From an uncultured Bacteroidia bacterium (GTDB lineage: Bacteria > Bacteroidota > Bacteroidia > JACCXN01), in assembly GCA_937995645.1 (NCBI GenBank), contig CALKJP010000192.1, positions 1 through 32,984 on the forward strand: a DNA stretch of 32,984 bases, in the 5' to 3' direction. Every line of letters starts with the position of its first letter. Position 1 is the first letter of the stretch. This document shows, piece after piece, positions 1-32,984 of this stretch. The notes beneath the pieces are model-generated. The model searched no databases, was not told the origin of the DNA, and saw only the letters and a list, made by a program, of their open reading frames with translations. The position numbers and the translations under genes were made by a program.

Positions 1-1169
1 TTATTCGACAGTGCCATTAATAGTAATCCTCTTAATCGCGATTGAATATTTTCTTCGGCAATATTAAAGGGTAAGTTTTTAAAGTATGGTTTCAAGCTTT
101 CTTCTATGCTTTCAAAAGCAGGGGCAATTGGAATTATTTCGTAAGGGCAGCCTAAGTTTTGGGCTAATTGTTTGGCATCATTTACAGAATGATCGCTCGA
201 AAATTGTGAAGGCAATAAAATTGCTTTTATATTTTCAGCACCTAAAGCAACGGTTGCTAAAACCAATACCAATGCAGAATCTACACCGCCCGACAAGCCA
301 AGTATCGCTTGTTTAAAATTCATCTTTTGGAAATAATCTTTAATGCCGGAAACAAGAGCATTATAATGCAATTCAGCTTTAGAAGGAATAGTTATGTCTT
401 CTTTGGCTATAAGATTTTCCGTATCAATTATTCTGATTTCTTCTTTAAAGAAGGGAAGCTGTTCACAAAGTTGTCCTTTGTTATTTAAAACCAAAGAGCC
501 CCCATCAAAAATTAATTCTGTTTGAGTGCCGCAATGGTTAACATATACAATGGGTAATTGATACTTTTTACTGTTTTCTTTTAAAACCGTTAAGCGCTCC
601 AGATGATGTTTAACTGAAAAGGGCGATGCAGCAATATTTATAATTAATTGAGGTTGTTCTTTAAAAAGTTCATCCATGGGTGAAAAGGAGTACATCGGTT
701 TTTCTCCTGTGTTCCATAAATCTTCGCAAATGGTTAATGCAATTTTTGTATCATTAATGTTTAAACATTTAAAATTGGCAGCAGGTTCAAAATATCGGAA
801 TTCGTCAAAAACATCGTAATTGGGCAAAAGTCCCTTGTGGTAGGTGTCGGTTATTTTACCATTATTTAAAACAAAAGCGGAATTAAAAAGTGCTTTGCCA
901 AATTTGTTTTTGTTTCGCGAAGGAGCACCTACAATAGCTGTTATATCGCTGCATGCATGCGCAATCGCTAAAATAGATTTTTCGCTATTGTCTATAAATT
1001 CTTCAAACTCCAGTAAATCTAAAGGCGGGTACCCGCACAAAGCCAACTCAGCAAATACAACAATATCTGCTTTTTGTTTTTTTGCATCCTGTACAGTTGC
1101 AATTATTTTTTGAGTATTGTATTCCAGATTCCCAACCTGATAGTTGAGTTGCGCCAGCGCTATTTTCAT
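1..1169 (-). CDS. nadE: Glutamine-dependent NAD+ synthetase, 3' end cut by window edge
   Basis: Makes NAD+ from deamido-NAD+ using ammonia released from glutamine, in the cytoplasm. The reading frame is open from an ATG at 1169 down to base 1 (about 389 codons). The N-terminal nitrilase-type glutaminase domain shows the expected triad context: Glu in FAELALCGYPP (about residue 41), Lys in HKGLLPNYDVFDEF, and Cys in TICEDLW. The synthetase domain begins with the PP-loop LGLSGGVDSALV and continues to ENIQSRLRGLLLMALSN, a conserved stretch of the family, where the window ends. I read the frame by hand across roughly the first 130 codons and at the window edge and found no break. It is transcribed towards the window start, away from the gldB region. 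The two-domain layout is the glutamine-using form rather than the short ammonia-dependent NadE. Confidence 0.95.
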   Translation of the reverse strand, partial: MKIALAQLNYQVGNLEYNTQKIIATVQDAKKQKADIVVFAELALCGYPPLDLLEFEEFIDNSEKSILAIAHACSDITAIVGAPSRNKNKFGKALFNSAFVLNNGKITDTYHKGLLPNYDVFDEFRYFEPAANFKCLNINDTKIALTICEDLWNTGEKPMYSFSPMDELFKEQPQLIINIAASPFSVKHHLERLTVLKENSKKYQLPIVYVNHCGTQTELIFDGGSLVLNNKGQLCEQLPFFKEEIRIIDTENLIAKEDITIPSKAELHYNALVSGIKDYFQKMNFKQAILGLSGGVDSALVLVLATVALGAENIKAILLPSQFSSDHSVNDAKQLAQNLGCPYEIIPIAPAFESIEESLKPYFKNLPFNIAEENIQSRLRGLLLMALSN

Positions 1170-1194
1170 TTTTTAGTTTAACTATGTTCTAGTT

Positions 1195-1980
1195 CTAAAA
1201 CAAAACACCAACCGTTAAACCAATGAAGTGGCTTCTTGCATTTTGTTTTAATTCTCCTCCCAAACCAAAAGGTGCATTATTATCAGAAACTTTTATTTGG
1301 GCAGAATTTTTCTTTAAAACATTTACAAAGCCATTGCTATAATTTATACCAAAAATGAAAGAGGTATTCCCGCTTAAATTGTATTCTGCTCCTCCACCAA
1401 TATTAAGGGCTAATCTGAAAAAGTTTACATCAGTAGTAATATTGTGTTTAGTAGTGGTATTACCCGGAATAGGTGCAGGATTTGTAACAGGTACATTATC
1501 TGAACCGGTATCTTTCGCCTTAGCATTTGTTTTAAAGCCTGCATCTAATCCAAATTGTGCAAAATAAGTCATGTAGCCAATTTCGTTGGTGCGCATTTTT
1601 AACGATATGGGTATATTTAAATATTGTGTACCATACGTTCTTTTGCCAAGTAAAAAGTTAGAGCCATTAATTTCTATTCTTCCATCTTCCTGAAAATAAA
1701 CAGGAGTTTTATAATTTACGCGCCCCCCTGTAGTTAATATTTGAATACCTGTACCCAATGAATAGTTTTGAGCAAAAGCATATTCTGCCAATAATCCATA
1801 AGAGAATTTTGCACTAATTCCATTTGATTCAAAATCTTTGCTATCTACTTTCATCCATGATAAATTTGGTTGAACAGATAATCCAAATCGAAAAGTTTTA
1901 TAACTGTTCCCTTCATCCTGTGCTTTAGCATAAAATGATACCAATAAAAAAGAAATAGCAACTAGTTTCAAATTTTTCAT
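1195..1980 (-). CDS. Outer-membrane beta-barrel protein (PorT-like family)
   Basis: A 261-residue exported protein, probably an outer-membrane beta-barrel. It begins with a signal peptide, MKNLKLVAISFLLVSFYAKA, followed by Gln-Asp. The frame stays open upstream to 2088, but the signal peptide fixes the start at 1980. The mature part alternates polar and hydrophobic residues in strand-sized blocks (FRFGLSVQPNLSWMKV, YGLLAEYAFAQNYSLGTGI, FRLALNIGGGAEYNL). It ends in HFIGLTVGVLF, with the terminal Phe typical of barrel proteins. This pattern is that of the OMP_b-brl_2/PorT-like group common in Bacteroidota. I do not claim that it is the T9SS component PorT/SprT itself; sequence alone does not decide that. 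It diverges from gldB and probably shares a promoter region with it. Its stop lies 25 bases from the nadE start, so the two could be co-transcribed. Confidence 0.8.
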   Translation of the reverse strand: MKNLKLVAISFLLVSFYAKAQDEGNSYKTFRFGLSVQPNLSWMKVDSKDFESNGISAKFSYGLLAEYAFAQNYSLGTGIQILTTGGRVNYKTPVYFQEDGRIEINGSNFLLGKRTYGTQYLNIPISLKMRTNEIGYMTYFAQFGLDAGFKTNAKAKDTGSDNVPVTNPAPIPGNTTTKHNITTDVNFFRLALNIGGGAEYNLSGNTSFIFGINYSNGFVNVLKKNSAQIKVSDNNAPFGLGGELKQNARSHFIGLTVGVLF

Positions 1981-2017
1981 AGTTAAGATCGTTTTAGTAA
2001 ATATTGCTAAGTGTTTA

Positions 2018-2025
2018 TACCTTTG
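2018..2025 (+). promoter_or_regulatory. -7 element upstream of gldB
   Basis: TACCTTTG matches TAnnTTTG exactly and lies 38 bases before the gldB ATG. The -33 position is poor: only a TTTTAG near 1992-1997. Transcription would start near 2031, within a few bases of the predicted start of the divergent gene. Confidence 0.4.
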
Positions 2026-2040
2026 AGTCTTCAATTTTAA

Positions 2041-2071
2041 CAAAAGTACGGAATATAAAACGGATGAACAA
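2041..2071 (-). promoter_or_regulatory. Bacteroidota-type promoter for the beta-barrel gene
   Basis: On the minus strand there is an exact TAnnTTTG -7 element, TACTTTTG, at 2048-2041. A TTG at 2071-2069 lies 20 bases upstream of it, which fits the -33/-7 spacing known for this phylum. The -33 part falls within the first codons of gldB, so the two divergent promoters overlap. Confidence 0.55.
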
Positions 2072-3074
2072 TAACTATTTAATAACACTTAATTGTTTGT
2101 TTTTTCTTTTATTTTTTTCCTGCCGCGAAGAAGAAAAATGGAATATTCCTGTTCCCGAGAATGGAGTAGAGCTTTCGGTTTTCAGACTTGATTCTGCAGT
2201 TTTTAAAGTAGAGGATGATATTGTTGAGCAATCAGTAGGTTTTATTTATAATGAACTTTCGAGTTTTGCGGATATTTATTTTAGAGGAATTATTAAAATT
2301 GGTGATACTTCAATGGCATCATTTTATAATAACCTGAGCATGTTTCGTAACGATAATGATATGCGCCAATCGTTTAAAGATGCATATACTTTATACCAAG
2401 ACTTTAGTCCTTATAAACAAGCATTAACAGAAGCATTCAATTATTATAAATATTATTTTCCTAACAAACATATCCCAAAAATTGTTCCTTGTATAACTGG
2501 ATATAACTATGCCATACTAGCAGCTGATAGTGTTTTGGGAATAGGATTAGAAATGTTTATGGGGAAAAATTACAAGTATTATGCCCTTATAGGTTTCCCG
2601 CTCTACAAAGCCGAAATGATGGACTCAACTCATCTGGTTACAGAAGCCGTTAAATCATGGGTTCAAACCGAATTTTTTGAAGAATCAGAAAATGAAGAAT
2701 TACTTACAAAGATGATTAATGCAGGAAAAATATACTTTATTACAGAAGCCTTAATGCCAAAAAAAGATGACCATGTAATTATAGGTTACACACCGGAACA
2801 ATGGAAATGGTGTGAAGAAAACCGAATAAATATGTGGGCGCATTGGGTAGATAATAAATTACTCTATTCAACCATTTCGAAAGATATTATGAAATACTTA
2901 AATGATGGACCATTTACTCCCGGTTTCCCCAGAGAATCTCCTTCAAGAACAGCAGCATGGATGGGATGGATGATAGTAAAGGCTTACATGCAAAAGCAAA
3001 ATAAAATAGATTTACAAGCCTTAATAAATACCGATGCCAAAAGCATTTTAAAACAATCGAAATTTAAACCATAA
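2064..3074 (+). CDS. gldB: Gliding motility lipoprotein GldB
   Basis: A 336-residue lipoprotein of the GldB family, needed for gliding in Flavobacterium; its biochemical role is not settled. A lipoprotein signal ends in LLFFSC, so Cys20 would be lipidated. That fixes the start at 2064 rather than an in-frame ATG 60 bases upstream. Family landmarks are ELSVFRLDSAVF near the N-terminus, IGYTPEQWKWCEENRINMWAHWVDNKLLYS, and the C-terminal FTPGFPRESPSRTAAWMGW followed by IVKAYM. gldC follows 11 bases later. In flavobacteria gldB and gldC are neighbours, with nadE and engB often nearby, as they are here. GldB homologues also occur in non-gliding Bacteroidota, so its presence does not prove motility. 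Confidence 0.9.
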   Translation: MNNNYLITLNCLFFLLFFSCREEEKWNIPVPENGVELSVFRLDSAVFKVEDDIVEQSVGFIYNELSSFADIYFRGIIKIGDTSMASFYNNLSMFRNDNDMRQSFKDAYTLYQDFSPYKQALTEAFNYYKYYFPNKHIPKIVPCITGYNYAILAADSVLGIGLEMFMGKNYKYYALIGFPLYKAEMMDSTHLVTEAVKSWVQTEFFEESENEELLTKMINAGKIYFITEALMPKKDDHVIIGYTPEQWKWCEENRINMWAHWVDNKLLYSTISKDIMKYLNDGPFTPGFPRESPSRTAAWMGWMIVKAYMQKQNKIDLQALINTDAKSILKQSKFKP

Positions 3075-3085
3075 ACTACCTTTTT

Positions 3086-3439
3086 ATGAAACAAACAGAA
3101 ATCAAGCTGGAAATACAATTAGATGAAAATAACGTTCCTGATAAAATTCATTGGATAGCAAGTGATGCTCCTGTAAAGGAAAAGCAAGAAGTAAAAGCCA
3201 TGTTTTTATCACTTTGGGACGCTAAAGATAAAAATACACTTAAAATAGATTTATGGACAAAAGATATGACTATAAATGAAATGAAAATATTTTTTCATCA
3301 AACCCTGCTAACCATGACCGATACCCTTATGAAATCAACCCAAGAAGATAAAATGGTAGGAGATATGCGCGATTTTTGCGATTATTTTGCCGAAAAAATG
3401 GGGATTAGTTATGAGAATCCATCTCAAAAAAATTATTAG
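3086..3439 (+). CDS. gldC: Gliding motility protein GldC
   Basis: A 117-residue cytoplasmic protein with no signal peptide or membrane segment, matching GldC in length and pattern. It begins with the repeated charged strand MKQTEIKLEIQLDENNVPDKI, then a conserved HWIASDAP segment, FLSLWDAKDKNTLKIDLWTKDMTINEMK, and a C-terminal helix ending near FCDYFAEKMGI. In Flavobacterium, gldC mutants glide poorly; the molecular function is unknown. It follows gldB closely and is probably on the same transcript. The next gene downstream has its own promoter. Confidence 0.88.
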   Translation: MKQTEIKLEIQLDENNVPDKIHWIASDAPVKEKQEVKAMFLSLWDAKDKNTLKIDLWTKDMTINEMKIFFHQTLLTMTDTLMKSTQEDKMVGDMRDFCDYFAEKMGISYENPSQKNY

Positions 3440-3446
3440 TTAAAAT

Positions 3447-3477
3447 TTGGTAGTTCTTAAAATTTTTTTAAATTTGC
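3447..3477 (+). promoter_or_regulatory. Textbook Bacteroidota promoter for the T9SS-secreted protein gene
   Basis: TTTG at 3447-3450, a 19-base spacer, then TAAATTTG (exact TAnnTTTG) at 3470-3477. The ATG follows 22 bases later. This is one of the clearest promoters in the window and shows that the gene is transcribed independently of gldBC. Confidence 0.75.
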
Positions 3478-3499
3478 TTACCGTACAAAAGCAATCATT

Positions 3500-5293
3500 A
3501 TGAAAAAATTTTACATTTCAGCAGTTTCTTCACTATTACTATTGTCTTCTTATCCGTTAGCTGCACAAACTACTTTCTTCAATAATGGAGCATTAGTTGT
3601 TAGTTCCGCTACTATTTTTCGTATAAACGGAAATTTAACAAATGATGGGGCAACAGCTGATTTTACTAATACAGGTACCATTACTATTGCTAACAGTACC
3701 AATCCGGGAACAATTACATTACAAAACGGTTCGGTTTTTAACGATAATGGTACGCTTAGAGTAGAACAAGATTTTGTCAATAATGCAACATTTAATGCCG
3801 GTACATCAAGCAATGTAGAATTATATAGCTCTACAGCTACCCAACTTATTACAGGAACTGTAAATACTACTTTTAATAATTTAACACTTACCGGTACAGG
3901 AACAGGTGCTGCTAGAATTAAGCGTATGACTTTAGATGCAACCGTTGCCGGTCAATTAGTATTAAACGACAGAGAACTAGCAACTGATGCTAATACCATG
4001 TTTGTTACTAATCCTGCAGTTACAGCAATTACTAATAACACAGTGCCCGGTTCCGAAGGATTTGTAAGCAGCTTAGGAAATGGAAGTTTATCGCGAGTTG
4101 TAAATGCCAACCAAGCGTATATTTTTCCTACAGGTTCAAGTTTGGTAACTACACGTTATCGTCCGGTAGAATTGAATCCAAATGCTAATTCGATATTTAC
4201 TGTGCGTTTTGTAAATAACGACCCAAATTTGGATGGATTAAACAGAACTCAACTTGATGCACAAACCTGTATTGTTAATCCAAATTGGTATCATAAAATT
4301 AATAGAACAGGAGCTGCAGCTTTTGCCGATATTAATATAGCTTATGTAACTGCAAATGATGGAACTTGGGCTAATATGGCCAATTATCAACCTACTAATC
4401 AATGGACAGATATGGGAGCTGTTACTGCTTCAAGCATTGGAGCACAGCCATCTGTAAGAAAAGTTTTATGGCAAAATTTCTTAACCGTTCCCAACGATGC
4501 CTACATATTAAGCGAACAAAGACCAACAGCACCAACTGTTAGTGGCGATACTTCGGTTTGCGGTGGTTCTACGGCTGTTGTTTATACTGCAAGCGGTAAT
4601 CCAAGCTCAACCTATACATGGACAGTTTCAGGAGGTACAATTGTTGGTGATTCTACCACTCAATCGGTTACTGTAAATTGGAATAGCGGTATTACTTCCG
4701 GAACATTGAGCGTAATTGAAAATTCGCCTTCCGGTTCATGTTCTTCTACCTCATCCGGATTATTTACAATAACTTTTATCCCATCACCAATTGCTGGATT
4801 TGATACCATTTCTAATGGCCCGTTAAACCAAATAGTAGCCTTTATTGATACCAGTTCCGGTGCTACCAGCTGGCAGTGGACTTTTGGTAATGGAAATACA
4901 TCAACCTTGCAAAATCCTACACAAAACTTCCCTTTAGCAGGCGAATATGAAATTGAACAAATAGTTCAAAATAGTTTTGGATGTACTGATACAGCCAGAA
5001 TTACTTTAAGAATAGAAGAAGGTATTATTATACCTAACGTGTTTTCTCCTAACAACGATGGAATTAACGATTGGTTCTATATTCCAAATACAGGAATGAA
5101 AGAATTTTCAATTGAAATATTCAACCGTTGGGGCACAAAATTATGGGAAACCACGGCTCCCGAAATTCGCTGGGATGGTAGAACAACTGCAGGGGTACAA
5201 TGTCCGGATGGTACTTATTTCTTTATCCTTAAAGCTGAAACTTTATCAGGAAAAGATTACAGCACAACAGGTCATGTAAACTTAATACGATAA
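3500..5293 (+). CDS. Secreted PKD-domain protein with T9SS type B sorting domain
   Basis: A 597-residue extracellular protein. It has a signal peptide (MKKFYISAVSSLLLLSSYPLAAQ). Residues about 24-150 are low-complexity Asn/Thr-rich and strand-forming (GNLTNDGATADFTNTGTI). A PKD-like/Ig-like domain lies at about 345-430 (VSGDTSVCGGSTAVVYTASG, YTWTVSGG). A PKD domain lies at about 430-510 (SWQWTFGNGNTSTLQNPTQN). The C-terminal domain starts at about 512: IIPNVFSPNNDGINDWF, IEIFNRWGTKLWE, WDGR, CPDGTYFFILKA. This is the gliding-motility-associated (CHU_C) type B sorting domain, recognised by the type IX secretion system and, in Flavobacterium, dependent on a PorP/SprF-like partner. No enzymatic domain is visible; a surface adhesin or structural role is likely. 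It has its own promoter and a strong downstream hairpin. The partner SprF gene is not in this window. Confidence 0.9.
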   Translation: MKKFYISAVSSLLLLSSYPLAAQTTFFNNGALVVSSATIFRINGNLTNDGATADFTNTGTITIANSTNPGTITLQNGSVFNDNGTLRVEQDFVNNATFNAGTSSNVELYSSTATQLITGTVNTTFNNLTLTGTGTGAARIKRMTLDATVAGQLVLNDRELATDANTMFVTNPAVTAITNNTVPGSEGFVSSLGNGSLSRVVNANQAYIFPTGSSLVTTRYRPVELNPNANSIFTVRFVNNDPNLDGLNRTQLDAQTCIVNPNWYHKINRTGAAAFADINIAYVTANDGTWANMANYQPTNQWTDMGAVTASSIGAQPSVRKVLWQNFLTVPNDAYILSEQRPTAPTVSGDTSVCGGSTAVVYTASGNPSSTYTWTVSGGTIVGDSTTQSVTVNWNSGITSGTLSVIENSPSGSCSSTSSGLFTITFIPSPIAGFDTISNGPLNQIVAFIDTSSGATSWQWTFGNGNTSTLQNPTQNFPLAGEYEIEQIVQNSFGCTDTARITLRIEEGIIIPNVFSPNNDGINDWFYIPNTGMKEFSIEIFNRWGTKLWETTAPEIRWDGRTTAGVQCPDGTYFFILKAETLSGKDYSTTGHVNLIR

Positions 5294-5318
5294 TACTTAT
5301 ATTTAATTAAGCATATAC

Positions 5319-5358
5319 AAAAATAAGCCCATCAAATTTTCTTGATGGGCTTATTTTT
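5319..5358. terminator. Bidirectional Rho-independent terminator
   Basis: A perfect 17-bp inverted repeat (arms 5319-5335 and 5342-5358, core AAATAAGCCCATCAA) with a 6-base loop. It is flanked by A and T tracts, so it can end transcripts from both sides. It sits between the convergent T9SS protein gene and engB. Confidence 0.9.
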
Positions 5359-5395
5359 TGGGTATTAATTTTAGCAAAAAAATTTAGCAAACTAT

Positions 5396-6001
5396 CTAAA
5401 ATACCTTGAAAGCTTTGCAGCTTTCTTCTATAAAGTACATTAGTTCTTCCCTTCCGGTTTTCTTTTCGGAAGAAGTGATAAAAAGTGTTGGTAATTCATC
5501 CCAGTAAGTGGATAGCTCTCTTTTATAAAATTCAACATTTCGGCTTATTTCACCCTTTTTTAATTTATCTGCTTTGGTAAAAATTATTGCCAGCGGAATT
5601 TCATTCTCTCCTAAAAAGTTAATAAAATCTATGTCAATGGGCTGTGGTTCGTGGCGAATATCTACTAAAACAAAGGTGCACATAAGCGATTCACGTTTCA
5701 ATATATAATCGCTTATCAATTTATCAAAGTTCTTTTTTATGGTTTTAGAAATCTTAGCATAACCATACCCGGGCAAATCTACAAAATACATTACATCGTT
5801 TACCAAAAAATGATTGATAAGTTGCGTTTTACCGGGGGTTGCAGATGTTTTAGCCAAGTCTTTTTTTTGTAATAGCATATTTATAAGCGAAGATTTGCCA
5901 ACATTGGAGCGGCCAATAAAAGCAAATTCCGGCAAATTGGGCTTAGGACAATCTTTTACATCGGAAGAACTTTTTACAAATACGGCTGATTTAATTTGCA
6001 T
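5396..6001 (-). CDS. engB: Ribosome biogenesis GTP-binding protein EngB/YsxC
   Basis: A 201-residue GTPase (family name YihA/YsxC) that assists assembly of the large ribosomal subunit and is usually essential. All G motifs are visible: G1 GRSNVGKSS at residues 30-38, G2 in SATPGKTQLINHF, G3 DLPGYGYA, G4 TKADK, and G5 TSSEKK near the C-terminus. Length and layout are normal for the family. It is convergent with the T9SS protein gene and separated from it by a shared terminator. Its conserved vicinity to gldB/gldC and nadE recalls flavobacterial gene order. Confidence 0.95.
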   Translation of the reverse strand: MQIKSAVFVKSSSDVKDCPKPNLPEFAFIGRSNVGKSSLINMLLQKKDLAKTSATPGKTQLINHFLVNDVMYFVDLPGYGYAKISKTIKKNFDKLISDYILKRESLMCTFVLVDIRHEPQPIDIDFINFLGENEIPLAIIFTKADKLKKGEISRNVEFYKRELSTYWDELPTLFITSSEKKTGREELMYFIEESCKAFKVF

Positions 6002-6128
6002 GTTAGCTTATGTTTAATGAAGCTAAAATAACAATAATAAATGAGTAGGGAATTTATAGCTATTATTAATGTTTCTGTTTAGACATTTTGACTAAAAACC
6101 GAGATAAATAATACAGAACTATAAGAAG

Positions 6129-6887
6129 TTAAACTTTACCTTCCAGCCATTTTTCCAAAATGCTGTTAAATTGCTCCGGTTGTTCCATCATGGGAGCATG
6201 GCCGCATTGGTCAATCCAGAATAAATCTGATTTTGGCAATAATTTGTGAAATTCTTCTGCTACCTCCGGTGGAGTTATAGTATCTTGTTTGCCCCAAATT
6301 AAGCAAACCGGAATAGTAAAGTTTTTTAAATCGTTTGCCATATTATGACGAATGGCTGATTTAGCAAGTGAAAGTATGCGAATTAATTTACCTCTGTCGT
6401 TAACTATGCTATATACTTCATCAACCAATTCGTCAGTTGCATGTTTGGGATCGTAAAATGTATATGCAACTTTTACTCGAATAAACTCTTTGTCTTCTCT
6501 ACGCGGAAAAGTGCCCCCCATAGCATTTTCATATAATCCGGAACTTCCGGTAAGTATCATGGTGTTTACTTTGTGCATGTTGTCTTTGGTATATACCAAG
6601 GCTACATGTCCGCCCAGTGAATTACCTAATAAGTTTACCTTATTAAAGTTTTTAAATTCTATAAAATCATGTAAAAATTTTGCCAATGCTTTTACATTGG
6701 TATTTAACACAGGTAAAGTATAAATCGGTAATAATGGAATTAGAATTTTGTATTTTGGAGAAAACTTTTTAATTACATCTTGAAAATTGCTCAAAGCTCC
6801 AAAAAGTCCATGTAACAATATTATTGGCTCTCCTTTACCAATTTCAATATATTCAAAAGTATATTCTTTTTTTATTTCTAAATCCAT
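6129..6887 (-). CDS. Alpha/beta-fold hydrolase
   Basis: A 252-residue cytoplasmic alpha/beta hydrolase. It shows the oxyanion-hole HG at residues 26-27 (ILLHGLFG), the nucleophile elbow GNSLGG with Ser90, the acid in WGKQDTITP, and the catalytic His in QCGHAPMMEQPEQF. This is the complete triad of the MenH/BioH-like single-domain group. Substrate cannot be told from sequence; esterase, thioesterase or C-C hydrolase are all possible. There is no signal peptide. A good promoter lies directly upstream on the same strand, and the gene diverges from the dcw cluster. Confidence 0.85.
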   Translation of the reverse strand: MDLEIKKEYTFEYIEIGKGEPIILLHGLFGALSNFQDVIKKFSPKYKILIPLLPIYTLPVLNTNVKALAKFLHDFIEFKNFNKVNLLGNSLGGHVALVYTKDNMHKVNTMILTGSSGLYENAMGGTFPRREDKEFIRVKVAYTFYDPKHATDELVDEVYSIVNDRGKLIRILSLAKSAIRHNMANDLKNFTIPVCLIWGKQDTITPPEVAEEFHKLLPKSDLFWIDQCGHAPMMEQPEQFNSILEKWLEGKV

Positions 6888-6913
6888 GATTTTACTAAGC
6901 TCTGTATCGTTCT

Positions 6914-6944
6914 CAAACCTACATGAAATTTAATAAATACACAA
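6914..6944 (-). promoter_or_regulatory. Promoter of the alpha/beta hydrolase gene
   Basis: Minus-strand TAGGTTTG (exact TAnnTTTG) at 6921-6914, with TTG at 6944-6942 and a 20-base spacer. The predicted start of transcription is about 20 bases before the ATG at 6887. Confidence 0.65.
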
Positions 6945-7120
6945 TACACATTTTAAAAATCATTAACAGGGAGGTTTTAATAAAAAATCAACTCATTAAC
7001 ATTTAGCTGTTTAATTCCTGTTTTACTTAGGCCTAATTGGTAGGTGTAAAATTTATCTAAGGCGCAATTTTTAAGCCTTTTAAGTAACCTAATTGAAATT
7101 GGGGCGTAAAAAGTTTTCAA

Positions 7121-7160
7121 CAAAAGTGGTAAAAAGTGGTAGAAAGTGAAATAAAGTGGT
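7121..7160 (+). promoter_or_regulatory. Likely MraZ operator: four 10-bp direct repeats
   Basis: Four head-to-tail 10-base units sit at 7121, 7131, 7141 and 7151: caaaagtggt, aaaaagtggt, agaaagtgaa, ataaagtggt (consensus nnAAAGTGGT). The third is the most degenerate. MraZ is known to bind short direct repeats upstream of its own operon (AAAGTG[T/G] with a 3-base gap in mollicutes, TGGGN repeats in E. coli). Units spaced exactly one helical turn apart before mraZ fit autoregulation of the dcw operon. Confidence 0.8.
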
Positions 7161-7200
7161 AAAAAATAACATATTTTTACAGCATAAAAGAAATTTAGAA

Positions 7201-7668
7201 TTGATTAATCTCATCGGAAAATACGATTGTACGGCAGATGCAAAGGGGCGAGTAATGCTTCCTGCAGCATTTAAAAAGCAGTTGGCCAATGTGCTAAGCG
7301 ATGGGTTTGTTATAAAGCAAAGTGTGTTTGATAAGTGTTTGGAATTGTATCCAATGCAGGAGTGGAAAAATGTAGAGAAGAAAATTTCTAAGCTAAATCC
7401 ATTTGTTAAGAAAAATAAGTTGTGGATTAGAAAATTTAAAGACGGAATTAAGCTGGTAGAGTTAGATGATGCAGGACGTTTTTTAATTCCAAAAGATTTG
7501 TTGGGTTATGCTTCTATCACAAAAGATATTGTAATGCTGTCATCATCAAACGTAATTGAGATTTGGGATAAAGCAGCATACGAAAAAGCCATGCAAGAGG
7601 CAGATGTAGATTTTGAATCGCTTACGGAAGATGTGATGGGCGATATAGATTTTTCTGCAGATGAGTAA
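7201..7668 (+). CDS. mraZ: Transcriptional regulator MraZ
   Basis: A DNA-binding regulator at the head of dcw clusters, made of two AbrB-like (SpoVT-AbrB) halves and acting as a ring-shaped oligomer. From the TTG at 7201 it is 155 residues, starting INLIGKYDCTADAKGRVMLP after the initiator, as family members do. The second half carries the repeat DDAGRFLIPKDLLGYA. A longer frame begins with GTG at 7156, but that codon lies inside the fourth operator repeat and would add 15 residues not typical of MraZ, so I prefer 7201. The tail is acidic (EADVDFESLTEDVMGDIDFSADE). It overlaps rsmH by 8 bases. The upstream repeats suggest that it controls its own operon. Confidence 0.88.
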   Translation: MINLIGKYDCTADAKGRVMLPAAFKKQLANVLSDGFVIKQSVFDKCLELYPMQEWKNVEKKISKLNPFVKKNKLWIRKFKDGIKLVELDDAGRFLIPKDLLGYASITKDIVMLSSSNVIEIWDKAAYEKAMQEADVDFESLTEDVMGDIDFSADE

Positions 7669-8566
7669 GTATCATGTTCCCGTTCTTTTACATGAATGTA
7701 TAGAGGGTTTAAAAATAAATCCTGACGGAAAGTATGTTGATGTAACATTTGGAGGAGGCGGTCATTCGCGCGAGATAATGAAGCATTTGAAAAATGGCGA
7801 ATTGTATGGATTTGACAGAGATGAAGATGCTAAAAAAAACGCACTGGCAGATGAGCGATTTACCTTCATCTCTGAAACGTTTTCAAATCTTCGGAAAATG
7901 TTAAAGCTCTACAACGCTGTTCCTGTTGATGGAATATTGGCTGATTTAGGAGTTTCATCGCATCAGTTTGATGTAGCAGAAAGAGGTTTCTCTATTCGCT
8001 TTGATGCAAGTTTGGATATGCGAATGAACAGAAAAAAAGGACAAACGGCAGCAGATATTTTAAATAATTACGATGAGCAGGAATTAAAACGATTGTTTTT
8101 TGAATACGGTGAATTATATAATGCAGGAAGAATAGCCTCAAAAATAGTACAGGCAAGAGCAGTGCAAAAGATTGAAACGGTAAGTCAGTTGAAAGAATTG
8201 CTTGCGCCTATGGCATTTAAACCCAAAGAGCATCAGTTTTTTGCAAAATTATTTCAGGCATTAAGAATAGAAGTAAATAACGAAGTAGAAGAATTGAAAT
8301 CGATGTTGCAACAAAGTTTAGAAGTATTAAAAAAAGGAGGAAGACTGGTAGTTATTTCCTATCATTCTATTGAAGACAGATATGTGAAGAATTTTATGAA
8401 GTCAGGAAATTTTGATGGAGTGATTGAAAAAGATTTTTATGGAAATGCACAAGTACCATTTAAACTTATAAATACAAAACCAATTCTTCCCAAGGAAGAA
8501 GAGATACAAGAGAATAACCGCGCACGAAGCGCAAAACTAAGAATAGCAGAAAAAATCATTGATTGA
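7661..8566 (+). CDS. rsmH: 16S rRNA (cytosine-1402-N4) methyltransferase RsmH
   Basis: Methylates N4 of C1402 in the 16S rRNA decoding centre, using S-adenosylmethionine. The 301 residues begin HVPVLLHECIEGL, followed by the SAM-binding loop VDVTFGGGGHS. Further family motifs are ILADLGVSSHQFD, ERGFSIRFDASLDMRM, ELKRLFFEYGE, and FQALRIEVNNEVEEL, with VISYHSIEDRYVKNF near the C-terminus. The length is normal. It overlaps mraZ and is followed by ftsL after 3 bases, so it is translated as part of the dcw operon. Also known as mraW. Confidence 0.96.
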   Translation: MSKYHVPVLLHECIEGLKINPDGKYVDVTFGGGGHSREIMKHLKNGELYGFDRDEDAKKNALADERFTFISETFSNLRKMLKLYNAVPVDGILADLGVSSHQFDVAERGFSIRFDASLDMRMNRKKGQTAADILNNYDEQELKRLFFEYGELYNAGRIASKIVQARAVQKIETVSQLKELLAPMAFKPKEHQFFAKLFQALRIEVNNEVEELKSMLQQSLEVLKKGGRLVVISYHSIEDRYVKNFMKSGNFDGVIEKDFYGNAQVPFKLINTKPILPKEEEIQENNRARSAKLRIAEKIID

Positions 8567-8569
8567 TCA

Positions 8570-8959
8570 ATGAATAAATTTAAAGAGAAGCCAAAAGAAA
8601 ATAAGGCAAAAGATACAAGTAAAGCAACATCGGGAGTATTTAAACTTCTAAGTGATATTGTTACCGGCAATATTTTTACCAGAGAAAGTGTAATAAAAAC
8701 AGTTCCTTACTTTTTGTTCCTCTCATTTCTGGCTATTGTTTACATAAGCAATGGCTATTATGCAGAAGACACGGTAAGGGCATTGAACAATGTGAATAAT
8801 GAATTAAAAGAGTTAAGCTCTGAATATATAAGTACTAAATCAGAACTCATGTTTAGGAGTAAGCAGTCTGAAGTTGCAAGAGCATTAGAGCCTTATGGCA
8901 TTAAAGAATCTGTTACTCCGCCCAAAAAAATAATCGTAAGTAAAAAAGATAACGAATAG
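8570..8959 (+). CDS. ftsL: Cell division protein FtsL (Bacteroidota FtsL-like)
   Basis: A 129-residue bitopic membrane protein in the ftsL position between rsmH and ftsI. A Lys-rich cytoplasmic tail of about 40 residues precedes one membrane segment near residues 46-63 (YFLFLSFLAIVYISNGYY). The periplasmic part is a coiled coil (VRALNNVNNELKELSSEYIS). FtsL pairs with FtsB and FtsQ and helps to activate the FtsWI synthase. Sequence conservation is low in this family, so the call rests on topology and position. Its stop codon shares one base with the ftsI GTG start. Confidence 0.8.
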   Translation: MNKFKEKPKENKAKDTSKATSGVFKLLSDIVTGNIFTRESVIKTVPYFLFLSFLAIVYISNGYYAEDTVRALNNVNNELKELSSEYISTKSELMFRSKQSEVARALEPYGIKESVTPPKKIIVSKKDNE

Positions 8960-11061
8960 TGGATATTAAGCGCGACATATTAAAGCGAGTGTACTTAATG
9001 TACGGTTTTTTCCTACTGTTTGGAATTGCCATATTGGTACAGGTATTCCGTATTCAGGTTGTTCAGGGGCAATATTGGATTGCCATGGCAGAATCGCAAA
9101 CACTGGCATATAAAAACATAGATGCTTTGCGTGGAAATATTTTTGCTGATGACGGAAGCCTTTTAGCAACCTCTCTTCCAACGTATGAGATTAGGATGGA
9201 TTTAAAAGCAGAAGCATTAACTGATGATGTGTTTAAAAAAGGTATAGATTCATTGGCTATAGAATTAAGCAACTTATTTAAAGATAAATCGGCAAGAGAA
9301 TATAAGCTGGAGCTGGAGCGTGCTCGCAAAGCAGGTGAGCGCTATCATTTAATTAAACGCAGAGTAACATATCTGGAACTGAAAAAGCTTCGCGAATTTC
9401 CAATTTTCAGAAAAGGAAGATATAAAGGCGGATTTTTATATGTTCAAAAAAACGAACGTGCTCGACCATTTAAAATTTTAGCAGCCAGAACAATCGGTTA
9501 TGATCGTGAAGGTCAAAAACCGGTTGGTTTAGAAGGAGCCTATGATAAAGTATTAAGAGGAACAAGCGGAAAACGACTGATGCAAAAAATAGCCGGCGGA
9601 GTTTGGATGCCGGTAAACGATGAAAATGAAGTTGAACCGGAAGATGGAGCAGATTTATACACCTCTATTGATATTAATATTCAAGATGTAGCAGAGCATG
9701 CACTGATGAAACAATTAATAAAACATAATTCTGATCATGGCTGTGTTGTGCTGATGGAAGTCGAAACAGGATTGGTAAAAGCGATAGCAAATTTGTCACG
9801 CAATCCTGATGGTACTTATTCAGAAAACTATAATTATGCAATAGGAGAAAGTACCGAGCCGGGATCAACATTTAAACTGATTTCCTTAGTTGCTGCTATG
9901 GAAGATGGTTATTTAGATTTAGACGATTCGGTTGATACACAAGGTGGACAGGTTCAGTTTTATGATCGTGTAATGAAAGATTCGCACGAAGGAGGATATG
10001 GTAAAATTTCTGTACAGCGAGTTTTTGAAGTTTCATCTAATGTTGGAACATCAAAATTAATTCAGAAATTTTATGGGAAAAATCCACAACAGTTTATCGA
10101 CCGTATTTATAAATTTAATATTCATAAACCGCTTGATTTAGAAATTTCAGGCGAAGCCGCACCACGTATTAAAAAGCCAAAAGATAAAGACTGGTATGGA
10201 ACTACCCTTCCTTGGATGTCAATTGGATACGAAAGCCGATTAACCCCCTTACAGATTCTTACATTTTATAATGCAATAGCAAATAACGGAAAAATGATAA
10301 AACCCATTTTTGTAAAAGAAATTCGCAAGCATGGACGATTAATAAAGAAAATGCCTGTTCAGGTAATTTCAGAATCTATATGCTCTAAAGAAACCGTAAA
10401 AAAAGCACAAAAAATGCTGGAGGGAGTGGTTGAAAACGGAACAGCTTCTAACCTTAAAAATGCTACTTATAAAATAGCCGGAAAAACAGGCACAGCACAA
10501 ATAGCTAACGATAAATATGGTTATAAATACGAATCAAAAGTAAGCTATCAGGCATCTTTTTGCGGATATTTTCCGGCTGATAATCCAAAATACAGTTGCA
10601 TAGTAGTTGTAAATGCTCCCTCTAATAATGTTTATTATGGTAATCTGGTAGCCGGACCAATTTTTAAAGAGATTGCAGATAAAGTTTATGCAACCAACTT
10701 AAAAATTCATCCTCCGCTTTCAATTGAAAAAAATCTTGCAGTAACGCCGATATCAAAAAACGGAAGCAAAGAAGATTTGCTTGTAGTACTAAATAAACTT
10801 AATGTGAAAGCACATGGAAGAGTAAACGAAAATTGGGTTAAGACAAATGCCAAAGAAAATGAAATTGAAATTCAGAATTTGACAATTACATCAGGAGTTA
10901 TTCCAAATGTTATTGGCATGAGCTTAAAAGATGCTGTTTATATTCTTGAAAATAAAGGATTATTAGTAAAGGTTGTAGGTAAAGGTGTGATTAAAAATCA
11001 ATCTATTCCACCGGGGCAGTCTGTGCAAAAAGGAAATATAATAATACTGGAACTTGCTTAA
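8959..11061 (+). CDS. ftsI: Septal peptidoglycan transpeptidase FtsI (PBP3) with PASTA domain
   Basis: A class B penicillin-binding protein that cross-links septal peptidoglycan with FtsW; 700 residues, starting at a GTG that overlaps the ftsL stop. One N-terminal membrane anchor lies near residues 12-32 (VYLMYGFFLLFGIAILVQVF), followed by the dimerisation/linker domain with RGNIFADDGSLLATS. Catalytic motifs are SxxK as S303-T-F-K306 (acylated serine S303), SxN as S359-S-N361, and KTGT at 509-512. One C-terminal PASTA domain follows at about 645-700 (IPNVIGMSLKDAVYILENKG). PASTA-tailed FtsI is usual in Bacteroidota and absent from E. coli FtsI. Confidence 0.96.
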   Translation: MDIKRDILKRVYLMYGFFLLFGIAILVQVFRIQVVQGQYWIAMAESQTLAYKNIDALRGNIFADDGSLLATSLPTYEIRMDLKAEALTDDVFKKGIDSLAIELSNLFKDKSAREYKLELERARKAGERYHLIKRRVTYLELKKLREFPIFRKGRYKGGFLYVQKNERARPFKILAARTIGYDREGQKPVGLEGAYDKVLRGTSGKRLMQKIAGGVWMPVNDENEVEPEDGADLYTSIDINIQDVAEHALMKQLIKHNSDHGCVVLMEVETGLVKAIANLSRNPDGTYSENYNYAIGESTEPGSTFKLISLVAAMEDGYLDLDDSVDTQGGQVQFYDRVMKDSHEGGYGKISVQRVFEVSSNVGTSKLIQKFYGKNPQQFIDRIYKFNIHKPLDLEISGEAAPRIKKPKDKDWYGTTLPWMSIGYESRLTPLQILTFYNAIANNGKMIKPIFVKEIRKHGRLIKKMPVQVISESICSKETVKKAQKMLEGVVENGTASNLKNATYKIAGKTGTAQIANDKYGYKYESKVSYQASFCGYFPADNPKYSCIVVVNAPSNNVYYGNLVAGPIFKEIADKVYATNLKIHPPLSIEKNLAVTPISKNGSKEDLLVVLNKLNVKAHGRVNENWVKTNAKENEIEIQNLTITSGVIPNVIGMSLKDAVYILENKGLLVKVVGKGVIKNQSIPPGQSVQKGNIIILELA

Positions 11062-11066
11062 TCTTA

Positions 11067-12533
11067 ATGAAGTTACTTAAAGACATATTATACAAAACAG
11101 GATTGCTTGAAGTATCAGGTTCTACACACATTGCCATAAACGATGTGCACACTGATTCAAGAACTGTTAAAAATTATTCATTATTTGTTGCCATTAAGGG
11201 GACACAAACCGATGGACATGCATTTATAGCAAAAGCTATTGAAAATGGGGCTATTGCTATAGTGTGTGAAGAATTTCCGGTAGAATTAAATGAAAATATT
11301 ACCTATGTAAAAGTTAAAGATTCTACTGCTGCATTGGGCTATATAGCTTCCAATTTCTATGATAATCCTTCATCACAATTAACCCTTGTTGGTGTAACCG
11401 GAACAAATGGAAAAACAACAACAGTTACATTGTTGTTTAATTTATTCAAGTTGTTGGGTTATAAATGCGGATTAATTTCCACCATAAAATATAAAATAGA
11501 TAATCAAGAAATAATTTCTACACATACTACTCCTAATGCAATTCAAATGAATAAGTTATTACGACAAATGGTTGATGCAGGATGTAAGTATTGTTTTACG
11601 GAAGTGAGTTCACATTCAGTGGTACAACATCGAATTACCGGTTTAGAATTTAAAGTAGCCATTTTCTCAAATATTACTCATGATCATTTAGATTATCACG
11701 GCACATTTGATAATTATATAAAAGCTAAAAAAGGTTTTTTTGATATGCTTAGTTCCAATGCTTTTGCTTTGGTAAACCGAGATGATAAGAATGCTTGGAT
11801 AATGCTGCAAAATACAAAAGCTGTAAAAAAAACATATAGCATACTTGCCGATGCTGATTTTAAAGCAAAAGTTATTGAAAGCCATCTAACCGGATTAGTT
11901 TTAAATATAGATGGTCAGGAAGTATGGACAAAGCTGATTGGAAGATTTAATGCATACAATGTACTTGCTGTTTATTCTTGTGCAATGCTTTTAAAACAAG
12001 ATAAAATAAAAGTTTTAACAGCAATCAGTAATCTTAATTCGGTAGAAGGAAGATTTCAGTATGTAAAATCAAAAAATAATATTACGGCTGTTATTGATTA
12101 TGCTCACACTCCCGATGCATTGCTAAATGTTTTAAAAACAATAAAAGAGATTGTATCTGATAATGGAAATATAATAACAGTAATAGGTTGCGGAGGCGAC
12201 AGGGATATTCAGAAACGCCCTGAAATGGCAAGAATTGCATGTGAGTGGAGCAACAAAGTAATTCTTACCTCTGATAATCCTCGCTCAGAAGATCCGGAAA
12301 AAATTATTGAACAAATGAAAAAAGGGGTTGATATAAAAAATGCAAAAAAAACTTTAGCAATTACAGATAGAAGAGAAGCAATAAAAACTGCCTGTACATT
12401 GGCGAATAGTGGCGACATAGTACTTATAGCCGGTAAGGGACACGAAAAATATCAAGAAATAAATGGAGTAAAATATCCTTTTGACGATGTACAGGTAGTA
12501 ACTGAAACATTTAAAACCATGGAGCTTATTTAA
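11067..12533 (+). CDS. murE: UDP-MurNAc-L-Ala-D-Glu:meso-diaminopimelate ligase MurE
   Basis: Adds the third residue of the stem peptide in the cytoplasm, using ATP. The 488 residues have the usual three domains: a UDP-binding N-terminal domain ([19 protein letters not shown]), a central ATPase with P-loop TGTNGKTTT at 111-119 and SSHSVVQHR, and a C-terminal domain. The substrate signature DNPR at 403-406, followed by SEDP, is the form that selects meso-diaminopimelate rather than lysine, so the cell wall is probably DAP-type. It follows ftsI by 5 bases and precedes mraY by 1 base. Confidence 0.96.
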
Positions 12534-12534
12534 T

Positions 12535-13791
12535 ATGCTGTATTATTTGTTTAAATATTTAGATAGTTTAGATATTCCCGGAACAGGAGTGTTTCAGTAC
12601 ATCTCTTTCCGATCTGCAATGGCAGTAATTGCTTCATTATTTATTACACTAATAATCGGAAAGCGTATCATTAGAATATTACAAAAAAAACAAATTGGAG
12701 AAACTGTTAGAAATCTTGGATTACAAGGTGAAAATTTAAAAGCAGGTACTCCAACTATGGGTGGAATAATTATTTTAGCAGCTATCATTGTTCCAACATT
12801 ATTATTTGCTCGTCTTGATAATATATACATTTTATTGATGTTAATTACTACCATTTGGTTAGGATTAATAGGGTTTTTAGACGATTACATCAAAGTTTTT
12901 AAAAAGAATAAAGAAGGTTTATCAGGTAGGTTTAAAGTAGTTGGCCAAGTAGGTATTGGTTTGTTAGTAGGATTAACACTTTATTTTAATGATGGAGTAG
13001 TAATAAGACAAAAAGTTCTTAACAATCCACAATTAGCCTATCAAGATGATGCAGTTTTCGAAAATGATGCATTAACCAATCAGCCTAAAAACTATCATTT
13101 AGAAGAAAATAAATCGCTTAAAACAACTATTCCATTTGTAAAAAATAACGAGTTCGATTATTCAGATTTATTAAAGTTTTTAGGCGATGATTACAAAAAA
13201 TGGGCATGGTTAATTTTTATCCCAATTGTAATTTTTATTGTTACAGCAGTTTCAAATGGAGCAAATATTACAGATGGTTTAGATGGACTTGCAACCGGAA
13301 CTTCGGCAATAATTGGCGCTACACTTGGAATCTTTGCTTATGTATCGGGTAATACCATTTTTGCAGATTACTTAAACATTATGTATATACCGAATACTGG
13401 TGAGTTAGTAGTGTTTATCGCTGCATTTGTAGGAGCTTGCGTTGGTTTTTTGTGGTATAATTCTTTTCCTGCACAAGTATTTATGGGCGATACAGGAAGT
13501 TTAGCCTTGGGAGGAATTATTGCAGTATTTGCAATTGCTATTCGTAAAGAATTATTGATTCCAATCTTATGCGGTATATTTTTAGTTGAAAATTTATCTG
13601 TAATGCTACAGGTAAGCTATTTCAAATACACTAAGAAAAAATATGGTGAAGGAAGACGCATTTTTAAAATGTCGCCCTTGCATCATCATTATCAAAAATT
13701 AGGATTGCATGAAGCTAAAATAGTTTCACGCTTTTGGATTGTAGGAATAACATTAGCCATACTAACATTTGTAACACTTAAACTACGTTAA
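12535..13791 (+). CDS. mraY: Phospho-N-acetylmuramoyl-pentapeptide-transferase MraY
   Basis: Transfers phospho-MurNAc-pentapeptide to undecaprenyl phosphate, making lipid I in the inner membrane. The polytopic protein carries the family motifs [32 protein letters not shown] (Asp pair), [28 protein letters not shown], and the MSPLHHHYQ histidine motif. At 418 residues it is about 60 longer than the E. coli enzyme. The extra length is a polar insert at about residues 155-220, between membrane segments ([18 protein letters not shown] onward). A similar enlargement occurs in other Bacteroidota MraY. Its stop overlaps the murD start. Confidence 0.96.
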
Positions 13792-15134
13792 TGAGCACTA
13801 AGGAAAAAATAGTTGTTTTAGGAGCTCGCGAAAGCGGAACGGGAGCGGCTATTCTTGCCAAAGCTCAAGGATATGAAGTGTTTGTAAGTGATAAAGGTAA
13901 AATTGCTGATAAATTTAAAAATTTGTTGTTAAAACATCAAATAAGATTTGAAGAAGAAAAGCATACAGAAGCTGAAATTTTATCAGCATCAGAAGTAGTT
14001 AAAAGTCCGGGAATACCAGATAAATCAGATGTGGTTTTAAAATTAAAAGAAAATAAAATTCCCGTTATTTCCGAAATTGAATTTGCAGCAAGATATACTA
14101 ATGCAAAAAAAATTTGTATTACAGGAAGTAATGGAAAAACAACAACTACACTTTTAACTTATCACATTCTAAAAAAAGCAGGTTTAAATGTTGGCTTAGC
14201 AGGTAATGTCGGTAAAAGTTTTGCAGCAATGGTTGCAAACGAAAGTCATGATTACTATGTTTTAGAGTTGAGTAGTTTTCAGTTAGATAACATGTATAAG
14301 TTTAAAGCAGATATAGCAATTCTTTTAAATATTACACCAGATCATTTAGACAGGTATGAGTATAAGATGGAAAATTATGTGAATTCAAAATTCAGAATAA
14401 CTCAAAATCAAAAAACAGATGATGCATTTATATTTTGTGCAGATGATCCTGAAACAGTAAAAGCGATAAAAGATAAAAATATTATAGCAAAAAAATATCC
14501 TTTTTCAATAATACACAAATTAGAAGAAGGAGCATGGCTAAATGAAAATCAAATTAACATTAACATAAATAATAATCCGCTAACTATGACAGTAGAAGAA
14601 CTCGCTTTACAAGGCAAACACAACATTTATAATTCGATGGCTGCAGGTATTGCAAGTCGTATTCTGGATATTCGCAAAGAAATAATTCGCGAAAGTCTTT
14701 CCGATTTCGAAAATATCGAACATCGTTTAGAATATGTTGCAAAAATCAACGACATCGAATTTATTAATGATTCAAAATCAACCAATGTAAATTCAGCATG
14801 GTATGCTTTAGAAAGTTTTGATAAGCCAATCATTTGGATAGCAGGTGGTGTTGATAAAGGAAACGATTACTCTATGCTCAAAGATTTGGTTAAAGCTAAA
14901 GTAAAAGCAATTGTATGTATGGGCAAAGATAACAAAAAACTTATCAAGGCATTTAAAGATGTTGTGCCGGTAATAGAAGAAACATCATCTGCTGAAGAAG
15001 CTGTTGCTGTTGCTTATAGAATCGGTAAAAAAGGCGATGTAGTATTGCTATCACCAGCTTGTGCAAGTTTCGATTTATTCGAAAATTACGAAGACAGAGG
15101 GAATAAGTTTAAAGCAGCAGTTAAAGCATTATAA
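13791..15134 (+). CDS. murD: UDP-MurNAc-L-alanine:D-glutamate ligase MurD
   Basis: Adds D-glutamate to UDP-MurNAc-L-Ala, using ATP. The 447 residues show three domains: an N-terminal Rossmann-like domain (VVLGARESGTGAAILAKAQG), a central ATPase with ITGSNGKTTTT and ELSSFQLD, plus NITPDHLDRY, and a C-terminal domain. The linker motif NDSKSTN (residues 326-332) and GGVDKG (352-357) are intact, as is LSPACASFDLFENYEDRGNKF near the end, which holds the D-Glu contacts. The start overlaps the mraY stop by one base. The next gene, 12 bases downstream, resembles the last third of this protein. Confidence 0.96.
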   Translation: MSTKEKIVVLGARESGTGAAILAKAQGYEVFVSDKGKIADKFKNLLLKHQIRFEEEKHTEAEILSASEVVKSPGIPDKSDVVLKLKENKIPVISEIEFAARYTNAKKICITGSNGKTTTTLLTYHILKKAGLNVGLAGNVGKSFAAMVANESHDYYVLELSSFQLDNMYKFKADIAILLNITPDHLDRYEYKMENYVNSKFRITQNQKTDDAFIFCADDPETVKAIKDKNIIAKKYPFSIIHKLEEGAWLNENQINININNNPLTMTVEELALQGKHNIYNSMAAGIASRILDIRKEIIRESLSDFENIEHRLEYVAKINDIEFINDSKSTNVNSAWYALESFDKPIIWIAGGVDKGNDYSMLKDLVKAKVKAIVCMGKDNKKLIKAFKDVVPVIEETSSAEEAVAVAYRIGKKGDVVLLSPACASFDLFENYEDRGNKFKAAVKAL

Positions 15135-15146
15135 TAAATAAACTAT

Positions 15147-15545
15147 ATGGAAACTGTAAGAAGCGTTAATAATATTGATTATATGTGCGATGCTTTAGCG
15201 GATGCATCTGCCAGCGCTTCTTCTATTTCTAAAATTACAAGCAGTTTTATTTTAATAACAGATGCAAATGCTAATTGGAATAATGTTAAAGAAGTTCTAA
15301 AATCAAATTGTAAAGCATTGTTTTATATAGGTAAACCTGGTGCTCAAATTATGTTTGATTTGCGTTCTTATATTCCTTTAATAATGCAAACAGAAAATAT
15401 TGAAGAAGCAGTTTTACTCGCTTCTCAATTTAAAATAAATGGAATAAACAAAATAGTTTTTATTCCCGGAGTTGAAAATACTAATGGATTTTCAGCTCAG
15501 CAAATGATTGAAATTTTTAAAAATACAGTTAAAAATATTAAATGA
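15147..15545 (+). CDS. Stand-alone, diverged MurD C-terminal-domain paralogue (function unknown)
   Basis: A 132-residue cytoplasmic protein with no signal peptide or membrane segment, not a recognised dcw member. Hand alignment with the adjacent MurD (residues about 319-447) is co-linear over nearly its full length, with one 4-residue deletion and a 1-residue insertion and about one identity in five. VNNIDYMCD matches INDIEFIND, VKEVLKSNCKALFYIGK matches LKDLVKAKVKAIVCMGK, and YIPLIMQTENIEEAVLLA matches VVPVIEETSSAEEAVAVA. Key positions are lost: NDSKSTN becomes CDALADA, GGVDKGND is shortened to DANAN, and SPACASFD becomes IPGVENTN. The whole ATPase domain is absent, so ligase activity is very unlikely. 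The stop overlaps the ftsW ATG (ATGA), implying coupled translation. I infer a partial duplication of murD with a new, perhaps scaffolding or regulatory, role. The alternative is an unrelated Rossmann-like domain. Confidence 0.7.
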   Translation: METVRSVNNIDYMCDALADASASASSISKITSSFILITDANANWNNVKEVLKSNCKALFYIGKPGAQIMFDLRSYIPLIMQTENIEEAVLLASQFKINGINKIVFIPGVENTNGFSAQQMIEIFKNTVKNIK

Positions 15546-16693
15546 ATTGGTTTGCTAACATAAAAGGCGATCGTGTTATTTGGGTAATAGTGATACTATT
15601 GTCAGTAGTATCTATGTTGGCGGTTTATAGCTCAATTTCTACTCTTGCCTACAAGAGCGGAACAGGAAATCAAATGAGCATTTTAATAAAACATGGTATT
15701 ACGGTTTTTCTTGGATTGGTAATAATGTATTATGTGCATAAATTAAAATTTACATACTATTCAAGAATTGCTCAAATTGCATTTTGGTTAAGTATTCCAT
15801 TACTTGTTCTAACATTGATTATTGGAACAAACTTAAATGATGCCAGCAGATGGTTAGTTGTACCCGGATTAGGAATTTCGTTTCAAACATCTGATTTGGC
15901 AAAGGTTGCATTAATTATGTATGTAGCAAGAATGCTCTCTAAAAAACAAAACCAGATTAAGGATTTCAAATCAGCCTTTTTACCAATTATTTTACCAATT
16001 ATTATAATTTGCACCTTAATTCTTCCTGCAAATTTTTCTACTGCTGCATTATTATTTGCAGTTTGTTTTATATTGATGTATGTAGGACGTGTTAATTTGA
16101 AATATTTAGGAGCAATGATTGGAATTGGAATTATTGGAATATTGTTGATTATACTTGTTGGAAAATATGCTCCAGATTTGGTTCCGCGTTTTGGAACATG
16201 GGTAAGCCGTATCGAAAACTTTTCAAGTGGAAATAGTGAAGGAAATTACCAGGCTAATCAGGCCAAAATTGCTATTGCAACAGGAGGTATCACTGGAAAA
16301 GGTCCGGGCAACAGCACACAAAGAAATTTTTTACCACACCCTTATTCAGATTTTGTATATGCATTTATAATTGAAGAATACGGAATTTTTGGAGCCTTTG
16401 GAATATTATCATTATATATGCTCTTGCTTTTCCGAACAATAAAAATTGTAACAAAATCTGAAAATACTTTTGGTGGTCTGCTTGCGCTCGGGTGTGGATT
16501 ATTATTAGTATTACAAGCATTTATAAATATGGCCGTATCGGTTGGATTATTTCCTGTTACAGGTCAGCCATTACCATTAGTAAGTAAAGGGGGGACTTCT
16601 ATTTTATTTACCGGAATAGCCATTGGAATAATTTTAAGTGTAAGCAGATCAATAGAAGAAGATAAAAAAGGAGGGAAATTTGAAACAGCTTAA
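15542..16693 (+). CDS. ftsW: Lipid II polymerase FtsW (SEDS family)
   Basis: A SEDS glycosyltransferase that polymerises lipid II at the septum together with FtsI. The 383 residues form about ten membrane segments. Family landmarks are DASRWLVVPGLGISFQTSDLAK, ANFSTAALLFAVCFILMYVG, a periplasmic loop with GISNG-like GITGKGPGNSTQRNFLP followed by HPYSDFVYAFIIEEYG, and PVTGQPLPLVSKGGTS. The position between murD and murG and the FIIEEYG motif favour FtsW over RodA. The ATG overlaps the stop of the preceding small gene, and the 3' end overlaps murG by 14 bases. Confidence 0.95.
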   Translation: MNWFANIKGDRVIWVIVILLSVVSMLAVYSSISTLAYKSGTGNQMSILIKHGITVFLGLVIMYYVHKLKFTYYSRIAQIAFWLSIPLLVLTLIIGTNLNDASRWLVVPGLGISFQTSDLAKVALIMYVARMLSKKQNQIKDFKSAFLPIILPIIIICTLILPANFSTAALLFAVCFILMYVGRVNLKYLGAMIGIGIIGILLIILVGKYAPDLVPRFGTWVSRIENFSSGNSEGNYQANQAKIAIATGGITGKGPGNSTQRNFLPHPYSDFVYAFIIEEYGIFGAFGILSLYMLLLFRTIKIVTKSENTFGGLLALGCGLLLVLQAFINMAVSVGLFPVTGQPLPLVSKGGTSILFTGIAIGIILSVSRSIEEDKKGGKFETA

Positions 16694-17789
16694 AGTAATT
16701 ATAAGTGGAGGAGGAACAGGAGGACATATTTTTCCTGCTATTGCAATTGCCAATGCATTAAAAAAGCGAATGCCCGAAATACAGATTTTATTTGTAGGAG
16801 CAAAAGGAAAAATGGAAATGGAAAAAGTCCCTGCTGCAGGTTACAAAATTGAAGCACTTTGGATAAGCGGATTACAAAGAAAATTTACAATAAAAAATCT
16901 GATGTTCCCATTTAAGGTAATATCAAGTATGTTGAAGGCAAGAAAAATTTTGAAACAGTTTAAACCGGATGTTGTAGTTGGGGTTGGAGGATATGCAAGT
17001 GGGCCAATGTTGCGCGTGGCAACTATGGCAGGAGTTCCTGCATTAATACAGGAGCAGAATTCATATCCGGGTATTACCAACAAATTGTTGGCAAAAAAAG
17101 TTCAAAAAATTTGTGTTGCTTATGAGGGAATGGAAAAATATTTTCCTAAAGAAAAAATAATACTTACAGGAAATCCGGTGCGTCAAGATATACAGAATTT
17201 AGAAGGAAAGAAACCAAGAGCATTTGAATTTTTTAACCTTACAGAAAATAAACCTGTATTGTTGGTTATTGGAGGAAGTTTAGGAGCAAAAACAATAAAT
17301 GATAGTATTCTTAAGCTTTTGCCTGTTTTAGCAGATAATAATATACAACTGATTTGGCAAACTGGTAAAAATTATTTTGAAACTGCAAAGCAAGCTGTTG
17401 TACCTTATGCTGATAAAGGAATTTATGCATTTGATTTTATAACTAAAATGGATTATGCCTATGCCGCTGCTGATTTAGTAGTTTCAAGAGCAGGAGCAAG
17501 TTCAGTTTCAGAATTATGTATTGTACAAAAGCCCTGTATTTTAATTCCTTCTCCAAATGTGGCAGAAGATCATCAAACTAAAAATGCAATGGCACTTGTA
17601 AATTATAATGCAGCCGTTTTAGTAAAAGATATTGAAGCAAAAGAAAAATTAAAAGATGAAATTTTACGATTAATAAATTCTGAAAGCGAAAAAGAAAAGT
17701 TAGCAACAAATATATCTAAGCTGGCATTAAACAATGCCGCTGATATAATAGCCGCAGAAGTAATAAACTTGGCAAGTAATAAAAAATGA
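16680..17789 (+). CDS. murG: UDP-GlcNAc transferase MurG
   Basis: Adds GlcNAc to lipid I to make lipid II, on the cytoplasmic face of the membrane. The 369 residues form a GT-B fold. The N-terminal Gly-rich loop ISGGGTGGHIFPAIAIA starts close to the TTG initiator, which supports the start at 16680 inside the ftsW 3' end. Other motifs are VVGVGGYASGP, IQEQNSYPGITNK, TGNPVRQDI, VIGGSLGAKTIND, and the nucleotide-sugar site SRAGASSVSELC. It overlaps ftsW by 14 bases and murC by 4, so it is translated with them. Confidence 0.96.
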   Translation: MKQLKVIISGGGTGGHIFPAIAIANALKKRMPEIQILFVGAKGKMEMEKVPAAGYKIEALWISGLQRKFTIKNLMFPFKVISSMLKARKILKQFKPDVVVGVGGYASGPMLRVATMAGVPALIQEQNSYPGITNKLLAKKVQKICVAYEGMEKYFPKEKIILTGNPVRQDIQNLEGKKPRAFEFFNLTENKPVLLVIGGSLGAKTINDSILKLLPVLADNNIQLIWQTGKNYFETAKQAVVPYADKGIYAFDFITKMDYAYAAADLVVSRAGASSVSELCIVQKPCILIPSPNVAEDHQTKNAMALVNYNAAVLVKDIEAKEKLKDEILRLINSESEKEKLATNISKLALNNAADIIAAEVINLASNKK

Positions 17790-19162
17790 TACAGGTAAAC
17801 GACATAAAATATTTTTATTTCCTTGGAATTGGAGGAATAGGAATGAGTGCGCTTGCCCGTTATTTTAATAAGCTTGGAAAGAAAGTTGCAGGATACGATA
17901 AAACAGAATCCTCTTTAACAAAAGAATTACAAGAAGAAGGAATTGAAATTCATTTCGATGAAAATATAAATTCAATTCCTGCTGAGATTTTAAATGATAA
18001 ATCAAACTCGCTGATAGTGGTAACTCCGGCAGTACCCAAAAATCATAGAGAGTGGAATTATTTTATTGATAATGAATATAGCATTGTTAAACGCTCACAA
18101 CTCTTAGGGTTATTAACTAAAGAAAGTACAACTATTGCCGTTGCAGGTACACACGGCAAAACAACAACTTCAACCTTAGTCGCACATTTGATAAAGCAAA
18201 GTGGAATAGCTTGTGCCGCATTTTTAGGAGGTATAGCTAAAAATTATAACTCTAATTTATTATTGTCAGATGAAAAAGGTTTGGTAGTTGTAGAGGCAGA
18301 TGAATATGATCGTTCTTTTCTTACGCTTTTTCCAAAAATGGCTATTATAACATCTATGGATGCTGATCATTTGGATATTTATGGAAATCAAGAATACATG
18401 GAAGAATCATATCGCATGTTTGCACAACAGGTTAATGCTAATGGTATAATTATAGTTAAAAAAGGATTGAATTTAGGAACTAATATTTCTGCAATTATAA
18501 AAACATACAGCATAAACGAAGACGCAGATTATAGAGCAAAAAATATTCGAGTGGAAGAAGGAAGATTTGTTTTTGATTTTGTTTCTACTGACTTAAATAT
18601 TGAAAATATTGTGTTTGGAATGCCCGGCAGACATAACGTAGAAAATGCAGTTGCCGCAATAGCTATTGCTTTAAAAGCAGGAGTTAAAACTGATACGATT
18701 AAAAAAGCGTTGTCTAATTTTGAAGGAGTAAAACGAAGATTTGAATTTCATGTTAGAACATCAAATAATGTTTATATAGACGATTATGCACATCATCCTG
18801 AAGAGTTAAGAGCATGTATTGATGGTGTGAAAGAATTGTATAAAGACAAAAAAATAACAGGAGTATTTCAGCCTCATCTATATTCAAGAACAAAAGATTT
18901 TGCAGATGGTTTTGCAAAAAGTTTAGATATGTTGGATGAATGTATTTTGTTAGATATCTATCCTGCGCGCGAACTGCCAATTGAAGGTGTAAGCTCGCAA
19001 ATGATTTTCGATAGAATGAAGTTGAAGAACAAACAATTGCTATCAAAAGAAGCATTGTTAAAATATATATATGAAAATAAACCCGAAGTCCTTGTTACAT
19101 TCGGAGCAGGAGATATTGACCAACTAGTTGAACCGATTAAAAAAATATATCAGTTAAATTGA
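17786..19162 (+). CDS. murC: UDP-MurNAc:L-alanine ligase MurC
   Basis: Attaches the first amino acid, L-alanine, to UDP-MurNAc, using ATP. The 458 residues contain FLGIGGIGMSALARYFNKLG in the UDP-binding domain, the P-loop VAGTHGKTTTS, VVEADEYDRSFL, and SMDADHLDIYG in the ATPase domain. The C-terminal domain has IDDYAHHPEELRA, VFQPHLYSRTKDF, and DIYPARE followed by VTFGAGDID. The ATGA overlap with murG and the TTGA overlap with ftsQ point to strict co-expression. Length is normal. Confidence 0.96.
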   Translation: MIQVNDIKYFYFLGIGGIGMSALARYFNKLGKKVAGYDKTESSLTKELQEEGIEIHFDENINSIPAEILNDKSNSLIVVTPAVPKNHREWNYFIDNEYSIVKRSQLLGLLTKESTTIAVAGTHGKTTTSTLVAHLIKQSGIACAAFLGGIAKNYNSNLLLSDEKGLVVVEADEYDRSFLTLFPKMAIITSMDADHLDIYGNQEYMEESYRMFAQQVNANGIIIVKKGLNLGTNISAIIKTYSINEDADYRAKNIRVEEGRFVFDFVSTDLNIENIVFGMPGRHNVENAVAAIAIALKAGVKTDTIKKALSNFEGVKRRFEFHVRTSNNVYIDDYAHHPEELRACIDGVKELYKDKKITGVFQPHLYSRTKDFADGFAKSLDMLDECILLDIYPARELPIEGVSSQMIFDRMKLKNKQLLSKEALLKYIYENKPEVLVTFGAGDIDQLVEPIKKIYQLN

Positions 19163-19953
19163 TAAAGAAAATTGCCTATATCGTTTTATATATCATGCTT
19201 TCTATAGGCATTTTAGCCTTGCTTGGTTTTGTTGAACATGAGCGAAAAGCAATGCCTTGCAATAACATTGAAATTAATATTGATGAAAGTAATGAAATGT
19301 TTTTTATAGACAATCAAGATGTGATGGAAATGATAAAATTAATTGGCGACACCCTTATTGGACAGGAAATAGGACAAATTGACGTACATAAATTAGAAAA
19401 AATAATTAACAGAAATCCATCCGTTGAAAATGCCCATGTGTATAAGACAATAAACGGAGAAGTGATTATAGAAATAAAACAACGAACTCCTTTATTCAGA
19501 GTTTTTAGTATGTCAGGCGAAAGTTATTATATAGACAAGCTGGGTTATTTTATGCCATTATCAGACAAATATACTGCAAGAGTTCCCGTTGCAAGCGGAT
19601 ACATATTTGAGAAATATGCCCCCAATGCAGATGTTACAATTTATGATATAATAAAAAATGATAGCATAGCATCTAAAACGATTATTGACGATGTTTTTTT
19701 AATTGCTGAATTTATTTCTAAAGATGCATTTTGGAATGCACAAGTAGATCAGCTATATGTAAATATTGACAGAGATATTGAACTTATACCGAGAGTTGGA
19801 AATCATAACATCATATTTGGAAATGCTGAAAATATGGAGGAAAAATTTAATAAGCTTTTGGTGTTTTACCAAAAAGCATTACCCAATATAGGATGGAATG
19901 AATATAAATATATTAATCTAAAATATAAAGATCAAATAATCTGTTCTAAATAA
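19159..19953 (+). CDS. ftsQ: Cell division protein FtsQ
   Basis: A bitopic divisome protein of 264 residues that connects early and late division proteins. A short cytoplasmic tail precedes one membrane segment at about residues 5-24 (IAYIVLYIMLSIGILALLGF). The POTRA-like part follows (INIDESNEMFFIDNQDVMEM, then KLEKIINRNPSVENAHVYKT and VIIEIKQRTPLFRVFS), and a beta domain ends with YINLKYKDQIICSK. The start is TTG overlapping the murC stop; there is no in-frame ATG before the membrane segment ends. The position between murC and ftsA supports the call. Confidence 0.9.
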   Translation: MIKKIAYIVLYIMLSIGILALLGFVEHERKAMPCNNIEINIDESNEMFFIDNQDVMEMIKLIGDTLIGQEIGQIDVHKLEKIINRNPSVENAHVYKTINGEVIIEIKQRTPLFRVFSMSGESYYIDKLGYFMPLSDKYTARVPVASGYIFEKYAPNADVTIYDIIKNDSIASKTIIDDVFLIAEFISKDAFWNAQVDQLYVNIDRDIELIPRVGNHNIIFGNAENMEEKFNKLLVFYQKALPNIGWNEYKYINLKYKDQIICSK

Positions 19954-19962
19954 AATAAAATT

Positions 19963-21222
19963 ATGGATTCAGAAATTGTTGTTGGATTAGACATAGGAAC
20001 CACCAAAATAGTAGCAATGGTGGGACGAAAAAATGAGTACGGAAAAATTGAAATTCTTGGTTATGGCAAAGCAGATTCCTTTGGTGTAAAACGTGGAATG
20101 GTTGCCAATATCGAAGAAACTGTACAGTCTATCCGCGATGCGGTAGCAGAAGCAGAAGCAAAGTCGGGAGTAGATATTAAGTTTGTAAATGTTGGTATTG
20201 CAGGTCAGCATATCAAAAGTTTACATCACAGAGGAATTCGCACTAGAAGTAATATTGATGAAGAAATTAGTCAGAACGATATAGATATGCTTATTGAAGA
20301 CATGTATAAATTAGTATTACCTCCCGGAGAAGAAATTATACATGTATTTCCTCAAGAATACATAATAGATAATGAGCAGGGAATAAAATCTCCAAAAGGT
20401 ATGCTTGGGGTACGTTTAGAAGCAAACTGCCATATAGTAACCGGACAAATAACTGCCGCCAAAAATATTGATAAATGCGTACAAAAAGCAGGACTTGAAT
20501 TAACTGAATTAATACTTGAGCCAATAGCTTCTGCTGAAGCAGTTTTAACACAAGAAGAAAAAGAAGCCGGTGTTGTGTTGATTGATATTGGTGGTGGAAC
20601 AACCGATATTGCTATTTTTCAAGACGGTATTCTGCGCCATACTGCAGTAATTCCATTTGGGGGAGATATTATTACAGAAGATATTAAAGAAGGATGTACC
20701 ATAATTAAAAAACAGGCAGAAGCTTTAAAAGTAAAGTTTGGTTCTGCTCTTGCCAGCGAAAATCAGGAGAATGAAGTGGTTGTAATACCCGGATTAAGAG
20801 GACGTCCACCTAAAGAAATTTCTGTAAAAAATCTTGCCAGCATTATACAAGCTCGAATGGAAGAAATAATAGAGCATGCATATTTTGAAATTAAAAATTC
20901 TGGTTACGAAAAAAAGATGATTGCAGGTATTGTTCTAACAGGAGGAGGTGCTATGCTCAAACATCTACGCCAATTAGTTGAATATATGACCGGAATGGAT
21001 ACCCGTATTGGTTATCCCAGTGAACATTTAGCTAAAGGTGCAGAAGATATTTCAAGCCCCATTTATGCAACTAGTGTTGGATTGGTAATTAAAGGACTTG
21101 AACATTTTGAAAAACAAAAAAGAAAAACCACGGTTACTACACACTCTAAAAAAACCAGAGGGAACTTTTTTGATAATTTATTCAATAAAAGCAAGCAATG
21201 GTTCGAAGATGATAGTAATTAA
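19963..21222 (+). CDS. ftsA: Cell division protein FtsA
   Basis: An actin-like ATPase that tethers FtsZ filaments to the membrane; 419 residues. The phosphate-1 motif GLDIGTTKIVAMVG is near the N-terminus, the SHS2/1C subdomain follows (FVNVGIAGQHIKSLHHRG), then phosphate-2 VLIDIGGGTTDIAIF and the adenosine motif GIVLTGGGAMLKHL. The C-terminus has a basic linker (KQKRKTTVTTHSKKTRGNFF) and then an amphipathic end, DNLFNKSKQWFEDDSN, which is the likely membrane anchor. It starts 9 bases after ftsQ; a 60-base leader separates it from ftsZ. Confidence 0.96.
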   Translation: MDSEIVVGLDIGTTKIVAMVGRKNEYGKIEILGYGKADSFGVKRGMVANIEETVQSIRDAVAEAEAKSGVDIKFVNVGIAGQHIKSLHHRGIRTRSNIDEEISQNDIDMLIEDMYKLVLPPGEEIIHVFPQEYIIDNEQGIKSPKGMLGVRLEANCHIVTGQITAAKNIDKCVQKAGLELTELILEPIASAEAVLTQEEKEAGVVLIDIGGGTTDIAIFQDGILRHTAVIPFGGDIITEDIKEGCTIIKKQAEALKVKFGSALASENQENEVVVIPGLRGRPPKEISVKNLASIIQARMEEIIEHAYFEIKNSGYEKKMIAGIVLTGGGAMLKHLRQLVEYMTGMDTRIGYPSEHLAKGAEDISSPIYATSVGLVIKGLEHFEKQKRKTTVTTHSKKTRGNFFDNLFNKSKQWFEDDSN

Positions 21223-21282
21223 TGTTTAAACACTAAATAAGTAAATAACCAAACCAAATACCAAACCTAAAAAACAAAAGTT

Positions 21283-22914
21283 ATGATTCAATTTGAGTTA
21301 CCAAAAGAACAATCATCTATCATTAAGGTGATTGGCGTAGGCGGAGGTGGTAGCAATGCAGTAAACCACATGTATCGCCAAGGAATTTCAGGTGTAGATT
21401 TCATTATCTGCAATACCGATAAACAAGCATTGGATATTAGTCCTGTTCCAATTAAAATTCAGTTAGGACAAACACTTACCCAAGGATTAGGAGCTGGTTC
21501 AATTCCTGAAGTAGGCAAAAATTCTGCAATTGAATCAATCGAGCAGATTAAAGAAATCTTATCATCGGGAACAAAAATGGTATTTATAACTGCCGGAATG
21601 GGCGGTGGTACCGGTACTGGAGCCGCTCCAATTGTTGCGCAAGCCTGCCGCGAGTTAGGAATTTTAACTGTGGGAATTGTAACTTTGCCTTTTTCGTTCG
21701 AAGGGAAAAGAAAACGTCTGCAAGCTGAAGAGGGCATTCAAAATATGAAACAAAACGTAGATTGTTTGTTAGTAATTGCTAATGACAAACTGCGCGAAAT
21801 TTATGGAAATTTGAGCATCTCCAATTCTTTTGGAAAAGCAGATGATGTATTAACAAATGCTGCAAAAAGTATTGCTGAATTAATCAGCCTAACTAAGCAC
21901 ATGAATGTTGATTTTAATGATGTTTATACAGCAATGAAAGATAGCGGTGTTGCTTTAATGGGATCAGGAACTGCGCAAGGTGAAAACCGTGCAATGGTTG
22001 CTGTTGAACAAGCGTTAAATTCTCCTTTATTAAATGATAATAATATTAAAGGTGCACGCTATGTATTAATTGATATTACTTCTGGTAACAACGAATTAAC
22101 AATGGATGAGTTTGGTGAAATTACCGACCTTATTCAAGATGCTACCGGAAACACAGCCGATGTTAAAATTGGATATGGCGTGCGAGAAGAATTAGGAGAT
22201 ACTGTTCATGTTACTATTATCGCTACCGGATTTTCAGGAAAAACCGATATTGGAATTAATGAAGCAGTAAATACAGTAAAAACAGTGCATACTTTGACAA
22301 ATGATGTTAAACCACAGTTACCAATTAATGTTCAAACAATAGATCTTAAACCTGAATCTATACCTACGGTTGAAAATAAAATTTCAGATGAACCATATTT
22401 AAAAACAGTAGAATCTCCTGTTGAATCTGAAAATATTATAAATAAAGTTGATAAGGAATTATCTTTATTTGATGAACCCGTGGTTGTAAATACAATTATT
22501 AATTTTGAAACTACCGAAACTCCTCAGGCAGATATTTCTATTACAAATGATGAGCAAAAAATAGTACATGTATTAGATTTAAATGATGAGATAAATTCTT
22601 CAGATAAAGTGGTAGCAGAAACCACAAAATCTGAGCTAACAGACAAAGAACAAATTGCACAGTTAGAAAAAAATGAGCTATTGCAAAAAGCAAAAGAAAG
22701 AGCAATGCGCTTAAAAGAGTTTAATTATCGTTTAAAATCAGCAAATATTGCCGACCTTGAAAACGAGCCTGCTTACAAAAGAAGAAACGTTACATTAGAT
22801 AATGTGCCACATTCTTCAGAAACCACAGTTTCTCGCTATACATTATCAGAAAATGATGAAAAAAAAATTGAAATAAAACCCAATAACTCTTTTCTTCACG
22901 ATAATGTAGATTAA
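21283..22914 (+). CDS. ftsZ: Cell division GTPase FtsZ with long C-terminal linker
   Basis: The tubulin-like protein that forms the division ring. The GTPase core occupies about residues 12-325, with GVGGGGSNAVNHM, the signature GGGTGTG at 107-113, and the catalytic T7 loop in MNVDFNDVYTAMKDSG. At 543 residues it is much longer than the roughly 380 of E. coli. The excess is an acidic, Ser/Thr/Glu-rich linker of about 200 residues (326-525), probably disordered, with a basic helix near 465-490 (LLQKAKERAMRLKEFNYRLK). The conserved terminal peptide IKPNNSFLHDNVD is the expected binding site for FtsA and other partners. Long linkers are common in Bacteroidota. Confidence 0.96.
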   Translation: MIQFELPKEQSSIIKVIGVGGGGSNAVNHMYRQGISGVDFIICNTDKQALDISPVPIKIQLGQTLTQGLGAGSIPEVGKNSAIESIEQIKEILSSGTKMVFITAGMGGGTGTGAAPIVAQACRELGILTVGIVTLPFSFEGKRKRLQAEEGIQNMKQNVDCLLVIANDKLREIYGNLSISNSFGKADDVLTNAAKSIAELISLTKHMNVDFNDVYTAMKDSGVALMGSGTAQGENRAMVAVEQALNSPLLNDNNIKGARYVLIDITSGNNELTMDEFGEITDLIQDATGNTADVKIGYGVREELGDTVHVTIIATGFSGKTDIGINEAVNTVKTVHTLTNDVKPQLPINVQTIDLKPESIPTVENKISDEPYLKTVESPVESENIINKVDKELSLFDEPVVVNTIINFETTETPQADISITNDEQKIVHVLDLNDEINSSDKVVAETTKSELTDKEQIAQLEKNELLQKAKERAMRLKEFNYRLKSANIADLENEPAYKRRNVTLDNVPHSSETTVSRYTLSENDEKKIEIKPNNSFLHDNVD

Positions 22915-22953
22915 TTTTAAAAAAGAAGTTAAACGTTTTAAGAAGAAATAAAA

Positions 22954-23394
22954 ATGAGTTTAGAAGAAAAAATTAATGCAGATATAAAAGCTGCTATGCT
23001 GGCTAAAGAAGCACAAAAGTTGGAAGCCTTGCGTGCAATAAAATCAGCAATTTTACTCATAAAAACATCGGGCGAAGCCAATAATCCTGATGCAGAAATA
23101 AAGGCTTTACAAAAAATGGTAAAGCAGCGTAAAGAAACAGCAGAGATTTATCAAAAACAAAATCGTCCGGATTTAGCTGAAGTAGAATTGGCACAAGCTG
23201 CAGTAATTGAAAAATATCTTCCGGCACAAATGAGCGAAGATGAAATACGAGAAGCTTTAAAACAAATTATTGCTCAGGTAGGTGCTGCATCGCCTGCCGA
23301 TATGGGCAAAGTAATGGGAGTAGCTACCAAAGAACTTTCAGGCAAAGCCGATGGTAAAACTATCTCAGCCATTGTAAAACAACTTTTAGGTTAA
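22954..23394 (+). CDS. YqeY/GatB-type protein
   Basis: A 146-residue cytoplasmic protein of the YqeY family, homologous to the C-terminal tRNA-contacting domain of amidotransferase subunit GatB but stand-alone. It starts MSLEEKINADIKAAMLAKEAQK, followed by LRAIKSAILLIKTSGE, and ends with the Gly/Ala-rich helical part ASPADMGKVMGVATKELSGK, then ADGKTISAIVKQLLG. Its role is not established; a tRNA-related function is usually supposed. It follows ftsZ by 39 bases and ends just before a strong terminator, so it is probably the last gene of the dcw transcript. Confidence 0.9.
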   Translation: MSLEEKINADIKAAMLAKEAQKLEALRAIKSAILLIKTSGEANNPDAEIKALQKMVKQRKETAEIYQKQNRPDLAEVELAQAAVIEKYLPAQMSEDEIREALKQIIAQVGAASPADMGKVMGVATKELSGKADGKTISAIVKQLLG

Positions 23395-23417
23395 ATAGTG
23401 CAGATTTAGGTTTGGTG

Positions 23418-23447
23418 AAGCGGGCGCTCTTTAGAGCGCCCGCTTTT
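23418..23447 (+). terminator. GC-rich Rho-independent terminator ending the dcw run
   Basis: A 12-bp stem (AAGCGGGCGCTC at 23418-23429 pairing with 23434-23445) with a 4-base loop, followed by a T run. It is strikingly GC-rich for this AT-rich window. It lies 24 bases after the yqeY-like stop. Confidence 0.9.
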
Positions 23448-23456
23448 GGTTTGTAT

Positions 23457-23897
23457 ATGTTTTCAGTTTTTATTATTTATGTAAAAAATATCTTGAAGCA
23501 TCTCATCATTATACGCGGCTTGCCGGGTGCAGGCAAAACTACTTTGGCAAATTTACTTGCTGAAAATAATAAATATCCTGTTTTTTCCATTGATGATTAT
23601 TTTACCAATTCCGAAACAGGAGCCTATCACTTCGATTTTTCAAAAAATCATTTGGCCTATAAAGCTTGTGAACAATCGGTAGAACAAGCTATGCAGAATC
23701 ATGCAATAAAAATATTTGTACATATTGTGTTTTCCTATAAATGGGAAATGGAACCATATTTTGCGCTTGCTCAAAAATATAATTACACCGTACATGTAAT
23801 AATGGTAGAAAATTATCATGGCAATAAAAACACGCATCAGATAAGTAATGAGCAAATGCAAAAAATGGCCGAAAAATTCAAGGTGAAATTGATGTGA
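23457..23897 (+). CDS. P-loop kinase-like ATP-binding protein (N4BP2L1-like)
   Basis: A small P-loop NTPase of about 146 residues. It has a Walker A in IIIRGLPGAGKTTLANLLAE, then FSIDDYFTNSETGAYHFDF and the segment YKWEMEPYFALAQKYNYTVHVIM, and ends SNEQMQKMAEKFKVKL. The order RGLPGAGKTT, S-[TI]-DD-[YF]-F, G-AY-F, WEM-PY resembles eukaryotic NEDD4-binding-protein-2-like 1, within the polynucleotide-kinase-like family; substrate unknown. An in-frame GTG at 23412 is excluded because the terminator hairpin would lie in the gene. The ATG at 23457 is used here. A TTG at 23493 (giving MKHLIIIRGLPG) is equally attractive, since a promoter-like TTTG-N20-TATTTATG spans 23450-23481. It converges on the CPBP gene with a 4-base gap. 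Confidence 0.7.
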   Translation: MFSVFIIYVKNILKHLIIIRGLPGAGKTTLANLLAENNKYPVFSIDDYFTNSETGAYHFDFSKNHLAYKACEQSVEQAMQNHAIKIFVHIVFSYKWEMEPYFALAQKYNYTVHVIMVENYHGNKNTHQISNEQMQKMAEKFKVKLM

Positions 23898-23901
23898 TGT
23901 T

Positions 23902-24849
23902 TTATTCTATTTTAGCTTCCGGTTCTGAAACAGTTTCATCTTTCTTTCTTAAAAAATAAAATTGTAGTAGTAGTAAGGTAATTATTATTGCACTGCATGC
24001 AACAAAAAATAAAGCATTATTACCTGTTCCGATTTGTTCTAAAAAATTAATCTCAAATCCTTTATTCATTAGGAAATGTAAACTTACTGCTAGCGCATTA
24101 TTTATAAAATGTGCCAGTATTGGAATCCACAAACTGCCACTCCAATAAAAAATGTATCCAAACAAAGCTCCCATTAACATGCGTGGTAAAAAACCGTAAA
24201 ACTGCATGTGCATAGCACTAAATAGTATGGCAGAAATCCAAATGGCAAGATGAATGTTTTTTGTCCAGTCGTTTAATATGCGTTGAAAAACTCCTCTAAA
24301 CATTAACTCTTCGCCAATGGCAGGAATTACTGCAATTAAAAATAAATTGAAGAGATAGGTATTTATATCAGTACCGGCTAAAAATGCTTTGGTAATTACT
24401 TCGGCATTATTTTCAGAACGCTGTATCCATATTTCTAATGATTTTAAAAAATCAGGAAGTTGTAAATTTTTGTTTATCTCTGAACTCAAATTTATAATGG
24501 GTTGCGATGCCAGCATTAACAATGGTATAATCAAAAATAAAATTACATTGCTTCCGCTGTTCCATTTTAAATAGTCGTTACATTTTTTATGAATTAAAAA
24601 TGCAAACAAAAGCGAAGGCACAATAAATAAACCAATGGCATTTACCAATTGTAAAAATTTCATGGCCTTGAGTACATGAGGCAATTCCAGTTTCGATAAA
24701 ATATCGGGAGTTTGCAATAAGTTAATTCCAAATAAAGGATATAACAGCCCAAAGCCAATTACCGAAAATAATGTAACCGATGCCAGTGCCATACCAATAA
24801 ATATGATAAACTGTTGTCCCGGAGAAATATGCGTACTTTTTTGGTGCAT
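23902..24849 (-). CDS. CPBP family intramembrane glutamic endopeptidase
   Basis: A polytopic membrane protein of 315 residues with about eight hydrophobic segments. It carries the CPBP (CAAX protease and bacteriocin-processing, ABI) motifs: motif 1 EELMFRG with Glu180-Glu181 and Arg185, motif 2 in SAMHMQFYGFLPRMLMGALF, and motif 3 in WIPILAHFINNALAV, including the conserved His and Asn. These are the catalytic residues of the Rce1-type glutamate proteases. Targets of bacterial members are mostly unknown; they have been linked to bacteriocin self-immunity and signalling, but nothing nearby supports that here. It diverges from dusB. An ATG at 24849 begins a short polar N-terminus. Confidence 0.9.
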   Translation of the reverse strand: MHQKSTHISPGQQFIIFIGMALASVTLFSVIGFGLLYPLFGINLLQTPDILSKLELPHVLKAMKFLQLVNAIGLFIVPSLLFAFLIHKKCNDYLKWNSGSNVILFLIIPLLMLASQPIINLSSEINKNLQLPDFLKSLEIWIQRSENNAEVITKAFLAGTDINTYLFNLFLIAVIPAIGEELMFRGVFQRILNDWTKNIHLAIWISAILFSAMHMQFYGFLPRMLMGALFGYIFYWSGSLWIPILAHFINNALAVSLHFLMNKGFEINFLEQIGTGNNALFFVACSAIIITLLLLQFYFLRKKDETVSEPEAKIE

Positions 24850-24871
24850 GTAAACGCCTTGCTATTTTTTG

Positions 24872-24879
24872 TAACTTTG
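24872..24879 (+). promoter_or_regulatory. -7 element upstream of dusB
   Basis: TAACTTTG matches TAnnTTTG exactly and lies 19 bases before the TTG start of dusB. No convincing -33 TTTG/TTG sits at the expected distance upstream, so the promoter would be weak or factor-dependent. Confidence 0.4.
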
Positions 24880-24898
24880 CAAACTTAAAAAACTCTTT

Positions 24899-25897
24899 TT
24901 GGTAAAGATAGAAAATATTGAATTAGGAGAATTCCCACTTTTACTTGCACCTATGGAAGATGTGAGCGATCCTCCCTTTCGTATGTTGTGCAAAAAACAT
25001 GGCGCTGACTTAATGTACACTGAGTTTGTATCATCAGAAGGTTTGATACGCGATGCGGCTAAAAGCAAGAAAAAACTCGACATTTTTGAATACGAGCGCC
25101 CAATTGGAATTCAATTGTTTGGAAGCGATATTGATTCCATGCGCGAGGCCGCATTAATTGCCGAGCAGGCATGCCCAGATTTAATTGATATTAATTACGG
25201 TTGTCCGGTAAAAAATGTAGCTTGTAAAGGCGCTGGAGCAGCACTTTTGCAAGATATTCCCAAAATGGTAGCCATGACGGCCGAAATAGTAAAATCAGTA
25301 AAATTACCGGTTACGGTTAAAACCCGCTTAGGATGGGATGATCATACAAAAAACGTAACCGAAGTAGCAGAACGTTTGCAGGATATTGGTATTAAGGGTT
25401 TAACTGTTCATGGGCGAACAAGAACACAAATGTATAAAGGCAGTGCCGACTGGACATTGATTGGAGAAATAAAAAAAAATCCGCGAATAAAAATTCCGAT
25501 TTTTGGTAATGGTGATGTAGATTCACCGCAAAAAGCCAAAGAAATGAGAGATAAATTTGGTGTAGATGGAATTATGATAGGAAGAGCCAGCATAGGTTAT
25601 CCATGGATTTTTGATGAAGTAAAACACTATTTAAAAACAGGAGAATTACTTCCTAAACCAAGCATAAAAGATAGAGTAGAAGCAGCAAAAATACATCTTC
25701 AAAAATCCATTGAATGGAAAGGAAATGTTTTAGGAATATTAGAAATGCGCAGACATTACACCAATTACTTTAAAGGCATTCCGCATTTTAAAGAATTTAG
25801 AATGAAACTGGTTACTGAAAACAATTTGGAAGCTATTTACCAAACATTAAATGAAATAAGCCATTTTTACACAGGAATGGAACTAAATTTTGCTTAA
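24899..25897 (+). CDS. dusB: tRNA-dihydrouridine synthase DusB
   Basis: An FMN- and NADPH-dependent enzyme that reduces uridine to dihydrouridine in the D-loop of tRNA. The 332 residues form a TIM barrel starting LLLAPMEDVSDPPFR, with the catalytic Cys102 in INYGCPVKNVACKGAGAALL, FMN-phosphate and RNA-contact motifs VKTRLGWDD and VHGRTRTQMYKGSADW, and NGDV plus GIMIGRASIGYPWIFDE. The C-terminal helical domain has MRRHYTNYFKGIPHFKEFR. The frame needs a TTG start at 24899, since the first internal Met lies inside the FMN-binding motif. It leads a run with the deaminase and S41 protease genes. Confidence 0.93.
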   Translation: MVKIENIELGEFPLLLAPMEDVSDPPFRMLCKKHGADLMYTEFVSSEGLIRDAAKSKKKLDIFEYERPIGIQLFGSDIDSMREAALIAEQACPDLIDINYGCPVKNVACKGAGAALLQDIPKMVAMTAEIVKSVKLPVTVKTRLGWDDHTKNVTEVAERLQDIGIKGLTVHGRTRTQMYKGSADWTLIGEIKKNPRIKIPIFGNGDVDSPQKAKEMRDKFGVDGIMIGRASIGYPWIFDEVKHYLKTGELLPKPSIKDRVEAAKIHLQKSIEWKGNVLGILEMRRHYTNYFKGIPHFKEFRMKLVTENNLEAIYQTLNEISHFYTGMELNFA

Positions 25898-25912
25898 GTT
25901 GTTAAAGAATAT

Positions 25913-26401
25913 ATGTCAGAAATTAAAAATACCCGTCCTTCATTTGACGAAATATACATGGATTTAGCTGTTAATTTAGCTAAACGTTCGCATTGCGTAA
26001 AAATGAAAGTAGGAGCCGTAATTACAAAAGATACCCGCATTGTATCATTAGGGTATAACGGACCTCCTGCAGGTACACATAATTGCGATCAGGAGTGGCC
26101 CGAAGAAGGTTGTCCTCGGAGCGAGAGAGGAGGATGTTCTCTTGCTTTGCACGCCGAAGAAAATGCCCTGTTATATGCTGCCAAAAACAATGTAAATTTA
26201 GAAGGAGCTACTTTGTATGTTACACTCTCTCCTTGTTTGCCTTGTGCCAGAATGATTTTTACCATAGGAATTAAAAAAGTAATTTATTTAAATTCTTATG
26301 CCGCATACAAAGGTTTAAAATGCGATGAAGGAATTGATTTTTTAAAACGTTTTGGTGTTCAAGTGTTTCATTTTGATGAATTAAAAAAACAAATTGCATG
26401 A
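25913..26401 (+). CDS. Cytidine/deoxycytidylate deaminase family protein (dCMP deaminase-like)
   Basis: A zinc-dependent deaminase of 162 residues that probably converts dCMP to dUMP for thymidylate synthesis. Zinc and catalytic residues are visible: His80 and Glu82 in ALHAEENALLYA, and Cys108 and Cys111 in SPCLPCARM. An extra zinc or structural site is suggested by CDQEWPEEGCPRS followed by ERGGC, typical of the ComEB/dCMP-deaminase branch. The N-terminal RPSFDEIYMDLAVNLAKRSHC is also as in that group. It follows dusB by 15 bases, and its stop overlaps the start of the protease gene. Confidence 0.92.
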   Translation: MSEIKNTRPSFDEIYMDLAVNLAKRSHCVKMKVGAVITKDTRIVSLGYNGPPAGTHNCDQEWPEEGCPRSERGGCSLALHAEENALLYAAKNNVNLEGATLYVTLSPCLPCARMIFTIGIKKVIYLNSYAAYKGLKCDEGIDFLKRFGVQVFHFDELKKQIA

Positions 26402-28011
26402 TTCCTTCCGAACCTGATTACCGCAAATATACCTTAGTTCCAATTTTACTTTCGCTGGTTTTAATCATTGGAATTATTATAGGATCAAAATTCAATTTTG
26501 AAAATTCGGAAAATAACAGATTTTTTACAGCCGTAAAATTTAATAAACTAAATTCTTTAATCAATTACATCGAACAGGAATATGTAGATGAGATTTCTCG
26601 CTCAGAGCTTGAAAATAAAGCCATTGCAAGTCTTTTACAAGATTTAGATCCACATTCGCAATATATAAGCGCAGAAGAATTAGCCGCCTACAATGAACCC
26701 TTAGAAGGAAATTTTGAAGGAATAGGAATTGAATTTAATATTCAAAACGATACCATAGTAGTTGTAAATGTAATTAACGGAGGACCATCAGAAAAAGTTG
26801 GAATTTTAGCCGGAGATAGAATTATATCAGTTAATGGAGAAAATATAACCGGAAATATCAGCAATAAAGATGTAGTAAAAAAACTGCGTGGCAAAAAAGG
26901 ATCAGTAGTAGAAATTGAAATTTATCGAAAAAGTTTAAATAAAACCTTTCCTGTAAAAATTACGCGTGGTACCATTCCAATTCATAGCATTGATGTGGCA
27001 TTTATGGTAAATGACGAAATTGGCTACATAAAGTTGAGCCGTTTTTCAAAAACTACTTTTGACGAATTTATAGAGCAAGGATTAAATCTGAAAACTAAAG
27101 GGATGAAAAAAATGATTTTAGATTTGCGCGGTAATGGCGGAGGTTTTTTAGATGCTGCCATAAAAATAGCCGATGAATTTTTGCCAGATAAAAAAATGAT
27201 TGTTTATACCGAAGGTAAAGCACGTCCGCGTAATAGTTATTATGCCACAAAACGCGGTCATTTTGAAAACACTGAATTAGTAATTTTAATTGACGAAGGA
27301 AGCGCCTCGGCAAGCGAAATTGTTGCAGGAGCAATTCAAGACAATGATAGAGGAACAATAATAGGAAGACGTTCTTTTGGCAAAGGTTTAGTTCAAGAGC
27401 AAACCTCATGGCCAGATGGTTCAGCCATTCGTTTAACCATTGCCCGATATTATACTCCAACAGGAAGAAGCATTCAAAAACCATATACTCATGGCGAAAA
27501 TGATGATTATTTTAATGAATCAACCCTCCGTTTTAACAGAGGTGAATTGTTTGCTGCCGATAGTATTCATTTTCCAGATTCGTTAAAATATTATACTCCT
27601 GAAGGAAAAGTAGTTTATGGTGGCGGAGGTATTATGCCCGATATTTTTATTCCATTCGATACAACAAATAATAATTCATATTATATGAATCTGGTTTATG
27701 CGGGTGTGTTCAATAAGTTCGCCTTTGAATTGGTTGATGCCCAGCGCGAAAAATTTAAAAAATATAGAGATTTTAAAACTTTTGATAATAGTTTTCAGGT
27801 TACAGCAGAACTGTTTGATAAGTTTATTTCATTTGCCGCAAAAGAAGGAATTGAAAAAGATTTTGCAGCCATTAATCAATCTAAAAATAGTATTAAAAAT
27901 CGAATTAAAGCCATGGTTGCCCGTCAGTTGTTCAGTGATGCAGGCTATTATCCGGTAATACTTTCAGAAGATGCAGCCTTTAATGAAGCGGTAAAATATC
28001 TTTCGAAATAA
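26398..28011 (+). CDS. S41 family C-terminal processing peptidase
   Basis: A periplasmic serine protease of the CtpA/Prc family, 537 residues. One N-terminal membrane anchor spans about residues 10-31 (YTLVPILLSLVLIIGIIIG). A helical N-terminal domain, LLQDLDPHSQYIS, is followed by a PDZ domain at about 95-175 (FEGIGIEFNIQNDTIVVVNV, GDRIISVNGENI). The core follows, with IGYIKLSRFS and LDLRGNGGG. The catalytic Ser304 lies in GSASASEIVAGA and the general-base Lys329 in RRSFGKGLVQ, 25 residues apart as in Prc. About 150 residues after the core are helical and probably regulatory. ATGA overlap with the deaminase gene suggests a shared transcript. Confidence 0.93.
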   Translation: MIPSEPDYRKYTLVPILLSLVLIIGIIIGSKFNFENSENNRFFTAVKFNKLNSLINYIEQEYVDEISRSELENKAIASLLQDLDPHSQYISAEELAAYNEPLEGNFEGIGIEFNIQNDTIVVVNVINGGPSEKVGILAGDRIISVNGENITGNISNKDVVKKLRGKKGSVVEIEIYRKSLNKTFPVKITRGTIPIHSIDVAFMVNDEIGYIKLSRFSKTTFDEFIEQGLNLKTKGMKKMILDLRGNGGGFLDAAIKIADEFLPDKKMIVYTEGKARPRNSYYATKRGHFENTELVILIDEGSASASEIVAGAIQDNDRGTIIGRRSFGKGLVQEQTSWPDGSAIRLTIARYYTPTGRSIQKPYTHGENDDYFNESTLRFNRGELFAADSIHFPDSLKYYTPEGKVVYGGGGIMPDIFIPFDTTNNNSYYMNLVYAGVFNKFAFELVDAQREKFKKYRDFKTFDNSFQVTAELFDKFISFAAKEGIEKDFAAINQSKNSIKNRIKAMVARQLFSDAGYYPVILSEDAAFNEAVKYLSK

Positions 28012-28234
28012 CGTAAAAATGAGATTTGTTGAAACGGATAGAGATTAAATAGTTAGAAAGAGTTAATAAGGTATTAAGGTTGCAAATTACAAATGCATAC
28101 AAATAACAAATTAGTTACGAATTAAACGAATGAACAAATAAATCAAAAATCTTAATTCTTAAATCAAAAATATCTTTCGTCTTGTATCTTTTGTTCTTTT
28201 GCTTACTAACTAGTTATCACTAACGACTAATAAA
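28012..28234. repeat. Non-coding stretch with degenerate short repeats
   Basis: No gene is seen in these 223 bases. The left half holds six copies of AC(A/G)AAT at 28089, 28099, 28106, 28117, 28126 and 28134. The middle holds two copies of AATCAAAAATcTT/ATCTT at 28141 and 28162. A T-rich tail of CTTT/CTTTTG units follows (28171-28202). It resembles degenerate intergenic low-complexity arrays seen in some Bacteroidota; no function is evident. Confidence 0.5.
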
Positions 28235-28588
28235 CTAATTCATCATACTTTCCTGTTCAAAGTACATGATAATAGCTTCGCGCATTAAATCATGTTGTTG
28301 TTCGGGTTTTAAATGAGGTAATCGTTCTGTGCGTTCGTAATGTGGCCATCCATCTTCATCAACACCTTTAAATTCGTAATAACCATAAGGAGCAAGCAAA
28401 CGGCAAATGGCAATATGCATTACATCCAGTTTTTGGTCTTTGTTTAGTTTAATGGTTCCCTTACCTAATTCTTGTATGCCTATTAAAAAAATTAATCCTT
28501 CAAGGTCAATTTCTGGGCCAAATCGCTCGGTTAAATTGGCAAGCAGCTCCAGCCATTTTTGTTCCAATTCTTCATTATTCCTTTGCAT
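28235..28588 (-). CDS. Conserved hypothetical protein
   Basis: A 117-residue soluble, acidic protein without signal peptide or membrane segment; I do not assign a function. The centre reads LEGLIFLIGIQELGKGTIKL and then KDQKLDVMHIAICRLLAPYGYYEF, followed by GVDEDGWPHYERTERLPHL. The C-terminal helix, QHDLMREAIIMYFEQESMMN, is amphipathic. It looks like a widespread Bacteroidota-specific hypothetical family, judged by the conserved GYYE-DGWPH pattern. It is transcribed alone and diverges from the CvpA-family gene. A TATATTTG (TAnnTTTG on the minus strand, 28600-28593) lies right before the start, though without a well-spaced -33. Confidence 0.75.
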   Translation of the reverse strand: MQRNNEELEQKWLELLANLTERFGPEIDLEGLIFLIGIQELGKGTIKLNKDQKLDVMHIAICRLLAPYGYYEFKGVDEDGWPHYERTERLPHLKPEQQHDLMREAIIMYFEQESMMN

Positions 28589-28682
28589 GATGCAAATATA
28601 AATAAAGCTTGTTCAATTAGCTTTGTTAATTATTTGACCAAACATTTAAAATAAAGGGTAATAATTCTTTTTAATTTCGCTC

Positions 28683-29219
28683 ATGCATTTTATTGATATT
28701 GTTATTGCAGTGCCATTGTTATGGGGTTTTTATAAAGGTATTACCCGAGGCTTTATTTTTGAAATTTCAACATTGGCCGGATTACTTTTGGCAACCTTTG
28801 CAGCGGTAAAATCCACCGATTTTTTAAGTAATTATTTAAAATCTGAACAAGGTTGGGAGAGTGAATATTTGCCTCATGCCGTGTTTGCATTGCTTTTTAT
28901 ATTGGTTTTGTTATTAGTGTATTTGCTGGCAAAATGGTTAACACATGTAATGGGCAAAATAAAATTGGGTTGGGCAAATAAGTTGGCAGGAGCCGTAATT
29001 GGTACATTAAAATTTGCTTTTATTGTAAGTGCATTGCTGTTTGTTGTCAATGCCGTAAATGAAAAAGCCCCATTTGTACCCGATGATTTAATTCAAAAAT
29101 CATTGTTATATAAGCCCGTAAGTTTACTTTCTGAATGGATGCTGAAAAACTATAACTCTTTTCATTTTGAGGATATTGTAAAGGAGATGGAAGTTGATTT
29201 TAAAGATAAATACAAATAA
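28683..29219 (+). CDS. CvpA family inner-membrane protein
   Basis: A 178-residue protein with four predicted membrane segments. It begins FIDIVIAVPLLWGFYKGITRGFIFE, the diagnostic Asp plus Gly-[FY]-x-KG-x-x-RG pattern of the CvpA family, followed by LAGLLLATFAAVKS, FALLFILVLLLVYLLAKWLT, and a fourth segment, LAGAVIGTLKFAFIVSALLF. The C-terminus is soluble and charged. In E. coli CvpA is needed for colicin V export and bile tolerance; the general role is unclear. The gene stands alone between a conserved hypothetical and tRNA-Gln. Confidence 0.85.
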   Translation: MHFIDIVIAVPLLWGFYKGITRGFIFEISTLAGLLLATFAAVKSTDFLSNYLKSEQGWESEYLPHAVFALLFILVLLLVYLLAKWLTHVMGKIKLGWANKLAGAVIGTLKFAFIVSALLFVVNAVNEKAPFVPDDLIQKSLLYKPVSLLSEWMLKNYNSFHFEDIVKEMEVDFKDKYK

Positions 29220-29233
29220 ATCGCAGCGAATTT

Positions 29234-29262
29234 TTTGTAAATAAAAAAAAATTGTAGATTTG
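29234..29262 (+). promoter_or_regulatory. Promoter of tRNA-Gln
   Basis: TTTG at 29234-29237, a 17-base A-rich spacer, and TAGATTTG (exact TAnnTTTG) at 29255-29262. Transcription would begin about 29268-29270, just before the mature tRNA 5' end, so the leader is only a few bases. Confidence 0.7.
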
Positions 29263-29272
29263 CAGCCCTGAA

Positions 29273-29345
29273 TGACCGATGGTGTAACTGGCAACACGTC
29301 TGATTTTGGTTCAGAAGAGTCTAGGTTCGAGCCCTAGTCGGTCAA
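29273..29345 (+). tRNA. tRNA-Gln(UUG)
   Basis: A complete cloverleaf: acceptor stem TGACCGA/TCGGTCA (7 bp, perfect), D-stem GTGT/ACAC, anticodon stem TCTGA/TCAGA with loop TTTTGGT giving anticodon TTG, a 5-base variable loop AGAGT, and T-stem CTAGG/CCTAG with TTCGAGC. Base 29345 is the discriminator. CCA is not encoded (CAA follows), so it must be added after transcription. The gene has its own promoter and terminator. Confidence 0.97.
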
Positions 29346-29346
29346 C

Positions 29347-29377
29347 AAAAAGCTCTCATAAAATTGAGAGCTTTTTT
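29347..29377 (+). terminator. Terminator after tRNA-Gln
   Basis: A perfect 12-bp inverted repeat (AAAAAGCTCTCA at 29347-29358 and its complement at 29365-29376) with a 6-base loop, ending in six T. It starts immediately after the tRNA discriminator base. Confidence 0.88.
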
Positions 29378-29424
29378 AATGTTTAACTACAGCCATAAAA
29401 AGTTGTAAATCCAACTTAGTTTAA

Positions 29425-29457
29425 TATTATTTTATTTTGCCATTAAATAAAATAATA
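29425..29457. repeat. AT-only 13-bp palindrome upstream of the kinase gene
   Basis: TATTATTTTATTT (29425-29437) and its exact reverse complement (29445-29457) surround the 7-base spacer TGCCATT. It lies about 95 bases before the histidine kinase ATG and beyond the tRNA terminator. It could be a regulator site or a weak second terminator; it lacks a GC core. Confidence 0.5.
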
Positions 29458-29551
29458 CCGCCATTTATACAATCAATCATACCATTAAACGTATCATCAA
29501 AGTAATAACAAAAGTTTTATGTAAATTGGCTTAAACTAAAAAGCATTTTAA

Positions 29552-31768
29552 ATGTTAATTCGCTTGCTGCTTTTTATATGCCTGAGTTTTGTATCTGTGC
29601 TTTATGCTCAGGTGCCTTTATTTAAGCAGCTTCAGGAGCAAGACGGATTGCTGTCGAATAAAATTTATGATCTTAAATTTTATCAAGGCTATTTATGGAT
29701 TGCAAGCGATAAAGGTCTTTCATCTTACGATGGCAAACAATTTACGCACTATTTTACACAACAAGGTTTAAGTGAAAATGAAATTATTAAACTTCAATCT
29801 GATGCGGCTAATCGCCTTTGGGCTGTTGGTGCAAGTTCGCGCTTAAATTATTTTACTCAAGGAAAATTTCTTTTACTCCCATCAAATGAAACTTTTTTAA
29901 AACTGTTAAACAATCGTATCATCAGCACCATAAACTCCGAAAGCAATGGCGATGTAATTGTAACAACTATTTTAGGTGGAGGTACTATTCGAATTAAAAA
30001 TCTCACTCAAGTAGAAACCCTAAAACAAGATTGGGTAAACGGAGCATCGTTTTTTGTAAAACAATTATCTCCCGACCAATTTATTTGGGGAAGTAATAGC
30101 AATGCTATTGTAAATAAAAAATTAAGGGTACAGCTTTTAAAAAAAAATCAGGAAATAAATTTAAGTGCATCGCAGGGTTATTCTAAAGCTTCGTTTATCA
30201 AATTAATGTCGGGCGAATATTTGTATGCAAAAGATCAAGAGCTGATACATTTTAATGATAGCATAATTATCGGTCGTTCGTTTTTAGAAAAAAATATTGA
30301 ATGTGTTTACGAAGATCATGAAGGAAAAATTTGGGTTGGATTAAATGCCGGTGGTGCCGTATGTTTTCCAATGGGAACAATTTCTCAAGGAGGCTATTTT
30401 AGTTATTTTGGAAATAAGACCATAAGCGCAATATGTGGAGATAAAAAGGGTAATTTATGGTTTGCTTCAATTGAGTCCGGGTTGTTTTATTTACCCCCCA
30501 ATCCATACTCGAATTATACTCCTCCTAAAGTGTTTTCATCTGAAAAATTAAACAAAACTAAAAACAATGTTCAAACAACAAATAGTAATAATTCATTACT
30601 GATAAATAATTTACTGAACGATGATGTTTTAACATTAAATAAAGATTCAGTTTCAATAAAAAATAATGCGGATACACTACCACCACTAATATATATTTCC
30701 GGTATAAAAATTAATGAAAAAGACACATTGCCGGGAAATTACTATGCACTTAGCTATTCTGAAAATTCTATTAAAATAAATTATGCCGCATTTAGTGCTG
30801 TAAATAACCAAAAGTTTCAATTCCGATATCGTTTGACAGATTTTGATAAAGACTGGATATATACCGATAATACCTTTGCTCAATATAACGCTTTGCCTCC
30901 TGGCGATTATTTATTTAGTGTATCAGCAATGAATGCACAAGGTGTTTGGAGTAAAGAAAATGCCAACGTATTTTTTAAAATTTCACCGCCTTTTTGGCAA
31001 ACACTTTGGTTTTTTATATTATTAGTTTCGTTTATAGCCGTTTTAGTTATTTTGTTTTTTATTATAAGAGTAAAACAAATTAAAAAACGTGAGCAGGAAA
31101 AAACACAATTGCATAAACGTATTGCCGATATTGAGTTACAGGCATTGCGTGCACAAATGAATCCGCATTTTATATTTAATACTTTAGCCTCCATTCAATA
31201 CTTTATTACCGATAATAATGTAGAAGCAGCTAATCAATATCTTTCAAAATTTGCAAAGTTGATGCGAAGCATTATATATAACTCACGCAAAAAAACAGTT
31301 CCGCTTAAAGACGAAATTCAAGCATTGGAATTATACATTCAGATGGAACAACTACGCTGCAATTACAGTTTTGATTATGAAATTAAATGCTCCGAAAATA
31401 TTGATCAAAACGATGATGAAATACCCGGATTGCTTATTCAACCTTATGTAGAAAATGCCATTTGGCATGGTTTAACATATATTAAAGATAGAAAAGGAAT
31501 ACTTAAAATCAGCTTAGATAAAAAAAAAGATTTTATAAAATGTTCAATTGAAGATAACGGTATAGGCAGAAAAAAATCAATGGAAATTAAAGCACAAAGT
31601 TTAAAGCCGCATCAATCAGTTGGAATGTCGATAACCAAAGAGCGACTTGATATTTTAAACTCTTTTCAAAATAATAAATTAAGCGTGAATATTATTGATA
31701 AAATCAATCAACAAACACAAGAAGCAGAAGGAACAACAGTAGAAATATTTATACCTTTATTTGACTGA
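29552..31768 (+). CDS. LytS-type sensor histidine kinase with two-component propeller and Y_Y_Y domain
   Basis: A 738-residue inner-membrane sensor. It starts with a signal-like segment (MLIRLLLFICLSFVSVLYAQ). The periplasmic part, about residues 22-340, consists of propeller repeats with the recurring pattern D-G-LW-A/G-x-x-G-L (GYLWIASDKGLSSYDG, GKIWVGLNAGGAVCF, GNLWFASIESGLFYL). A Y_Y_Y domain follows at about 405-475 (FRYRLTDFDKDWIYTDN, LPPGDYLFSVSAMNAQG), then one membrane helix at about 484-506. The cytoplasmic His_kinase domain has His539 in LRAQMNPHFIFNTLAS, and the HATPase part (from about 625) shows PYVENAIWHGL and IEDNGIGRKKS. There is no DHp domain of the classical type. The response regulator starts 2 bases after the stop. 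The ligand is unknown. Confidence 0.93.
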   Translation: MLIRLLLFICLSFVSVLYAQVPLFKQLQEQDGLLSNKIYDLKFYQGYLWIASDKGLSSYDGKQFTHYFTQQGLSENEIIKLQSDAANRLWAVGASSRLNYFTQGKFLLLPSNETFLKLLNNRIISTINSESNGDVIVTTILGGGTIRIKNLTQVETLKQDWVNGASFFVKQLSPDQFIWGSNSNAIVNKKLRVQLLKKNQEINLSASQGYSKASFIKLMSGEYLYAKDQELIHFNDSIIIGRSFLEKNIECVYEDHEGKIWVGLNAGGAVCFPMGTISQGGYFSYFGNKTISAICGDKKGNLWFASIESGLFYLPPNPYSNYTPPKVFSSEKLNKTKNNVQTTNSNNSLLINNLLNDDVLTLNKDSVSIKNNADTLPPLIYISGIKINEKDTLPGNYYALSYSENSIKINYAAFSAVNNQKFQFRYRLTDFDKDWIYTDNTFAQYNALPPGDYLFSVSAMNAQGVWSKENANVFFKISPPFWQTLWFFILLVSFIAVLVILFFIIRVKQIKKREQEKTQLHKRIADIELQALRAQMNPHFIFNTLASIQYFITDNNVEAANQYLSKFAKLMRSIIYNSRKKTVPLKDEIQALELYIQMEQLRCNYSFDYEIKCSENIDQNDDEIPGLLIQPYVENAIWHGLTYIKDRKGILKISLDKKKDFIKCSIEDNGIGRKKSMEIKAQSLKPHQSVGMSITKERLDILNSFQNNKLSVNIIDKINQQTQEAEGTTVEIFIPLFD

Positions 31769-31770
31769 TT

Positions 31771-32523
31771 ATGGCTATAAATGTAATTATCATAGATGAT
31801 GAAAAAGGTGCTCGAGAATCGCTGCATAAACTTATTGAAAAATATTGTCCTCAAATTACCGTTGCAGCTAAAGCCACTAATATTGATGAAGCATATCAAT
31901 TAATCAAGGAGCTATCTCCACAACTAATATTTTTAGATATAGAAATGCCCAACGGTAGCGGGTTTGATTTATTAAAAAAATTTGATCATATACATTTCGA
32001 TATCATTTTTACAACGGCATACGATCATTATGCAATCAAAGCAATTAAATACAGTGCCATTGATTATCTTTTAAAACCAATTGATATTGATGATTTAAAG
32101 AATGCCATACAACGTGTATTACAAAAGCAAAAGAATAAATCTATACAAAACGAACAATTATTATCTTTATTAAATAATATTAAGCCCGAACAAACCGATA
32201 AGAAAATTGCCTTACACGAAGGTGATGGTCTAACATTTGTTAGACTCAAAGATATTATCCGTTGCGAATCAGACGGGAATTATACTACCATTATTTTAGA
32301 AGGCAACAGAAAAATAGTTACCTCTAAAACCTTAGGAGAATATGAAGAACTTTTTGCTAACGAAAATTTTTTTAGGATTCACCGTTCGCATTTAATTCAT
32401 TTACATCATCTAAAAAAATATATTAGAGGCGAAGGCGGTTATGTTATAATGAGCGATGGTTCTCAAGTAGAAGTATCCAGACGCAAAAAACAAGAATTTT
32501 TAGATAAACTTTCATTTTTATAA
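31771..32523 (+). CDS. LytTR family response regulator
   Basis: A 250-residue DNA-binding regulator. The receiver domain, about residues 3-120, has the acidic pocket Asp9-Asp10, phospho-acceptor Asp56 in LIFLDIEMPNGSGFDLL, the Thr of FTTAYDHYA, and Lys in DYLLKPID. A Gln/Lys-rich linker leads to a LytTR domain at about 145-250 (FVRLKDIIRCESDGNYTTII, then FFRIHRSHLIHLHHLKKYIR and VEVSRRKKQEFL). LytTR proteins bind paired direct repeats. It is surely the partner of the preceding kinase, being translated 2 bases after it. A matching repeat pair lies just past its stop. Confidence 0.95.
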   Translation: MAINVIIIDDEKGARESLHKLIEKYCPQITVAAKATNIDEAYQLIKELSPQLIFLDIEMPNGSGFDLLKKFDHIHFDIIFTTAYDHYAIKAIKYSAIDYLLKPIDIDDLKNAIQRVLQKQKNKSIQNEQLLSLLNNIKPEQTDKKIALHEGDGLTFVRLKDIIRCESDGNYTTIILEGNRKIVTSKTLGEYEELFANENFFRIHRSHLIHLHHLKKYIRGEGGYVIMSDGSQVEVSRRKKQEFLDKLSFL

Positions 32524-32529
32524 TAAAAT

Positions 32530-32559
32530 GCCGTTTATTCTCTAAAAGCCACCGTTTAA
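32530..32559 (+). promoter_or_regulatory. Candidate LytTR binding site (direct repeat pair)
   Basis: GCCGTTTAT (32530-32538) and ACCGTTTAA (32551-32559) each match the published LytTR consensus [TA][AC][CA]GTTN[AG][TG] in 8 of 9 positions. They are separated by exactly 12 bases, within the 12-13 reported for this family. A third, weaker copy, ACCGTCAAA, begins at 32569. The site starts 7 bases after the regulator gene and precedes an exported-protein gene. Confidence 0.6.
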
Positions 32560-32590
32560 TAATTTACAACCGTCAAACATTCATTTCCGA

Positions 32591-32621
32591 TTTCATATCA
32601 AATAATACTATCGTAACATTG
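32591..32621 (+). promoter_or_regulatory. Weak promoter-like sequence before the last gene
   Basis: TTTC at 32591-32594, a 19-base spacer, and TAACATTG at 32614-32621. Each element differs from the TTTG/TAnnTTTG consensus by one base. The LytTR-like repeats end about 30 bases upstream, a position suited to an activator. Confidence 0.35.
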
Positions 32622-32669
32622 CTTTAGAAAACAATCCCACCGATTGTATTACTCTAAAAACTAAGGCTT

Positions 32670-32984
32670 ATGGAACGATGCTATTCTAAAATAAAGAGCG
32701 CAGATTTAAAGAATATAACTTCTTTGTTTGCCAAAGATGCTCCTGCCATAATTAAAGACTTAATTTATTTCATCATTAAGGGTTCAGTTATAAAAGTTAT
32801 TTTAGTATTATTTGCTCTGCATAATTCAACTTCCCTTTTTGCAAAAAATCCTGAAAATGCAACCCCAAGACCATCCAACTGGCCTCAGGCATCATTATCA
32901 GGCTGTACCCCGGCAAAGAGTTCAACCGATTTACAGTTGAATAACGTAAGGGCATTAATACACACCGGAGGAGATATGTGGTGG
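32670..32984 (+). CDS. Start of an exported protein, 3' end cut by window edge
   Basis: The frame is open from ATG at 32670 to the window end (105 codons). A polar, Lys-rich stretch of about 30 residues (MERCYSKIKSADLKNITSLF onward) precedes a hydrophobic core at about 32-50 (IYFIIKGSVIKVILVLFAL), and a likely cleavage site follows ALHNSTSLFA. The mature start, NPENATPRPSNWPQ and then CTPAKSSTDLQLNNVRALIH followed by TGGDMWW, resembles the N-termini of large Bacteroidota secreted proteins that end in a T9SS sorting domain; this is from memory of the pattern, and the C-terminus is not visible. The n-region is longer than usual for a signal peptide. It may be controlled by the LytTR regulator encoded upstream. 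Confidence 0.7.
   Translation, partial: MERCYSKIKSADLKNITSLFAKDAPAIIKDLIYFIIKGSVIKVILVLFALHNSTSLFAKNPENATPRPSNWPQASLSGCTPAKSSTDLQLNNVRALIHTGGDMWW

Follow-up and report, generated by a model that had tools for sequence, protein, structure and literature searches.

A stand-alone MurD C-terminal-domain paralogue between murD and ftsW, very probably belonging to a Bacteroidia gene family that appears undescribed

RESULTS

A 132-codon gene separates murD from ftsW

In the window (the whole 32,984-nucleotide stretch of DNA analyzed here), an open reading frame of 132 codons with an ATG start and a TGA stop lies between murD and ftsW, on the same strand as both. Its stop codon overlaps the ftsW start in the sequence ATGA, as the original prediction had described. 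The features of the locus are as follows.

13791 to 15134, + strand: murD, full length, the presumptive parent of the stand-alone domain (TIGR01087, 417.9 bits against a cut-off of 211.95)
14682 to 15131, + strand: final 150 codons of murD, the part with homology to the stand-alone gene (alignment, hhalign)
15147 to 15545, + strand: stand-alone MurD C-terminal-domain paralogue, 132 aa (open reading frame, TIGR01087, hhalign, AlphaFold2, Foldseek)
15186 to 15206, + strand: CDALADA codons, replacing NDSKSTN of MurD; K319 and T321 lost, D317 kept (hhalign)
15258 to 15275, + strand: TDANAN codons, a shortened loop replacing GGVDKGND; K348 lost (hhalign)
15459 to 15485, + strand: FIPGVENTN codons, replacing LSPACASFD; S415 lost, Phe409 being a family signature (hhalign)
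15542 to 15545, + strand: ATGA, stop of the stand-alone gene overlapping the start of ftsW (sequence)
15542 to 16693, + strand: ftsW (PF01098, E=7.6e-77)

The reading frame is intact, with no frameshifts or internal stops, and retains its codon bias; it does not have the marks of a pseudogene. In-frame codon log-odds are 0.295 for the stand-alone gene, 0.247 for murD, and 0.327 for murG, compared with -0.081 +/- 0.056 for base shuffles of the same frame (n=1,000). None of 20,000 shuffles was free of stops. The claim that the gene shows no codon decay is thus borne out.

The encoded protein is a diverged MurD C-terminal domain

Residues 1 to 108 of the 132-aa protein match positions 308 to 418 of the NCBIfam murD profile TIGR01087 (E=1.7e-5). 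The score of 24.1 bits lies below the curated cut-off of 211.95, and the N-terminal UDP-binding and central ATP-binding domains are missing, so the protein does not classify as a MurD ligase. Profile comparison with hhalign aligned residues 1 to 100 with 19 MurD C-terminal domains (94%, E=1.4e-7, 25% identity) and residues 1 to 131 with 20 stand-alone relatives from other genomes (97.6%, E=4.4e-12). The protein is nearer to the stand-alone profile, scoring 72.3 over 130 columns versus 47.4 over 100 columns for MurD; controls for the higher score reached at most 20.3 in 60 shuffles and at most 26.9 in 37 unrelated 132-aa pieces. Searched against its own whole genome, the stand-alone profile recovered MurD and the 132-aa open reading frame (1.9e-11) and otherwise one chance-level match (E=0.37). 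The proposed homology to the C-terminal third of MurD is confirmed by these comparisons.

Searches with the 132-aa sequence alone returned no match in Pfam, the gathering score of PF02875 included, because the sequence is strongly diverged. They likewise returned no match in a PDB sequence search and no close relative in a scan of genome contigs.

The AlphaFold2 model of the protein has a mean pLDDT of 85.8 and a pTM of 0.85. Its input held nine stand-alone rows, no MurD row, and no template; the long rows are clear homologues of MurD C-terminal domains, and the model therefore does not test the homology call independently. Foldseek matched it to 21 PDB entries at E<=0.001, of which 20 are MurD structures and one is MurT. 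TMq to the MurD structures ranged from 0.69 to 0.83, with most at about 0.75 to 0.83, and the C-terminal domain of Mpl ranked next, with MurE and MurF. The 132-aa protein is predicted to adopt the fold of the Mur ligase C-terminal domain superfamily, in keeping with the suggestion that this fold is kept.

The failure of the lone sequence to match Pfam or PDB sequences is what one would expect of a chance open reading frame, or of a three-layer protein that is unrelated to MurD but was taken for one of its domains. That reading is contradicted by TIGR01087, the controlled hhalign scores, the own-genome profile search, AlphaFold2, Foldseek, codon usage, and a position conserved in relatives; it is refuted in practice, and what probability it retains is negligible.

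Most ligand-contacting residues are lost

We took domain limits and ligand residues of the Escherichia coli enzyme from PMC3527612 and PMC4816537 and mapped them through K-12 MurD (literature numbers are the K-12 MurD index minus 1). The C-terminal domain of MurD is its D-Glu domain (PMC3527612); it moves inward and closes against the central domain (PMC4816537), and its Lys348 contacts the D-Glu-like carboxylate (PMC3527612, PMC4816537). Of these ligand residues, the 132-aa protein retains D317, has other residues in place of K319, T321, K348, and S415, and lacks R302, whose position falls just before the start codon. The protein retains 11 of 39 near-invariant MurD positions, and nearly all residues that contact ATP or D-Glu are gone. 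The hhalign alignment agrees with the three replacements originally listed: CDALADA for NDSKSTN, IPGVENTN for SPACASFD, and the shortened TDANAN for GGVDKGND. The accompanying claim that catalysis is lost also stands, since four ligand residues are replaced and a lone C-terminal domain, having neither the ATP-binding central domain nor the UDP-substrate domain, cannot ligate.

Among 35 long stand-alone relatives, R302 is kept in 54%, D317 in 80%, K319 in 66%, T321 in 69%, and S415 in 86%. Lys348, kept in 26%, is the most consistently lost of the six ligand residues scored. The frequent retention of S415, T321, and D317 in long members, and the identity of the same domain in MurD as the D-Glu domain (PMC3527612), would suit a free domain that has no stable protein partner and reports on precursor supply by binding a small molecule (D-Glu, nucleotide, or UDP-MurNAc-dipeptide). 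However, K348 is lost in 74% of the long members, the window protein lacks nearly all ligand residues, and the MurD site is formed between domains, so that a lone domain has no such site. We consider a ligand-binding role distinctly unlikely.

Separate MurD C-terminal-domain genes occur across the class

We surveyed 396 near-complete genomes of the class, presumably Bacteroidia, scoring a separate copy wherever the stand-alone profile matched a genome in at least two separate places at E<=1e-8. This was the case in 83 of the 396. One of the 83 (G242) has a MurD split between contigs and two more (G296 and G337) resemble split MurDs, giving a corrected count of about 80 of 396 genomes in about 19 to 20 families; the versions in families f20 and f33 are too diverged for the profile used in this count. 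Outside the class, 89 genomes of the phylum yielded no separate copy at E<=1e-6; in G406 the end of a contig interrupts MurD. Where loci of this arrangement carry a name, they belong to metagenome-assembled genomes of Bacteroidia and Flavobacteriales, and to Crocinitomicaceae. A long copy is absent from the murD-ftsW position in the cultured genera retrieved (Pedobacter, Chryseobacterium, Polaribacter, Tenacibaculum, Chitinophaga, Hymenobacter, and others), which may explain how the gene went unnoticed. It is also absent from both sampled relatives in the window organism's own family, whose murD-ftsW gaps are 51 and 31 bp (L008 and L031).

Relatives carry separate open reading frames of about 120 to 240 codons at the same place, and in the loci read the copies sit between murD and ftsW. 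In murD-to-ftsW regions from 80 genomes, the products of gap genes of 330 to 860 bp usually match MurD from about residue 245 to 311 through to the end and are 31 to 60% identical to the window MurD. The description of the gene as inserted between murD and ftsW holds for its position and fails as a local event, since the same gene is found there in about 20 families and appears to be old and often lost.

Copy number and context vary. G332 has two tandem stand-alone copies of 170 and 176 aa between murD and ftsW (L236:1564-2638). In G043 the dcw cluster is split, with murD elsewhere (L233:2996-4762, L237), and the first stand-alone copy (4211-4762, - strand) lies directly upstream of ftsW (2996-4201, - strand). 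G043 and three other genomes (G005, G087, and G047) carry a second, more diverged copy outside the dcw cluster (L230:4620-5156, L232:4283-4819, L231:4198-4833, L234:4374-4988). In families f4 and f46 the second copy adjoins a gene resembling aldehyde dehydrogenase.

Family f33 has a short type in 22 of its 46 genomes, and all 22 are open frames with no internal stops. Here the copy is progressively shortened to about 99 to 123 aa, is absent in sister genera, and carries a new conserved motif, LI.I..Q.FYY. We rejected the window gene as a member of this short type, since the two match with an hhalign score of only 20.8; so weak a match suggests that the two shortenings were probably independent. 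The Crocinitomicaceae-type gap protein A7 likely, but not certainly, belongs to the stand-alone family. Its model (pLDDT 80) has Mur ligase C-terminal domains as best PDB matches (3mvn, E=2.9e-5), and its profile comparisons are weaker, with E=2e-4 against stand-alones and 1e-5 against MurD.

Shared substitutions favor a single old duplication

When 98 C-terminal domains were placed in one tree, a single branch parted 30 stand-alones from 68 MurDs (support 65/68; recovered in 64% of bootstrap replicates). None of the stand-alones pairs with the MurD of its own genome. The branch of the window copy is very long, at about 5 to 6 changes per site. Phe409 is found in 23 of 35 stand-alones and Ser329 in 18 of 35, and neither occurs in any of 99 MurDs; the window copy has Phe409. 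On a species tree inferred from FtsW and the remainder of MurD, 15 changes are needed to explain where the gene is present, versus 27.8 for shuffled labels, a clustered pattern with many losses.

The shared substitutions never seen in the MurDs, together with the one-branch separation, favor one old partial murD duplication with many losses but do not prove it. The contrary reading has recent partial murD duplications recurring in separate lineages, with no single old family. AU tests in four families do not reject such family-wise duplication (p 0.085 to 0.24), and the tandem copies of G332 would also fit. Its cost is a log-likelihood deficit of 19 to 39 units, and it sits poorly with the absence of any stand-alone grouped with its own MurD and with two substitutions common among stand-alones and missing from MurDs. 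We judge it very unlikely. A single ancestral duplication would have left the last central-domain helix and the C-terminal domain between murD and ftsW, where the duplicate would have been inherited mostly vertically and lost many times. In some lineages, such as those of the window and family f33, the copy would then have been shortened and its active site stripped.

Relatives of the gene appear to evolve under purifying selection

Stand-alone genes in families f12 and f4 have dN/dS values of 0.01 to 0.05 where dS is unsaturated, and those of f37 have values of 0.16 to 0.23. Close pairs in f33 give 0.13 to 0.41 (Fisher P down to 1.8e-13), and one f33 pair (G275/G034) gives 0.50 at high divergence. 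These codon comparisons indicate purifying selection in every relative measured, including the short, stripped f33 subtype. In close pairs of f12 at similar dS, dN is 0.011 to 0.058 for the stand-alone gene, 0.11 to 0.17 for the MurD C-terminal domain, 0.20 to 0.28 for the rest of MurD, and 0.09 to 0.22 for FtsW, making the stand-alone the most constrained among the three proteins. In f21, f37, and f33 the stand-alone evolves faster than MurD. MurD of f12 (L046, L047, L048, L094, L095, L110) is unusually fast-evolving, and the stand-alone there is nearly frozen.

The original prediction called this a maintained gene and named absence from all close relatives, combined with neutral dN/dS, as the mark of a decaying fragment. 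Maintenance holds for the family; for the window copy itself it is judged from the open frame, codon usage, and fold, the dN/dS values being those of relatives. Of the two signs of decay, absence is found in the two family relatives, but neutral dN/dS fails in every relative measured. Absence from these two and from most of the class indicates that the gene is dispensable there.

The gene could still be a relic, a once-useful duplicate surviving in the window as a remnant that is decaying or close to neutral and nearing loss. The very long branch of the window copy, the two family relatives lacking the gene, the many absences on the species tree, and the shortening in f33 with absence in its sister genera all point that way. 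Against it, the 132-codon frame is intact with native codon usage, and the modeled protein is confidently folded and keeps Phe409. The open frames of all 22 f33 short copies and the low dN/dS of their close pairs argue against decay of the gene family as well. On balance, we think a relic unlikely.

DISCUSSION

The 132-aa protein is a real homologue of the MurD C-terminal domain. We conclude that it is very probably a stand-alone paralogue of that domain, a diverged representative of a Bacteroidia gene family that seems not to have been described before. No published description of such a stand-alone gene was found in the open-access literature (subscription journals lay mostly outside the search), in line with the statement that no protein of this kind was known.

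Comparison with known systems places it nearest to MurD, with which it shares the fold (TMq up to 0.83), collinear sequence, and an adjacent gene. Unlike MurD, it is a separate gene without the N-terminal and central domains and has lost active-site residues. The Pfam family Mur_ligase_C (PF02875) was matched by all 20 long relatives scanned but not by the window member. MurT, of the MurT-GatD complex, is a structural match to the 132-aa protein in which the Mur-ligase fold is re-used with a partner protein, but MurT is a multidomain amidotransferase subunit, whereas the stand-alone is one domain with no GatD-like partner adjoining. PDB entry 3mvn is, according to its title, a Mur-ligase C-terminal domain of Mpl solved as an isolated domain; it is a piece of a larger ligase and not, as here, the product of its own gene.

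The best overall explanation, to which we give about even chances, is an old paralogue of the MurD C-terminal domain that acts as a non-catalytic partner, whether to MurD or to the FtsW-MurG machinery. More specifically, and a little short of even chances, the protein would be made together with MurD and FtsW and act by protein contact as a non-catalytic subunit; co-expression, a binding partner, and regulation are all things we infer here. Long members retain the hinge helix and some of the surface that closes on the ATP-binding domain, and most lack Lys348. In the reading we favor, with that surface partly kept and Lys348 mostly lost, they might dock in trans on MurD as a pseudo-domain that delivers no D-Glu and modulates or stabilizes MurD or a Mur complex. 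Short members such as the window copy lack the closing surface and would keep the fold only, perhaps as an adaptor between precursor synthesis and the FtsW/MurG complex. By analogy, the proposal that Bordetella MurG is a scaffold for Mur enzymes (PMC6420597) makes such an adaptor plausible. The copy in G043 that remains beside ftsW, with murD elsewhere, hints in this single case at a link to FtsW. In its fullest form, which we hold doubtful, the proposal is that a MurD-derived non-catalytic subunit physically couples MurD to FtsW/MurG and tunes lipid II supply at division, its short descendants being new adaptors with a motif of their own.

Few bacterial gene clusters have been studied as well as the dcw cluster, and it has long been asked whether the cytoplasmic Mur enzymes and FtsW/MurG assemble into a regulated complex. 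About a fifth of the sampled genomes of the class carry the extra gene, usually inside this well-studied cluster. A domain of an essential ligase that is kept as a separate gene, and in one family is more constrained than the ligase, would be a natural test case for a regulated Mur-FtsW/MurG complex. The family also shows a graded transition in which an enzyme domain loses its catalytic residues and selection continues to act on it. If the proposal is true, many members of the class possess an extra, unrecognized protein of cell-wall precursor synthesis.

Other open reading frames at and beyond the locus

Two further gap open reading frames were rejected as family members: one in G330 (L050:1369-1737; 116 to 123 aa), which looks helical, and one in G081 (L009:2062-2268; 69 aa), which is unrelated. 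Such unrelated small frames indicate that the murD-ftsW gap tolerates other insertions. In f12, an extra open reading frame of 71 to 92 aa lies between the stand-alone gene and ftsW (L048:1928-2158, L095:2198-2410, L110:2101-2376; strand-oriented coordinates); the copy that was read has a single probable transmembrane segment. In f43 (L019, L024), two unrelated larger frames follow murD in place of ftsW. Finally, G384 encodes a MurD C-terminal domain (L235:4173-4778) after a zinc-ribbon-like stretch, CLHCGHSMGEDQLCPQC, with an in-frame insertion near the DKGND loop; its contig, which has a phage-like appearance, codes for a DUF5906/helicase protein as well.

Follow-up and report, generated by a model that had tools for sequence, protein, structure and literature searches.

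We consider it quite likely that positions 32531–32621 of the window (the whole stretch of 32,984 nucleotides analyzed here) form a promoter that the adjacent two-component system has to activate. On the comparative evidence, we predict an operator of BtsR-like LytTR type whose set of targets is new and conserved. In the original prediction, the LytTR regulator next to the site was to act on it, with the exported-protein gene behind it as the target; comparison of genomes supports this reading, because such arrays are conserved beside orthologous regulators, because their distance to a –7 promoter box is constant and because a second array precedes the kinase gene. The exported gene as target is favored by the same exported family lying behind the sites of two relatives (G327 and, at its second site, G306). 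The features concerned are the following:

29440–29490, + strand: triple half-site array (CCATTAAAT/CCATTTATA/CCATTAAAC) upstream of the kinase gene, putative autoregulatory operator
29522–29529, + strand: candidate –7 box of the kinase–regulator operon (TAAATTGG), 32 bp after the third half-site
29552–31768, + strand: sensor kinase, 738 aa (Pfam Reg_prop propeller, Y_Y_Y, His_kinase)
31771–32523, + strand: LytTR response regulator, 250 aa (Pfam Response_reg and LytTR; FFRIHRS motif)
32531–32539, + strand: operator half-site 1 (CCGTTTATT), one base 3′ of the start originally proposed
32552–32560, + strand: operator half-site 2 (CCGTTTAAT), 21 bp after half-site 1
32570–32578, + strand: possible weak third half-site (CCGTCAAAC), uncertain, picked by eye and spaced 18 rather than 21 bp
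32614–32621, + strand: probable –7 promoter box (TAACATTG), 54 bp after half-site 2, a conserved distance
32670–32984, + strand: 5′ end of the exported-protein gene, predicted target, open at the contig end with 105 codons visible

The regulator carries a LytTR domain (PF04397, E 9.8e-19) and, as counterpart of the FhRhHRS motif used for comparison (PMC4227749), FFRIHRS. The genome encodes two further LytTR regulators (E below 1e-40). A tRNA gene (window 29273–29345; Rfam RF00005) lies 5′ of the kinase gene.

Half-sites and their occurrence beside LytTR regulators

The two 9-base repeats of the original prediction, GCCGTTTAT at 32530 and ACCGTTTAA at 32551, are present exactly where claimed, separated by 12 bases and each matching eight of nine positions of WMMGTTNRK, the generic LytTR consensus. 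This match by itself carries no weight. Consensus pairs with up to two mismatches numbered 10 in the window vs. 11.5 expected (75 of 100 shuffles reached 10), and the whole 2.35 Mb assembly contained four exact pairs vs. five in a reversed control, all four inside ORFs and none of them the window site. With its frequency at chance level and its exact copies in coding sequence, the WMMGTTNRK pair was dropped as evidence. The layout of 9-mers 12 bp apart is that of a LytTR operator, described in PMC11347149 and PMC4847170 as a pair of ~9-bp direct repeats 10–13 bp apart. Measured against the generic consensus the site does not exceed chance, and the refuting condition named with the original prediction, a repeat pair at random frequency with no bias in position, applies to that consensus; what lifts the site above chance is conservation, spacing and promoter geometry.

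The best-fitting half-sites are shifted by one base (+1) relative to these repeats and both contain CCGTTTA. CCRYTNA is the common word of half-sites that are repeated at 21 bp 3′ of homologous regulators; the third half-site of the window is poor, and that of relatives lies at +20/21. Visual inspection of the window and of ten loci of relatives (L004–L013) first yielded the word, and a test on 20 homologous regulators, window included, which counted exact pairs up to 450 bp past the stop codon of the regulator gene, reuses these sequences and is not independent for the motif letters. Period-21 pairs followed seven of the 20 regulators, all seven within the 11 closest homologues, as compared to one pair at period 20 and zero at any other period from 12 to 39; in 500 dinucleotide shuffles of the 11 closest, a mean of 0.004 genomes (maximum 1) had a pair.

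Independent for the motif letters are 25 further homologues, the kinase array, the relatives G306 and G327, and a composite search of 395 genomes (see below). Among the further homologues, pairs occurred at period 21 in 10/25 and at period 20 in 7/25, with two or fewer at other periods between 12 and 40; 12 of these 25 come from one family and genus (f21/g23) and so are not independent. In a tree of 55 regulators, the array (scored as a pair reaching 11–12 of 12 at a period of 20–22) accompanied 20 of the 27 members of a supported clade (96/93) that includes the window regulator, but only 3 of the 28 outside it. The array was not enriched in 80 named homologues of 38–49% identity (one intergenic period-21 pair in 78,549 intergenic bases), which makes CCRYTNA arrays, judged by these sequence comparisons, the mark of a subgroup and not of all LytTR regulators. 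Whether the repeats are conserved in relatives had been raised with the original prediction, and arrays are indeed kept 3′ of the orthologous regulators.

Within the window's own genome, a metagenome-assembled genome (MAG) that is 86% complete, eight CCRYTNA pairs at period 21 were found vs. 12 in the reversed control. Three of the eight belong to this operon, all intergenic and in promoter position: two form the triple array and one is the site under study. Four of the other five fall in ORFs, and the fifth is intergenic with the next gene on the opposite strand. The half-sites of the triple array start at 29440, 29461 and 29482, keeping the 21-bp period, and end 61 bp before the kinase start; 29440–29490 is the only exact triple in the whole genome. 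Its position before the kinase gene suggests that the system may regulate itself. Such a kinase-side array is rare in relatives (G306, G042 and, weakly, G026). A search for further targets in the same genome, allowing up to two mismatches, yielded no lead (6 vs. 10 and 13 vs. 8 in the control).

Whether triple arrays mark LytTR loci in general was also considered across the 395 genomes, and the idea was dropped: many of the matches represent simple tandem repeats, and the others that were inspected mostly sit away from LytTR genes. Five contigs of genome G296 (C10, C13, C24, C36 and C38) contain many near-identical CCGTTTAATTTC... triple arrays between genes; these scattered arrays look like a dispersed repeat, not operators.

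Distance to a –7 promoter box

A scan for σ70 promoters between site and gene found none and was dropped as being of the wrong type for the Bacteroidetes phylum. The weak promoter originally proposed is not the one retained: it does not appear in the σ70 scan, and relatives support a –7 box of Bacteroidetes type, TAACATTG, elsewhere. The –7 pattern, TANNNTTG, was drawn by lining up the sequence 3′ of 11 sites, so that loci of the 25 further homologues outside these 11 sites provide an independent check. Around 29 arrays, TANNNTTG occurred 23 times at a distance of up to 110 bp, and 21 of these occurrences were at offsets of 32, 33, 53 or 54, mostly 32/33 after a third half-site and 53/54 when two half-sites were recognized; the difference equals one 21-bp step. 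Eight of the 29 arrays had no exact TANNNTTG within 110 bp; these include the arrays on the kinase side in the window, G306 and G042, as well as the G327 site and the site before the second exported gene of G306.

The sigma-A box of a flavobacterium is given as TAnnTTTG at –12 to –5, with a TAnnTTGY variant, in PMC9723704. The window's TAACATTG agrees with TAnnTTTG at five of six fixed positions and lies at the conserved place, and the box before the kinase gene, TAAATTGG, is not an exact TANNNTTG but resembles the variant. The fixed distance to TANNNTTG places the arrays just upstream of a core promoter. By arithmetic, the third half-site position ends near –45, i.e. ~10 bp above a –33 box, in agreement with the LytTR systems described in PMC6193735, whose repeats are commonly ~10 bp upstream of –35.

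Combining the pair with the –7 box yielded 76 matches in 56 of 395 Bacteroidia genomes vs. 25 in 15 genomes for the reversed control (totals counted by hand from a table; 10 of the 25 control matches come from one repeat-rich genome). In the window's genome, the only match was the window site itself, and the control had none. Among 20 composite matches hand-picked from the 76, 17 were intergenic and 14 had a same-strand ORF start no more than 160 bp from the box, one of these 14 overlapping the box end.

Genes behind the sites

The gene at 32670 has a hydrophobic signal-like segment (judged by eye) and is a member of an exported family in relatives, in accordance with the exported-protein gene foreseen behind the site. 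Its last 129 bp in the window (32856–32984) are identical to positions 2814–2942 of contig C20 of the same genome (G000:C20:2814-2942), inside an exported-protein gene of >1000 codons; the two are paralogous copies. This shared repeat is probably the reason why the contig ends at 32984.

In relatives, the locus runs in the order small genes, kinase, regulator, operator, TonB receptor (with a CarboxypepD_reg domain), large exported protein and PorV-family protein. Domain scans covered the proteins of C20, G053, G327 and G121, and other locus members were assigned by likeness. The G053 gene after the exported-protein gene scored 139.8 bits as PorV-family (cut-off 90). A PorV-family gene also follows the exported-protein gene at L172 (939–2030; by domain scan), with equivalents at L173, L177 and L178 (by likeness). 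For the C-terminal T9SS type A sorting domain TIGR04183, the G327 relative reached 18.3 bits, below the cut-off of 23, and the G121 relative gave no match; the window gene is cut off.

The kinase–regulator pair, previously regarded as an orphan, belongs to a conserved locus that is rearranged in this genome. The C20 locus (L040) holds two small genes, the TonB receptor and the exported protein; kinase and regulator are absent, and the TonB gene is without such an operator. The window, for its part, carries the kinase and regulator genes, the two operators and the beginning of a further exported-gene copy. This distribution points to C20 as the ancestral module minus kinase and regulator, with the two-component system relocated.

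Other genomes vary the arrangement. As in the window, the operator of G327 directly precedes the exported-protein gene; G306 carries an operator ahead of the kinase gene and a further one ahead of a second exported paralogue. Composite matches that lie away from a regulator precede TonB receptor genes in two genomes, G256 and G042, and in G256 the exported family comes next. In G045 and most g23 genomes, the site is followed on the same strand by a small membrane-protein gene and has no TonB or exported neighbor; in two g23 genomes, a TonB gene follows at ~750 bp.

Two observations on these relatives stand apart. Genome G084 (L227–L231) contains five operator–promoter units, and the ORF behind each has a start of MKK/MKN/MKY type; the products are likely exported, and this is perhaps a larger regulon of a LytTR regulator in that genome. 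In g23 genomes and G045, a conserved leader lies between the operator and the small single-TM gene (L005/L083, L012/L090, L146, L148–L152, L154 and L155). Its core, CACATGGGGATGT, is flanked by complementary-looking arms, and the exact 24-base core occurred in 9 of 395 genomes, all of genus g23. An Rfam search of the g23 leader returned no match and a consensus fold led nowhere, the alignment being poor; we list the leader as a candidate structured RNA.

Known systems, competing readings and outlook

The closest parallel is BtsS/BtsR–btsT of E. coli, a system of LytS/LytTR type with the same half-site make-up and spacing of 20–21 bp. The region upstream of btsT in E. coli K-12 contains CCGCTCA, CCGCTTA and CCACTCA, spaced 20 and 21 bp; no other exact period-21 pair occurs in the 16 kb examined. 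This is the region bound by BtsR, whose motif is ACCRCTYA-N13-ACCRCTYA. CCGTTTA, present twice in the window, fits CC(G/A)(C/T)T(C/T)A at this spacing, and among NCBIfam models the window regulator matches BtsR (PRK11697) best (140.9 bits, below the curated cut-off of 246). By analogy, the window site would work like a BtsR box, while the identity of the regulator as BtsR falls short of the cut-off. The likeness of the window repeats to those upstream of btsT suggests that a LytTR DNA code may have been kept across phyla. The two systems differ in their sensors, BtsS being a 7-transmembrane pyruvate receptor according to PMC10653868 and the window kinase a propeller/Y_Y_Y sensor, and in their targets, a pyruvate transporter as compared to the predicted exported protein.

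HdrRM and BrsRM of Streptococcus mutans likewise use direct repeats, mostly 12 bp apart, and include autoregulation, but the partner of their regulator is an inhibitory membrane protein rather than a kinase, and the repeat sequence is another (PMC6193735). RcoM/CoxC operators also comprise three evenly spaced direct repeats, with 12–13 bp between them; their repeat, however, is TTCNNGCA, they belong to one-component sensors, and CoxC represses (PMC11347149). For propeller-kinase LytTR systems, no operator or target was found in the literature covered, in which subscription journals are poorly represented.

That two CCGTTTA words merely happen to lie 21 bp apart is very improbable. The chance-level frequency of the generic pair and the deficit of CCRYTNA pairs relative to the reversed control, when taken alone, would fit such a coincidence, yet conservation linked to the regulator, the composite scan and the tracking of a clade all contradict it, as does the confinement to this operon of the three intergenic pairs in promoter position, with most of the others in ORFs. 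Because the –7 distance stays constant among relatives from several families, we regard chance as refuted. A real operator could also be shared or be bound mainly by another LytTR regulator, CCRYTNA arrays then being common to many LytTR systems of Bacteroidia. Composite matches in genomes or places where this regulator does not adjoin, such as the five in G084, speak for this, and the two other LytTR regulators of this genome might bind; we nevertheless hold it to be unlikely, as the site follows the orthologues of this particular regulator and tracks their clade, and the stretches examined at the loci of the other two contained no pair with a score higher than 10 of 12.

It is similarly improbable that the repeats repress, or chiefly serve the regulator operon through feedback from its 3′ side, with the exported gene a bystander. 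The site does persist without an adjoining TonB or exported gene in most g23 genomes and in G045, and LytTR proteins can repress when their site overlaps the promoter, as reported for CoxC in PMC11347149. In the window, however, the last half-site ends ~33 bp upstream of the –7 box and does not overlap it, and the place behind the site is taken, in g23 and G045, by a gene for a small membrane protein on the same strand.

Under activation by the adjacent system, the phosphorylated LytTR regulator would bind two (perhaps three) head-to-tail CCRYTNA half-sites, two helical turns apart, and would aid the housekeeping RNA polymerase at the –7 box, whereupon transcription of the exported-protein gene at 32670 would begin; the triple array before the kinase gene would let the system switch itself on as well. 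Binding by the adjacent regulator, activation rather than repression, autoregulation and any signal are all what we infer from the DNA.

Propeller-kinase LytTR systems are present in many Bacteroidia. A more far-reaching proposal, which we put forward tentatively and with some doubt, is a new regulatory code across the Bacteroidia, in which BtsR-like LytTR regulators, driven by propeller kinases, would switch on dedicated outer-membrane modules (TonB receptor, giant exported protein and PorV-family protein) from promoters with two to three half-sites phased at 21 bp and a fixed –7 distance. The module would be split here, with kinase, regulator and operators before another exported-gene copy, away from the TonB–exported pair of C20. 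Motif, spacing rule and –7 distance together give a scannable pattern for predicting targets in any Bacteroidia genome, and through this pattern TonB receptors and large exported proteins are linked to one propeller-kinase LytTR system.
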